Shown here piece by piece: positions 1 through 64,000 of a stretch of DNA of 64,000 bases (position 1 is its first letter; the number at the start of each line of letters is the position of its first letter). Source of the DNA: Spiroplasma chinense (lineage in GTDB: Bacteria; Bacillota_I; Bacilli_A; Mycoplasmatales; Mycoplasmataceae); assembly GCF_008086545.1 (NCBI RefSeq), contig NZ_CP043026.1:1116001-1180000 (forward strand), given 5' to 3'. Under the pieces are notes generated by a model. That model did not search any database, was not told the origin of the DNA, and worked only from the letters and a program-made list of their open reading frames with translations. Position numbers and translations under genes: made by a program.

Positions 1-2496
1 ATTATTTCCATCATTTGGATTTGAACTATCAATATTTACTTGTCCAAGTAAATATTTTTGATATTCTTGTGGGTCAGAACAATTTGTAAATGAAGAACTT
101 GCAGAAGAAATACATGAGTATTTTGCAATATCACTTAATCAAATACTATTAAATTCTTCTGTTTTGTCATTTTTAACAGCATACATTGTATTTTCACTAT
201 CTGGTTCAATGATTTTTAATAATTGCTGCAAAGTTGTCATATTTAGATCATTTATGTTTGTAGGAATATCATCAATATTTTCAAATGGAGTAAATAACGC
301 TAACGCATTAAACACCATAGAAGCATAAGTGCTATTTTCTTGAGTAATCAACTCTCTTCTAGCAAGATCATCTCTTGTTTCAGAAAGCTTTGTCATTAAT
401 TTGTTAATTTCTAAATACTTATTAAATGATTTTGCATCATCTGAATTTTGTAAAAAGTTTTCTACAGTTCCATATTCACTGATATCAAATCATTTAATTC
501 TTTTTTTATAACTTCTTTCGTCTAATGTAATTTTATTTCAAACAGCTATATTTGAAGTTCCTTGTAAATGATAATAGTGATTCATATCTTCTGAGAAATA
601 ATTGAAAGCACCATTTATCATATTATTAATTACAGGCAATGCTCTCATTTGCATAGTAAACAAATATGAACTCAATCCTATCAATCCCATTATTAAGAAG
701 AATTTTCCTTTACCATGAGACACAAAAGCATCTTGCATTCTATAAGTGAATGCAATGTTTCGTTTTCTAAAGTAACTTAGCAATGCATAATTTATTCCTG
801 CAAAAATTAATGCTGGAGGGAAAATTACATAAATTATTTTATTTAAGTGTTTAAAGGTTTTTTGTTTTGGACCTTTGCTTAAAAGGTCCAAAGCAGATTC
901 GTTCATATATCTAAATATTGTCATATATGAAATTGCAGAGAACAATAAAGGTACCCCAATAATCAAAAGAGTTAAAAAGATTGGGTTTGAGTAAATTGAT
1001 TGATAATCAAAAATAACTATGTTTGCATATGTTTTTGTAGCCGCTTTAATTTGGAAAGGAATTGAAAGAGCATAACCTATTGCAATAGAAATTGTCATAA
1101 CAATCATAGTTTTGACTGCAAATACTCATGTAAGTTCTCTTGTTGTATAACCAAGCGATTTAAATACACCAAGTTGTCTTCTAGTATCTCTAATTTCTTT
1201 CTTTATTACAAATAAAACAAAGAAGAAACCAAGTACAAACAAGATTCCACCAATTACTCCGAAAATTCAAGTCATAATTCTAAGGTTTTCAAGTTGTGCT
1301 ATTTGTTCATGATGTTTCATGGTTTTAAATGGTAAAGTCCTTCTAGAAAAGAAATTATAAAACAAATCATTCATGTCATATTTAGAATTTTTTATCATTC
1401 TATCTTGGATGATATATGTATTACTATCGAATTTAAAATCTGTTTTGAAGTTTATATCAAATATTTGTTGGTTAAAAAATGAACTGTCTACAAATATTTG
1501 TGCATAATTTTTATTTGATTCAAAAATTCCTGAATTAGATGGTGTTAAAGTAGAATACTTAATAGCTTCTCCAACAATTCTAAACTGAATTCTTGCTCCA
1601 GAAACTGCAATTGTTAATGTATTTCCTATTTTTAAATTTCTTGATTTTAAAAATAGGTCATTTACATACGCATCATACACAGTTGTATTAATGGTATAAG
1701 GGTCAATTTTGTTTTGACCTTTTTCTACAATTAAGTTGTTTAAATTTGCATCATTTGAGCTTTTTTGTACAGCATTTAAAGATTCGATTTGAACTTTAAC
1801 TTCTGTTGAGTTTGAAACGTCTTGAAATCTTGACACTAGTCTTTGAAAAACATTGTATCTAAAATCTTTTTCGTTTTGTTCAACTTGTTCTAATAACCTA
1901 TTAGAAATATAAGAAACAAAACTTCCTCCAGCATTATATTTTACAAAATCTTCAATTAAAGATTGTGAAAAAATATCACTATATTTGACCTCTTTATTAT
2001 CACCCTCCATTGGAAATGAATAATGAGCATCAATCCCACCTCTTCTTGAAGTTGCAAGAATTGATGAAAGAGTTTTTAGTTCATAACTTTTGATTAACTC
2101 TTCTTTTATATCTTCACCTTGATCGGTACCACTATTATTTAATTCAAGTTCTGCTTGATATTGAGCAGAAGCTATTATGTTTTGCTTTGCTTCTTCTTGT
2201 AATCAACCTTTAGTTTCAATTACAAAGTTTTCTGCACCTTCATAGTTTATTTCAATATCTTTTTCATTTCATATTTTTTCAATAGATTCTTCTGAAACCA
2301 CTGAATTAAACTGCATTTGTCTATCTCAAGTGTTTGTTTTCCCTTCAATAGAGGCTGCTTTTAAAGTTAATTGTAAAGGGGTTGCTAACATACCCATAAT
2401 TACCATTGTAAAAATAGCTAAAAATAAAACTGTTCCCAAAGTTTCTATTCATGATTTTATAAATAGTTTAATGTATGACTTAAAAATATTAGTCAT
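1..2496 (-). CDS. FtsX-like ABC transporter permease, C-terminus beyond window
   Basis: A single minus-strand frame, read with TGA as Trp, runs from ATG at 2496 off the left edge (832 codons visible). The start follows a strong AGGGGG ribosome site. The N-terminus (MTNIFKSYIKLFIKSW) leads into one hydrophobic helix, then a large soluble, probably extracellular, domain of about 380 residues. After it come several membrane helices separated by loops, including a stretch resembling the FtsX/MacB permease core (residues about 410-620). Long FtsX-type permeases of this shape are common in Mollicutes, and their substrates are mostly unknown. No ATPase partner is visible because the downstream side is cut off. 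Family assignment is good; function is open. Confidence 0.75.
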
Positions 2497-2674
2497 ATTT
2501 ATTCCCCCTAATTTCTTTTTGATTATATATTTTATAAACACCATTTGGTAGTAAAAACCTTTATAAAAAATAAAATAAAAAACTTTTTAGTGTAGAATAA
2601 ATTTATACAAAATTATATTTAAAGTTCTAAATAGTCCTATTAAACGAGTATTTTCAATTAATTTGCATTTACTA

Positions 2675-2703
2675 TTGTTTTTTAAATCTAATTATTGTAA
2701 TAT
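2675..2703 (+). promoter_or_regulatory. Promoter of rpmB
   Basis: TTGTTT at 2675-2680 and TAATAT at 2698-2703 are separated by 17 bp and lie about 20 bp upstream of the ribosome site (GAGGTGA) of rpmB. The interval 2497-2726 is divergent, so it also has to hold the promoter of the permease. Confidence 0.6.
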
Positions 2704-2726
2704 ATTTTAGTCCGAGGTGAATTAAT

Positions 2727-2927
2727 ATGGCAAGAAAAGACGGTTTAACAGGAAAAGGACCATTATCAGGTAATTCAAGATCACATGCTATGAATGCCAA
2801 CAAAAGAAAATGAAACCTTAACCTACAGAAAGTTCAAGTAATGGATGAAAACGGTAAAGTTATGACTTTAAAAGTTTCAGCTAGAACACTAAGAACTTTG
2901 AAAAAAAACAACCAATTAGCAAAATAA
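2727..2927 (+). CDS. rpmB: 50S ribosomal protein L28
   Basis: This is a 66-residue basic protein beginning [16 protein letters not shown]. It carries the typical L28 N-terminus (cf. MAR.C..TGK....GN..SHA) and the internal KRKWNLNLQKV segment, with Trp encoded by TGA. L28 binds 23S rRNA in the large subunit. It was too short to stand out as a long frame but has its own promoter, a GAGGTGA ribosome site 7 bases upstream and a hairpin terminator. In Bacillus, rpmB sits beside yloU and yloV; here it is divergent from the fakA/Asp23 pair across a shared terminator region, which agrees with this synteny. Confidence 0.95.
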
Positions 2928-2942
2928 ATAAAACAATAAACT

Positions 2943-2970
2943 AAGAGTTCCATTTAGGAATTCTTTTTTT
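2943..2970 (+). terminator. Rho-independent terminator of rpmB
   Basis: The hairpin AAGAGTTCC-ATTTA-GGAATTCTT has one G-T pair and is followed by a run of T. It starts 16 bases after the rpmB stop. Confidence 0.8.
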
Positions 2971-2993
2971 GTCTTCCGGTTAAATGAAACATA

Positions 2994-3025
2994 AAAAAAG
3001 GTTTGCAGTATTACAAACCTTTTTT
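2994..3025 (-). terminator. Terminator of the fakA operon (bidirectional form)
   Basis: A 12-bp perfect stem, AAAAAAGGTTTG / CAAACCTTTTTT, has an 8-base loop and T runs on both strands. It lies just downstream of the fakA stop and would also back up rpmB termination. Confidence 0.85.
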
Positions 3026-3031
3026 CTGGTA

Positions 3032-4681
3032 TTATTCAATTCCAATGATAAATGAATATACTTCTTGACCTCCGTCAACAACTTCATATTCAACATCATG
3101 ATTTTCATCTAAATATTTACGTAAATCGTTTATATCTTTAAAAGAAGCGTCCACTCCTGTAAAGATAGTAATTATTTCAGTTTTTGAAGTAATGTATTTT
3201 GCTAAAGCTTTTGAGAATACTTCTGCTAGAGTATTTGTTGAGATAACAACTTTTTTATCAGCTATCATCATGTATTGTCCTTCAACAATTTTTACACCAT
3301 CAAGTGTTGCGTCTCTTGCAGCTTTGTTAATTGAAATTGAAGTCACATTTTTAATAGTTTTTGCAATGTTTGCTTCATTTTTCTTACTTGATTCTTCTGG
3401 ATCTAAACTTAAGTAACCTGTAATTCCTTGAGGAATAGTTTTAGTTTCTAAAACTGTTACTTTTGACATATTTTCTAATTCTTTTGCTTGTTTTGCTGCT
3501 AATAAAACGTTTGAGTCATTAGGGAAAATGTAAACTTGTTTAGCATCTACTTTTTCAATAGCTGCTAAGAAGTCGTTTGTTGATGGGTTCATTTTTGGTC
3601 CCCCGTCAATTACGTAATCTACATTTAATTCATCTTTAAAGTAATTTAAAATCCCTTTTGATCTTACAACAGCAATTGTTGCAACATCATTTGCTAATGT
3701 TCTTTGTTTTTCAGCAGTTTTTTTAGCATCACTTGATACAGAACCTGCATCATTAACGTGTCTTTCAGCTTGAAGATTCATGTTTTCAACTTTAATAGTT
3801 TTGAATTCTCCAAATTGTTGTAAGTAAGTCAATACTTGTCCAAGCATTAATGCATGTGTATGTATTTTTAGAATGTCTGAATCAACTACAGCAACAATTG
3901 AAGTATTTCCATATTGTTCAAATGTTGTTCTTACAGTATCTACTTTTAGTTTCCCAATTAATTCTTCATTTAAATTAACAATAGCTTCTGTACAATATCC
4001 AAATTCATCCTCGATGTCCATTTCGATGTTTCCACCTGTATTTTCTTCAAGTTTTTTTAATCTGTCTATTGGTTTAGATTTGTTTACAAAGTATTGAATT
4101 CCTTCAATAAATTTAACAAGCCCATAACCTCCACTATCAACAACTCCCACTTCTTTTAAAGGTGGTAAAAGTTCTGGTGTGTTTTCTAGCGAGATGTTTG
4201 CAGCTTCCACTGTTTTTTCTCAAAATGTTTTTGCGTCCATTTTTGAATCTGTAATTGAATTTACAAATTCACTTGTTTCTCTAATTACTGTTAAAATAGT
4301 ACCTTCAACTGGTTTCATAACAGCAGCATATGCTACTTCTTTTGCGTTTGAGAAAGCTAGTTTTCAAGTTTCAATATCTAAAACTTCTCTATCTTTCATT
4401 CCATTTGAAAATCCTTTTACGATTTGTGAAAATATAACTCCTGAGTTACCACGAGCCCCCATAATTAAACCTCTTGCAAATTTCGCCATTAATGGAGAAA
4501 TTCCTTCAAAGTTTTCATTTTCTATTTCAGCATAACCATTTGTACATGTCAGGTTCATGTTAGTTCCTGTATCTCCATCAGGTACGGGGAAAACATTTAG
4601 TTTGTCAATGTGCGGGTAATTGTTATATAAATTGTTAACACCGCTAGTTATCATGCCTTTTAAAATTTGCACATCTTTCAT
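3032..4681 (-). CDS. fakA: Fatty acid kinase catalytic subunit (FakA, YloV family)
   Basis: The 549-residue protein has the expected family length. The N-terminal DAK2/DhaL-type nucleotide-binding domain shows VPDGDTGTNM (residues 33-42) and GARGNSGVIF (75-84). The C-terminal half is the FakA-type domain ending in a GGQEVYSFIIGIE tail. FakA phosphorylates fatty acids delivered by a DegV-type FakB protein, feeding exogenous fatty acids into phospholipid synthesis. That matters in Mollicutes, which lack fatty acid synthesis. No fakB is in the window. It lies downstream of the Asp23-family gene, as yloU-yloV do in Bacillus. Several Trp codons are TGA. Confidence 0.9.
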
Positions 4682-4783
4682 AGTTCTATTTCACCTTCTA
4701 CTAATATTGTTTTTTTCTTATCAAAAAAATAATAAAAAATTGCAAAAATACTTTTGCCAGATATATAATTGTAGTCCCGAGAT

Positions 4784-5095
4784 CTAAATAATTTCTAGAT
4801 CATCCACAGCTACGTCAACTATATAATTTCGCACAAATTGGTTTAATTTTTCCAATTCATACTTTACGCGAATTTGAACCTCATTAACAACGTCTCTAAT
4901 ATTAACCCCATTGATTAAAATGATATGGATTTTTACTCTTCCGATGTTATCTGCTGAAGTAATTTCAACAGCATTTTTTATGTCGCTAGTTTTAATTTCT
5001 GATTGTGATTTTGCTGAGCAATTCGCAAAAGAAATTACACCCGGTACAGTAACTACAGCATTGCTAATTGCATCATAAACAGTTTGGTCGATCAT
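4784..5095 (-). CDS. Asp23/Gls24 family envelope stress protein (YloU)
   Basis: This 103-residue protein has the Asp23 pattern: a short N-terminal helix, VTVPGVISFANC, then alternating strands with VKIHIILINGVNIRDVVNEV and a C-terminal VDVAVDDLEII. A longer frame exists upstream, but the ATG at 5095 is preceded by GGAGG eight bases away, so I chose it. Asp23/YloU proteins are small cytoplasmic proteins linked to envelope homeostasis, with unknown biochemistry. The gene precedes fakA by about 100 bases with no terminator seen between them, so they are probably co-transcribed, as in other Firmicutes. Confidence 0.88.
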   Translation of the reverse strand: MIDQTVYDAISNAVVTVPGVISFANCSAKSQSEIKTSDIKNAVEITSADNIGRVKIHIILINGVNIRDVVNEVQIRVKYELEKLNQFVRNYIVDVAVDDLEII

Positions 5096-5459
5096 CTTCA
5101 AGCCCTCCATAACATAATAAACAGGTAATAAAAGAAAAACATATTGCATGTTTTCAAATCAGTACAATATTATTCTACACTATATTGATAATTATTGTAA
5201 TCAATTACTTTTATTTTTTTAATTCAAAAATTTATTTCAAAAATTTATTTCAACATTTACAACTTACTTATAAGTCTATTTATTATTATAGACAAAAAAT
5301 GACACATAAAAAAGTGATTTTTAAAGTAAATTCACATTACCAAAACCAGTAAATATTTTCTTAACCTTTTACAAATATGAGATATCAGTCAAATTACATC
5401 AACATAAAAAATCAGCGTAAAACCGCTGATTTTTTAATATTATTTTGTTTTTAAAAAGA
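5096..5459. other. AT-rich intergenic stretch without a gene
   Basis: No plausible coding frame is visible. It holds the upstream region of the Asp23 gene, a 13-bp direct repeat (TTCAAAAATTTA at 5223-5234 and 5236-5247) and, at 5406-5435, the terminator of the GH13 gene. It marks the left edge of the sugar island. Confidence 0.6.
5406..5435 (-). terminator. Terminator of the GH13 gene
   Basis: A perfect 12-bp stem, AAAAAATCAGCG / CGCTGATTTTTT, with a 6-base loop sits 24 bases past the GH13 stop. The T tract lies on the minus strand. Confidence 0.85.
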
Positions 5460-7094
5460 TTAGTATGTCTTATGTAAAATTACACATTGATAAGGTTTGA
5501 ATTCACCAGTATTCAAGTCTTTGTAATTATTAAACAATACTTCGTAATCTTTAAAATCTAAATTTAAATCATTACTTAATTGTTCTTCAAACAAATTAGC
5601 AACAATTAAATATTCGTCTTTAGAACCAACTCTTTTGTATGAACATAGTTGAGAATTTTTATCTAAGAATTCTATTTTACCTTCTCCTAAAGCTTCAGAG
5701 TTTTTCTTCATATTTAAAATGAAACTATAGAAGTTTAAGATTGAATTTTTATCTTTAAGTTGATCTGCAACATTAATTTTTTCATAATTTGGGTTTACTT
5801 TTATTTGTGGTTCATTTTCACTAAATCCCGCATATTTTTTGTTTTCTCATTGCATTACAGTTCTTGAATGGTCTCTACATTTTGAATCAACTATTTTAAA
5901 AATTTCTTCTTCACTTAATCCTTTATTTCTAAAAATTTCAACATTGTTTTTTGTTTCTACATCAAAAAAATCATCATTATCTTTAAAATTATAATTTGTC
6001 ATCCCTATCTCTTCACCTTGATATACAAAAGGAATTCCTCTTTGTAAGTAAAGATATGTTGCAAAAGATGTTGCAGATTCATATCAATATTTACTATCAT
6101 TTCCAAATCTTGAAACACTTCTTGGTTGATCGTGATTATTGAAAAATAGTGATAATAAACAATTTTGTTCTTGGTAATATTCTTGTAGTTCAGTTATTAT
6201 TCTTTTAAATTCTTTTATATCTGGTTTTTTATAAAGTCATTTAACTTTACCTTCAAAATCAACTTTCATATGATTAAAATCAAAAATAACGTCTAATTCT
6301 TTATTTTCTTGTCTAACATATTCAATCATTATTTCCATGTTACTTGTAAGCATTTCTCCAACTGTTAAAAAGTCTTTAACATTTCCAAAAGAATTTTGAT
6401 TCAAGAATTTTAAATATTCATGCATTCTTGGTCCATTAGTGTAAAGATTTCGCCCACCATAATCTGTTGTATCATCAGGTAACCCTTCAGCTTTTGAGTA
6501 TAAATTACATACATCAAACCTAAAACCTCTAACTCCTTTTTCAATTCAAAAGTTAAGAATTTTAATTATTTCATTTCTTAATTCTTCATTTTCTCAATTA
6601 AAGTCAGGTTGGTTTTTTGTAAATAAATGCATGTAATATTTATCTAATTCTTCAACATATTCTCAAGCACTACCCCCAAATTTTGACATTCAATTGTTGG
6701 GTACACTTCCATCGGGTTTTGGATCTCTAAAGTAAAAATATTCCATATATTTTTTATCACCTTTTAAAGCCTTTTGAAATCATTCATTTTTATCTGAACA
6801 ATGGTTTAAAACTAAATCAATCATAATTTTCATATCTAGTTCATTTGCTTTTTCAATAAGTTCTTCAAAATCTTTATTTGTTCCTAAACTTGGATCTACT
6901 TTGTAATAGTTTATTACATCATAACCAGAATCTTCAAAATCAGATTCATAAAAAGGTGATATTCAAACTTGAGTAACTCCTAAACTTTTTAAATATTCAA
7001 GTTTTTCATTAATTCCTTTTATGTTTCCTACATTTGATTTATGAGCATTGAAGGTTTTTACAAAAACTTCATACACTATTTCTCTTTCTTTCAT
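5460..7094 (-). CDS. treC: GH13 glycosidase, probably trehalose-6-phosphate hydrolase
   Basis: The 544-residue cytoplasmic alpha-amylase-family enzyme starts MKEREIVYEVFVKTF. The (beta/alpha)8 barrel shows GFRFDVCNL with nucleophile Asp194, LTVGEM with acid/base Glu247, and NNHDQPRSVSRFGND with the third acidic residue. Segments NLYTNGPRMHEYL, FDFNHMKVDF, YQGEEIGMTN and SRTVMQW resemble the phosphotrehalase TreC more than oligo-1,6-glucosidase, so hydrolysis of trehalose-6-phosphate to glucose plus glucose-6-phosphate is likely. Oligo-1,6-glucosidase or sucrose-isomer hydrolase remains possible. It is divergent from the GH36 gene over a shared operator, and GAGGA precedes the ATG. A trehalose PTS is not next to it. 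Confidence 0.8.
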
Positions 7095-7111
7095 TTTTTT
7101 CCTCTATTCTT

Positions 7112-7140
7112 TATATAATTTTAAACAATTTTTGAAACAA
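7112..7140 (-). promoter_or_regulatory. Promoter of the GH13 gene
   Basis: On the minus strand, TTGTTT (7140-7135), a 17-bp spacer and TATATA (7117-7112) lead to the GAGGA ribosome site and the ATG at 7094. Its spacer overlaps the left arm of the outer inverted repeat, so a bound repressor would block it. Confidence 0.6.
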
Positions 7141-7160
7141 TTAAACAAATATTGTTTAAA
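7120..7160. promoter_or_regulatory. Nested inverted-repeat operator between GH13 and GH36
   Basis: A perfect palindrome, TTAAACAA-ATA-TTGTTTAA, lies at 7141-7159. A third copy of the half-site, TTTAAACAAT at 7120-7129, pairs with ATTGTTTAAA at 7151-7160, giving a nested arrangement of three half-sites. The position between two divergent sugar genes suggests a repressor operator. The GntR protein encoded at 10842-11528 is the obvious candidate, but binding is inference. Confidence 0.65.
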
Positions 7161-7179
7161 ATTGAAACCTAAAAAATTA

Positions 7180-7185
7180 TATAAT
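7180..7185 (+). promoter_or_regulatory. -10 element of the GH36 gene, implying a leaderless mRNA
   Basis: A perfect TATAAT ends only 6 bases before the GH36 ATG at 7192. The normal start point would fall at or beside the ATG, and there is no ribosome-binding sequence between them. No good -35 is visible, and the operator occupies that position. Confidence 0.5.
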
Positions 7186-7191
7186 TTCATT

Positions 7192-9354
7192 ATGAAAGCA
7201 AAAATAGAATTTAGTAATGAAAAAAGAGTATGTCATTTATCAAATAGAGAGGTAAGTCTAGTTTTAGAGGTCAAAGAAGGAAAGGTTTTAACTTATAGGT
7301 ATTTTGGAAAAAAAATAAAAGAATTTAACAATTCTTTTAATCAACCTTTTATAAGTAGAGGTTTTTCAACAACTTATAATAGCGAAAATTATTATTCATT
7401 GTCAGAAGAATTAATTTTTTCACCCACTAAAGGAATGGGAGATTTTAGAATTTCTGCACTTGATGTTACTGCAGATGACATAAACCATATTGAATTAAAA
7501 TTTAAAGACTGAAAGATTTTGGATGCAAAACCAAGTATTTTAAATTTACCGTCAAGTTTTGAAAGTAAAGAAAGTGGATCACTTACTTTACAAATAACGC
7601 AATTAGACCAAATAGCTGGTTTAGAATTAATTACTTATTTAACAATTTTTGATATTGCAGGAATTATAACTAGATCATCAGTTATAAAAAATTATTCAAA
7701 TAAAGAAATAACAATTAACAAAGCAACATCTTTATCTTTAGATTTTTATCCCCAAGATTTTGATTTCTTCTCTTTAACAGGTGCTCATACTAATGAAGCA
7801 AATATTAATGAGTTTAAACTACATAAAGGTGTTCAAAAAATCGAAAGTACAAGAGGAGCTAGTAGTCCGCAACACAATCCTTTTATTGGATTGAAAGCAC
7901 CAAACACAGACCAATACCAAGGTAATTGTTATGGATTTAATTTAATTTATTCAGGTTCATTTTTAGGTGAAGTTGAATTAAGTCAATATGAACACATTAG
8001 AGTACAACTTGGTCTTAACCCAGAAGTGTTTGAGTGAAAATTAAATGCAGGTCAAGAATTTTATACACCAGAAGCTGTTTTAAATTATAGCGATAAAGGA
8101 TTAAATGGCTTAAGTCAAAATTTCCATGAATTTTATAAAAATAATTTAATAACAAGTAAATGAAACAATAAAGAAAGACCCTTACTAATCAACACTTGAG
8201 AGTCTATGTATTTTGATATTACAGAAGAAAAAGTTTTAAACCTTGCAAGCAAAGCTAAAGAAGTTGGAATAGAACTTTTAGTTTTAGATGATGGTTGATT
8301 TGAAAATAGAAATAATGACAAAACCGGTTTAGGAGATTGAGTTTGTGATAAAACAAAACTTCCAAACGGAATTGAAGGACTTGCAACCAAAATAAATGAT
8401 TTAGGTATGAAGTTTGGACTTTGATTTGAACCTGAAATGGCAAGTTTAGATTCAAATGTAATAAAAGAAAATCCAAGCTGAATTATAAGATCAAAAGGTT
8501 ATGACCCAGCAGTATCAAGATATCAATTTGTTTTAGATTTATCAAATGATGATGTTATCGAATATTTAAAAACAAAGTTAGATTCTATTCTTGAATGTGG
8601 AAAGATTTCATATATCAAATGAGATATGAATAGAAATATAACCGATGTAAGCAACAAACAACTACAACATAAATATATTTTAGGTCTTTACAAACTTTTG
8701 AATTACCTAACAAATAAATACCCTGAAATTTTATTTGAATCATGTGCTTCTGGTGGAGGAAGATTAGATCCGGGAATGTTATATTACATGCCACAATGTT
8801 GAACATCAGATAATAGTGATGCTATTTCTAGATTAAAAATTCAAAGCGGATATAGTTTAATGTACAGTCCAATGGTTTTAACAAATCACATCACAACTTC
8901 TCCAAACCATCAAATCGGTAGAGTTACTGAACTTAAAGTTAGATATAATATTGGTTCTTTCTTTAACTTAGGAGTTGAACTAAATCTTGAAAATTGTTCT
9001 CAAGAAGAATTAGATGATTTAAAACAATATATTTCTCAATATAAAAATGATAGAAAATTTTTACTTGACTCACAATTTTACAGACTTCAAACAACAGATT
9101 CAAATGACTTTATGTGACTAATTATCAATAAAGAAAAAACAGAATTTAAGGTTTTAATAGCTAAGGTATTGTCTAAACCAGGAATAGTTTTTAGTCCTTT
9201 CAAACTAAAATACTTAAATCCTGAATTTAAATACCAAAATCAAGAAACACAAGAATCTTATTATGGTGATGAACTTATGGAAAACGGAGTTTCTTTCCCT
9301 AGATTAAGAAAAGATTTTCAAGCTCTAGTTTATCATTTTAAAAAGATAAACTAG
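7192..9354 (+). CDS. GH36 alpha-galactosidase
   Basis: The 720-residue protein has the full bacterial GH36 layout: an N-terminal beta-sandwich, a central (beta/alpha)8 barrel and a C-terminal beta domain. The barrel shows LLVLDDGWF, FGLWFEPEM, YIKWDMNR with the nucleophile Asp478, CASGGGRLD and CWTSDNSD with the acid/base Asp near 540. The family removes terminal alpha-1,6-galactose from melibiose, raffinose and stachyose. There is no signal peptide, so it acts in the cytosol. The start is fixed by the family N-terminus; no Shine-Dalgarno is present. It faces the GH13 gene across the operator and converges on scrB. How its substrate enters the cell is not shown. Confidence 0.92.
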
Positions 9355-9362
9355 AATTTAAT

Positions 9363-9398
9363 AAAACAAAAACGGATAGTAATATCCGTTTTTGTTTT
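9363..9398. terminator. Bidirectional terminator between GH36 and scrB
   Basis: A perfect 16-bp stem, AAAACAAAAACGGATA / TATCCGTTTTTGTTTT, with a GTAA tetraloop lies between two converging genes. The scrB stop codon lies at its right edge. Confidence 0.9.
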
Positions 9399-10833
9399 AA
9401 TTTGATTGCTTGAAAATATTATTTTCTCACTCTATATTTAGTGGATTTAATTTCACAATCTTTTTGATTTCAAGATTAGAATTTAAATTTGATGGGTCTT
9501 TAACAAAGTATTTTATTGAAATTACTTTTTCTCCATTATTAAAGAATATTTCAATTACAGAAGAATCAATTATGATCTCAACTTCACTCACACTTGATAA
9601 ATTAACTTCATAAGAAGGTAAATTTATTTTGTCAGTGAAAGTCATTTCGTCTCTTTCAACTTTTAGAATTTCGCCATCAAAAACAAGTCTTAATTTTTCA
9701 TTCTTATCATTAAAAATTTCTAGGAAAAAATCTTTTTTGTTAGTTGCTTGAATATATAAAGGTTCATTTTTTCAATTTAAAGATTCAAAACTATTAAACA
9801 CTTCTTCCGACATCAATTGTTTGATGACTGGTTTTTGATATAAAACTTTGTCAATAACATTAACGTCTCTAATTAGAGCTAAATCAAATGCTCAACAATT
9901 TTCTTGAGAAGCATTTTGTTCATTCTTAGAATTTCCAAGTCACCCAGTCATCATGTTTCCGTTTTCAGATTCAAAAAATTGAGGAGCATAAAAGTCAGGT
10001 CCTTCATTTATAAGTTTTGGTTCTGTAATTAATTTGAAACTCATAAAGTCTTTATCAAAATTTCCAATAGCGTATAAAGTTTTATGATGCATAAAAGGTG
10101 TTTGTTCTTCGGTTTGTTCGTTACTTCATGCTAACAATCAATCCTTTTCATTGATTTTTATAAAACTTGGACACTCAATCATATACCCTTCAAGTTCTAA
10201 AGGTAAATCTATTTTAAGTTCACAATGAAAGTTTCATTGTTTTTTTTCATAATCATAAATTCATAGTAGAAAAACTCCTTTTTTGCCATTTGAAGCTCCA
10301 CAAGCCATAAATTTATTTTTTCCATCCTTGAATATATAAGGGTCTCTACATTCTCCATTTGTAAACTCTGGATTTTTAAATAAAACTTTTTTATGAGTTT
10401 CTTTATTTTCAACATCAACTTTAGCTTCAATTGTATGAGAAATTCTTTCATCATTTACTTTTCTGTTTCCGGTATAAAAATATTTTAATTCCCCTTCTTC
10501 AATAAAAGCAGAACCACTAAATGCACCATTTAAATCTTCATCTATTGATGGTGTTATAGCTAAACCTAAATATTTATAATCTTTAAAATTTTTTGTTTTA
10601 AAATACCCTCAACTTTTATTTGCATGCCAATGTGTAAATGGTGCATTTTGTAAAAAAATATTATATTCACCTTTAAAATAATTTAAACCAACTGGATCAT
10701 TTGTTAAACCAGAATAAGAACTTAACAATATTTTGTTTTTATAAGGGTCGTTCATTTTTAATAAATGCTTTTCATTTAACTCTTTTTTATCATTATCATT
10801 TATTAATTTTTGCTTATATTCTAAATTGTTCAT
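9397..10833 (-). CDS. scrB: GH32 sucrose-6-phosphate hydrolase
   Basis: The 478-residue cytoplasmic GH32 enzyme has a five-bladed propeller plus a C-terminal beta-sandwich. It shows SGLTNDPVG with nucleophile Asp46 (the usual motif is WMNDPNG, so the flanks are diverged), a FSGSA strand, ECRDPYIF with the transition-state Asp, and MIECPSF with the acid/base Glu. It splits sucrose-6-phosphate into glucose-6-phosphate and fructose. It is the last gene of a three-gene operon with the PTS IIBC and GntR genes (8 bp from the regulator), which supports this substrate. The ATG at 10833 follows an AGGAG-like site. Confidence 0.88.
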
Positions 10834-10841
10834 ATTTTCTC

Positions 10842-11528
10842 CTATCTATAATATTCAATAAAACTTCACTCAAATTCTTCTTCGTTATAATAACTTTCTC
10901 TATATTCCATTAATTGTTGTCCTAGAGAAAATAATAATCCTTTGTCTAGAATTAAATTTTCACTTTTGATTTCATCTATATCATAATCTACAAGTTCTCT
11001 TTTTAAACTTGTAGATATTTTTTTAACTGCAAAACCAATTGGACTTTTAAGAGAAGTTGTAAAGAATTTCATTAACCCGTTTTTTTGAATGAATTCAATA
11101 TCTAATTCTCTTTTTAAAAGACTATCACTTATATAAGAAATTTGATAGATATAAAGCTTTTCACCAATATATCTTTTTACCTCTATTTTGTGTACATAGT
11201 CTTCATAATAGAAGTGCGTTTTTTTCATTAATTCATTATCAACTTTTTGTTTTCCCAAATATTTGTAAATACTTTTTGCATTTGGGTATAAATAGGAAAA
11301 GGAAAACAACTTGTTGTTTTCCGAATTTATTAGTTGATAACCTTTTCCGTGAACAGGAATTATAAGTTTATCTGCAATTAAAACCGAAAATGCTTTTCTA
11401 ATCGGTTGTAATGATGCTTTAAACTTAACTCTTAATTTACTTTCACTGGGAAGAAATTCTCCAGCCTTAACTTTGTTTTCCATTATTAAATCTAAAAGGT
11501 AATTGTAAATTTCTTCTCATTTTTTCAT
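10842..11528 (-). CDS. GntR-family (UTRA-type) sugar regulator
   Basis: The 228-residue protein has an N-terminal winged helix-turn-helix (residues about 5-70, with the signature KAGEFLPSESKLRVKFKAS and the wing VHGKGYQL). A UTRA-like effector domain follows, as in TreR and other HutC-type GntR regulators that sense phosphorylated sugars. It sits between the PTS gene (10 bp upstream) and scrB (8 bp downstream) in one operon, so it probably controls this operon and perhaps the divergent GH13/GH36 pair. The second residues of the HTH are less canonical than usual (SLQPIRKAF in place of S..TVR.AL). The effector is unknown. Confidence 0.8.
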
Positions 11529-11538
11529 AAATTTATTC

Positions 11539-13257
11539 CTATTTGTTTTTTACTTTTTTAATTCTTTCTTTTTTTGATTCAATTACAATATCCATATTTG
11601 TAATATATTCATTTAATGAATTTTTACCTCATTTTGTTTTCATCAAGAATCATGATGCAGCAAAGGCAACTACTCCAGATATTAACATAACAATAACTGC
11701 ATTAACACCTGGTGGGATTGATTGGAATGATGCGTGAATATTTGTTTGATCGAAGTATGCAGATGATTTAGTTGAAGTTCAATCAAATTGAACCAATCCT
11801 ACCCAAGATGCACTTCCCACAGAGTTTGCAACTGTGTGGGTCATTCCAGATCAGTATCCTCCAGCAGCACTACCAATCATTCCTCCAACAAATAGAGGTT
11901 TAATTTGTAAGTTTACTCCAAACATAGCAGGTTCTGTAATACCTAGATTAGCTCCAAATGAACCTGAAAATACTTTTGATTTTTCTTCTTTATTTTTTAT
12001 TAAGAATGCTGCCACTAATACTGCACACCCTTGTGCTACGTTTGATGCACAAGCAATTGGTGTAATAAATGAGAATGAGTGACCGTATTGTAATTTTGTT
12101 TCTAATAATAATTGTGTATCTATTGGTAATAATCCTTGGTGTAATCCAGTAATAACAATTAAAGGATATAGACCGGCAAATACCATACCACCAAATCCAA
12201 TACCATATCAGTTTGTATATTTAAATAATCCATTTAATCCTAAAGCTATTCCTTTTCCAATAATTTGTCCTAAAGGTCCAATAGCTCAAAATGCTAGTCA
12301 TGAACTTATCAACACCACTCCTAATGGAACTAAAATAATTCCAACAGTATCTGGTATGAATTTTCTAAATAATCTTTCTAGGTTTACAGATAATGCCAAT
12401 ACTAAAAGAATTGGAACTATTTGTGCTTGGTATCCTATTAAATTAATTTTAAAGAATCCTGATCAAATTGTATAGTAAACCCCAATAACTTCACCTGAAG
12501 TTGCAGCTTCAAGTTGTTCTGGTGTTCAACCTTCACCAATTTTTTGATCTTTTCATTTATCAAATGCTTCTTGAATTGCAATTTTAACTACATCCTCAGT
12601 TGCATTAATGTCTACACCAATCATAACTGGTGAACTATTCGATCATGAATTCAATAACGCAGGTGCTATTAAAATTATCCCCATTGACATTCCAAGATAA
12701 GGGTTACCACCTCATCTTTTAGCTGCTGTAAAACCAACAAATGCGGGTACACTTCCCAAAATTCCTCCACCAATAATATCTAAAATTTTACCAAAACCTG
12801 AGTTTGGTGTAATTTGTTCAAATAGTGATTTTAAAGCTAAAGACATCCCCCCAGCTATAAAAACAGGAACTAAAGGAACAAATATTGCTGCAAATGAATT
12901 TAAACCTCTTTTTGTAAGGGCTAAAGAGTTTTGTTTAAAGTTTAAATTTTTATTTCAAAATTTAACTTTATTCTTAGTTGCTAAATTTACTTCACCATTT
13001 CCTTCAAAGGTTCTCATAACAACTTTGTAAAATTTATCAACTACTCCTGTACCAATAATTAATTGGTGTTCATCTTCGCTTAAATTATATCCTTTGACAA
13101 TAGCTATCTTTTTTAATGCGCTAATATCAATTTTTTCTTCGTCTACAAGGTGAAATCTTAATCTTGTAGCACAATGATAAATATCTTTAACGTTTTTCAT
13201 TCCGCCAACAGCTTCAAAAAACTCTTGACTATATTTTTCTCATTCAATTTTTTTCAT
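11539..13257 (-). CDS. scrA: PTS sucrose-type transporter, IIBC component
   Basis: The 572-residue protein has an N-terminal IIB domain with the phosphorylatable Cys29 in IYHCATRLRF. A long IIC membrane domain follows (about ten helices, residues 110-550), with GITEPAMFG typical of the glucoside/sucrose superfamily. No IIA domain is fused, so phosphate must come from a separate IIA such as Crr. The adjacent scrB argues for sucrose; trehalose or a beta-glucoside is possible. Two adjacent ATG codons follow GGAGG. I chose 13257, which gives 6-base spacing; 13260 is the alternative. It is the first gene of the scrA-gntR-scrB operon. Confidence 0.85.
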
Positions 13258-13304
13258 CATATACCTCCATGGTTTAATTTTAAATTTTAAATCTATCAAT
13301 TTAG

Positions 13305-13322
13305 AACTCATAACTATGAGTT
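13305..13322. promoter_or_regulatory. Perfect palindrome upstream of the PTS operon
   Basis: AACTCATA-AC-TATGAGTT is an 18-bp perfect inverted repeat, flanked on the plus strand by seven T. It lies in the divergent region between the PTS operon and tRNA-Leu. It could be an operator or leader hairpin of the PTS operon. A terminator role is less likely because no plus-strand gene precedes it. Confidence 0.4.
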
Positions 13323-13334
13323 TTTTTAAAAAAA

Positions 13335-13368
13335 TTGTTTAGCAATAATCCAATATTTTATATATAAT
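13335..13368 (+). promoter_or_regulatory. Probable promoter of tRNA-Leu
   Basis: TTGTTT (13335-13340) precedes a strong TATATAAT block whose last six bases (13363-13368) are a perfect -10. Spacing is 18-22 bp depending on which overlapping TATA is used. The tRNA begins 15 bases after it. Confidence 0.5.
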
Positions 13369-13383
13369 TATTTTGTACCAAAT

Positions 13384-13466
13384 GCCCTCTTGGCGGAATT
13401 GGTAGACGCAGCAGACTCAAAATCTGCCGAGAAATCGTATCGGTTCGACTCCGATAGAGGGCACCA
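13384..13466 (+). tRNA. tRNA-Leu (CAA)
   Basis: The acceptor stem GCCCTCT pairs with AGAGGGC, followed by discriminator A and an encoded CCA. The D arm contains GGAATTGGTAGACGC. The anticodon stem GCAGA/TCTGC encloses loop CTCAAAA with anticodon CAA, which reads TTG. A long variable arm, typical of class II tRNAs, precedes the T arm CGGTTCGACTCCG. The tRNA marks the right boundary of the sugar island and is the only RNA gene I could find in the window. Confidence 0.95.
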
Positions 13467-13476
13467 CTAAAGAAAC

Positions 13477-13507
13477 AAAAATGCAAACCAATGGTTTGCA
13501 TTTTTTT
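13477..13507. terminator. Bidirectional terminator of tRNA-Leu and thiN operon
   Basis: A 13-bp stem, AAAAATGCAAACC / GGTTTGCATTTTT, with a 3-base loop is followed by T on both strands. It overlaps the stop codon of thiN. Confidence 0.85.
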
Positions 13508-14132
13508 ATTTACCAAATATAACCAACATTGCGTTTGAAGTTGTTATTTTTCCATCCACATAAGGAATAAAACAATTTGAATACGCTCTTGTTGAATAAG
13601 GTAATAGTTGAAGCTCACTTGCTTCATACTTTAAACCCTCAATTGTTACATTCGTTTGATGAATTGGAAATAAAGTTATATATGTATAATCTTGGTATTT
13701 TTCAAATTCCAAGATATTTTCACCTTTTTGCAAACAATAAGTAATAGAAGTATCACTTAAAACTTTAACTCTGTCTTTTGCACAAAATTCAATAACTGAA
13801 AGATTCATATCATTTCTTTTAGTTGGATTTGCTACAAATAAAACTTCTGTAGCTCCAAGACTGTATGCTTTTTGAATAGCTTCTTTTCCATCTAAAAAGT
13901 CTTTTTCATTGCTTAGTACTTCAAGTTCTTTTGCATTTGCTTTGATTAATTCAAATTCTTCGTTTGTTACATGATCAAAATCACTAATTGCATAGTCAAT
14001 TTCAATACCCTTTGAAATTAAATCTAAACAACCTCTTTCAACTCCGATGATAAAATAATCCTTTAAATAATAACTAAGATTTAATTTATTCTCACAAGTT
14101 ACAATTAAGCATTTACTTTTCAAGTTCTTCAA
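13506..14132 (-). CDS. thiN: Thiamine diphosphokinase
   Basis: The protein has about 208 residues and the TPK fold pattern: IIGVERGCLDLISKGI, then IDYAISDFDHV (the family D-S-D motif), KDFLDGKEAI, and a C-terminal beta domain ending GKITTSNAMLVIFGK. It transfers diphosphate from ATP to thiamine. No ATG fits. The frame opens at TTG 14132 or, better placed behind AAAGAG, at TTG 14123; both overlap the end of rpe, so translation is probably coupled. It is the last gene of the rlmN-to-thiN group, as in Bacillus (yloS). Confidence 0.85.
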   Translation of the reverse strand: MKNLKSKCLIVTCENKLNLSYYLKDYFIIGVERGCLDLISKGIEIDYAISDFDHVTNEEFELIKANAKELEVLSNEKDFLDGKEAIQKAYSLGATEVLFVANPTKRNDMNLSVIEFCAKDRVKVLSDTSITYCLQKGENILEFEKYQDYTYITLFPIHQTNVTIEGLKYEASELQLLPYSTRAYSNCFIPYVDGKITTSNAMLVIFGK

Positions 14133-14787
14133 CTCTTTCTTTTAAATCGGTAATTTTTTCGTCAACTAAATAACTTCCAGCAACAATCATATCGACTCCA
14201 GCTTCTTTTACAATAGAAAATGTTTCTTTGTTAATTCCACCATCAACTTCAACTCTATATTTGAAGTTATTTTTTTCTTTAAGTTCTTTAAGTAATTTAA
14301 TTTTTTCTGCACTATTTTGAATAAATTTTTGTCCACCAAACCCTGGATAAACACTCATAACCAAAACATTATCCAATCTTGGCAATAACTCTTTAATTTC
14401 TTCAACCGAAGTATCTGGACTAATGGCTAAAGAAATTAAAATGTTATTTTTTTTACAAAAACTTTCAAACTCTTCAAATTGTTCTTTTGAAATAGCTTCA
14501 AAGTGCAATGTAATTTGGTCCACTCTTGCGTTTTTAAAGGGGGTTAAATATTCTTCTACACTTAAATTATTAATTTTAACCATAAGGTGTGCATCCATTT
14601 TAAAGTTAAATTTTGAATTAATGTCTGCTAAGATTTTTGGTCCAAAACTTAGGTTTGGAACAAAATTGTAATCCATAACATCATAATGAATTCATTCAAT
14701 TCCTGCATCTTGTAATTTTTTTAAATCCTTTTCCAAGCATAAAAAATTTGCAGTAAGAATACTTGGGGCTATAATGTATTTTTTCAT
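14113..14787 (-). CDS. rpe: Ribulose-phosphate 3-epimerase
   Basis: A 224-residue TIM-barrel enzyme starts MKKYIIAPSILTANF. It shows the metal-binding His in MDAHLMV, MSVYPGFGGQKF and VDGGIN, all family hallmarks. It interconverts ribulose-5-phosphate and xylulose-5-phosphate in the non-oxidative pentose phosphate pathway. The start codon overlaps the rsgA stop by one base (TAATG), which indicates coupled translation. Confidence 0.95.
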
Positions 14788-15683
14788 TAAAACTTTTTCC
14801 TTCTTTCTTGATTTTCTAGTTCATTTTGCATTTTTAAATAGTCTTCATAAATAAATTCAGGAAATTTTCCTTGATCTATTAGTTTTACTATATTACATCC
14901 AGGAGTATCTCTTAAATGTATACAGTTATTGAATTTGCAATCATTCATATACTTTGCAAAAAATCTATAACTGTGTGCTAACTCATATTTATCAATATCT
15001 TTTAATTCGAATGATGAAAAACCAGGAGTATCTCCAATTAAAGCGTCTTTATAAATAAACAACTCATTTTTAGTAGTTGTATGTTTTCCTCTATTCAACG
15101 CTTTTGAAATGGTTTGTGTTTTTTCAAATAAATCTGGAATAATGTGATTTAAAGTTGTAGATTTTCCAGCTCCAGTTTGTCCTGTAAAAACAGAGACCAA
15201 ACCTTTTAAACTCTTACAAAATTTAACCCATTCTTTGTCAGTATCAATCATGTTATTTATCATATAAGTTTCATAACCTATTTCTTTATATTGATTGGTT
15301 ACCTCTCAAACTTCACTTTCTTTTTCAAGCAAATCCACTTTAGTAAATGCTAAAACTGGTTTTATATTTAAATATTCAACAAAAGCTAAATATTTATTTA
15401 AAGTAAAAGTATTTAGATCAGGTTCTTTAACTGAGGTAATGATTACAACTTGGTCTATATTCGTAATTCTTGGTCTATATAATTCATTTTTTCTTTCCAA
15501 AATATTTTCAATTGAACCCTTTAAATTTTCTTGGTCAATAATTTCAAATTCTACATAATCTCCAGTACAAGGTGTTTGGTTTTTGTGTCTTAATTTTCCT
15601 TTTCCTTTACACTCATAAAGTTTTTTTTCAAATAAAACGTAAGCATATTCACTTACAATTTTTAAAATAATTCCTTTATTCAT
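14787..15683 (-). CDS. rsgA: Ribosome small-subunit assembly GTPase
   Basis: The 298-residue protein has an N-terminal OB domain (residues 1-65) and a circularly permuted GTPase domain. G4 is AFTKVDLL, followed by G1 GQTGAGKST and G3 GDTPGFSSF. A C-terminal zinc site has the spacing C..C.H.....C in DCKFNNCIHLRDTPGC. RsgA matures the 30S subunit. Its ATG lies one base after the pknB stop (TAGTATG), so it is tightly coupled. I chose ATG 15683 over an in-frame ATG seven codons upstream because family members start M.KG.I.K. Confidence 0.93.
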
Positions 15684-15684
15684 A

Positions 15685-16701
15685 CTAAAGCACCAATAAG
15701 ACAACTACAAACACAAGTATTAATGCAAGGAATAAAATTGAAAAAATTGCTGTGAATTTTGTTTTACTTGTTAAAGGTAAATTCTCATAAGTATTTCCTA
15801 TTTTAACTTTGTTATTACTTGGAATATTAGTTCAATTATTTAATCTTGATTGATAAAAATACGGTTTTGAATTGTCATTACTTTTTAGATTTGTTAATGC
15901 TATTTTAATTTCGTTCATATTTTTAAATCTATATTCTGGATCTTTTTCAATCATTTTTAATATTATATTTTCCAAACCTTGAGAAACTGAAGAATTTATT
16001 TGTCTTGGAGGAGTTGGTTTTTCTACAATGTGTTTTTTTGCAATCATATGTTGATCTTGTGCAATAAATGGAGCAACTCCAACTGCACATTCATAAAGCA
16101 CAATTCCTAAAGAGTAAATATCACTTTTGGGAGTTGCTCTCATTTTCATCAATACTTCTGGAGCCATATATCTTGGTGTTCCAATTGCTTTTTCAGCTTC
16201 ACTTTCATAACCTGGCATAATTGAAATACCAAAGTCACCTAACTTAACAACACCAGCTGGAGTTAATAAAATATTATCTGGTTTAATATCTCTGTGAACA
16301 ATTTGTAAATTGTGAGCAGATTGTAGTGCATCACATAGAGGAATAAAATAATTTTTAATTTCAGTTAAAGTCATAGCACCATAATCTTTGATTTTGTCTT
16401 TAAGTGTTCCACCCTCAACACATTCAAGAACAATAAACCATTCAGCTCCATGTTGAAGTACATCGAATAATTTAACAGTATACTGGTTGTCTCATAATTT
16501 TGCAAATGATTCTTTTTCAACATCAAATCTTTCTTGACCAGCTTCTTTCACCACAATATCTGGCGCCATTACTTTTATTGCTACAAAAGTTTTTGTAATT
16601 AAATCTAAGGCTTTGTAAACTGTGGCCATCCCACCTTTACCAAGACCTTTTATGATTTCATATCTTCCGTCAATCATATCTCCTGCTTCGTATTTAGTCA
16701 T
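15685..16701 (-). CDS. pknB: PknB/PrkC-type serine/threonine kinase without PASTA domains
   Basis: The 338-residue protein has a Hanks-type kinase domain at residues 14-280. It shows a Gly-rich loop GLGKGGMATVY (19-29), Lys43 in VAIK, HRDIKPDN with Asp138, GDFG with Asp156, and a GTPRYMAPE activation segment. After a short linker, one hydrophobic helix (about 315-337) ends the protein. Bacillus PrkC continues into extracellular PASTA repeats that sense peptidoglycan. These are absent here, as expected for a wall-less cell. It lies between prpC and rsgA as in Bacillus, although a terminator separates it from prpC. Confidence 0.93.
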
Positions 16702-16732
16702 AATGCTCCCCTTTTATCAAGATAATAATAAC

Positions 16733-16761
16733 AAAAAAAACAGAGTAATAATATTACTCTG
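16733..16761 (-). terminator. Terminator of prpC
   Basis: A perfect 9-bp stem, CAGAGTAAT / ATTACTCTG, with a 3-base loop is followed on the minus strand by eight T. It overlaps the prpC stop and sits only 32 bases before the pknB start, so pknB needs read-through or its own promoter. Confidence 0.75.
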
Positions 16762-17512
16762 CTTGAATTATTAAAATAGATAGGTTGTCTGTTGAGATGT
16801 TATCTTTTGCATCTTCAACTATTAATTTAGCCTTCTCTTTTAATTTCATTTTTTTATTAATTAAAGTGGCTGCTGTTATTTTTTCATCGATATAGTCATG
16901 AACACCATCACTTGTAAGCATATAAGTACCTATTGGATTTTCAATAAAATAAGTATCTATTCTTAAAGTTTTTTGTGGTCCAAGAGCACTTGTTAAAACT
17001 TTTCAAAAAGTAATATCATTTGCTCTTTCATACATTCCTGACATTTGAATATCTCTTCTTTCAGCTTCTGGTGTTGAATTTCACAAGTTTTGATCTTGTG
17101 AAATTTGGAATAAAGAATCATCAACAATTTTATAAGTTCTTGAATCTCCAATGTTTATAACAAAAGCTGCGCCTTGAGTAAATAGGATTGCTGTTAAAGT
17201 TGTTCCCATATCTCTAGTTTCAAAATTTTCGTTTGAATGTTCAACCATTTCGTTTAAGATTTCACTAACACAATTTCTTAATCATCTATTGATTGCTTTT
17301 TGATTTAATGCAGTAAAATCTTTTTCTTTAAATAATTGAACAAACTTTTCAACTGCCATTTTTGATGCAACTTCTCCATGAGCGTGACCACCCATTCCGT
17401 CACAAACTATTCCAAATGCGTCCCCGTTTTTATTAATAACAAAATCTAGGTAGTCTTGGTTTGCTTTTCTATAGTTTCCTATATCTGTTAACATTGCGTG
17501 ATTAAATTTCAT
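16754..17512 (-). CDS. prpC: PP2C-family protein phosphatase
   Basis: The 252-residue phosphatase has the PPM metal motifs: RKANQDY near residue 18, [11 protein letters not shown] (37-47), [20 protein letters not shown] and STDNLSIL. It reverses phosphorylation by the adjacent PknB kinase; known targets elsewhere include elongation factors and CpgA/RsgA. Its start lies inside the end of rlmN (11-base overlap), so the two are translationally coupled. Confidence 0.92.
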
Positions 17513-18575
17513 TTTTCAAAACACCTTCTCTTTTTGCTCTTAATTGTCCACAAGCAGCATCTATATCTGCTCCAAACTCTTTTCTAACAATGGCATTGAT
17601 ACCTTGTTTTTTAAGAATTTTAAAGAACTCATCTATTCTGTTTGATTTTCTGTACGGGTTTTCTTCCACTTCATTATATGGAATTAAGTTAACATAACCA
17701 TTAATTCCTCTGATTAGTTTTGCAAGTTCAACTGCATGTTCTGGTCTATCATTAACATCATCTATTAAAATATATTCAAAAGTAACTCTTCTGTTTGTTG
17801 AATCAATATAATACCTTATTGAGTCTAAAAGTTTTTCTATAGGAAAAGCTCTATTAATTGGCATCATAGAATTTCTAACTTCATTATTAGATGCATGTAA
17901 TGAAATTGCAAGATTTATTTGAGTTTTTAAATCTGCAAATTCTTTAATTTTTGGAACAACACCACAAGTTGAAATTGTGATATGTCTTGCTCCAATTCCA
18001 AATCCTTTTGGATCATTTACAATGTTTACAAACTTCATAACATTTTCAAAATTATCCATAGGCTCTCCAATTCCCATAACTACAATGTGACTTACTCTTG
18101 CACTTGGGTTTTCTGGATCGTCTTTAAATTTTTCTCTTAGCAATTTGTTCATTGTAAAAATTTGTCTTACAATTTCATCACTCTCTAAGTTTCTTTCAGT
18201 TTTTATTAATCCTGAAGCACAGAATTTACATGCCATTTTACATCCAACTTGTGTTGTAACACAAACTGATTGACCATATTTTTGTGGCATAAGAACAGTT
18301 TCAATTGTTCTGCTATCATCTAGCATAAATAGAATTTTGATTGTTCCATCTTTTGATTCTTTAACCACTAAATCATTTAATGGTTTTGCCTCATAGTTTT
18401 CACTTAAAAACTCTCTAAGAGATTTGCTTAAGTTTGTCATATTATTAAAGTCTGTTTCGAATTTTACATAAATTCAATCAAAAACTTGTTTTGCTGAAAA
18501 TTTATTAAATCCTTGTTCCACTAAAAGAGTTTCTAATTCCTCAAATGTGTATTTAAATATACTTGTTTTCCCCAT
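17502..18575 (-). CDS. rlmN: 23S rRNA/tRNA A2503/A37 C2-methyltransferase, radical SAM
   Basis: The 357-residue protein has the radical-SAM cluster motif CKMACKFC (Cys112, Cys116, Cys119), the helical N-terminal domain starting [42 protein letters not shown] and a C-terminal [12 protein letters not shown] with the methyl-carrying Cys. It methylates A2503 of 23S rRNA. ATG 18575 has GGAG eight bases upstream. It is the first gene of the rlmN-prpC segment. Confidence 0.95.
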
Positions 18576-18641
18576 AAAAATTTCTCCACATTAAATTTTA
18601 TCACAAAATTGCAAATATGGAGTGTTAAACATAGGGTCTGT

Positions 18642-21167
18642 CTATTTTTTTCTTCTTTTTATAAAAATAAATCCAAGTATACTAGAGCATAAAACTAAAG
18701 GCGCTGTAATTGCAGCTATCAATCATGTTTTAGTTGCTTTAGTTTTTTGTGTTTCTACACTACCTTCATTATCTTCGTTATTATTTGAATTTCCTCCATT
18801 TTCATTTTCGTTTCCACCGTTTTCGTTTCCACCGTTTTCGTTTCCACCGTTTTCATTGTCTCCGTTTCCGTTGTCTTCGTCGTCACCATTTTTGTAGGTC
18901 TTAATATATTCATTTCCAAAGACATCTAAATAATCAATAGTTTGACCAGGTTTTAAATGTATAAATACTTTATTTTCAAGTACTTTGTAATTGTATTGAG
19001 AAATGTCGCCAACCACACTATAACTTCTTAAATCTAGTTCTATACTTGGATCATCTATTTCTTCTTTTGTTCTATTTATATCTTCTTTTACAAGAATTTT
19101 AATGTCTTTGTTAAAGTTAGAGCCATATTTAACATTTAATTTAAACTCACCAACTACCTTAGTGTTTAACATTATTCTTCCTGCATAATAAACTGGTCTT
19201 ATATCTTCACCATATATTTGTAATTTTTCTTCATTTATGGCATCATGATTTCCTACATTAATTTCAGAATTGTCTCCTTTTTTAAATATATAAAATTGAT
19301 TAATTATTTCTGGTGCTTCTTTGGTTTCAACAACATCTATTTGTACATCTTGAGCTTGAGAAGTAATAGTTGAATAAATTTTAAATTGAAAAGTTCCTAG
19401 ATTTTTTCCTTTAACTTTTAAAACATCACCTATTAATTGAATATCTAAATTTCTTTGATCATTTACAATTATGATTTCATCTAATGGGTCAATATGATCA
19501 AATTTATATTCATAATCCATTCCTTTGTCTTGGGTTATTAAGTTTTGATCAAATTCAAAAGGCGTTACAGATGAGTTATTTATTGTGATTATATTTTTTT
19601 GTTTTGCATTTATTGCATTAAAAGTTACTTGTGCTATTCCTCACCCTTTCATTTCAATTCAATATCTTCCATCTCCAAAATCAATAACTTCTAGATTTGA
19701 AGTGTTTTCTATTTCTAAACCAACAAAGTCTTCATAATTTTTAATATAAAATATTTCACCTTGTCCATGTTCTAAAGAAATATCATCTAAAGTTATATCC
19801 AAATCAAAATATTTGTAATCTAAAGTTTCATCAAATTCAGATTCTAATATTGTACATTCTCCCGGTTTGTTAACAGCATCCTTTATGTATTCAAAAGTCA
19901 CATCTTCTAAAGTCATATTGTCGTTTGGACTTACGCTATGTAAAGGATCAATACCTATATTAATTTTAAAATCTTCTCCAGTAATTGATGTGGCAGTTAC
20001 TTCAAAATACGCCATATATACCCCTGCATTGTATGTATCTAAAGCTTCAAGGATTTGTTTTGCATTTCATTCCACAACTATTGAGTTTTTTCTAATAGGA
20101 AAAACTTTGTCCAGATTTTCACTTAAAAATTCCATTACTCCTTCGATATTTTTTTTCTGACCAAAGTAACGAAATTGTGGTGGGTACGGGTTGGTAATAT
20201 CTCAAACTACTTTTGCCTTGTAGTATGCATAGTTGCTGGCTCCAAGATATACCTCAAAAAACATCATCGTTTCGTTATTTGCTTTTTCTGGGCCTTGTTC
20301 TCTTAGAAAGGCATTAATCACATCTGTTTTTAGTCCTTCAAATTCTGGTAGGTCATGCATCAAAGTTTCGGCAACACCTTTATAATTTATCAATGTACTT
20401 TGGTCATAATCAAATACTTGAGTGCCTAAAAAATAATAATCTTTTTCGTCAAAGTTTTTTTGTTGAGTCTTAAATGATGATCTAGATTTGGTTAAATTTA
20501 AACCACCACTAAGTGTAAAATTTTGAACTCATTCACTTCTACCAATATATCCTTGATCTCTAAAACCTTCTTCAATGGCATAGGATTTTATCCTTAAACC
20601 TCTATTTTCGCCAGTTTCTCTAGTAATTTCTAAAGTAACTGAGTTTTTAATAACCCCATTTACTCAAGGACTTTCAAAAGTATACGTGTGTGATACTTTT
20701 TTATAAACCTCTTTTTCTTCAAGTGTTAATGAAAAATTAGATTCTTCTAAAACTACATTGTGATTATTTGTTATTCGTGAGTCATTGAAATTTGCTCTGT
20801 TCATTGCAAACTCAAAATCCATCTCTATTTTTGAATAATCAAAATATTCTTGTTGATCATTAAAACCAAATTGTTTTGGTGAGATCAAAATCTCATCTTC
20901 CATAGTAAAGGCATAATGCTCTTTTGTATTAACCAATAATTTCTTGAAATATTGTTCACATGGTAGTTTTATATTTACTCCCGGTTCTCAATCAATGCTA
21001 TATCTATAGACTTCTCCATTTTCTTCTACGCTTTTTTCATTTGTTTTGTAAGTGTTTGCTAAGTTAAGTTTTGAGTTAGTAACCATTTGATTGATTGATG
21101 TCGAAGCTGTAGGTATAATTCCTGCAAAACTTGAAGTTGCTAATAATAATTTCATAAGTTTTTTCAT
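18642..21167 (-). CDS. Large exported surface protein with low-complexity stalk and C-terminal membrane anchor
   Basis: The 841-residue protein starts with a signal peptide (MKKLMKLLLATSSFAGII) that has no lipobox Cys. About 700 residues of acidic, beta-rich sequence of unknown family follow, then a stalk of Asn/Gly/Glu/Asp (residues 760-802, with repeated GGNEN units). One transmembrane helix (815-836) and a basic tail RRKK end the protein. It resembles a wall-less version of a cell-wall-anchored adhesin: outside, single anchor, cytoplasmic stop-transfer. It interrupts the otherwise conserved rlmN-rsmB neighbourhood. Some residues in the 550-750 range look like bacterial Ig-type or cadherin-like strands, but I cannot name a domain. 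Adhesion is inference. Confidence 0.7.
18811..18855. repeat. 15-bp coding tandem repeat in surface protein stalk
   Basis: Two perfect copies and one near-perfect copy of TTTCCACCGTTTTCG lie in tandem, with further degenerate units on both sides. Each unit encodes five residues (ENGGN), so slipped-strand changes would keep the frame and alter only stalk length. Confidence 0.8.
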
Positions 21168-21245
21168 TTTTTGTTTTCCTCCAAAGTTACTATCGTCATG
21201 TTTTTGAGAAAAATGTACAAAAAAATGAAAAAAAATAAATCTTTT

Positions 21246-22508
21246 TTAAAGATTTATTTTTTTGAATATTTTCGCTATATAAAAACCATTATTATTTCCT
21301 TCAAATCCAAAGAATTGTTTTTCTTCAATTAATTCTAGGTCTTTAAAGTTGTTTAATAAATTTTCAACTTGGTTTTGATTTTCATCTTTATTTACTGTGC
21401 AAGTTGAATATAAAAGAGTTGCCCCTTCATCCATTAAGTTATAAGCGGTTATTAAAAGTTCTTTTTGAACTTTTAATAACTCTTCTATTTCTTGTTTACT
21501 TCGTTTCTTTAATTTAATTTCAGGTTTTCTTTTTAAAACACCATATCCAGAACAAGGTGCATCAAGTAGAATGTAATCAAAACTATTTTCTTTTAAGGTT
21601 GTTGCATCTTTAAAAACCAAATCAATGTTTTCTAGTTTTTGAGATTCTATGTTTTTTCTTATTATATTTTCTTTACTTGAATTAATTTCACAACCCAAAA
21701 CTTTTGTATCTTTACCAACCAAACTTGCAATATAAGTTAATTTACCCCCAGGAGCACAACACATATCTACAATTTTTGAATTGGGTTTTGGGTTTAATAG
21801 TTCAACAGCCAAAATACTTGTTTCATCTTGAATGTATACCAAACCTTCTTTAAATGCGTTTGATTCAAAAAGTTTGTTACTTGTAAAAAAACAATTTCTA
21901 GCTATTTTTGATTTCTCTAGTTCTAATTCATCTTGATATAACTTTACAAAATCTTCTATTGTTATTAAATTTTCATTAACTCTGAATGAAATTTTTACAG
22001 GTTTTATAGAATCAAGAACTAGTTTATCTGCATTATCACTTCCATATTGATTTGCAATTTGTTTGTACAATCAAAACGGAAATCCGTTTTCCAAAGCTAA
22101 TACATTTTGCTTATTTTTTATATCTACATTTCATAAAGTTTTATCTTGGATTTTTTTCAATACTGAGTTTACAAATCCTGATAAATGACTGTCGATTTTT
22201 TTTGAAATTTCTACAGCTTCATTTACAACAGAATAAATTGGAGTTTCTAAAAATTTTATTTGATAGAAACTCATTCACAGTAAGATTTGAATTTTAAAGT
22301 TTGTTTTATTTGGATCAATTAATTTATTAACAACATATTCTAAATATATTTTGTATTGAATGGTTCCATATACTAATTTGAAAATAAAAGCTATGTCTTG
22401 TTTAGACATAGCTTTTTGCAAAGCCATTTTATTTAATAACTTGTTTGAAAATTGATTATTTTCAAACACTTCATATAAAATGTCTAATGCTTTTTTTCTT
22501 GCGTTCAC
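21246..22508 (-). CDS. rsmB: 16S rRNA m5C967 methyltransferase
   Basis: The 420-residue protein has an N-terminal NusB-like domain (residues 1-140, MNARKKALDILYEVFEN) and a C-terminal Rossmann methyltransferase domain. The latter shows VDMCCAPGGKLTYIA, ILLDAPCSGYGVL and the catalytic Cys in LYSTCTVN. The start is GTG at 22508, overlapping the gmk stop by one base (TAGTG). No clear Shine-Dalgarno is present, so translation is presumably coupled to gmk. Confidence 0.93.
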
Positions 22509-23392
22509 TATTTAATTAAGTGATCTTGTTCAATACTGAAGAAGTTAACATCAATCATAAAGTGTTCTACAATTGACTCAACAAATTCATCGTTATTTAG
22601 AATAGTTAATTCTTCATTTGCCAATACGTGATAGTAAGTTTTGTCTGTTAAGATGTCTACTAAATAGTTTTTGAAATCAAAATCAGCTGCAATTTTATCT
22701 CCACCAACTTTTTCAACATTTTCTTTTCAATTCTCAACAAAGAAGTTATATTGTTCTTCAACAATTCTATCAACTTGTTTTTTAAGTTTTGCATAATAAC
22801 TTTTATCTTTTGAAACTGATAAAGTATCTTCTTTAGTTAATACTTCTCTCACTTTTGCCACAGCGTTATCAACACTATCAATTTCAATTACATATTGGTA
22901 CTTGTGTTTTAAAGGAATTTCTAACAAAGCTTTATCAAGTCTTTGTTTGATGATTTCTTCTTTTTCAGTTCCTCTTCTTCTTAATCTTTGTTCCAATGCT
23001 TTTAAACTTGGAGGCATTAAGAAAATTGAAACTAGGTTTTCAGGTTTTTCTTTTTTAAGAACTTGTGTTGCTCCAATTACTTCAATTTCAAGAATTACAT
23101 TCTCTCCATTTTCAATTTTTTTGTGAACTGTTTTTCTTGGAGTTCCATAATAATTTCCGATAAATTCAGCATACTCAATTAATTCATCATGTTGGATAGC
23201 ATCTTTAAATGTTTCTCTATCCACAAAGAAATAATCGATTCCATCAATTTCTCCTGGTCTTGGAGGTCTTGTTGTCATAGAAACTGATTGTACTAGGTTT
23301 AAGCTTGGATCTTGTCTTAAAGCTTTGTTAACTGTACCTTTTCCTACTCCTGATGGTCCTGAAAGAATAATAATTTTACCTTTTTTGTTCAT
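22508..23392 (-). CDS. gmk: Guanylate kinase with C-terminal extension
   Basis: The 294-residue protein has a normal GMP kinase domain in residues 1-190: P-loop SGPSGVGKGT, the GMP-binding TTRPPRPGE and YGTP, and the lid RLRRRGTEKEEII. It phosphorylates GMP to GDP. About 100 extra residues follow, rich in acidic and aromatic residues and with no recognised domain; canonical Gmk is about 205 residues. Two Trp codons in the extension and its link are TGA. It starts directly after the rsmD stop (TAGATG) and is coupled to rsmB downstream. Confidence 0.93.
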
Positions 23393-23959
23393 CTAATCGC
23401 CCTCTATTTCATTTCTAAACACATACAAGTGCTTATTTTTATACTCTTTGTACTTAAGTAAAACAAGAAAATCCACCTTGCCAACTTCTAGTGGATATTC
23501 TGATTCTGTAATAACTATACCATAATTATTCAGAATTTTTTCTTGCTCTATGAATCTAAAAAACTCATAGTAGTACTCAATTTGTGCAAATGGTGGGTCT
23601 AAATAAATAATATCCACGCTTTTTGCATCATTTTTGACAAATCTCAGAGCACTTTTATAATCTAAATTTAACAATTTATAAGATTCTTTATCAATGTCTC
23701 TTAAATTTTGTTTAATAATTTCTAGTGCTGGCTTATAGTGGTCATTAATATATGCAAATTCAATTCCCCTTGAAAGTCCTTCAATACTTAAAGCTCCACT
23801 TCCCCCAAATAAATCAAGACTTATTTTATTTTCGAAAATAAAATAATTGTTTAATATATTAAACATATCTTCTTTTACACGAGCTGTTGTTGGTCTTGTA
23901 TTTTGACCTTCAAGAGCTATTAATTTTCTTCCGCGGTATTTTCCACTAATTACTTGCAT
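23393..23959 (-). CDS. rsmD: 16S rRNA m2G966 methyltransferase
   Basis: The 188-residue protein starts MQVISGKYRGRKL. It shows RPTTARVKEDMFNIL, LDLFGGSGALSIE (SAM site) and the NPPY-like catalytic motif DIIYLDPPF. It methylates G966 of 16S rRNA. It is the first gene of the rsmD-gmk-rsmB unit, with an AGGAGG-type ribosome site before the ATG. It shares the short divergent region 23960-24049 with def. Confidence 0.93.
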   Translation of the reverse strand: MQVISGKYRGRKLIALEGQNTRPTTARVKEDMFNILNNYFIFENKISLDLFGGSGALSIEGLSRGIEFAYINDHYKPALEIIKQNLRDIDKESYKLLNLDYKSALRFVKNDAKSVDIIYLDPPFAQIEYYYEFFRFIEQEKILNNYGIVITESEYPLEVGKVDFLVLLKYKEYKNKHLYVFRNEIEGD

Positions 23960-24023
23960 AATTTAACCTCCTATTAATTTGTCCATATTAATAATATAAC
24001 CTTAAATCTAAAAAAAATTAAGT

Positions 24024-24029
24024 TATAAT
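24024..24029 (+). promoter_or_regulatory. -10 element of def
   Basis: A perfect TATAAT lies 20 bases upstream of the def start. The best -35 (TTAAAT at 24002-24007, 16-bp spacing) is weak. Confidence 0.5.
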
Positions 24030-24049
24030 CAAAAATGAGGTAATTATTT

Positions 24050-24658
24050 ATGAAATTTGATATTGAAAAAGACTTATTACAAGGTGAAATTCCAACAAAT
24101 AAATGACTTTGAAAAGATACTCAACCAGAAGTTATTAGAAATAAAAGCGTTGATGTTGATTTACCTTTAAGTTCAGAAAATGAACTTGTTATGAAAAAAT
24201 TAATTGATTTTGTACGTTATTCACAAGACCCAACTTTAAATGTTGCTGGAACACCAGATCACTTAAGACCTGCAGTTGGTCTTGCAGCACCTCAAATCGG
24301 AAGTAACACAAACATGTTCTTTGCAAGATTTGAGTGAGACGAAGAAACTGGAGATATTGAAGAGTTTGCAATGGTGAATGCTAAAATTTATGCAAGAAGT
24401 GAACAAATTACTATATTGAGTGGTGGCGAAGGTTGCTTAAGTGTTGATAAAGATCGACACGGAAATGTTCCAAGAAGCTACAAAATACAAGTTAAAGGTT
24501 ACGAATACTTAACTGGTCAAGAGTTAGATTTAACTTTAAGAGGTTATCAAGCAATAGTTTTCCAACACGAATTAGAACATAATGAGGGAAAACTTTATTA
24601 CGACAGAATTAATGAAAAAGACCCTCATTTTAAAGATGAAAACTGAATTATCACATAA
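24050..24658 (+). CDS. def: Peptide deformylase
   Basis: The 202-residue protein has all three deformylase motifs: VGLAAPQIG, EGCLSVD with the metal-ligand Cys, and QHELEHNEG with the HExxH metal site. It removes the formyl group from nascent N-termini. The length and the insertion before motif 1 fit the Gram-positive type 2 enzymes. GAGG precedes the ATG by about 9 bases. In Bacillus, def lies between priA and fmt near gmk; here fmt is not adjacent. Confidence 0.95.
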
Positions 24659-24688
24659 AAAAGCAAGAATTTAATTCTTGCTTTTTTA
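24656..24688. terminator. Bidirectional terminator between def and lipoprotein gene
   Basis: The stem GCAAGAATT/AATTCTTGC is extended by A/T runs on both sides and has a one-base apex. It lies between two converging genes. Confidence 0.85.
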
Positions 24689-24693
24689 TTTTA

Positions 24694-25185
24694 TTAAGAT
24701 TGTGGAATATCAATTTTTAAACTGAAAACATTTTTAAATGTAATTGTCCCTTTTCCTTTTTCACTTATTTTTGTTGTAGTTTTAACAACATACAATTTGA
24801 ATGAAGTAGCATCTTTTTTACCAGCTACAGACATACCATAAACTGTCATATCAAGAATTGATGTAACCTCGTTTTTTAAGTCTTTTGTTTCATTAAACAT
24901 GCTGTATAAAGTTTCCATATTAGCAATTGTTGTAATTTCAGTTCCTGTTACTTTTCCTTTTATTTTAATATCTGAATTGTTTGATTTATATTCATCATCT
25001 TTAAAATCAGCGATAAGTTTTCCCTCAGCAATGTTTTCTTTTAAAACATCTGATGCATTAATTAATTTAGCAGCATCCATTCCTTCTGCAAAAGTTAATG
25101 ATTTCACGTTTTCACATGAAACTACTGTAGCACTAGTAGTTGCTACAAGCCCTGTTGAGGCTAATAATGTTAATATTTTTTTCAT
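24694..25185 (-). CDS. Lipoprotein, paralogue of the 50-54 kb array
   Basis: The 163-residue protein has a lipoprotein signal peptide (MKKILTLLASTGLVATTSA) and lipobox VVSC with Cys24. The mature part follows the plan of the family at 50-54 kb: a GKVTG..I strand, FNETKDLKNE, then GKKDATSFKLYVVK and a C-terminal IDIPQS. It lacks the acidic calcium-loop-like motif found in four of the others. Function is unknown; it is anchored to the outer face of the membrane. Its promoter carries a 16-T spacer (see the next feature), suggesting variable expression. Confidence 0.85.
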   Translation of the reverse strand: MKKILTLLASTGLVATTSATVVSCENVKSLTFAEGMDAAKLINASDVLKENIAEGKLIADFKDDEYKSNNSDIKIKGKVTGTEITTIANMETLYSMFNETKDLKNEVTSILDMTVYGMSVAGKKDATSFKLYVVKTTTKISEKGKGTITFKNVFSLKIDIPQS

Positions 25186-25223
25186 ATTTTTTAATTACCT
25201 TTCTGTGTATCACACTTATAAAT

Positions 25224-25250
25224 TGTATAAAAAAAAAAAAAAAATTACAA
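25224..25250 (-). promoter_or_regulatory. Lipoprotein promoter with T16 spacer
   Basis: On the minus strand, TTGTAA (25250-25245) is followed by sixteen T (25244-25229) and then ATACAA. Taking the last T into the -10 gives TATACA with a 15-bp spacer. The homopolymer is therefore the promoter spacer, the arrangement known from phase-variable vlp genes of Mycoplasma hyorhinis. A second TATAAG lies nine bases on. Confidence 0.6.
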
Positions 25251-25425
25251 GTTTTTTACTAAAATATGAATTTTATTGTTTAGTTTTGTTAAAATATTAA
25301 TAACGAAAATTCTTATTTAACTTTTTTGGACAAAATAATTAATAAAATTAAATATTATAGTTGCAGCCTTTTAATGCGACATTTACGTATGAATTTTCAA
25401 TAAGAAAAACACAGGAGATAAAAAA

Positions 25426-27213
25426 ATGGAAAAGAAAGATAACAAAGTAGCAAGTATTGTAGCCGATCTTGAAGCTAAAATTGAGATCAAAAAGGTTGGT
25501 ACGAATGCCAATCCAGAAAGAAAAAAATTAAATCCAGCTCCAGAACCAACTAAAGTTTTTGCTTTAGGTGGTTTAGAAGAAGTTGGTAAAAATACTTATT
25601 GTGTAGAATATGATGATGAATTAATTATGATTGATGCTGGAGTTAAATTTCCAGATGCAACACAACTTGGAGTAAGTGCAGTTATACCTGACTTTACATA
25701 CTTAGTTGAAAATAATAAAAAAGTAAAAGGATTGTTTATTACTCATGGTCACGAAGACCATATTGGAGGAATACCTTATCTTTTACAACAAGTTGATGTA
25801 CCTGTAATTTACGCACCAGAATTAGCAGCTGCTTTAATTCGCGATAGATTAAAAGAGTACAAATTACAAAACAAAACTGTAGTTAAAGAATATGTTGAAA
25901 GTGATATTTATCAAACTAAACACTTCACAATTCAATTTGCAGCAGTAAACCACTCAATTCCAGATGCTTTTGGAATTCACGTTTCTACACCAAATGGTGC
26001 AATCTTTTCAACAGGAGATTATAAATTTGACTGAACTCCACTTGGACATGATGCAAACATACAACGATTAGCACACTGAGGAAATGAAGGGATCGAACTT
26101 TTAATGGCAGATTCAACAAATGCTGAAGTCGAAGGCTATACACTGGGTGAAAGAAAAGTCATCCAAAATATAGATACGCACTTTTTGAAAGCAAAAGGAA
26201 GAATAATAATAGCTTCTTTTGCTTCAAACGTGCACAGAATTCAGCACATTATAGAATTAGCAAACAAATATGGTAGAAGAATTTTGGTTATTGGACGCAG
26301 TTTAGAACGTATTATTAAAATAATTCGTCAAATGGGTCACTTAAACATTAACGACAAAATGTTTATCAAACAAAATGAAGTAGATAATTTCCCAAAAAAT
26401 CAAATTATGATTTTATGTACAGGAAGTCAAGGTGAACCAATGGCAGCTCTTTCAAGAATTGCTAGAAGTGAACACCCTACTATTAAATTAATTCCAGGAG
26501 ATACAGTAATTTTATCTTCTTCACCAATTCCAGGTAACAGAGCTGATGTTGAAAATATTGTAAATAAACTTACAAAAATCGGAGCTATTGTTATTGAAAA
26601 CAATGGGGAACAAAAAATCCATACTTCAGGACATGCCAGTCAAGAAGAACAAAAATTACTATTCACTTTATTAAAACCAAAAAACTTTATGCCTATGCAC
26701 GGAGAATATCGAATGCTTAAGACTCACGGTGACACTGCTGTGAAAGTTAACGTTAAACCACAAAACGTATTTGTGGTTGCTAACGGTGATCAAATCTTAT
26801 TACATAATGGAGTTTCAGAACTTGGAAAAAGAATTCCAGCTGATGCTGTATTTATCGATGGAAAAGATATGACAGGAAAAGCAAGCAATGTTATTCGTGA
26901 AAGAAATATTTTAAGCCGTGATGGACTTATGGCTGTAATTATTTCAATCGATTCACAAGCTAACAAATTGAGTGCACCTCCAAGAATCGTTTCTAGAGGA
27001 AGCTTTTATGTTAGAGATAGCGGTAACGTTATTGCAGAATCTATAAACATAGTAACAAACGCAGTATTAGAAGTATTAAATTCACCAAAACCTACTTTTG
27101 GTGCTATCAAATCAGCGGTTAAGGAAACCCTTTCTCCATTCATCTTTAGATTTAAGAGAAGAAATCCTTTAATAATCCCTGTAATACTAAACAAAAAAAT
27201 CGAGGGAAAATAA
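25426..27213 (+). CDS. rnjA: Ribonuclease J
   Basis: The 595-residue metallo-beta-lactamase/beta-CASP RNase shows ITHGHEDHIGG (His107, His109, Asp111, His112), the FALGGLEEVGKN N-terminal strand, FSTGDYKFDWTP, and beta-CASP segments MADSTNAEVEGYT and IPGNRADVEN. It also shows the HTSGHAS and MPMHGEYRM motifs and a C-terminal domain. It acts as 5'-3' exonuclease and endonuclease in mRNA decay and rRNA processing. An N-terminal extension of about 40 charged residues precedes the core. AGGAG lies ten bases before the ATG. Only four bases separate it from the permease gene, so they form an operon. Confidence 0.93.
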
Positions 27214-27216
27214 GAC

Positions 27217-28755
27217 ATGAAAACAAAAAAAGAAGAAATAAGCTTGCTTAATGTTATCTGGATTGGATTTACATTTATAGCTGGTATAACATTTACAGCA
27301 AGTTTCAGCTCTATCCTTGGAGCTGATGGCGTTGGTGCAAATATCTATTGAATATTTGCACTTGAAGGTGTTATCGCCTTCCTTTGTGCTTGAGCTTTTG
27401 GTAAATTAGTTCAAGTTCACCCTGAAGCAAACGGAGGAGGAAGCCAATATACAAGAACTGCATTTGGTAAATTCTGAGGTTTACTTTTAGGACTATTCAA
27501 CTACGCTGCAATTCCAGTAATTGCAATGGGACTTATGGTTACAATGGTTAGAAATAACTTTGATAACCTAGCAGCCTACGATTCAACTTTAGGTGAATTT
27601 TCAGGAAGCTGAGGAGCTTGAGGAAATTTATACTTAGATTTAATTTCTTATGCATTATACATATTTGCAGCAACTGTAATATTAATGGGTTTAAGAAAAT
27701 ATAAATTTTTAGCAATCGGAATTGGTTACCTAACTTGAGGTATAACAATTTTATTAATGATTTTTGGTCTAGTTGCAGGATTTATACATCTTGGTGATGA
27801 CGCAAACAACTTTATAGATCATGCAAAAACATTTAATTTAGGATTTAAAAACTTTAGTTCTACTTTTATAACATGTTTCTTTGCCTTTTGTGGTTTAGAA
27901 ACTTTTATAACAACAGGAAAAAACATCAAAAACAGAAATAAAAATATGCCAATTGCAATCATTATAATTATGATTGCAACAACAGCATTCTATATCATTT
28001 TTACAATGATTATAATGTTTGCAATTAGCGGTGATTTTGGTGGAAACCCAAATATGCAAATTTTTGATGGATTTAAAAGTAATTTCTTACAAAAATTTGG
28101 TTCAACATTAATAATTATTTGTACTATTTTAATGAGATTTAACTCATTATTACAAATTACATTATTTGGAGGTTCAACTCTTGAACCTCTTGCAAGTCAA
28201 AGATTTTTACCAACAGCACTTTCTAAAGAAAATGAAGAAAATGTTCCCGTTGGTGGAATTATAACAACTGGTGTTATTGTTACATTTACATTTATACTAT
28301 TTATGATAATTCCCGATGTTATTCAGGGCGCAATGCACAAGCCTTCCCCTTTCAACTATGCAACTCTTGCAAGTACAACTTCAATTCTTTTAATTGCAAT
28401 TTATATGTTGGTTATTCCAGCTGCAATTGTTCAAGCATTTAGAAAAAATTTAAAAGCTAATTGATTTGAAATTGGTGGTTGAATATTTACAATGTTATTC
28501 TTAACATTTAATGTGGGAATGTGATTATATGAGTTAATAGACATTTTTATCAATCCATACGATAAATACGGTGACTTTGACCTACAAAATGTTATAGCAA
28601 GTATCTTCCAATTAATTTACCTTGCATTAATCTTTGTAGCTGCTGTTTGTTTATACTTTGTATATCACAAAAAACAATTACAAAAAATTGAAGGAAACAA
28701 GGAAGAAAAAGCAGCATTAGAAAAATACGAAGAAGTATTTAAAATAGTAAAATAA
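27217..28755 (+). CDS. APC-family amino acid permease
   Basis: The 512-residue integral membrane protein has about 12 helices. It has the APC-type unwound helix 1 (IWIGFTFIAGITF) and a GGGSQYTRTAFGKFWGLLLG segment like the conserved helix 2-3 region of amino acid/polyamine permeases. The C-terminus is a cytoplasmic charged tail. The substrate is not predictable by eye. It starts 4 bases after rnjA, and a strong terminator follows. Many Trp codons are TGA. Confidence 0.85.
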
Positions 28756-28759
28756 AATC

Positions 28760-28792
28760 AAACCTTTTAGTGAATTTAACACTAAAAGGTTT
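28760..28792 (+). terminator. Terminator of the rnjA-permease operon
   Basis: A perfect 13-bp stem, AAACCTTTTAGTG / CACTAAAAGGTTT, has a 7-base loop and is followed by T. Confidence 0.88.
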
Positions 28793-28854
28793 TTTTATAT
28801 TAATTTACTTTAAAAACCATTATAATAATAGAAATGATAGGTTGGGGTGATAAT

Positions 28855-29850
28855 ATGAAAAAACTACTAATTTCTTTAGCAGCAGCAGGAATTGCCGGGG
28901 GTGCAGTTACACCTGCAGTTTATGCAGTTATGAATAACACACGAGATGACGAAGAAGCACCAATTCACCAAAGAGAAGAGTCTTTTTCATATAGCTTAGA
29001 TATTAGAGCAATGTTACCAGAAAACGAAATAAAATATGGTGAAAAAATCATGATTTCTGGGGGTGGAGAGCAAGATCCCCTTCAAAAAGTTATTTGAAAA
29101 ATAAGTGACAGAGCAAAAGAATTAAAATCAAATAAATACGAACTTAATGCAATTAGTTCTGTGCTTTCTGGAACAAACAGTGGAGCTAATGGTTTTGCTC
29201 ATGTAAAGTCAATGAATGAAGTATTGCAATATAATATAGTTAAAGTCAGAAGACAATGAATTCAAATTGATTATAGAAACAACTCAATTTCTAACGAATA
29301 TAATGTTAGAATCGGAGCTGATTTTGAGGTAGCAAATCAAAGTAGTGGTCCATTTATAAATATAGATAACGTGCAACTTTCAAGTTTTGCAGGATTTTTC
29401 CCTTTTAAAACAGTCGGTGAGATTTTAAAAATATTTTCAAATAACTTATCAATGATTTACTACATTGTAATTGACATTTCACACATCGATTCACACGCTG
29501 ATGCTGGAATTGAACATACAAAACTAGATGCTTATCTATACGTAAACCAAATGCTTGAAAGCTTAAATGGTGGAGGTAGTGGTGTTAAATGAAGAGAGCA
29601 AATCTTGAAATATATTCAAGATTTACTAGACGCACAAATCACAAGTATTGATAAATTTGAAAAAATCTACAAAGCTGTTGATAATGGCAAAGGTGGATAT
29701 GAATTAGGAGAACAATTGGCGGCAAATTACCAATTATTCCATGATACAGATCCTTACTTCTATGTGGAAGTTACAAGTAAAAAACAAGCTATTGGTAAGT
29801 TCTACTTATTAATAGAAAACTATGTTGCAATTGAAGCAATTACACAATAA
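28855..29850 (+). CDS. Exported protein of unknown function
   Basis: The 331-residue protein has an N-terminal export signal (MKKLLISLAAAGIAGGAVTPA) but no Cys lipobox, so it is either cleaved and secreted or held by its signal helix. The mature part is acidic and soluble, with segments like SGGGEQDPLQKVIWKI and YIVIDISHIDSHADAG. I recognise no family. The start at 28855 is chosen because GGGGTGA lies six bases before it; an upstream in-frame ATG at 28834 lacks such a site. A TATAAT at 28821-28826 could be its -10. It is followed by its own terminator. Confidence 0.75.
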
Positions 29851-29854
29851 GAAT

Positions 29855-29880
29855 AAAAAATAGGTTTTTACCTATTTTTT
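29855..29880 (+). terminator. Terminator after the exported protein
   Basis: The stem AAAAAATAGGT / ACCTATTTTTT has a 4-base T loop and T tail, starting five bases after the stop. Confidence 0.8.
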
Positions 29881-29947
29881 TACTTTTTTAATAAAAGTTT
29901 TTTAGTTCTTTTTTTATATATAATTAATTACAAAGGGGGGTGCTAGA

Positions 29948-30856
29948 ATGAGAAGTTGAGAAATACAGAGAGTTAAATTTTGAGTAGTCTTTGCAAATAT
30001 TGTCGGTCTTATTATTGCAAGTATTGCAGCTGTAATATTGTTTTATACATTTGTACAAGCAACAACTATTGGTATAGAGGGCGTTACAAACACAGTTTGA
30101 TCATTAATATTTGCAATTTCAGCATTTGCTATTGCAGCTAATATTGCAGCGTGTTCATTCATAATTAACTTTACTAAAAAAAGTGATGATGCAACATTTT
30201 CAAACAACAGATACATTTTGGTTTTATTTTCTTTATCTTCAGGTGGAATATTTACACCATTTATCTTAATGAGAATGCCAAATGTTGATGTTAGAACATC
30301 AATTAATCCAAAAATTGTAGTTTCAAAAGGTTATGGAATTATAGCTCTTTCAAGTGCTATTGTAGGATTTGCTACATTTACAATCTTCAATGCAGCTACA
30401 AGTAATTTATCTAATCTAGGTTCATTAGAAGGTACACAATCAACAGCGCTAATAACATCAATGGCGATCTTTGGAGTATTTTTATTCTGAGGAATTTTAA
30501 ACTGTGCGTTATTTATTGGTAAAACAGTTGATGAAACATCTACTGAAGTAAGTGGATTTAGAAACTTTATTGCAATAATAAACTTTGTTATAGCAACAAT
30601 TACATTGATTTGAATTATTATAAATTCAATATCAACAATAATTAGTGCTATTTCAGATACATTTAACAGACGTAGTGGTTTTTTATCAACAATGTTCAAC
30701 TCTATGTTATTGGGGTTAAGAATTGCTATGCAAATGTTTATCATTTATACTGCATGACATTGTATCAAAGGAATCTGATCTAAAAAAGGCGAATTTGAAT
30801 ATGGTCAATACCAAAGACTATCAGACAAACAAGCTGAATACCAAGGAAGATTCTAA
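29948..30856 (+). CDS. Multi-pass membrane protein of unknown function
   Basis: The 302-residue protein starts MRSWEIQRVKFWVVF behind a strong GGGGGG ribosome site. Five to six predicted helices (approximately residues 10-40, 50-75, 90-110, 128-150, 168-190 and 205-230, with another near 265) are separated by short loops. The C-terminal tail is charged and rich in Gln and Tyr (EYGQYQRLSDKQAEYQ). I do not recognise a transporter signature. It stands alone between two terminators. Confidence 0.7.
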
Positions 30857-30862
30857 TAAACT

Positions 30863-30886
30863 AATCACTCATCTGAGTGATTTTTT
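30863..30886 (+). terminator. Terminator of the membrane protein gene
   Basis: A perfect 9-bp stem, AATCACTCA / TGAGTGATT, with a 2-base loop is followed by T. Confidence 0.85.
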
Positions 30887-30893
30887 AATACAA

Positions 30894-30922
30894 AAAATCC
30901 ATTTGTTAAACAAATGGATTTT
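30894..30922 (-). terminator. Terminator of the aldo/keto reductase gene
   Basis: A perfect 12-bp stem, AAAATCCATTTG / CAAATGGATTTT, with a 5-base loop starts four bases after the reductase stop. T follows on the minus strand. Confidence 0.85.
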
Positions 30923-30925
30923 CTT

Positions 30926-31747
30926 TTAGAAATCAAAGTTTGCAGGATCTGGTCCATCTCTAAGTTCTGGTATTGTTGATAATAACTCCATATCATCATC
31001 ACTTAACTCAAAATCATCAATATCAATATTTTCTGATAGTCTTGATGGTTTAGAAGTTTTTGGAATTATTACATAATCTTGTTGAAATGCTCAACGTAAG
31101 CAAATTTGCGGTTCTGTTTTATTATATTTTTTAGCCAACTCCACGATTTGCTCTACTTCAAAACATTTACCCATCATCATAGTTCTTCAAGACTCAACAA
31201 CAATATTGTTGTATTGACAATATTGTACTAAATCTCAACATTGTAATGCGGGGTGTAATTCAATTTGATTAATTACAGGTTTTATAGAGCACTTATCTAA
31301 AAGTTCTTCTAAATGAGGAACTAAAAAGTTACTTACACCAATAGATTTTGCTTGACCTGCACTTACACTTTCTTCCATAGCTTTTCAACATTCTAATCTT
31401 TGTTCTGTAGGTCAATGAATTAATAGCAAATCAATATAGTCTAGTTCTAATTCATTTAAAATTGTATTAATAGCTTCTTTTGCACCTTCATAATCATGCT
31501 TATCATTTCAAATTTTTGAAGTAATAAAGATTTCTTTTCTAGGTACCCCACTATCTTTAATTGCTTTTGCAACTACTTTATGGTTTTTATAAATTTGAGC
31601 TGTATCAATATGACGATATCCAAGTTTTAAAGCTTCAATGATCACATTGTAAGTCTCTTTCTCATCAGTTAGTTTATAAGTTCCTAACCCTATTTGAGGT
31701 ATTTCTTCCTTGTTATAAAATTTAATTTTTTTCTCTAAAATTTTCAT
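30926..31747 (-). CDS. Aldo/keto reductase
   Basis: The 273-residue TIM-barrel oxidoreductase has the AKR signature YRHIDTAQIYKN (catalytic Asp and Tyr), ITSKIW with the catalytic Lys, LLLIHWP with the His, and SIGVSNF and IPKTSKPSRL for NADPH binding. This is the 2,5-diketo-gluconate reductase / glyoxal reductase-like subgroup. The substrate cannot be told from sequence. It is a single-gene unit with its own terminator. Confidence 0.9.
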
Positions 31748-31787
31748 TTCATTACTCCTTTCACCTTAATTTTAATGGAAATAAAAA

Positions 31788-31811
31788 AACTTGCACTTAA
31801 ATGTGCAAGTT
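31788..31811 (-). terminator. Terminator of the 31.8-32.6 kb membrane protein gene
   Basis: A perfect 9-bp stem, AACTTGCAC / GTGCAAGTT, with a 6-base loop and T run on the minus strand lies 14 bases past the gene end. Confidence 0.8.
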
Positions 31812-31824
31812 AATTAAAAATATT

Positions 31825-32616
31825 TTATTGAGAAATTGATTCAGTTACATTGATTTCTCTAATTTTAGGTTCGCTATCTTTTTCTTTTGGTTGTTTTCTA
31901 CCAGGTCTGTGAGTTCTAATACTTGTATTAACAGTAAATGGAACTAAAGCTTGTAATCTAAATTGTTCCATTATGAATTTTAACTCAGCTTCTGTTAGAA
32001 TTGGTGTTGCAAGTTCTTTGATTCTAGAATTTAATCTATTAAACAATTTTGTTCATCAAATTCACCCAACTAAAATATTTAATACTCCTAACCCACATAA
32101 AGAAGCATAAATTTCTGCTAGGTGAGCCTTGTCTTGGTATCCAACACTTACAATTGATGCAGCAATTAATGTTCCATAGTTTAAAAATACTCCAAAAGCA
32201 GCAAAAATATGACAGTAGATTGATCTACTTCAAAAGTTACTTACTTGATTACGAATGTCTAAAATATTTGTAAAGTTATAAAGCATTAACATAGTACCTT
32301 TTGAGGTATTTGTTTTTTCATATCATTCTGCTAAATGCAATTCTTGATAAGCTGCTCTATAGTTGAAATGGTTGTTAAATCTTCTTCTTTCACCGTAGTG
32401 TAAAGTAATATCGTTATAACCAGAATTTTTTTGTAGTTTATCAAAAAGTTCTCTTTGGTTAATTTCACTAGTTCTACCTTTTGATTTAACATAAACACTA
32501 ACGTTAATGATTGTTGCTAATAATACAACAAATGTCACAAGAACACACCCAGCAATTATAGCCATTCTGCTTCAATCGGGTATGAACTTATTATGATCAT
32601 TTCAAATATTTGGCAT
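31825..32616 (-). CDS. Membrane protein of unknown function
   Basis: The 263-residue protein starts MPNIWNDHNKFIPDW behind GGAGG. One helix at about residues 18-40 is followed by a charged loop with GERRRFNNHFNYRAAYQELHLAEWYEK. Two or three further helices (about 130-190) lead to a cytoplasmic tail with basic RTHRPGRKQPKEK. The layout resembles small Mollicutes membrane proteins without assigned function; I recognise no family. Five or more Trp codons are TGA, which would have fragmented it in the standard code. Confidence 0.7.
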
Positions 32617-32646
32617 TTTTTCGTCCTCCACTTAAATAATTATATA

Positions 32647-33447
32647 TTAAAAGATAAATTTTAATAAATTTTTTGAATATGTTGGTGTTTTTTTGCTATC
32701 CAAACACAAGCACATCATTAAATCCTTATTTACCATTACCGCCCTATTTATCGTTTGTTTATAGAAAATTTCCTGGTTTTTTGTATGAGTATTAATTATT
32801 TTTGAAACTTCATTTTCAAAATTTGAAATTAATAGATTACATTTATTGACTCAAAATATTTTTTTAAAACCTTTTTCTAAATCTAACCTAGTTTTTTGAG
32901 AGAAATCATTGATTTCTCAAACATCATTGTTTTCATCCAAAACAAAGATGTTTGATTCAAAAACAACAGCCATTTGGGCGTTTATATCTAGTTTTTTTAA
33001 AACTTCAAAGTCTAGATTCATGACAACCAATTGATTTTCAAAATTACATAAAAGGTTATTTTCTCAAACATCCAAAACTCTTGCGCTTGTTTCAAGATTT
33101 TTGGTTACATTTTTTGTAACAACTTTATTGTCAATAACAAAGCTTATAATTTCATTATTTTTTAATACTAAATAATTTTGAACATATTCATCATATTGTC
33201 CTATGTATTCTAGATCTGTTTGAGTTATTTCTAACAAAGAATTATTATCTGTTAAACAGGGATTTGCAAGAAAAGTTCTATTTAAGTCCCCTTTAATTTT
33301 TAAATTTTCTTCTAAGTTTTTGATAGAAATCTTTGATAAATTTGATTTTTCTCCTGGTAAAGAATCTACAAAATAAACAAATTCATTATTAACAAAAAAA
33401 TTTGTAATTCATTCTGTATTTTCGATATTTCTCTCTTTAAACTTCAT
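32647..33447 (-). CDS. Hypothetical soluble protein
   Basis: The 266-residue protein starts MKFKERNIENTEWITNFF. It has no signal or membrane helix and consists mostly of short repeated strand-turn segments such as VFESNIFVLDENNDVWEIN and LLCNFENQLVVMNLDFEVL. That pattern recalls a beta-propeller, but no repeat is regular enough to call it. Four in-frame TGA codons read as Trp. It lies 63 bases downstream of pgk, behind the pgk terminator. The function is unknown. Confidence 0.65.
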
Positions 33448-33474
33448 AAATTTCACCAAAAAAATTATAACAAA

Positions 33475-33495
33475 AAAAGTGTCTATGACACTTTT
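33475..33495 (-). terminator. Terminator of pgk
   Basis: The hairpin AAAAGTGTC-TAT-GACACTTTT has a T run on the minus strand, 15 bases past the pgk stop. Confidence 0.8.
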
Positions 33496-33510
33496 AAATT
33501 ATTTATAAAA

Positions 33511-34707
33511 TTAAGCGTTTTGAATTGCTTCTACTCCAGGTAATGTTTTACCTTCCATATATTCAAGTGAAGCTCCTCCACCTGTTGAAATGTGAGTAAA
33601 TTTATCTGCAAATCCTAATTGGATTGCAGCAGCAGCTGAATCTCCACCACCGATTAATGTAAATGCACCTTCTAAGTTTGCAATAGCTTCACAAACTCCT
33701 ACAGTACCTTTTTTAAAGTTTTCAAATTCAAATACTCCCATAGGACCATTTCAAGCAACAGTTTTTGCTCCTTTTAATGTTTCTTGGAATAATTCGATTG
33801 ATTTAGGACCAATATCTAATCCCATTACATCATCTGGTAAGTCAACTCCAGAAACTGTTCCTTCAACGTCTTTAAAGTCTGTACAGTTTGCTGAATCGAT
33901 TGGTAAAATGATTTTTCCGTTTGCTTTATCTAAGTATTCTTTTGCTAAAGCAACTTTATCTTCTTCACAAAGTGATTTTCCAATGTTGTGACCTTGTGCT
34001 TTGAAGAAAGTATATGCCATACCTCCTCCAATAATGATTTTGTCAGCTTTTGTTAATAAGTTATCAATTACCCCAATTTTATCTGAAACTTTTGCTCCAC
34101 CAATAATTGCTACAAATGGGTGTTCTGGTGAATCAATTCCTTTTGATAACATTTCTAATTCTTTTTGAACTAAGAATCCTACACAGCTTTCTGCGATGTT
34201 TGAAGCGATTCCAACATTTGAAGCATGTGCACGGTGTGCAGTTCCAAATGCATCGTTTACAAATACATCACCAAGTCCAGCTCAGTATTTTCCTAATTCA
34301 GGATTATTTTTAGATTCGAATTTAACAACTTCTCCATCTTTAACATCTTCAAATCTTGTGTTTTCGAATAATAAGATTTGACCTTCTCCTAAAGATTTAA
34401 TTGCGTTTTCTAATTCTTCTCCACGTGTTTGTGCAACGAATTGAACTGAAGTTCCAGCAACTTCTTCTAATCTTTTAGCAACTGGTAATAAAGATTTTTT
34501 AGCTTTATCTGCTTCTTCTTTAATTCTGCTTAAGTGTGAAAATAATACGATTTTTGCATTGTTTTCCATTAAGTATTTAATAGTTGGCATAGCTGCTTTG
34601 ATACGGTTATCATCAGTTATAACACCATCTTTGATTGGTACGTTAAAGTCAACTCTAACAAGAACTGTTTTTCCTGAGACTTGAATGTCTTTAAGTGTTT
34701 TTTTCAT
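33511..34707 (-). CDS. pgk: Phosphoglycerate kinase
   Basis: The 398-residue protein matches the family length. It shows [11 protein letters not shown] near the N-terminus, [31 protein letters not shown], the hinge region [11 protein letters not shown] and the ATP-site GGGDSAAA. It makes ATP from 1,3-bisphosphoglycerate in glycolysis. AAGGAG precedes the ATG. Glycolytic gap lies 1.5 kb upstream on the same strand but is separated by a membrane protein and the Panacea gene. Confidence 0.97.
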
Positions 34708-34774
34708 ATTTCTATCTCCTTATACCTTAATATTTTAAAACAAAATCAATATATAAATCACATTTTTTTAAAAA

Positions 34775-35557
34775 CTAGTCGTTTTTAACTTCTTGTTTTT
34801 CTTCTTTGTTTTCTAAAGTTTGGTTAATAAAAATAAAACCAAAAATCGTAAATGTTGACATAGCAACTCCTAAGAATAAAATAAATGGTTCTAACTGAAT
34901 TGACAAATAAACCAGTGAAACTAATGTATAAAATATCACATCTTTTTGTTTAATGATATAAAAAACCGATAAAACCATCGAAGCTATACAAACCATAAAC
35001 CAAAGTACAAAATATACAATTCCTATTATTCCAAAACGTGTTGTGACTATGTTGTAAACATTAAAAATAAACATCGCCACTAAAAGAACAAGGATTATAA
35101 AAGTTGCTAGCATTAGGTAATCATTTTTAAACTTATCTTTAAAATCGATTTGTTTATTCTTTAATAAATTACATATTATTACACAAGACAAAATTATAAT
35201 GGCCATATCAAAAAGATATTCAACCAATAATCATCCTTGTTTGTGAAATAAATTAAAAGAGTTTGCTACTAAAGCACCCATTATTATGGTTGCTAAATTT
35301 ATTTTTAAAATTATAGGTTTTTTAAAAATAAATACAAAAACCCCTAAAACTGAACCCAAAAATAACAACACTAAACTTGTTACATTAAGAACAAGATATG
35401 AAATTTGATATAACTTTGATTTTTGATCAAAATTTGAGTTCACTATTAAGTTTGTAGCATTATAAAAATAACTTAAAAATAACGAAACTAGTAGCGAAAC
35501 AATAGTCACTACAAATAACGAAATATATACACCTTTAATTTCTTTTCAATTTTTCAT
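34775..35557 (-). CDS. Multi-pass membrane protein of unknown function
   Basis: The 260-residue protein starts MKNWKEIKGVYISLFV behind GAGGT. About seven hydrophobic segments follow with short connections and hardly any polar loops, and the tail is charged (NKEEKQEVKND). No transporter motif is recognised. It lies directly downstream of the Panacea-domain gene (51 bases, with a hairpin between) and upstream of pgk. Confidence 0.7.
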
Positions 35558-35606
35558 TTTATACCTCAATTTACTCTTAATAATATTATAAAGTATAAAA
35601 AAATAA

Positions 35607-35640
35607 ACCTAGACTTTGTTTATAACAAAATCTAGGTAAC
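35607..35640 (-). terminator. Hairpin at the end of the Panacea gene
   Basis: The arms ACCTAGA...TTTGTT and AACAAA...TCTAGGT form a long stem with one mismatch and a 3-base apex, followed by a T-rich stretch on the minus strand. It overlaps the stop codon. Confidence 0.6.
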
Positions 35641-36109
35641 AAAAAAAGTTTTCACCATTTTCAACATGAAACTTTAAAATATCTTTATCAGTTATTTTAA
35701 TATTCTTGCTTGGCTTATATAGTTTTTTTCAAGGTGTTTGTTCGTGACATATTTGTACAATATCTCAGCAGTCTAGTTTACTTAAAAATGACAATATTTT
35801 TTCACAAACTAAATAATCTTCTTCATATTTCTTATATTGTTCATCTAAATTTGAGTCAAATTCTAATAGAACGCTGTTTGATTTGAATTTAGTTTGTTCT
35901 TTTCATAAATCATAAATAACTGGTCCATATTTTCAAGTCTCAAATTCCATTTTACAAATGGCAGATCTGAAAAGTAGAAAATAAGCATAAACTATATAAA
36001 TACTTTTTTGTATTTGTATTTGAGTAAACTTTCTATTGTTTTCTTTACTTACTTTGGCAAGTAAATTTAAAACAAAGCTTACATAATTTTCTTTAGAATA
36101 AAAAAACAT
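35609..36109 (-). CDS. Panacea/SocA-like (DUF4065) protein, possible antitoxin
   Basis: The 166-residue protein matches the Panacea domain by pattern. It has the helix IQIQKSIYIVYAYFLLF (family: L.L.KLLYYA....), then FETWKYGPVIYDLW (family: .EAWKYGPV...VY) and the C-terminal ICHEQTPWKKLYKPSK (family: ...THQE.PW...Y). Some family members are antitoxins such as SocA, which adapts its toxin SocB to ClpXP. The wider family is the antitoxin half of PanAT pairs. No obvious toxin is adjacent: gap is upstream and a membrane protein downstream. GAGGAGG precedes the ATG. The domain call is by eye; the role is inference. Confidence 0.75.
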
Positions 36110-36169
36110 ATTTCCTCCTCAATATAACTATCGACTCAGAAATATGTTTTATGTACAAAAAGTTTAAAA

Positions 36170-37183
<1,014 letters not shown>

Positions 37184-37208
37184 ATTGAATAATTCCTTTC
37201 ACAAAATT

Positions 37209-37238
37209 ATTATATTCTTAATGTTTAAATATTGTAAA
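37209..37238 (-). promoter_or_regulatory. Promoter of gap
   Basis: On the minus strand, TTTACA (37238-37233), an 18-bp spacer and a perfect TATAAT (37214-37209) lie about 25 bases upstream of the gap start, just before an AAGGAA ribosome site. Confidence 0.6.
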
Positions 37239-37301
37239 TATATAATGCAAAAATTTTTCTACAAATTCCACAATAAATGACACAAATTGGAAATAATTCT
37301 A

Positions 37302-38192
37302 CTAATACCTATGATTTTTCCCTTTTATTTCAATTTCATAGCTTAAACCTTTAATTCTTTCTGTAAATCTTATGGTTTTCATTTTTTCAAAGTCTTTTTG
37401 GTTTGCAGTAACTCTTTTATTTAAATAAAAGTCTTCCAATTGATGAATTGGAAAGTTTGATGTAAAGAAAGTTAGCTTATTATTTTCCATTCTTGTATTT
37501 AAAAGACCGAATAACAATTCATCACGACTTCAATCAGTTACCATTTCAGCACCAATATCATCCAAAATTAATACATCAACTTTACAACATTGATCAAAAA
37601 ACCTATTATTTTCTTCAGAAGAATTTTGGTTAAAAGTATCTTTTACTATTTTTATTAACTTGTTTACAGTTACTAAAACTACTTTTCTATCCATTTTAGC
37701 AAATGTATTTGCCAATATTTTCATATAGAATGTTTTACCAATTCCAGGTAATCCATAAAGATAAAGACCTTTTGTTTTTTCTTTTTCCATTAATATTTTT
37801 TTAGCTGCATTAAAGAAGTTTGCATTTTCTACTAACTTATCTTTATTTGCTTTAACAAACTCATCTAATGTTTGTGTATTTTCAAAAATATCATAATCTG
37901 CATATACTATATTTTTTTCAAGTTTATAATCTTGGTTTTCAAAAATTCAATGGTTACAATTACTACTTGTTATGTAGAATTGTTTGTTTTTATAACTTAA
38001 TTTTTGTTGTACACCTGGAATAATTTGTTTACATAAAGCCATTTTTTCATTTGTATTACAAAAAACAAATTGAGAAATAAACCTCTCTAGTACTAACTGG
38101 TTTTTCAAGAGAGTTTCATCATCAATTTTGTATTTTTCAATAAATGCTTTTACCATTTCGTGTTCTTTTAGTTTACTTAAATTTGATTCCAT
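37302..38192 (-). CDS. dnaI: Primosomal helicase loader
   Basis: The 296-residue AAA+ protein has Walker A GLPGIGKT (147-154), Walker B DVLILDDIG, sensor 1 FFTSNF and the C-terminal arginine region FTERIKGLSYEIEI. Residues 1-100 form the DnaI-type helicase-binding N-domain. It loads the DnaB/DnaC replicative helicase at the primosome. Its ATG overlaps the dnaB stop (TAATG), so the two are translated together. Confidence 0.9.
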
Positions 38193-39445
38193 TATAATTT
38201 ACCTCATAACGTTTCATCAAATCCGCTACCATTTGAACTTGTTTTTTCCATGTAACCTTTATTACTTTTAACCTCTTCTCAAGGAGAAAATTGATCTGGT
38301 ATGAATTTTTTACCTTTTGCACCTTTTTTGTGAGCAACTTTTAGATATTCCATAGTTTCTTTTGCATCAACAATTTGTCTTTCATTAATTGTTGAAGCAA
38401 TCTTGTAAAGGTAATTTGCAACGATTTTTTCATCATTTTTTAAGTATGAAAACTCTAATAAACAGTTAATTACACCATTTCTTAATTTGTAATCTTTTGA
38501 AAGTTTACTAATTAATTCCAATTCAGGTAACTCTAAATTTTCAATATTCATTAAAAGTTGTAAATATTGAGTTGGTTCAATAGTTTCCATTTCTTTAATT
38601 TTTTTATTTGTGTAGTTTTGCATGTTTACTTTAGGGTCAAAAATCTCTTCAGAAGTGTTGAATTGTTCATCTTCAAAGTAATTATTACTTAATACTCTAT
38701 AAATTTTTTTAACGTCTAAAAATAGACTTTCTTTATCATAAGATTCTTTTACAGCTTCAATGATTTTATCTAATTCAAAATTATGACCAGAATAGATTTC
38801 TTCAAGTTTGTTTTTTAAAGTTGTATCTGATTTTGAAATGTATATATCTTCTTTTTCAAGATCTAAAACTATTTTTTCAAAATCAAATCCTTTTAATAAA
38901 GCGTTTGTTCTTTTTGGTTTAGTTTTTAAAGAATTCACTTTGATATCTCCAAGAGAGTTGTTAAATTCTTCAAATACTTCTAAGAATTTTGAAGTAGCAT
39001 TTTTATATCCACTATCTGAAGGAATTTCTCCTTCATCTCTAAAAACAAATCTTGCCATTTCATAGTCTTTTTCACCAATTTTTTTAATTAAAGCTTTATT
39101 GAACAATGCATTATTAAAGAAATCGCATGGTTCAAGGGGGGCATATACATTTAAAATTACTGAATTTTTTTGTTCATTAACCATTTTTGTTAATAATCCA
39201 ATTCCTTCCAGTTTTTTCAACTGTCTTTGAAATTGATCAGCATTTAACTTACAAAGTGTTAACAATCTTTCTTCTCTAAATTCAGCTTTTTTGAACTCTT
39301 TTAAAACTTCAGCTTCAAAAATTAATAATTTATAGATTGATATGCTTCGTAAGCCAATAATTGGTTGATATAGGTAAGATAGGATTTTGTCATCTGAAGA
39401 ATCAATGCGATTCTTTAGAATAACTTTATAGCTGAAATTTTTCAT
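38192..39445 (-). CDS. dnaB: Replication initiation and membrane attachment protein (Bacillus DnaB type)
   Basis: The 417-residue protein is helical and charged, starting MKNFSYKVILKNRIDSSDDKILSYLYQPIIG, which fits the winged-helix DnaB/DnaD N-domain (YQPIIG...L). A C-terminal DnaD-like helical region (about 290-390, with FSYLKNDEKIVANYLYKIA) follows. Together with DnaI it recruits the helicase to the origin. The gene pair dnaB-dnaI next to mutM and polA matches Bacillus order. A perfect DnaA box lies upstream at 39587. Confidence 0.85.
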
Positions 39446-39551
39446 ATTGTCACTCCTTGTCGCCTGTTTTTATATCTTATTGCAAATAAGAAAATTTTAA
39501 AGTCATTTCATAAAATTTAATAATTAGGTTCAAAAATGTTGAAAAAACAAA

Positions 39552-39584
39552 TTGAAAGAACCACTAAGAAACTGGTTTTTTCAA
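39552..39584 (-). terminator. Terminator of mutM
   Basis: The arms TTGAAAGAACCA and TGGTTTTTTCAA form a 12-bp stem with one mismatch and a 9-base loop, followed by TTTGTTTTTT on the minus strand, just past the mutM stop. Confidence 0.75.
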
Positions 39585-39586
39585 AG

Positions 39587-39595
39587 TTATCCACA
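39587..39595. promoter_or_regulatory. Perfect DnaA-box 9-mer
   Basis: TTATCCACA is the consensus DnaA box. It lies in the 156-bp gap between mutM and the dnaB-dnaI pair, close to the mutM end. Confidence 0.45.
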
Positions 39596-39601
39596 TATTA
39601 A

Positions 39602-40429
39602 TTATTTTTGACACAATTCACAGTAGTAAGTTCCTCTTCCGTTCAGTTGAACTTTTTTGATCTCTCCACCGCAAACTAAACATGTTGTTTTATTTTTCAT
39701 ATGAACTTTTAATTCATTTTGAAATTTTCCATCAATACCTTGTTCAGGTTGATAAGTATCTATTGTTGAACCTCCCAGTTCAATAGCTCTATTTAGTATC
39801 TTAACTGAAGAATCTACAATTCTTTGTGCTTCTTCTGGGGAAATATCTTTCCCAGCTCTAAATGGGCTTATTTTGGCATCAAACATAATTTCATTAGCAT
39901 AAATGTTTCCAATTCCTGAAATTATAGTTTGGTCTAACAATATTGTTTTTATAGCTTTTGTTGATTTTTTGATTTTTTCGTGTAAAAAATTACCATTAAC
40001 TATTGGGTCAAAAGGTTCTGGTCCTACAGTTACTATTGGTTTTAATTTTTTAAACTCTTTAATATCTTGATAATGAAGAGTTCCAAATTTTCTAGTGTCT
40101 GAATAAATCATTACTTTATTTTCTGATAACTCAAATCTTGCTAAAGTATGTTTAATATCTTGTTCATTGTCTTTATCAAAGACAAATCATTTACCTTCCA
40201 TTCTCAAATGACTTATAAGAACTTTATCACCCAAAATAAAGAGAATATGTTTAGCTATTCTATCTACTTTTTCAATAACCCTTCCCTTTAAGTCTTGCGA
40301 AAAGTCTTCAATACTAATTGAAGACTTTAAAAGTTTAGGATAAAACATTTCTACCTTTGTTACTTTTAAATTCTTAAGTTTCTCATTCAATACCCTAATA
40401 ACTGTTTCAACTTCTGGTAGTTCTGGCAT
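39602..40429 (-). CDS. mutM: Formamidopyrimidine-DNA glycosylase
   Basis: The 275-residue repair enzyme starts MPELPEVETV, with the catalytic Pro2 and Glu3. It shows ISHLRMEGKW, the H2TH region QTIISGIGNIYANEIMF and a C-terminal zinc finger (CLVC...CELC). It excises oxidised purines such as 8-oxoguanine. It starts 12 bases after polA with a GAGGTGAATTTG-type ribosome site, so the two are co-transcribed. Confidence 0.96.
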
Positions 40430-40441
40430 TCAAATTCACCT

Positions 40442-43156
40442 CTATTTTAATTCAAATCAATTATTTCCTACAGCTTCATTAACTTCTAATAAAACTCTTG
40501 ATTCTTTGTCTTTTCCAACAATTTCAAATAATTTATTATAAGCTTTGTTCATAATTTCAATAGCCAATTCCTTTGCTTTTTGTACTTCATTTTCTGGTGC
40601 TAAAATTATGATCTCATCGTGTATTTGAGAGACCATTTTTGCTTCAAAACCTTTATCTTTAAGGTTTTGATACAACTCTATCATTGCAACTTTTAAAATA
40701 TCTGCAGCAGTTCCTTGAACTGGTGCATTTACAGCAGCTCTTTTACCAAATTCTCTAACCATATAGTTAGAATTTTGCAATTCATAAATGTATCTACGTC
40801 TATTTGCTTGAGTTTCAACATACCCATTCTTTTCACCAAAGTCAATTATCTCTTTTTTGAAGTTTTCTATCTCCGGGAAAGATTTATTATAAGCTTTTAT
40901 GTACTCTTCTGCCTCTTTATGACTGATTTTTAAGTCCTTAGAGAGCCCAAATTTTGTAAGTCCATAAAGTATTCCAAAGTTAAAAACCTTTGCGATTCTT
41001 CTCTGTTCTGAAGTTACTTTTTCATCCTCTTTTAGGCTAAAAATGTTTCTTGCAGCCAATTCATGAATATCTATATTGTTTGCATAAGCATTTATTAGCA
41101 CTTTTTCATTAGCAATATCTGCTAAAACTCTAAGTTCAATTTGAGAATAATCTAAACTTATGTATTTATAACCGTTTGGAGCAATAAATATCTTTCTAAC
41201 GTTTCTTTGGTCTTCATCTCTAACAGAGATGTTTTGTAAATTAGGCTCTGAAGAACTTAGTCTTCCAGTATTTGTTAAAGTTTGATTGTAAATTGTATGA
41301 ACTTTATTTGTTCTATCAATATACTTTTCAAAACCTTTCAAATAAGTTGAATAAAGTTTTGAGTATTTTCTAATTTTTAATACTTTTTCAATTAATGGGT
41401 GTTTGTCTTCAAGAGCTTCAAGAGCTTCTTTATCAGTACTTCCTTTACTTGTATTTGGAAGGTTCATTTTATCAAATAAAGTCTCTTTTAATTGTTTAGG
41501 ACTTGCATAATTTATAGGTTCAATTCCTTCTTTTGCAAGAATTTCGTTTGCCTCTATTTCGTAATTATTTAAAAGTTCTAACACATTTTGTGTTTGAACT
41601 TTTAACTCTTCTCTGTCAATTAATACCCCTTGTTCTTCCATGTTTAACAAAACAAAGCAAAAAGGTAGTTCAATATTTTCATATAAACTAGTTTGTCCAG
41701 ATTCTTGCAATAACTCATAAATTTTAGGCATTGTGTCTTTAATATAAACAGCTTTTGATACTATGTAATTGCTTTTCTTTACTTGATCAATTTGTTTTGT
41801 TTTTTTAACACCTTTACCAAAAACCTCTTCAAATGTTTCTATTTCCAGTTCAGGGTCAATTAAATTTAAATGTGATTCAAAATTTGATTTAACATTTGAA
41901 TTGATTACGTAACAGGCAATCATCATGTCATAAACAAAGTTTTCTTCTTTTACGTTGTAACCAAGTTTTTTTAAAGCATATATAGTTTTTTTAACATCAT
42001 ATGTATAGAACTTACTTGTATCTAAAAAGTGTTGGAAATTTTCTTCTGTTCCAGAATCTTGTCAATTAAAAATACTTATTTCTTGTGATTCTCCAGGAAT
42101 ATAAAAGAAATTACCTTTTTCATTTGAAATACCCAAACCAATTACATCTGGATTGTGGTAATTATCATTTAAAATTTCTAAATAAAGAAAGTTTTTTTCA
42201 CCATTGAAAGCATTTTCTCAAGTTTTAACTTCTTTTAATTCATTTTTAATTACAACTTGTTCTATAACAGGCTCTTCACTAGAGTCCATTTCAAAAGCAT
42301 ATTTTCTTATAAGTGAATTCATCTCATATTTAATAAAAAAATCTTTTAACATTGAAAAATCAACGTTGGTTTTTCTTAATTCAAATCCTTCTAAAGGTAC
42401 TGCTTTGTGAATTGTTGCAATTTCTCTTGAAAGAAATGCATCATCTTTACCGTCAATTAACTTTTGTTTTTTAGCTCCAGTTATTTGTTCAATGTTTGCA
42501 TATAAATTTTCTAGATCATTGTAACTTTGCAAAAGTTCTTTTGCAGTTTTTTCACCAATTCCAGCTACTCCTTTAATGTTATCTGAACTATCTCCTCTTA
42601 AACCTTTGTAGTCAATAACTTGTTCTGGTTTAATTCCTCATTTTTCAAATAATTTTTCTTTGTCATAAACTAACATGTCACTTGTTCCAGTTTGAGGTGA
42701 CAAAACAAAAACATTATCAGAAATTAACTGATACATATCTTGGTCACTTGTAAGTATTTCTACTTCAAAGTCTTGGTTATTATTATACATTTCTGAGATA
42801 GTTCCAATAATATCATCAGCTTCAAAACCATCTAACTCAAATCAATCTATTTTTGCTTGGGTTAAAAATTCTCTTACAATTGGAAATTGTTTTACTAATT
42901 CGTCTGGGGTTTTCTTTCTTCCACCTTTATAATCTTCTAATTTATCATGTCTAAAGGTTTTTTTACCTTTATCAAATGCTATTTTTATATCATAATAATC
43001 ATTCTTTTGAATGATATTAAATAACATATTAATAAAAGAATAAACAGCATTTGTGGGTATCCCACTTTTTGTAGTTAATGTAACTCTTCCAAAAGAGCTA
43101 TAAAAGGCTCTAAATATTAAAGCATTTCCATCGACTAGTAAAATTTTCTTTTTCAT
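40442..43156 (-). CDS. polA: DNA polymerase I
   Basis: The 904-residue protein has three parts. Residues 1-290 are the 5'-3' exonuclease (KKKILLVDGNALIFRAFYS, DYKGGRKKTPDE). Residues about 310-490 are the 3'-5' exonuclease fold, where the usual DTET metal motif reads LYLE, so proofreading is probably lost. The polymerase core follows, with motif A DYSQIELRVLADI, motif B RRIAKVFNFGILYG and motif C VSQIHDEIIIL. It fills gaps and removes RNA primers. ATG 43156 follows GGAGAAA; an upstream in-frame ATG lacks a ribosome site. It is the first gene of the polA-mutM unit. Confidence 0.96.
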
Positions 43157-43220
43157 AAAACGTTTCTCCAATAATCCTTTTAATCTTAACAAAAAAACAA
43201 CAAGATATTTTTAGAAAAAA

Positions 43221-46205
43221 TTACTTGATTGTTTTTTTGAAATCAATTAATAATGCTGAAATCTTGTTGTTATATAGTTGTGTTTTTACTTTAATTATAA
43301 TATTTTGGCTTATTTCAATTTGACTCTTAATTTTTTCAAAAGTTGAAGCAAAAATTGTTACCATAATTGAACCTGTTTCGTCAGAAACATCCAAGAAACA
43401 CATTTGACCACCATTTTTATCTGTTTTTGTAACTATGTTGTCAACAGTTACAAAAACATCACATGTAATGTCTTCTCTTTGTAAACTTGAAAGATATAAC
43501 AATTTTTCACTGTTTAACATTTTTTGTCTAAATATTGAAAGAGGATGAGTTGTTACATAAAAACCGAAAAACTCTTTTTCATAACTTGCTATCAATTCAG
43601 GTTTATCTTTTTTTATAGGTAAATCAACCTCTAAGTCTTTGGTTGATGAATATTTTAAAATTTGAGCTAAGTTAAAGATTTCCTTTTGATTATTTGCAAG
43701 ATCTTTTCTACTATATCCATAAGCATCAAATGCTCCTGCATATGCTAAGGCTTCAAATTTTTTATCAGTTAGACCTTCTGAAACAAGTATTGCAACAACT
43801 TTTGCAAATGATTCAAAAGCATTTTTAGCTTTTTTATGAATTGCTCTTATAGTTTTGACCAAATCTTGTCCTATGCCTTTAATAACGTTTAATGGCATAT
43901 TTATCATTTGATTTCCATAATAATAAGTTGAGTTTGGATTTTTAATACTTGGTCCATTCATTCTTATTCCAGCAGTTTTAATTTCATATAAATATTGAGA
44001 AGTTTTAACTTCGTTTTTTATACTTCCATTCAATAATGCACAATAAAATTCTGCTTTGAAATGAGTTTTTAAATAAGCCATTCAATAACTTATTATTGAA
44101 TATGCTATAGCATGAGATTTATTAAAACCATACTCTGCAAATTTTTCAATATAATGTCAAAGTTCATTTGCTCTTCCTTCATTATATTTATTTTCTAAAG
44201 CTCCTTGAACAAATTCTTTTTTAAATTCTGCCATTAACTTTTGGTCTTTTTTACCAATAGCTCTTCTTACGATATCTGCTTTACTCAATTCAAAGTTTGC
44301 AACTTTTTGAAGAATTTTCATTACTTGTTCTTGATAAACAATAATCCCATAAGTATCTCCTAAAATATCTGTAAGACTTTTATCGATCGAAAATTCTCTG
44401 TTGTTATCATTTTTTCTTGCAATATAGGTTGGTATATTTTCCTGAGGTCCCGGTCTAAACAAGGCACTTGTAACTGCAATGTCTTCAATTGAATTTACTT
44501 TCATACTTGTCAATACTTCGGTCATCCCTTGTGACTCAAGTTGAAAAATCCCACTTGTTTGTCTATTTCTTAATAGTTCAAAAGTATCTTTATCATTTAA
44601 TGGTAAAGATTTTAAGTCAATTTTAGTTTGATTTAATTTTTCTACAGAAGAAATTACTTGTTGAATAATTGAAAGGTTTCTTAAACCTAAAATATCTGTT
44701 TTAATAAGTCCTATTTCTTCTAAAAAATTCATTGAAAATTGTGTTTGTAAAATACCATTAATTCCAACTTTGGTTGGAACAACTTCTCATAAAGGAACAT
44801 CACAAAAAACAACTCCAGCTGCATGAGTTCCTGTCTGTCTTGGTAATCCTATTATTTTTTTTATAACTTCAAAAACTTGAGGATACTTTTCTTTATATTT
44901 TGTAAGATTTCTAGATTCTTCTAAAGCTTTATCTAAATCTTTAACATTCTTATCACCAATTAATCTTGTCATGTGAGTTACATCATCATTTGGTAAATCA
45001 AAAACCCTTCCACAATCTCGAATAGCATTCTTTATACCAATTGTTTGAAAGGTTGTAATTGTTGCAAAGTGTTCTCTTCCATACTTTTTGTACAAGTATT
45101 CTAAAACTTCTTCACGTCTCTCATCTTCAAAGTCTATATCTATATCTGGTAATGTTATTCTGTCAACATTCAAAAATCTTTCAAACAGTAAATCTCATTT
45201 AATTGGATCTAACTTTGTAATGTTTAACAAGTAAGAAACTAAACTTCCAGAAGCAGAACCCCTACCAGGTCCAACTAAAATATTTTTTTCTTCTGCTGCA
45301 TTTATCATGTCACTTACTATTAAAAAGTAATCTTCAAATCCCATTTTTTTAATTACTTCTAATTCATAAACTAATCTTTCACTATATTGTTGGTTTTCAC
45401 TTAACCCCAATTCAACCAATTTATTTTTACAAAGTTTTTCAATATAAGTTGAAGATGAATCGTTTTTGGCATCTTTAAATTTTATAAAGTGTACTTGATT
45501 ATCATTAATAACATCATCTTCAACTTGTTCAATAATTTTTGAAATATTTTCATTATGTTTTTGTACATCAATATAGTTTTGCATTTGTGCATTTGAAACA
45601 TAAAAGTTTTTTTCTATATTTTCAGTTTCTGTTAATAATTTAGCTTCTCCAATTGCTCTCAACACTTTGTATTGAAAATAATCATCTTCATAAAGATAAT
45701 TAACTTCATTTGCAAAAATTAAATTACTTTCATTTTTAAAGAAATGAAAGTTTGTTTTTGTTATTCCAAAAAAAAGATTATCATTAAATACTTTTTTTAA
45801 TTTATCTTTATAGTTATCAAGATTCTCTACACTAGAAATAAAAATAACAAAAACATCATCTCCTGCTTTTGTAAATATTTCTTGTTCTAATTTTTGCAAA
45901 TCAATTTTGTCTTCATTTAAAACACTACTTGATAGGTATGAGATTCTTTTAAAACCTTTATTATTTTTTGCATATAAAATTATTCTTCCAAATGAAACAT
46001 CAAATGCTGCACCAATTATTGGTTTAACTCCTCTTGAACTTGCAAGTTTTGCAAATTCAGCTGCACCATACATTGAATATAGATCAGAATAAAATCCTAC
46101 TTTAATTTCATTTTTTTGTAAAAAACCAACATAATCTTCAGGTTTAATAACTGATTTTAAAAAGTTGTAGCAAGATTGTACATTAACTAAACTTGAATAC
46201 TTCAC
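43221..46205 (-). CDS. dnaE: DNA polymerase III alpha subunit, DnaE type
   Basis: The 994-residue protein has an N-terminal PHP domain ([16 protein letters not shown]), somewhat degenerate. The polymerase active site shows [16 protein letters not shown] and [19 protein letters not shown]. The fingers include [17 protein letters not shown] and [12 protein letters not shown], and a C-terminal OB domain has [17 protein letters not shown]. Mollicutes carry both PolC and a DnaE; this is the shorter DnaE, used for lagging-strand initiation or error-prone synthesis in Firmicutes. It has no 3'-5' exonuclease domain. Many TGA codons read as Trp or fall between motifs. Confidence 0.95.
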
Positions 46206-46256
46206 ATTAAACCTCCTAAATTATTTACTCTATTTCTATTTTACACAAAATAGAAT

Positions 46257-46280
46257 AAAAAAGATTGCTTGATAGCAATC
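46257..46280 (-). terminator. Terminator of the J-protein gene
   Basis: The hairpin GATTGCT-TGAT-AGCAATC has a T run on the minus strand and directly abuts the stop codon. Confidence 0.8.
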
Positions 46281-46652
46281 CTAGTGAACAACTTTTCTAC
46301 TTTCCATAATAGTTTCATATGCATTATTAATTTTTGTCATTTCAGCTTGTGCTTCTAGACTGTTATTAACATCTGGATGATACTTTTTAGCAAGTTTTCT
46401 GTATAGTTTTTTTATGTCATTATCCGACATTGCTCTTGTAGCTCCAAGAGCTGAGTATGCTTCATCAATATGAGAAGCTGAATTAGACCAGTAAGATTGA
46501 CTGCTTTGTTCTTCGTGTCCCTCTTCACTGTTTTGTTGAAATCTTCCATAATTTCTTGCTCTAGATCTTCCTCTATTGAAAAACATATCAATTATAAAGA
46601 AGAAAAGAAGAAAGTTTAGTAATCTTCCTAATAGTCTAAATAAATCTTCCAT
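46281..46652 (-). CDS. Membrane-anchored J-domain protein
   Basis: The 123-residue protein has an N-terminal hydrophobic helix (LLGRLLNFLLFFFIIDMFF), a Gln/Ser/Glu linker and a C-terminal J domain (about 60-120) with the essential HPD in KKYHPDVNN. It lacks the Gly/Phe and zinc regions of DnaJ, so it is a class III J-protein that would recruit DnaK to the membrane. It is the last gene of the group starting with ezrA and thiI, ending at a terminator. One Trp is a rare TGG. Confidence 0.88.
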   Translation of the reverse strand: MEDLFRLLGRLLNFLLFFFIIDMFFNRGRSRARNYGRFQQNSEEGHEEQSSQSYWSNSASHIDEAYSALGATRAMSDNDIKKLYRKLAKKYHPDVNNSLEAQAEMTKINNAYETIMESRKVVH

Positions 46653-46673
46653 TTAAATCACTTTCCTTTACCT

Positions 46674-46979
46674 TTATTTTACAGCTACTACAACGATTAG
46701 TAAAATAATCGTTAATAAAATTATAAGCCCAGCTATTATTTTATAGATAAGGGCATTTACTTTTCTCTTGGGTTTATTTGCAAGTTCTTGTTTTCTTTCT
46801 TCCTTCTTAGTTCTTGGTTTAGAAGCTTTGATTTCAGAAATTGTAAGTGAATCGTCTTGATATTCTTCAATAACAAACTCATTTTCATAAGCTAAAGTTT
46901 CACTATTTACAACATTACCGTTAAAAACACCAAACTTGTTTTTACCTTTAATTTTCTTTGTGGAGTCATTCTTTTTCAA
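46674..46979 (-). CDS. Small tail-anchored membrane protein
   Basis: The 101-residue protein has a very basic and acidic N-terminal part (KKIKGKNKFG..., KPRTKKEERKQELANKPKRK) and one C-terminal helix (ALIYKIIAGLIILLTIILLI). No family is recognised. No ATG fits; the frame opens at TTG 46979, five bases after GGTGA, inside the last 32 bases of thiI, so translation looks coupled. Confidence 0.65.
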   Translation of the reverse strand: MKKNDSTKKIKGKNKFGVFNGNVVNSETLAYENEFVIEEYQDDSLTISEIKASKPRTKKEERKQELANKPKRKVNALIYKIIAGLIILLTIILLIVVVAVK

Positions 46980-48153
46980 CTAAATCACCATCTCTATAAA
47001 CGTAACGTGTTACACTGTTATCTATAGCATATTGTATCATTTCTTCTAACATTAAATCTTTTTCTTGTTCTTCTGCTACAAAAACTTTTGGTTTTGTAAC
47101 TGGATTTCTTGGAACATATAAAGAACAAACATCATCAAAAGGAAGAATTGAAATTTCATAAGTTTCTATTTCTTTTGAAATTTTGATTATTTCTTCTTTA
47201 TCAAAAGTAATTACCGGTCTTAAAATTGGTAACTGTGAGGTTCTATTAATAACATTAATAGACTCAATAGTTTGAGATGCCACTTGTCCTAAACTTTCTC
47301 CAGTAATGATAGCTTTAGCACCAATTATGTTTGAAATTTCATTACCAATTCTCATAAAAATTCTTCTCATTAAAGTAATTCTGTATGATTCTTCTTTAAT
47401 ATGCATTAACTCTCTTAATATCATTGAAAAATCACAAACATATAAAGAGAAACTTGACTGATTATATCTTTCTAATCTTTTTGCAAGTTGAAAAACTTTA
47501 TCTAAAGCTTCTGGAGTTGTGTGTGGTGGGGTCATGAAGTGTAAGAAATCCACTTGCATTCCACGTTTCATAGTTAAATAACTTGCAACTGGAGAATCAA
47601 TACCTCCACTTAGCATTGAAAGCCCTTTTCCACTTACTCCAACTGGCAATCCTTTTGCTGCACTAATTCTTGAAGTAAATATATAGACTCCATCAGATTT
47701 AATAACTACATTTATTTTGTTTTCAGGATTGTGTACATCAACTTTTAAATGGTTTGTGTTTCTTAAAATGTTTGAAGCAATTTTGATTTTTAAATCCATT
47801 GAATTTGCATCAAAACTTTTGTCTTTTCTTTCCACTTCAACTTTAAAAGTATGTTCTTTTAAAGCTTGTGCGATCTCTAAAGTCTTGTCTAAAATTTTTT
47901 GTTCATTTTTTTCAACAATATCTACTATTGAAACAGAGTAAATACCAAAAATTCTTGTAAGAATTTTTAAAACTTCTTCTAATTTTTCTTCTTTTACCTC
48001 AATTGTTAAAGAATTGTTGTCTTTTTTATATTCAACAAATTCTTTTAAATGTTTTAATTTAAACTTAATATTTTGAACTAGTTTAGTGATAAAAACACTT
48101 CTATTGTTACCTTTTAAAGTTAGCTCCCCATATCTTACTAAAATACTTTTCAT
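46948..48153 (-). CDS. thiI: tRNA 4-thiouridine synthetase
   Basis: The 401-residue protein has a ferredoxin-like plus THUMP N-terminus (MKSILVRYGELTLKGNNR, HLKVDVHNPE) and a PP-loop adenylation domain with GLSMLSGGIDSPVASY. There is no rhodanese domain, as in other Gram-positive ThiI. The apparent stop after EKE is a TGA that reads Trp; the frame continues four residues to TAA at 46948. It makes s4U8 in tRNA. It lies beside ezrA, as in Bacillus, although the cysteine desulfurase gene usually between them is missing. Confidence 0.93.
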
Positions 48154-48163
48154 TTTTTACCTC

Positions 48164-49912
48164 TTATCTAGCTTTTTTGATGATTGTTAAGTTTTCCAAA
48201 GCAAAACTTAAAAGCGCTTCTAAATGTCTTTCTTCGAAAAGTTTTTCACATCTAATAATCACTTCTTCAATTTTTGGAACTTTACCTACATATCTTTCCA
48301 TGTAAGTGATTATTTCTTGTGAAATATAATCTAAGAATATTGCATCATTTAATCCAGAAACTAGACTTCAAATTCTTTCACCCAAAATCGCTAAATCTTT
48401 GGATATAAGTTCTTTTTGCTCATTAGATTCTACCTTGGCTAAATTCTCTTTTGAGAATTTAGCCAACTGTGAATACATTTCATTAATTGGCGGAATAAAT
48501 CTTTCTAATTCTGAAATAGACTTGTATTGATTTATTTTAACATCACATTGATTTAAAACACTTTGTAAAAATACAACATTATTTAACATAGTATCTTTGT
48601 TATCGCTTTGATTTTCAACTGCTTTTGCAGATTTTGCAAGCGCTATTACGTCCTGGATACCCTCATTCATAACTTGGATCATTTTGTCTTTAATTTCATT
48701 TAAGTTTATATCTTTGTTATTTTGACTTGCTAAATCAAGCTCTGCAAAAATTGCATCAGCTCTATTCTGAGTTCTAATAGCATGAGCTCTTACTGTTTCA
48801 AATTCGTATCATTCTCTTGAACTTGGTTTACTAAATGCATTAACTTTTTCAAAGGCTATTTCTATAGCTCTTGTTGATTGTTTAATACTTGCAAAATTGG
48901 CTCTAATAGATTCACCATTAATTTCAAAGAAGTTCTTTAATGTATCATTATGTTCTGCCTCTGTTCTGAAATCTTCTATCAATTCAAAGGCTTTAGAAAG
49001 TAACTTACCAGCTCTTTTATATTGCAATTTTTTAATTTGATTTTTTAAATCAAATCTTATTGATTCGATTTTTGATTCTAATACACCAAATTTTTGAGCA
49101 TATGTATTTATTTTCTTTATATTGCTTGAGAAAATGATATATTTATTTTTTAAATCTACCAATTTCTGAGGAATAACGTCAGAAATTGAAGAAACAATAT
49201 AAGGTATTGCGTCTAATAACTCGATTAAAAATTTTAAAGCTTGTTGAATTTTGTCTAAAGTATCTAAACTCTCTTTATAAATACCATCCTGAATTAAAAC
49301 ATAGAATTCTTCAAATAAATTTTCTATCATTCCTAAAGTTTTATTCAAATGATTTTCATCAATTTCAAAATTATTTAAAGTTAAAATAGTAAATTCATCT
49401 CTTAATTTTGCAAAAATTTCTTTTTGACTTGTTACAAAATCTCTTTGTACTGTTTCTATTTCAAAAGCTGTTTTAATTTCCATAAATATAGTGTGTAATC
49501 TTTGGTTAATATCAGATGTAGTTTCATAAATTTCTTTGTACGCTTTTAGATTACTTATTAAAGGACTTGTTGAAGAACTTTTTTTAATTCTTGTTACAAG
49601 TTTTACCATAACTTTTTGAAGTTCGATTTCATAAAGTATTTCATATTTTGTTCTTCAAATAGCATATTCTTTTTCTAAAGCACCAGATTCTTCATAAACA
49701 ATTGCTACCCTTTTAAGCATGTCTCTTAAAGGTGACTTTTTGATACTGTCAATTAGATCAATAGTTGAAGCAATTGTCTGTGTAATTTTTCTGTAAATTG
49801 TTAATAAAATTAAAATAATAAACGCTATTGCAAGACAAGCAAAAAATACACTAAAACAAATCAGTGTTACAGTTTCTGAAAACATTGTATTTATGTTTCA
49901 TTTCATTAGCAT
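48164..49912 (-). CDS. ezrA: EzrA-like septation ring regulator
   Basis: The 582-residue protein has one N-terminal membrane helix (TVTLICFSVFFACLAIAFIILILLT region, residues 13-38) and then about 540 residues of continuous, heptad-rich helix typical of the spectrin-like EzrA fold. EzrA binds FtsZ at the division site from the cytoplasmic face. Length, topology and position upstream of thiI all match. The sequence itself carries no short diagnostic motif, so the call depends on topology and synteny. ATG 49912 is chosen for its GGGG site with 7-base spacing; ATG 49906 is the alternative. Confidence 0.75.
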
Positions 49913-50017
49913 ATTTTTACCCCTATAAATCAAATTAATTATAGCATATGTAAGTTTTATACATAAATTTATGGATATAATTAGAAAAAGTTATTTTGTA
50001 TAGCACTTAAAACTAAA

Positions 50018-50040
50018 AAATCTAGCCATTGGCTAGATTT
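50018..50040 (-). terminator. Terminator downstream of lipoprotein gene 50082-50594
   Basis: A perfect 10-bp stem, AAATCTAGCC / GGCTAGATTT, with a 3-base loop is followed by T on the minus strand. It closes the lipoprotein array. Confidence 0.85.
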
Positions 50041-50081
50041 AGAATTAGTAGGTTAGTAAATTATTAAGTTGGTATTTTTTA

Positions 50082-50594
50082 TTATTGTGCTATTTTAATA
50101 GTTTTTTTATTAATTGAAGTATAAGTAAATGTTACTGCTTTTTTCTCTTCAGTATATTTTTTTTCAAATTTACCTAAAAATAACTCAAAGCTAGTAGCGT
50201 CCTTGTCACCTTTAAGACTAAAGTAATATTCAGTTACAGTTAATTTATCTGTAGATTCTGAAGCTTTAAGATCTTTTGATTGTTTAAATAAAGCAAAAAG
50301 TGCTTTATTTTTTTCTAAACTTGAATCCAAACCTATGTAAGCAACATCTTTTCCATCCATTTTACCTTTATTTGTAATTGTAGGTTCCCCTTTAATCTCT
50401 GTTGGTAATGTTAGGTCTTTCATATCTGCTTTAAGTTTTTTTTCTGCTATATAGTCACTAAGATTTGAAACTACATCTGCATCTTTTTTTTCTGCCTCAA
50501 ATGACAACGAAGCTACATTCCCGCATGCTACTACTGTAGCACTAGTTGTTGCAACCACACTTGTAGCTGCAAATATACTTAATAATTTTTTCAT
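50082..50594 (-). CDS. Array lipoprotein 1
   Basis: The 170-residue lipoprotein has signal MKKLLSIFAATSVVATTSA and lipobox VVACG. The mature plan is shared by the whole array: an acidic N-terminal helix, a GKMDGKDVAYIG strand, FALFKQSKDLKAS, YYFSLKGDKDATSFELFLGK and a terminal INKKTIKIAQ. No calcium-loop-like motif is present. It is closest to the 50998-51531 protein, with which it shares both the tail half (ATSFELFLGK) and the promoter region. Anchored outside the membrane; function unknown. Confidence 0.85.
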   Translation of the reverse strand: MKKLLSIFAATSVVATTSATVVACGNVASLSFEAEKKDADVVSNLSDYIAEKKLKADMKDLTLPTEIKGEPTITNKGKMDGKDVAYIGLDSSLEKNKALFALFKQSKDLKASESTDKLTVTEYYFSLKGDKDATSFELFLGKFEKKYTEEKKAVTFTYTSINKKTIKIAQ

Positions 50595-50635
50595 ACCATT
50601 CTATCCCTTTCTTCTTACTCTTGTAAGATAAAATG

Positions 50636-50663
50636 ATTATTCCAAATTAAAAGAAAATTGCAA
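50636..50663 (-). promoter_or_regulatory. Promoter of array lipoprotein 1
   Basis: On the minus strand, TTGCAA is followed by the 16-bp spacer TTTTCTTTTAATTTGG and AATAAT. The same arrangement occurs before the 50998 and 53701 genes. Confidence 0.6.
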
Positions 50664-50676
50664 CAAAAATTCCTGA

Positions 50677-50700
50677 AAAAGTCAATAAAAATGGCAATAT
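50677..50700. repeat. 24-bp element upstream of lipoprotein promoter, copy 1
   Basis: These 24 bases are identical to 51615-51638. The core is GTCAATAAAAATGGCAATAT. It lies 14 bp beyond the -35 in both cases, the position of an activator site or UP element. Confidence 0.65.
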
Positions 50701-50773
50701 AGACAAGTTATTGAAAAAAAACAGCAATATAGAAAATCTTTTTGGTTATTTTATATATTTGAATTTAGAAATT

Positions 50774-50965
50774 TTAATTATGTACACGACCACAAGTACA
50801 TCCGTTTTGTTTTATTATTTTTTCACCATCAATTTCTTTTTCTAAACTTTCAACATTTCCTTTATCTTGTAATGAAGTTATATTTTTTTGAGCGCAAGAT
50901 TGTATAAGTGTTGCTGTAGTTGTTAAGGTACTTGATATGGCAAATAGACTAATTAGTTTTTTCAT
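50774..50965 (-). CDS. Short Cys-containing lipoprotein
   Basis: The 63-residue protein has a lipoprotein signal MKKLISLFAISSTLTTTATL and lipobox IQSCAQ, resembling its neighbour (both have CAQK and an N/TSL segment). The mature part is only about 40 residues and ends NGCTCGRVHN with a CxC pair. It starts 32 bases after the 50998 gene with no terminator between, so it is probably co-transcribed. It may be a truncated paralogue or an independent small lipoprotein. Stop is a true TAA. Confidence 0.6.
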   Translation of the reverse strand: MKKLISLFAISSTLTTTATLIQSCAQKNITSLQDKGNVESLEKEIDGEKIIKQNGCTCGRVHN

Positions 50966-50997
50966 CTCATTTTAATCCTTTCTTTTTCTGTAAATTT

Positions 50998-51531
50998 TTA
51001 TTGTGAAATATTTACTTTAAACTTATTTAAAGTTTTATAAGTTATAACTACATTCAAAAGATTACTTCCTTTAAATGAACTGCTCATTTTTCCTAAAAAT
51101 AATTCAAAACTTGTAGCTTCTTTTTTTCCTTTAGCGCTAAAAAAGTAAGTAGTACTTTCAAAAGTTTGTAAAGAAACTTCTGGTTTTAGATCTTTAGATT
51201 CTTGAAAAAATGTAAATAATTCTTCATTGATTGAAATATTATCGTTAACACCTTCGAGTTCCACTCCCAATAAAGCTATTAATTCACCTTGAATCTTTCC
51301 CTTTGTTTTGACTTGAATAGGACCTATAGTAAAGTCTCCAACCTTTGTATCATTTAAATCTCTTTCCACTTTTTTATTTTCAATTAATTCATGCAAATTT
51401 AAAAGTAAATCACTTTCACTTTTTTCTTCAACCATAGTTAAGTTTTTAATTTTTTGAGCACAAGCTATTGTTATAGAACTTGATGTTGCAACTAAGCTAG
51501 TTGCAACAAAAAGACTTAATAATTTCTTCAT
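50998..51531 (-). CDS. Array lipoprotein 2
   Basis: The 177-residue lipoprotein has signal MKKLLSLFVATSLVATSSS and lipobox TIACAQ. It shares with lipoprotein 1 the segments ELFTFFQESKDLKPE, TTYFFSAKGKKEATSFELFLGKM and a terminal TLNKFKVNISQ. No calcium-loop-like motif is present. A conserved 24-bp element and promoter lie upstream. Function is unknown. Confidence 0.85.
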   Translation of the reverse strand: MKKLLSLFVATSLVATSSSITIACAQKIKNLTMVEEKSESDLLLNLHELIENKKVERDLNDTKVGDFTIGPIQVKTKGKIQGELIALLGVELEGVNDNISINEELFTFFQESKDLKPEVSLQTFESTTYFFSAKGKKEATSFELFLGKMSSSFKGSNLLNVVITYKTLNKFKVNISQ

Positions 51532-51573
51532 AAATTTTCACATCTTTCATTCAACTTTTTTAAAGTCTATTTA

Positions 51574-51601
51574 ATTATTTCAAATGAAAAGAAAATAGCA
51601 A
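51574..51601 (-). promoter_or_regulatory. Promoter of array lipoprotein 2
   Basis: On the minus strand, TTGCTA is followed by the 16-bp spacer TTTTCTTTTCATTTGA and AATAAT, almost identical to the promoter at 50636-50663. Confidence 0.6.
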
Positions 51602-51614
51602 TGCAAATTTGGTT

Positions 51615-51638
51615 AAAAGTCAATAAAAATGGCAATAT
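51615..51638. repeat. 24-bp element upstream of lipoprotein promoter, copy 2
   Basis: Identical over 24 bases to 50677-50700 and at the same distance (about 14 bp) from the -35 element. Confidence 0.65.
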
Positions 51639-51669
51639 TGTTAATTTTTTTCACTATTTGGCAATAAAA

Positions 51670-51697
51670 AAAATAATTCTAGTTATAGAATTATTTT
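51670..51697 (-). terminator. Terminator of array lipoprotein 3
   Basis: A perfect 12-bp stem, AAAATAATTCTA / TAGAATTATTTT, with a GTTA loop lies 10 bases past the 51707 stop, with T on the minus strand. Confidence 0.85.
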
Positions 51698-51706
51698 GAT
51701 CATATC

Positions 51707-52204
51707 CTATTCAGCTTTTGGTTGAGGTAAGTCTAATTTTATTTTATTAAGAGTAGAGTAAGTTATTTTTCCACTTGTAGGCACAGCATCTTCATACTTT
51801 ACATCTTTACCAACAATTTTAATAACATAAATTGTAACTGTTTTATCATCTTTATTCCCTTCAGCTGTTAAAACATAGCTAGTTTCTTCATTAGAAACTA
51901 GTTCTTTAGTTTCTTTAAAGTAAGTTCCAAGTCCACCTTTTTCTTTATCCAATGAGTCTATAATTTGACCTTTTATAGATCCTTTAATAGTTACACCATC
52001 AATTTTTGGCATTTCTGGAGTTTTAAAGTCTAAATCTAATTTTCCATCAGCATTTGTATCTAAAGATGCTTCTTTTACAAAATCTTCGATTTTTTTATCA
52101 TCAGCTCATGTAAGAGTTTCTACTTTATCACCACAAGCTACTACTGTAGCACTAGTTGTTGCTACAAGTCCTGTAGCTGCAAATAAACTTAATAATTTTT
52201 TCAT
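51707..52204 (-). CDS. Array lipoprotein 3, with acidic calcium-loop-like motif
   Basis: The 165-residue lipoprotein has signal MKKLLSLFAATGLVATTSA and lipobox VVACG. Near residue 50 it carries DTNADGKLDLDF, an EF-hand/dockerin-like loop. The shared plan follows: GSIKGQIID, FKETKELVSN, YVLTAEGNKDDKTVTIYVIK and a terminal TLNKIKLDLPQPKAE. The signal-peptide-coding region and upstream DNA are identical over 103 bp to those of lipoprotein 4. Surface-anchored; ligand unknown. Confidence 0.85.
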
Positions 52205-52218
52205 ATTGTTTTCCTTTC
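52116..52218. repeat. 103-bp perfect direct repeat, copy 1
   Basis: Identical to 52728-52830 (offset 612 bp). It spans the ribosome site, the start codon, the whole signal peptide and the first mature residues of lipoprotein 3. Confidence 0.9.
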
Positions 52219-52235
52219 ATCTCGCAAATTGCAAG

Positions 52236-52264
52236 GTATTAAAATAATACAAAAAAAAAGGCAA
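52236..52264 (-). promoter_or_regulatory. Possible promoter of array lipoprotein 3, overlapping a terminator
   Basis: On the minus strand, TTGCCT is followed by a T-rich 17-bp spacer and TAATAC. The TTGCC and T run are also the 3' stem end and T tract of the terminator at 52251-52295, so the promoter reading is less certain here. Confidence 0.4.
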
Positions 52265-52295
52265 GATATTACACTCTAAAAGTGTAATTTCTTGC
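52251..52295 (-). terminator. Terminator of array lipoprotein 4
   Basis: A 14-bp stem with one mismatch (52261-52274 with 52282-52295) has a 7-base loop and is followed by nine T on the minus strand, 12 bases past the stop at 52307. Confidence 0.85.
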
Positions 52296-52306
52296 TAAAA
52301 TTAACC

Positions 52307-52816
52307 TTATTTTGTCACTGGTAAAGTGATCACTATTTTACCAATAACAGAACCTGTTACACTCCCCGATTGTTTACCATCTTGAATCTTTACATCAAAA
52401 TTTACTTTATTAACATAAACTGTTACTTTTGTAGCATCTTTCTTACCAACAACTGTTGTAGTGTAAGTGTTACCTTGGATACCTGAATCATCCTTTTTCT
52501 TATCATTTTTCAAATCCTTAGTTTCATTGAAATACGCTGTGATAAATCCTCACTCATCTACTGTTTCTCCCTCGATACTTCCAGTTGTTTTTACATCATC
52601 TATTTTATAATCTTTATCCCATTCTTCAGCTTTAGTATCTCTATCAATCTTTCCATCTCCATCTTTATCGACACTTAAAAGTTTTACTAGTTTTTTTAAG
52701 TTATCTTCTCCGTTTATAATAGTTAAGGTTTCTACTTTATCACCACAAGCTACTACTGTAGCACTAGTTGTTGCTACAAGTCCTGTAGCTGCAAATAAAC
52801 TTAATAATTTTTTCAT
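52307..52816 (-). CDS. Array lipoprotein 4, with acidic calcium-loop-like motif
   Basis: The 169-residue lipoprotein has a signal peptide identical to lipoprotein 3 and lipobox VVACG. DKDGDGKIDRDT lies near residue 52. Then come GSIEGETVDEWG, YFNETKDLKND, TTTVVGKKDATKVTVYVNKV and a terminal GKIVITLPVTK. The mature part is clearly diverged from lipoprotein 3 while the leader DNA is identical, which points to recent exchange of the 5' region. ATG 52816 is used because the upstream extension has no ribosome site. Confidence 0.85.
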
Positions 52817-52830
52817 ATTGTTTTCCTTTC
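52728..52830. repeat. 103-bp perfect direct repeat, copy 2
   Basis: Second copy of 52116-52218, covering the ribosome site and leader of lipoprotein 4. Confidence 0.9.
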
Positions 52831-52852
52831 TTATCTTGACTAAGATGTCTTG

Positions 52853-52880
52853 AATATTACAAAAAAAAAGAAAAAAGCAA
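52853..52880 (-). promoter_or_regulatory. Promoter of array lipoprotein 4 with T9 tract
   Basis: On the minus strand, TTGCTT is followed by TTTTCTTTTTTTTTGT (16 bp, containing nine T in a row) and AATATT; shifting by one gives TAATAT with a 15-bp spacer. It is the same scaffold as the other array promoters with the spacer turned into a homopolymer. Confidence 0.55.
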
Positions 52881-52888
52881 TTCAGACT

Positions 52889-52919
52889 ACAAAAAAACAA
52901 CCTTATATTAAAGATTGTT
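52889..52919 (-). terminator. Terminator of array lipoprotein 5
   Basis: The stem AACAACCTT / AAGATTGTT has one wobble pair, a 6-base loop and a T run on the minus strand, 11 bases past the stop at 52930. Confidence 0.75.
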
Positions 52920-52929
52920 TTTGTAAAAT

Positions 52930-53487
52930 TTATTCTGTTCCTGATGGAGTTTCTTCATTAGTATCTGGTTTAGATTCGGGTGTAGGTAATGTTAATTCAT
53001 ATTTACCAACTGTTTTTATTTTAATAGTTCCTGAAACATTTTCTACAGAGTCCCCGCTAACGTTATAAGTAAGACAAGAAATGTACATAACAGCCTTGCT
53101 TTCACCTTTAACTCCTATTAAAGTTGTAACATATAAAGGCCCTGTCATTGAATTTTCACCCATTTGCAAATCATCTTTAAGTTCCTTAGTTTGCATAAAG
53201 AATTCATTTGTATTTGTATTAACCGCAGTTCCTTTAAGTGTTCCAGTAACCTTTACTGAACCCATTTTAAATTGTGCAGCATATGTTTCATCTACCTCGT
53301 TATAATCTTTGTCTAATTTTCCGTCTCCATCTTCATCAATTTTTAATTTTGATACTAAAGTTTCAAGATTAAAATCATCTCCACCAACTAGAGATAAATC
53401 ATTAACTTTATCTCCACAAGCAACTACTGTAGCGCTAGTTGTAGCTACAAGTCCTGTAGCTGCAAAAATTCCTAATAATTTTTTCAT
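52930..53487 (-). CDS. Array lipoprotein 5, with acidic calcium-loop-like motif
   Basis: The 185-residue lipoprotein has signal MKKLLGIFAATGLVATTSA and lipobox VVACG. DEDGDGKLDKDY lies near residue 52. It then has GTLKGTAVN, FFMQTKELKDD, YVTTLIGVKGESKAVMYIS and a terminal TVGKYELTLPTPE, followed by an extra acidic Thr/Glu/Pro tail. It belongs to the same family as 3, 4 and 6. Confidence 0.85.
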   Translation of the reverse strand: MKKLLGIFAATGLVATTSATVVACGDKVNDLSLVGGDDFNLETLVSKLKIDEDGDGKLDKDYNEVDETYAAQFKMGSVKVTGTLKGTAVNTNTNEFFMQTKELKDDLQMGENSMTGPLYVTTLIGVKGESKAVMYISCLTYNVSGDSVENVSGTIKIKTVGKYELTLPTPESKPDTNEETPSGTE

Positions 53488-53527
53488 TGATATTTCCTTC
53501 TTTCTACACTAAAAAGTGCTTGTTTTG

Positions 53528-53556
53528 ATTATATATTTATGAAAAAATGTGTTCAA
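53528..53556 (-). promoter_or_regulatory. Promoter of array lipoprotein 5
   Basis: On the minus strand, TTGAAC, a 17-bp spacer and a perfect TATAAT form the best canonical promoter of the array. This one lacks the T-rich scaffold of its neighbours. Confidence 0.65.
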
Positions 53557-53670
53557 CATTGCTTTTAAAAGTAAAAAGTGTATATTCTGTGTTCGAACCC
53601 TTTTTATATGGGTTTTTACAAAAAATGTCATATAAAAAACCTTTTAAATTTTAATAAAATTTTATGAATT

Positions 53671-53700
53671 AAAAAGTGTGGTAAATCACCACACATTTTT
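53671..53700 (-). terminator. Terminator of array lipoprotein 6
   Basis: A perfect 7-bp GC-containing stem, GTGTGGT / ACCACAC, with a 5-base loop is flanked by A/T runs and directly abuts the stop at 53701. Confidence 0.85.
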
Positions 53701-54222
53701 TTAAACTAAACTTACTTTTAATTGATTTAAAGTTTTTAGATCAATTTCTCCTCCAGCAAGATACTCTTTTCCATCCTCTTCATCAATTTCAAAAAGTGCA
53801 TTTGTTAATACAACTTCTACTAAATAAACATCAACTGAAGTTTCGCCCTTACTACCATATACTGTTATAAGATAAAATTCTGTTTTAGTCCCTGTCAAAT
53901 CTTTGGTTTGTTTAAAGAATTGACTCACTTCTCTTTGTACAAACACTCCATCACCATCAAATCCACCAATCATTTGAATTGGTTCACCCAAAACTTTTCC
54001 TTTTACTGTAATTCCTCAACTTCCTTCAGAACTTTCTTCTGAATAACTTCTATCTAACTTTCCATCACCATCTTCATCCAGTTTAGCAGCTTTTACAAAG
54101 TCTTTATTTTGTCCTTCTTGTAATCAAGTTAAGCTTTCATATTTTGTTTCACATGACACAACTTGTGAAACACTTATTGCAGACAAACTTGTTGCTGCAA
54201 ATAATCCTAATAATTTTTTCAT
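53701..54222 (-). CDS. Array lipoprotein 6, with acidic calcium-loop-like motif
   Basis: The 173-residue lipoprotein has signal MKKLLGLFAATSLSAISVS and lipobox VVSCE, more diverged than the others. DEDGDGKLDRSY lies near residue 49. Then come GKVLGEPIQ, FFKQTKDLTGT, YLITVYGSKGETSVDVYLVE and a terminal DLKTLNQLKVSLV. It is the first gene of the array, next to the divergent gene at 54341. Function is unknown. Confidence 0.85.
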
Positions 54223-54257
54223 ATTTTATCCCCCTTTTTAACTTAAAAGTTATTTAA

Positions 54258-54285
54258 ATTATTTCAAATTAATAGAAAAAAGCAA
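54258..54285 (-). promoter_or_regulatory. Promoter of array lipoprotein 6
   Basis: On the minus strand, TTGCTT is followed by the 16-bp spacer TTTTCTATTAATTTGA and AATAAT, matching 50636-50663 and 51574-51601 nearly base for base. Confidence 0.6.
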
Positions 54286-54340
54286 GAGAGTACTTAAAAA
54301 TGTTATTATTTAAGTATATAGAGAGATTGTGGTGATTTTT

Positions 54341-54781
54341 ATGAAAATAGGTCAAATTTTAGGTATAGAATACAACAACAATGATGAAAAACACATTGTT
54401 CCTTTCTTATTACTTTCAATTAATGAGGATAAAGCTTTAGCTGTACAATTTTCTTCAGTTGACGGACAAGGAAATTCTTATTACATCGAATTAAAACCAA
54501 ATGATTTAATCCTTGATATGAGTCAATTTAATGGTTTAATTGCTTATGAAGATACAACAATTATTTCTAATCAAGATGGTGTAAAATATGTTTCTTTACC
54601 AGAATTGAATTATGTTTATTCACTTGATTTAAATATAATTGATGAAGACAAAGAACTTGTTTTAGAAACTTTAGATAAACAAAAATTTACAGAAATAATT
54701 AGAGCGTTACAAACTAATGGTTGAAATAATAACTTCCAAGAATCAATCGATAATATTGAACTACCAGGTCTTTTTTACTAA
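54341..54781 (+). CDS. Conserved-looking hypothetical cytoplasmic protein
   Basis: The 146-residue acidic soluble protein starts MKIGQILGIEYNNNDEKHIV. The first 55 residues look like a small beta-barrel (VPFLLLSINEDKALAVQFSS), followed by ELKPNDLILDM and a helical C-terminus ending NIELPGLFY. No family is recognised. The start at 54341 is chosen because GTGGTGA lies 5-6 bases before it; a GTG/ATG four codons upstream lacks a site. It sits between the lipoprotein array and rpsD, on the rpsD strand. Confidence 0.65.
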
Positions 54782-54808
54782 AAAAAGTTAGTAAAAAAGC
54801 AAATTTAT

Positions 54809-54837
54809 TTCAAATTAGCTCAAAAAACATATATAAT
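54809..54837 (+). promoter_or_regulatory. Promoter of rpsD
   Basis: A perfect TATAAT (54832-54837) is preceded at 17 bp by a weak TTCAAA. The start point would lie near 54844. Confidence 0.5.
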
Positions 54838-54843
54838 TAATCT

Positions 54844-55010
54844 TGGTAAATCTGCAAATAAGTATAATAAAAAAATTAGTTTATGAATTTACACCAGTAA
54901 CTCTTGCAGAATGGAGCGAACATAAACTTCCTTTATTAGAACTTATAATTTTTTAATGATTTTCCACATATATTTAATAAAAAACTAAAGAAAAACAGGA
55001 GAAATTTTAT
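54844..55010 (+). promoter_or_regulatory. Long rpsD leader, possible S4 autoregulation site
   Basis: The predicted leader of about 165 bases is far longer than any other in the window. It is more GC-rich in the middle (ACCAGTAACTCTTGCAGAAT, then GGAGCGAAC) and ends in an AGGAG ribosome site. S4 represses its own rpsD leader in Bacillus. I cannot draw a convincing fold by eye, so the role is inference. A 37-codon TTG frame (54843-54956) also crosses it. Confidence 0.35.
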
Positions 55011-55628
55011 ATGTCAAGATATACAGGATCTACATTTAAAAAGGCTAGAAGATATGGTTTTTCAATCTTAGAAAATGGTAAAGAATTTTCAAAAGGTAAA
55101 AAAAGAACTACAGCTCCTGGTCAACACGGAGCTAGAAGAACTAAATTATCTGGTTACGGACAACAAATGCAAGAAAAACAAAAAGTTAAATTCATGTATG
55201 GTTTAACTGAAAGACAATTTAGAAATACTTACGCAAGAGCTAAAAAACTTTCAGGAATTACAGGTACTAACTTTTTACAATTATTAGAATCAAGATTAGA
55301 CAACGTAGTTTACAGAATGGGATTATCTTTAACTAGACAAGGTGCAAGACAATTAGTAAGTCACGGTCACATTTTAGTTAATGGTAAAAAATTAGACATT
55401 CCTTCATACATTGTTAAACCTGGTGAAACTATTGCATTAAAAGATAAAATGCAAAAAAATGACAAAGTGGTTGAAGCATTAACATCAAACGCATCAACAG
55501 TTGAATTTGTTAAATTTGATAAAGCAAAATTCGAAGGTACTTTTGTTAGATTACCAGAAAGAAAAGAATTAAACCAAGAAATTAACGATGCATTAATCGT
55601 TGAATGATACAACCGTTTAATTAAATAA
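55011..55628 (+). CDS. rpsD: 30S ribosomal protein S4
   Basis: The 205-residue protein starts [16 protein letters not shown]. It shows [15 protein letters not shown] and the S4 RNA-binding domain [15 protein letters not shown] / [15 protein letters not shown], and ends IVEWYNRLIK with Trp as TGA. It nucleates 30S assembly. In Bacillus, rpsD lies next to ezrA-thiI and near tyrS. Here the order is the same, with the lipoprotein array inserted on the ezrA side. Confidence 0.97.
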
Positions 55629-55642
55629 TTAAAATTTTGATT

Positions 55643-55671
55643 AAAAGCATCTAAAATTAGATGCTTTTTTA
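55643..55671 (+). terminator. Terminator of rpsD
   Basis: A perfect 11-bp stem, AAAAGCATCTA / TAGATGCTTTT, with a 4-base loop is followed by T. Confidence 0.88.
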
Positions 55672-55696
55672 TTACACTAATAAGAGAGGTATTTTT

Positions 55697-56215
55697 ATGA
55701 GAAAGTATTTTTTAACAACTTCAAGAATAGGATTTTCTACATGAAAAGAAAAAGACTTACCTTTAGCCCTCTCTTTATGAGGGCAACCAGAAGTAAGTCA
55801 ATATGTTTCTGTTAGTGGGAAATTTAGTAACGAAGAGATTGAAGAGCGATTAAAGTTTGAAATGAGTAACTTTGAAAACTATAAAATCCAATATTTCCCC
55901 TTTTTTGATCTAGAAACAGAAGAGTTTATTGGTTGCTGTGGTTTAAAACCTTTTAATATAGAAAACAAAATCTATGAAACAGGATTCTACTTAAAAAAAG
56001 AATTTTGACATAAAGGTTTAGCTAAAGAAGCTTTTGGAGCAATTATAGAATACAGTTTTAATAAGTTAAAAGCAAAAGAATTAAGAGCTGGACATCACCC
56101 CTTAAATGATGCTTCTAAAAACTTATTAAAGAAAATGAATTTTCAGTATTTTCAAGATTCTTACTATGAACCAACAAATTTATTACACCCTCTTTATTAT
56201 TTAAAAAACGAATAG
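55697..56215 (+). CDS. GNAT-family N-acetyltransferase (RimJ/RimL-like)
   Basis: The 172-residue protein has the GNAT fold in order: TSRIGFSTWKEKDLPLAL, FIGCCGLKPF (beta 4), GFYLKKEFWHKGLAKEA (pyrophosphate loop, Q/H..G.A type) and LNDASKNLLKKMNFQ near the C-terminus. It resembles RimJ/RimL-type ribosomal-protein or small-molecule acetyltransferases; the substrate is unknown. AGAGAGG precedes the ATG. Confidence 0.85.
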
Positions 56216-56225
56216 TTTAAAAAAC

Positions 56226-56256
56226 AAAAACACCAGCTACATTAGCTGGTGTTTTT
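56226..56256. terminator. Bidirectional terminator between acetyltransferase and dehydrogenase
   Basis: A perfect 14-bp stem, AAAAACACCAGCTA / TAGCTGGTGTTTTT, with a CAT loop lies between converging genes. Confidence 0.9.
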
Positions 56257-56270
56257 ATAATTTTGTTATA

Positions 56271-57074
56271 TTATTTTCTTTTTCTTTGATAATTATAAAC
56301 TGAACTTAGAACAATAGATTGTGGTGCAAATGAAGTTAATTTTTTAACAAATTTGTTTGTAGCACCAGTGATGATAAAGTTCTTTTTCTTAGTTTTTAAT
56401 CCTGATTTTAAACTTTTTCTAGCATAAACACTAGTTTTCATAACTTTTACTGTAGATTTATATTTTGCATCTTTTTGATCACTACTTCTGTTTCAAAAAT
56501 CAGTTTTTAATGGCCCTGGACATAAAGTAATTACTCTTACTTTAGATTTAGTTTTTTTAAGTTCTGTATTTACAGCCACTCCTAAACTTCATACATATGC
56601 TTTTGAAGCATAATATGAAGCAAAAACTGGAGCTGGTGTAAATGAAGCCATTGAACCTACATTTAAAACTCTTCCATAACCTTTTCTTTGAAATTCTTGT
56701 ACAAATAGTTTTGTTAGAGCATGAAGTGATTTAATATTTAAATCTACCATATTCATTTCGCTCTCTAAACTACTATCTTGGAAATAACCTCAAACTCCAT
56801 AACCTGCATTATTTATAACTATTTCTACATCAAATTCTTTAGCTTTATCAAATAACTTTTGGTTATTTTCAAAAATACTCATATCCATATTTCAAGCCTC
56901 TATTTTAAGGTTAGGATATTTTTCTTCTAGTTGTTTTAAACTAGAACAATCTCTTGCTACACCAATTATGTTGTAACCTATTTTTAACAATTCTTCACAA
57001 TATGCATAACCAAGACCTTTACTAGCTCCAGTTACAATTGCATATCTATTTGGTTGAACTTTTATTTTTCCCAT
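56271..57074 (-). CDS. Short-chain dehydrogenase/reductase
   Basis: The 267-residue protein has a Rossmann N-terminus (AIVTGASKGLGYAYCEEL), the NNAG motif (VINNAGYGVWG), catalytic Ser in NVGSMASF, and YYASKAYV with catalytic Tyr and Lys, then CPGPLKTDF. It belongs to the classical SDR family, closest in look to the DltE/YqjQ-like group; the substrate is unknown. It starts one base after pgsA, so both share a transcript. The C-terminus is strongly basic (NYQRKRK). Confidence 0.9.
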
Positions 57075-57075
57075 A

Positions 57076-57738
57076 TTAATCTTTTTTTCTGTTTGATGTA
57101 TCTAACAGAACTTTTCTATTTAAGTAAATATAGTTAAATGCAGATACGATTGAAAGAATTGTTGTTAAGTACATTGGAATCATAATTAATTGGTTTACAA
57201 TGCCATATTCATCTCAAAAACCACTAGCATTTGTTTGTCCACCAAACATTCTAAATCCTGCAAAGAATAAAATTGTCATTCCAATCATTTCTGATGCTGC
57301 TCTATATTTTCCTAATTTGTTTGCAGACATAACGACAGTTTCTGTTGCCAAAATTTGTCTAACAACATCAATTATAAAGTCTCTACAAATTAAGATAACA
57401 ACCATTCAAACTGGAATAATACCTGCAACTGCAAAAACTATTAATACTGCATTTGTTAATAGCTTGTCAGCTATTGAGTCAAAAAACTTCCCAAAAGTTG
57501 TAACTTGGTTGTAATGTCTTGCAACATAACCATCAAGTGCATCAGTTAAACAAGCTATAACAAATAATATTCCTGCAATTAAATATGTTACAGGTAAGCT
57601 ATATTGTTTAAAGTCTATAGTTGTGTCAAAAACATTAAATAAAGTTGTGTTTCCTCCAAAACTAAATAAGATCATAAGTACTACAATAACTGGAATTAAC
57701 ATAATTCTTACCATAGTAATTCTATTTGCTCAGTTCAT
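57076..57738 (-). CDS. pgsA: Phosphatidylglycerophosphate synthase
   Basis: The 220-residue membrane enzyme carries the CDP-alcohol phosphotransferase motif complete: DALDGYVAR followed eight residues later by GKFFDSIAD. Five or six helices surround it. It makes phosphatidylglycerol phosphate from CDP-diacylglycerol and glycerol-3-phosphate, the first step to the main anionic lipids. AGGAG precedes the ATG at 57738. Confidence 0.93.
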
Positions 57739-57901
57739 GTTTATTTCTCCTTTAAAATACTTTAATTATTATAATCTTTTTTGTTTTTTAATCAAATATA
57801 ACCCCTATTTTTTCACTCTATTAAACCCCATATTGGTTGTTTTAAGTCAAAATTTGCTACTTAAATGTGGTATTATAAAGCAATAAGGGGACTTAAAATA
57901 C

Positions 57902-58639
57902 ATGGAGCAAATCTTTTCAGACAAACTTTATATCGCTTTAGATGAGAGTGGCAAGCTTAATCGAAACGATATAGGTAATTATTTTATTGTTGGTGGGTTT
58001 CTTTACAGTGATAAAGAACTTGTAAAATCAACAATAAGAAAAGTAGAGTTAGATATAAAAAATAAATACAATATCCCCAAGGATTATGAACTTAAAGGTA
58101 ACAAATCTAATGAAATGGCAACAATAGATTTTATAAATGAAGTTTTTGCAGAATTGGGAAACAAAATAAAACCTGTTTTTTCTGTAATTGCAAGAAATGA
58201 ACTTCCAGAACACTTTACTGTTAACGAAATGTTAGCTTACGATTTTTTCGTAAATAACTTGATTCGTTATTATTCAAAAAAATATAATTTTAAAGAACAC
58301 TTTAAGGATATATTTGTATTGATGGATGAAAGAAATCTTAAAAAAACAGATTTAAACCAGCTAGAAAATCTTTTAAAAACTAATTTTATTGAAAAACCAT
58401 TCAATATTACAACCTATTACTTATCAAGTAAATTAACTGATGTAATTAGGTTTGCAGACGTTTTGGATCATGTGGTATATACTTTCTACAATAATCCTGA
58501 TTCAGAAAAAAATGCTCTTTATCAAACAAAAATAGATAAAGAAATTTTAAACAGATTTAAAAGTGGAACTATTTATTATCCATTTACTGACTCTTACTTT
58601 AAATCACTTGAAAAAATGAAAAAAAATGGTGCACAATAG
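57902..58639 (+). CDS. DUF3800 protein, predicted RNase H-like nuclease fold
   Basis: The 245-residue protein starts EQIFSDKLYIALDESGKLN. It shows the acidic positions typical of DUF3800: DESG near residue 15, YELKGNK, FVLMDER and FADVLDHVVY. The family is predicted to have an RNase H-like fold and is often found in mobile or defence settings; its activity is not established. It is a lone plus-strand gene between two minus-strand groups, with its own GGGG ribosome site and terminator, consistent with an accessory insertion. Confidence 0.75.
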   Translation: MEQIFSDKLYIALDESGKLNRNDIGNYFIVGGFLYSDKELVKSTIRKVELDIKNKYNIPKDYELKGNKSNEMATIDFINEVFAELGNKIKPVFSVIARNELPEHFTVNEMLAYDFFVNNLIRYYSKKYNFKEHFKDIFVLMDERNLKKTDLNQLENLLKTNFIEKPFNITTYYLSSKLTDVIRFADVLDHVVYTFYNNPDSEKNALYQTKIDKEILNRFKSGTIYYPFTDSYFKSLEKMKKNGAQ

Positions 58640-58651
58640 TGCACCATTTTT
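58622..58651. terminator. Bidirectional terminator after the DUF3800 gene
   Basis: A perfect 13-bp stem, AAAAATGGTGCAC / GTGCACCATTTTT, with an AATA loop overlaps the stop codons of both converging genes. Confidence 0.9.
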
Positions 58652-59390
58652 AAATAGCTTTTACTTTGCTATTTTTATAGACATTTTCATTCAAAATGTT
58701 GTCGTATAGGTCTAGGTTAACCAAAAACCCAACTACTCCAGCATTAATTTTTGAAATTCTAACTACATCGTGTATTCAACCATACTCCTCAACACAATCT
58801 TCATAGTTAATAAGTTTATCTAGATTTAAAATATCATTGTATTTATCAAGAATACCTTTTGAAACTTCTACAATATCATCAATGTTTTCCATTGTTGACA
58901 TTTTGTTTATGTCCTCAATAATGTTTTCTAAGTCTTTTGATTTTTTTAATCTATTTGGTAATTGTTCGTATTTTGCTTGTACATTCAACCCAATTGTTAA
59001 AACTTTTCTAACTGCAAACTTCTGGTTTATTTCGAAACCAGGTCTGTCACCATTTTTACTGATTAAATAATTAATATCATTTAAACAATCTAAAAGACTT
59101 TCGTAAGCAACATTAGCTGATGCTAATATAACTTCGTTTCTTGCAAAATCACGCACTTGTTCTCCTTCAGTGCTTAATTGTGATTGGTTTGCTTGTCTTA
59201 AGACATGAACTTTTTTCACAACTGCTTCAAAAAATTCTCTTAAATGTTCAACATCATTGATTTGTCAAAAATGTTTTTCATCATAAATAACTTCTGCCTC
59301 TTGACCTTCTATTTTGATTCTTTTAAATCAATCATTGTTGTAGTAGTTAGTGATATCTTCAAATGTTCTTTTAAAAATTTCTAAAACCAT
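58650..59390 (-). CDS. Hypothetical cytoplasmic protein
   Basis: The 246-residue protein starts MVLEIFKRTFEDITNYY. It is a soluble, largely helical protein with many Asn, Asp and Lys; segments include LDCLNDINYLISKNGDRPGF and INKMSTMENIDDIVEVSKG. No family or motif is recognised. It lies 13 bases downstream of tyrS on the same strand, so it is likely in the same transcript. Ends at the bidirectional terminator. Confidence 0.65.
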
Positions 59391-59403
59391 TATTCGTCCC
59401 TCA

Positions 59404-60648
59404 CTAAATTAATTCTACACTATAATATTTTCTTTTTCCTTTTTTCACTATGACAATATTTTCCAAAGATGAAAATTTTTTTCCAACACTATCTTGCTCT
59501 GTAAATTCATTTTGTTCTAAAATTGTTATCGCTTTATCTCTAATTAATTCTCTAGCTTCTCTATTAGATGAAGCTATTTTTGATTCTACTAAAAATTCTA
59601 TAATAGAAAGATCTGCTTTTGCTTTTGAATTAGGAATAGCTTGAATTACTATTTTTAAATCTTCAGAGTTTAATTCTGCCAATTTACCACTAAAGATTGC
59701 TTGTGTAATATATATTGCTCTTTCATAACCTTTTTGTCCGTGAACTCAAGTTGTCACTTCTTGCGCCAATCTTTTTTGTCCCAATCTTTTAAAAGGTTCT
59801 TTGTTATGTTCTTCTAAAATTGATTTTATTTCTTCAACTGGTAAAACAGTTAAATAATTAAATAAAGTTTCTAAATCTTGGTCTTCTTGATTTATGAAAA
59901 ATTGGTAGAATTCATATTCATTAGTTTTATTTGCATCTAATCAAATAGCTCCACCTTCAGTTTTACCAAATTTAACTCCATCTTTTTTTGTTAAAAGATT
60001 CATAGTTATCCCACAAGCTTTTGAATTTTCTCTTCCAATTTTTGAAGCAATATAATCAGTTCCACTTGTTATGTTACCTCATTGATCAGAACCACCAATT
60101 TGTACTGTACAATTAAATTTTTCATATAAATTGAAAAAATCATATCCTTGTAACATTGTGTAAGAGAATTCGGTAATACTTAAACCTTTCTCTATTCTAG
60201 AAGCAATATTATCTTTTGCTAATAAATATGCTAAGTTAAAGTCTTTACCAATAATTCTTAAAAAATCGATAAGTGACATAGTAGATAATCAGTCAGCATT
60301 ATTTGCAATTTTAACATTTGGAACTAGTCCTTTAATTTGTTTTTCAATTGCTTTAACATTTTCTCCAACTTGTTCTAGAGTCAATAATTGTCTTTCTTGA
60401 CTTTTAAAACTTGGATCACCAATCATTCCAGTTGCTCCACCAATTATGGCAATTGGAGAAAATCCATGTTCACCAAATCTTTTTAAGTTTATTAATTGAA
60501 TTAAATGACCAATATGTAATGAATCTGCTGTTGGATCAAATCCACAATAAACTCCAGCATTTGTTTCTTGGGCATTTTTAACTTTTTCTTCATTAGTGAC
60601 TTGTTTAAGCAAACCCCTATCTTTTAGTTCTTCCAAAATAAACTTCAT
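59404..60648 (-). CDS. tyrS: Tyrosyl-tRNA synthetase
   Basis: The 414-residue class I synthetase has YCGFDPTADSLHIGHLIQL with the HIGH motif (45-48), GGATGMIGDP, QIGGSDQWGNI, and a KMSKS-type motif reading KFGKT, followed by a C-terminal S4-like domain (ASSNREARELI). It charges tRNA-Tyr. Start codon overlaps the stop of the upstream small gene (TAATG), so it is translated with it; no T-box leader is present. Confidence 0.96.
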
Positions 60649-61148
60649 TATTTTTTCTCCTTAGCTATTTCAATAGCTTTTTTTGTATCTCCTTTTTCGT
60701 GAACATCTTCACTCATACTTGTTGATACATCTTTTACTTGTGCATAAACTTCATCAGCCTTATCAATAACATCCACTGTGATAATTGCAAGATCTTTTGC
60801 AATTTCTTTCATGTTATCTGATTTAACAATTTCTTTACCTATTTTTAAAGAAATGTCTCCAATTTTTAATAATGCTTTGTAAGCTAATTCTTTTGTTTTT
60901 GCAGCATCAAGTTCATCACTTGCTTGTTTTACTTTATCTAATTTCATTTCAACACTTGTTACAACTTCATCACTTTCGTTACCTTGTGATTTTTTTCAAG
61001 CTTCATCCATTGTGTTGATAAATTTATTAATTTGAGGACGATATTTTTTTAAGTAATCTACAAAATCACTTCTAAGTTCTATACCTTTTTTAGGAGCTAA
61101 CATCATACCCAACGCCATTCAACTGACTAATTTAAATAATTTGAACAT
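60648..61148 (-). CDS. YtxH-like membrane/coiled-coil protein
   Basis: The 166-residue protein starts MFKLFKLVSWMALGMMLAPKKG, the short hydrophobic start followed by the APKKG motif of YtxH-type proteins. A long amphipathic helix with alternating Lys, Glu and Asp follows. YtxH proteins are small general-stress-type proteins with unknown activity. It lies between a DUF948-like gene and tyrS, and this pairing with a DUF948 protein also occurs in Bacillus (ytxG-ytxH). Confidence 0.7.
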
Positions 61149-61163
61149 TTTTCAAATACCCCA

Positions 61164-61514
61164 CTAATTTTCTGAATTGGCAAAATCTCTAAGTTTTTCT
61201 ACCATTTTATATACAATATCTTTGTTTTTTGTGGCAACTTTAACTCATGATTTTACGTTTCTTTTTGCAAAAGCATCAAAAATATCAACGTAATTTGAGA
61301 TACGAGCAACAGTATCGACTGTTGCATTTAACATTTCTGATTTATAAGTTAAATCTTCAAAGAAATAGTCAACTTTTTTTGCAGCTATTCCAACTTTTCT
61401 CATAGTTATAATTGTATATAATGAAAGAATTATAGCCACAATTAATAAAACTATAACTAAAGCTGTTTGAGTAGTGTTTAACCCTTCTGTTGCATAAAAT
61501 AATATTGGTGTCAT
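61164..61514 (-). CDS. DUF948-like membrane protein (YtxG type)
   Basis: The 116-residue protein has one N-terminal helix (ALVIVLLIVAIILSLYTI) followed by a coiled-coil segment KKVDYFFEDLTYKSEMLNATVDTV, resembling DUF948/YtxG proteins. AAGGAG precedes the ATG by seven bases. It is the first gene of a transcript including the YtxH-like gene and tyrS. The family assignment is by topology and context. Confidence 0.65.
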
Positions 61515-61624
61515 TGTTCGGTCTCCTTTAATAAATCATATAAATTATACAATACTCTCTACCATAAAAACAAATTTGTTTTTAACAATTGGAAATTGAA
61601 CAATAATTGATACATTTTGGCCAA

Positions 61625-61650
61625 AAAAAAGGACCTTTAATAGGTCTATT
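61625..61650 (-). terminator. Terminator of the coiled-coil gene pair
   Basis: The stem GGACCT / AGGTCT (one wobble, 5-base loop) has a run of eight T on the minus strand and begins at the stop codon. Confidence 0.7.
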
Positions 61651-62350
61651 AATCAATATCTTCCACTTCTTCTTCTCAAGATTTTGTTCTTTTTCTTTCT
61701 GGAAGATATGCATCTTTATCTGGTTGTACAAAATCAGAATCATTTTTGTGATCAGATCAGCTCATTTTATTAGAACCAGCATTTTTAATTAATTTTCTAG
61801 CTCTTTCAGTTTCTGCACTATATGCATTGTTATATATTTGTCTTCTTCTATCTTTAAGACTCATATTTGGGTCATAAGAAGAGTTAATTACTTCAATTTC
61901 TTCATGAATTTGTTTTAGTTTATTTACATAATCTTCTTTTAATTCTAAAGTTCTTTCAATAACTTCTTCATCATAACCTTTGGTTTTCATAACTTCAATT
62001 TTTTTATTAACTTTTGAAACCATTTTACTAATTTTGTGACCTTCTTTAAATAATTTTTTTTGGTCTTTTTGTAAAGTAACTTCTCTGGTTTTTAATTCTT
62101 GTTTTACTTCTTCAACAACCTCTTTTATATGAGTTTTTTCATCCTCACTAAAAGGTAGATTTTTTCTTTTTCTTGGTTTAATTACTTCGTGAGCTTCAGA
62201 AATTACTTGTTCTTCTACGACTTTTCTTTTTGGAACAAAGTAGTTTGTTGCACTATTTGCCTTTACTAAATCATCACTTCTTTTGATTTCTTCAAGTCTT
62301 TTTTTTGCATCATCACTAAGTAAATTTTGTTTTTCTTTTAAATCACTCAT
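61649..62350 (-). CDS. Charged coiled-coil protein 1, unknown
   Basis: The 233-residue protein is very rich in Lys and Glu. It begins MSDLKEKQNLLSDDAKKRL and has a long predicted coiled coil (about residues 65-165, e.g. EEVKQELKTREVTLQKDQKK). There is no signal or membrane helix. It shares a transcript (17-base gap) with the similar gene upstream. Function is unknown; cytoskeletal or scaffold roles are typical for such Mollicutes proteins, but nothing here proves it. Confidence 0.65.
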
Positions 62351-62367
62351 AATTTAACCTCCTTTAA

Positions 62368-63357
62368 TTAATCTTTTTTTGTTGTAGAAGTTTTTCTTCT
62401 AGGTTTAATAATTTTTTCTTCACCTTCAACTGGTTTAACTTTTGGTGTTGTTTTTCTTTTTCTTGGTACAAGAGTTGCTACATCATCAGATTTGTTAGCA
62501 ATTTTCTTTTGAGATTTTTCAATATAGGTTTCAAATTCTTTAAGTTTCTTTTCTAGAAACTCTTCTCTTTGTTTATCAGTTTCAAAGGTTTCAGTTTCGA
62601 TTGTTAATATACTTAACTCTGTTTCCTTTTCTAACTTTTCGCTCATTATATTTTTTAGATCTAAAATTTTACCCTTTACTTTATCTTCAAGTTCTTGAAG
62701 TCTTGAAACACTTTTCTTTTGAGCTAAAAAGATATTTTCTTCTTTAACTTCTTCTTGCTCTTCAACGATTTGTGGTGTATAAGATGCTCTTAGACTTTCT
62801 CGTCTCTCTTGTGCTTCTCTTGAGAGTCTAAGTTTTCTTTCCAATTCAGTTTCAACAATTTTTTTAGTTATGTTTTCACTATGAAACTTTTTAGCTCTTT
62901 GTGCATAACTCTCTGTTTTAGACTTTGTTAAATCTGTATAAAGATCTGCATCAACCCCACCACTTCTCTTAAGTTGTTCGATTTTATGTAATTTTGCAAT
63001 TACAGGGTCATTTTCAAGTATTTCATTTTGTAATGAACTAGATTTTTGTCTTGCTCCATTAATAATTGAACCCAATACTCCCCCAACTTTAGGTTCTTTT
63101 GGGATACCTATGTTTTTTCTCATTGCCTGTAACTTTTCAGCCACTTCGTCATTTTGTTTATTTTCACTTTGAGGCATATATTGTTTTGCAACTTCTTCAA
63201 TACTTGGAGCTGGACCATCTTTACCATCTGTAAAGACAGGTTCCATATTTAAAAGTGGATCATCATTATATGTTCAGTGATTTGGTGCCCTATCTTCTTG
63301 TTGTTTTGCATAATCACTTAATTCCTCAACGTTTTTCTTCTTCTTAAATACCGCCAT
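62368..63357 (-). CDS. Charged coiled-coil protein 2, unknown
   Basis: The 329-residue protein starts MAVFKKKKNVEELSDYAKQQ behind GGGGGCG. A disordered acidic N-terminal region (to about residue 100) is followed by helical coiled-coil segments and a strongly basic tail (PRKRKTTPKVKP, KPRRKTSTTKKD). Both this and the next gene carry PRKRK motifs. No family is recognised. It starts 24 bases after pncB, so it may be transcribed with it. Confidence 0.65.
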
Positions 63358-63381
63358 AATTTCGCCCCCCAAATTTTGCTA

Positions 63382-64000
63382 TTATATATATTTTATACTT
63401 TTTATTCTATTTGAACTAATATTTTGTCTTCCAACTTTCGCTTGGTTTTTTCCATCAATTAAAACTAGATCTCCTGTGAAAGACACTTTATTTTTAGTTA
63501 AAGCTTCACCAACACCATAAATATCTACTGGTGTGTTTAGTTGTTCAAAATATTTAATTTTTTCTTCATCAAAACCTGAAGATACAATGATTTTTACATG
63601 ATTGTAACCTTCTTTATCCAACTCTTCTCTTAGTTTTTTAACCAGAGTTGGATTTACACCATGTAATTCATCTTTTTCTTCTCTTAAGTCTTGTAAAGAC
63701 TTATCTACCAATGCTTTTGAAGTGTCTAATCTTACAGCATATAAAGATTCTTTAAACTCTCTTGCAACTTTCAAACCATCAGTTACACAATCGTTATTGT
63801 AATCAATCAAAGATACTAGATTATTGTTTGGAAATGTCTCTTTATATGCTCTTGTAGCTTCAATGATGTCCCCATCAAATGAAGCTATTAAAGCGTGAGG
63901 CATTGTTCCATTTAAATTAGCTTCTAAATCAATGTATTCAAAACTTGCAGCTGTTACTAGAGAAGAAATACCCCCAACATATGATGCATAACCATCAATT
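63382..64000 (-). CDS. pncB: Nicotinate phosphoribosyltransferase, N-terminus beyond window
   Basis: The C-terminal 205 residues of a protein run off the right edge, with the NAPRTase pattern GTMPHALIASFDGD, VDIYGVGEALTKNK (cf. fixed DAYGVGTS.T), VSLIDYNNDC and KIIVSSGFDEEKI. It makes nicotinate mononucleotide from nicotinate and PRPP in NAD salvage. The end at 63382 is a true TAA. The start is outside the window. Confidence 0.9.
   Translation of the reverse strand, partial: IDGYASYVGGISSLVTAASFEYIDLEANLNGTMPHALIASFDGDIIEATRAYKETFPNNNLVSLIDYNNDCVTDGLKVAREFKESLYAVRLDTSKALVDKSLQDLREEKDELHGVNPTLVKKLREELDKEGYNHVKIIVSSGFDEEKIKYFEQLNTPVDIYGVGEALTKNKVSFTGDLVLIDGKNQAKVGRQNISSNRIKSIKYI

Follow-up and report, generated by a model that had tools for sequence, protein, structure and literature searches.

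A T16 tract in the predicted promoter spacer of a Spiroplasma chinense lipoprotein gene, a candidate slipped-strand switch

An uninterrupted run of 16 T stands on the minus strand, 43 bp 5' of the ATG of a small lipoprotein gene of Spiroplasma chinense. The locus raises the question of whether this run is the spacer of the promoter of the gene and whether changes in its length could switch expression. The window, i.e. the whole analysed stretch of 64,000 nt, covers positions 1116001-1180000 of the 1,370,182-base (1.37-Mb) genome (G000), and TGA was read as Trp for gene calling. The lipoprotein families encoded are indicative of Spiroplasma. Within these 64 kb the run is the sole A/T run of at least 12. 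The minus-strand order of the tract region is ...AAAAAACTTGTAA-TTTTTTTTTTTTTTTT-ATACAATTTATAAGTGTGATACACAGAAAGGTAATTAAAAAATATGAAAAAA; starting from TTGTAA (25250-25245), the 16 T (25244-25229) are followed by ATACAATTTATAAGTGTGATACACAGAAAGG and by the ATG at 25185 (Table 1). With a probability of roughly 0.7, the T16 forms the spacer in the sigma-70-type promoter of the lipoprotein gene, TTGTAA - T16 A - TACAAT (17 bp), and would work as a slipped-strand phase switch.

Table 1. Features of the T16 locus in window coordinates.
Feature	Coordinates	Strand	Basis
-35 element TTGTAA	25245..25250	-	sequence and box scoring
T16 homopolymer, 16 of 17 spacer positions, proposed slippage site	25229..25244	-	sequence, run counts
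-10 element TACAAT, preferred to TATACA (25229-25224)	25222..25227	-	box scoring; promoter consensus TAWAAT in S. melliferum (PMC5138195)
Predicted transcription start, G, 6 nt past the -10	25215	-	deduced from PMC5138195 (6-nt distance, G or A initiator)
AGAAAGG, probable ribosome-binding site	25198..25204	-	sequence
Lipoprotein of 163 aa (MKKILTLLASTGLVATTSATVVSC...) with a plasma-type lipoprotein signal and a weak match to spiralin	24694..25185	-	ORF, profile match
Divergent RNase J gene; tract 181 bp upstream	25426..27213	+	gene call, profile match
Peptide deformylase (def)	24050-24658	+	gene call, profile match

Promoter elements around the tract

The homopolymer is placed between the -35 and -10 elements by consensus (TTGTAA-T16A-TACAAT), the start site being predicted. 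Scoring of both boxes gave 9/12 for TTGTAA - 17 bp - TACAAT (25227-25222) and 8 for TTGTAA - 15 bp - TATACA. TACAAT agrees with TATAAT at 5/6 positions and TATACA at 4/6, while the -35 element TTGTAA matches its consensus at 4/6 only. The TTGTAA/TACAAT pair is among the top-score (9) pairs in 25180-25300 and is the sole one with both a TTG and a 17-bp spacer; the remaining pairs of this score are without TTG, located farther upstream or separated by a non-optimal spacer. The promoters of S. melliferum are characterized by a mapped distance of 6 nt from the -10 to the start, a purine initiator, a pronounced -35 box and the TAWAAT consensus (PMC5138195). With TACAAT as the -10, the spacer measures 17 bp and a purine is available as the start at a distance of 6 nt, as in the S. 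melliferum layout; the sequenced T16 length is thus probably the ON state.

The sequence-only reading had placed the T16 exactly between TTGTAA and TATACA, with a spacer below the optimum, the gene perhaps low or off, and one or two added bases as an improvement. The run of exactly 16 T, its coordinates and the lipoprotein ORF downstream of it were confirmed. The TTGTAA-TATACA spacer is, however, 15 and not 16 bp, because the 16th T doubles as the first T of TATACA, and the prediction of a low or off state is not upheld: TACAAT is the better -10, its spacer is 17 bp, and the present length is predicted to be the best already.

The promoter might also lie elsewhere, e.g. at TATAAG (25220-25215), the T-tract then being an upstream UP-like or bendable element. 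A T/A tract located upstream can have a stimulating effect on a promoter, and TATAAG is indeed present nine bases downstream. Within 15-19 bp of TATAAG, however, there is no -35 candidate above the score cut, for which reason it was rejected as the main -10, and boxes abut both ends of many other tracts in the class, leaving this reading very improbable. A promoter of the RNase J gene on the A16 strand was likewise rejected (score 6, no good promoter in that direction). The T-run could finally be regarded as the U-tract of an intrinsic terminator, given that a hairpin precedes 9/20 tracts of the genome. The T16, in contrast, has no preceding hairpin (stem 0, no stem of at least 5 within 2 nt of the tract), and nothing reads into it on the minus strand because its upstream neighbour, the RNase J gene, is divergent; the terminator was thus rejected and retains next to no probability.

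Length classes of A/T runs

The whole-genome histogram of A/T runs in S. chinense falls from 626 runs of length 8 to 22 of length 9 and two of length 10, with none of 11-12. Above this gap lies a second peak of 20 tracts: two of 13, none of 14, two of 15, 12 of 16 and four of 17, with none longer. In Markov sequences of equal composition the numbers drop off smoothly, with hundreds of runs at 9-12. G015, the related genome that carries the best match to the lipoprotein, has four runs of length 9 and 54 of 15-20, the range of 10-14 being empty, and summed over 20 genomes of the genus there are 532 tracts of at least 13, of which 470 are at least 16. The long tracts are nearly all located outside genes and the runs of 7 and 8 are mostly coding; dinucleotide runs of more than five units are absent from both G000 and G015. 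The tracts are thus longer or commoner than chance would give and appear maintained, forming a separate 16-17 peak over an almost empty range. A shuffle of the window led to an expectation of about five twelve-mer matches, because shuffling takes no account of how depleted long runs actually are. The near absence of runs of 9-14, together with the distinct peak at 16, means that chance does not explain the T16, and a chance origin was therefore rejected.

The class is unevenly distributed in the genus: A/T runs of at least 13 are lacking in G010 and very rare in G014 and G016, their number reaches 83 in sister genomes, and MutS is absent from all of them. A TAAA tetranucleotide repeated nine times is found in S. 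chinense at G000:C1:668495-668530.

The mean tract length is 16.40 in promoters vs 16.36 behind hairpins, and 9/20 of the S. chinense tracts are terminator-like in that they follow a hairpin. The equal length in both settings implies that length alone is no evidence of promoter function, and suggests that about 16-17 is a mutational attractor, or slippage equilibrium, instead of the product of per-promoter tuning. An equilibrium near 16-17 would also explain the empty range of 10-14. That promoter-like and terminator-like tracts share their modal length also favours an explanation in which the T16 is a real promoter spacer without the function of a switch. Its length would then drift round the attractor of about 16-17, and the effect on expression would be small or have no selected role. 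Opposed to this are the position of the tract exactly between the boxes and the near absence of runs longer than 9 elsewhere; on all the evidence, including that given below, we consider it unlikely, although with an appreciable share of the probability.

Promoter boxes and genes beside the tracts

Tracts facing a gene start within 140 bp were compared with intergenic runs of 5-8 that face genes in the same way and were extended computationally to equal sizes. High box scores were obtained for 10/20 tracts vs 358/1929 controls in S. chinense (p=0.0016) and for 28/44 vs 253/1496 in G015 (p=1.6e-11). The 5' edge of the tract is TTGN0-3 in 8/20 cases vs 13% in S. chinense, and in 29/54 vs 11% in G015. 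The pattern TTGC-Tn-TAxxxT is present in 13/20 genus genomes, and the reversed control pattern gave zero matches. A lipoprotein follows the tract in 7/20 cases vs 128/1258 in S. chinense (p=0.0024) and in 10/41 vs 60/1092 in G015 (p=3.5e-5), all these counts being approximate because genes and lipoproteins were called by our own ORF and signal-peptide rules. This enrichment of lipoproteins and promoters speaks against a spacer that is not a switch.

The product encoded downstream of the T16 is itself a predicted surface lipoprotein: the NF038029 lipoprotein signal scores above its curated cut-off, with a weak spiralin match besides. It has 11 matching places in its own genome, itself included; an orthologue between def and the RNase J gene was not found in relatives. 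A cluster of six paralogues is located in the window at 50097-54222 (minus strand), several of them preceded by TTGC and T-rich spacers broken by other bases, e.g. TTGCTTTTTTCTTTTTTTTTGTAATAT. These interrupted promoters could be locked versions of the T-tract type. They also count in favour of a non-switching spacer, since T-richness itself may then be the conserved feature.

Two S. chinense tracts read as poly-A on the coding strand, arranged as TTGCAA or TTGTAA - 18 bp - TAGAAT before C5-methylase genes. At L155:10940-14679 (G000:C1:930940-934679), which lies outside the window, such an A16 and A17 stand 26-29 bp in front of two C5-cytosine methylase genes, with a Z1-domain helicase gene upstream, which makes this a candidate phase-variable restriction-modification locus. 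At L047:1499-1513 (G000:C1:1009821-1009835, also outside the window) a T15 lies in the 17 bp between TATACA and TAAAAT, and gene calling yielded nothing downstream; the stretch of about 130 nt that follows ends in a terminator-like hairpin, gave no match in the Rfam search, and is a possible switchable small RNA. At L032:1502-1518 (G000:C1:124035-124051) a T17 stands behind a hairpin and doubles as the spacer in TTGCTT-16-TAAAAT; a PTS permease-like gene follows 42 bp further on, and terminator and promoter may overlap here.

Length change and comparison with known switches

Two sister species, G003 and G009, carry T16 vs T17 in two orthologous lipoprotein promoters whose -10 sides are nearly identical. 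The identity of these genomes is 96% around the RNase J gene and 92% and 97% at the two lipoprotein loci, and runs of 5-12 in three aligned loci have the same length in 98/105 cases. Within G015, two lipoprotein promoters that closely resemble each other (697378 and 737555) likewise carry T16 and T17. Differences of one T are suggestive and not proof, because assemblies can miscount homopolymers by one. MutS was not found in any of the 20 genus genomes, and mutS and mutL have been described as universally lacking in Spiroplasma (PMC8208695). The earlier assignment of the tract to the spacer of the lipoprotein promoter is hence strengthened by a class that is non-random and promoter-associated, by the absence of mismatch repair and by orthologous tracts of sister species differing by one T.

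In mycoplasmas, spacer indels switch vlp, maa2 and vmm, as summarized in PMC2268961 and PMC10502178. The vlp genes of M. hyorhinis have a poly-A tract in the promoter, in which single-base indels switch transcription (Citti and Wise 1995, as cited in PMC2268961 and PMC10502178). As far as these accounts go, the S. chinense locus resembles vlp in that a homopolymer occupies the spacer of a surface lipoprotein promoter, the bacterium is wall-less and mismatch repair is absent; switching by single-base indels is proposed here. It differs in the genus, in having T on the coding strand, and in that its tracts also precede transporter and methylase genes; switching is here proposed from the sequence. 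In M. mycoides SC, vmm carries a dinucleotide repeat in the promoter spacer (Persson et al. 2002, as cited in PMC10502178 and PMC2628566). Going by these citations, the spacer-length mechanism, the small lipoprotein (vmm about 16 kDa) and the mollicute host are common to both, variation being proposed in our case, whereas the repeat is dinucleotide in vmm and mononucleotide in S. chinense.

The warning case is vpma of M. agalactiae, where a T-tract lies directly 5' of the -10 of a lipoprotein promoter, as it does here, but has been shown not to cause switching, the variation being due to Xer1 inversion (PMC2268961). This precedent favours a spacer without switching function, and is the reason why the switch reading is held at 0.7. 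On the other side, sigma-70 promoters are generally sensitive to spacer length. The best mechanism, held with the same reasonable confidence, would be a slipped-strand length change of the sigma-70 spacer as in M. hyorhinis vlp, with the corresponding anatomy present and the length change suggestive.

In such a mechanism, replication slippage would, without MutS/MutL, gain or lose single T's in the T16, and each step would shift the distance and rotation between the -35 and -10 by one base pair, turning transcription up or down. T16, giving the 17-bp spacer, would probably leave the sequenced clone ON, and 15 or 17 T's should weaken the promoter. The site is among the roughly 20 tracts of this kind in S. 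chinense, whose common length of about 16-17 is probably set by a balance of slippage gains and losses, with the surrounding promoters having their ON state at or next to this length. Across the genus, the runs of about 16-17 bases, the T16 included, probably act as random on/off switches. The wider proposition that Spiroplasma possesses genus-wide phase switches, i.e. dozens of T/A tracts whose slippage equilibrium of 16-17 agrees with the best spacer length for sigma-70 and which lie in the promoters of lipoprotein and transporter genes and, as poly-A, of two cytosine DNA methylase genes, so that mutation bias supplies randomly tuned promoters, is in our judgement evenly poised.

Promoter-spacer slippage phase variation is already established in vertebrate mycoplasmas, and no report of such switches in Spiroplasma was found in the open-licence literature. 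The members of this genus are associates of insects and plants, hosts without adaptive immunity. If true, the proposition yields a ready list of switchable surface genes for each species and raises the question of the purpose of switching in an arthropod host. The sharp common length of 16-17 above an empty range would also make slippage mechanics without mismatch repair directly measurable.

A further product observed in the window, encoded at 18642-21167 (minus strand) and without a family match in the profile search, is a secreted protein of 841 aa, apparently C-terminally anchored, with GGNEN repeats in front of the membrane anchor.
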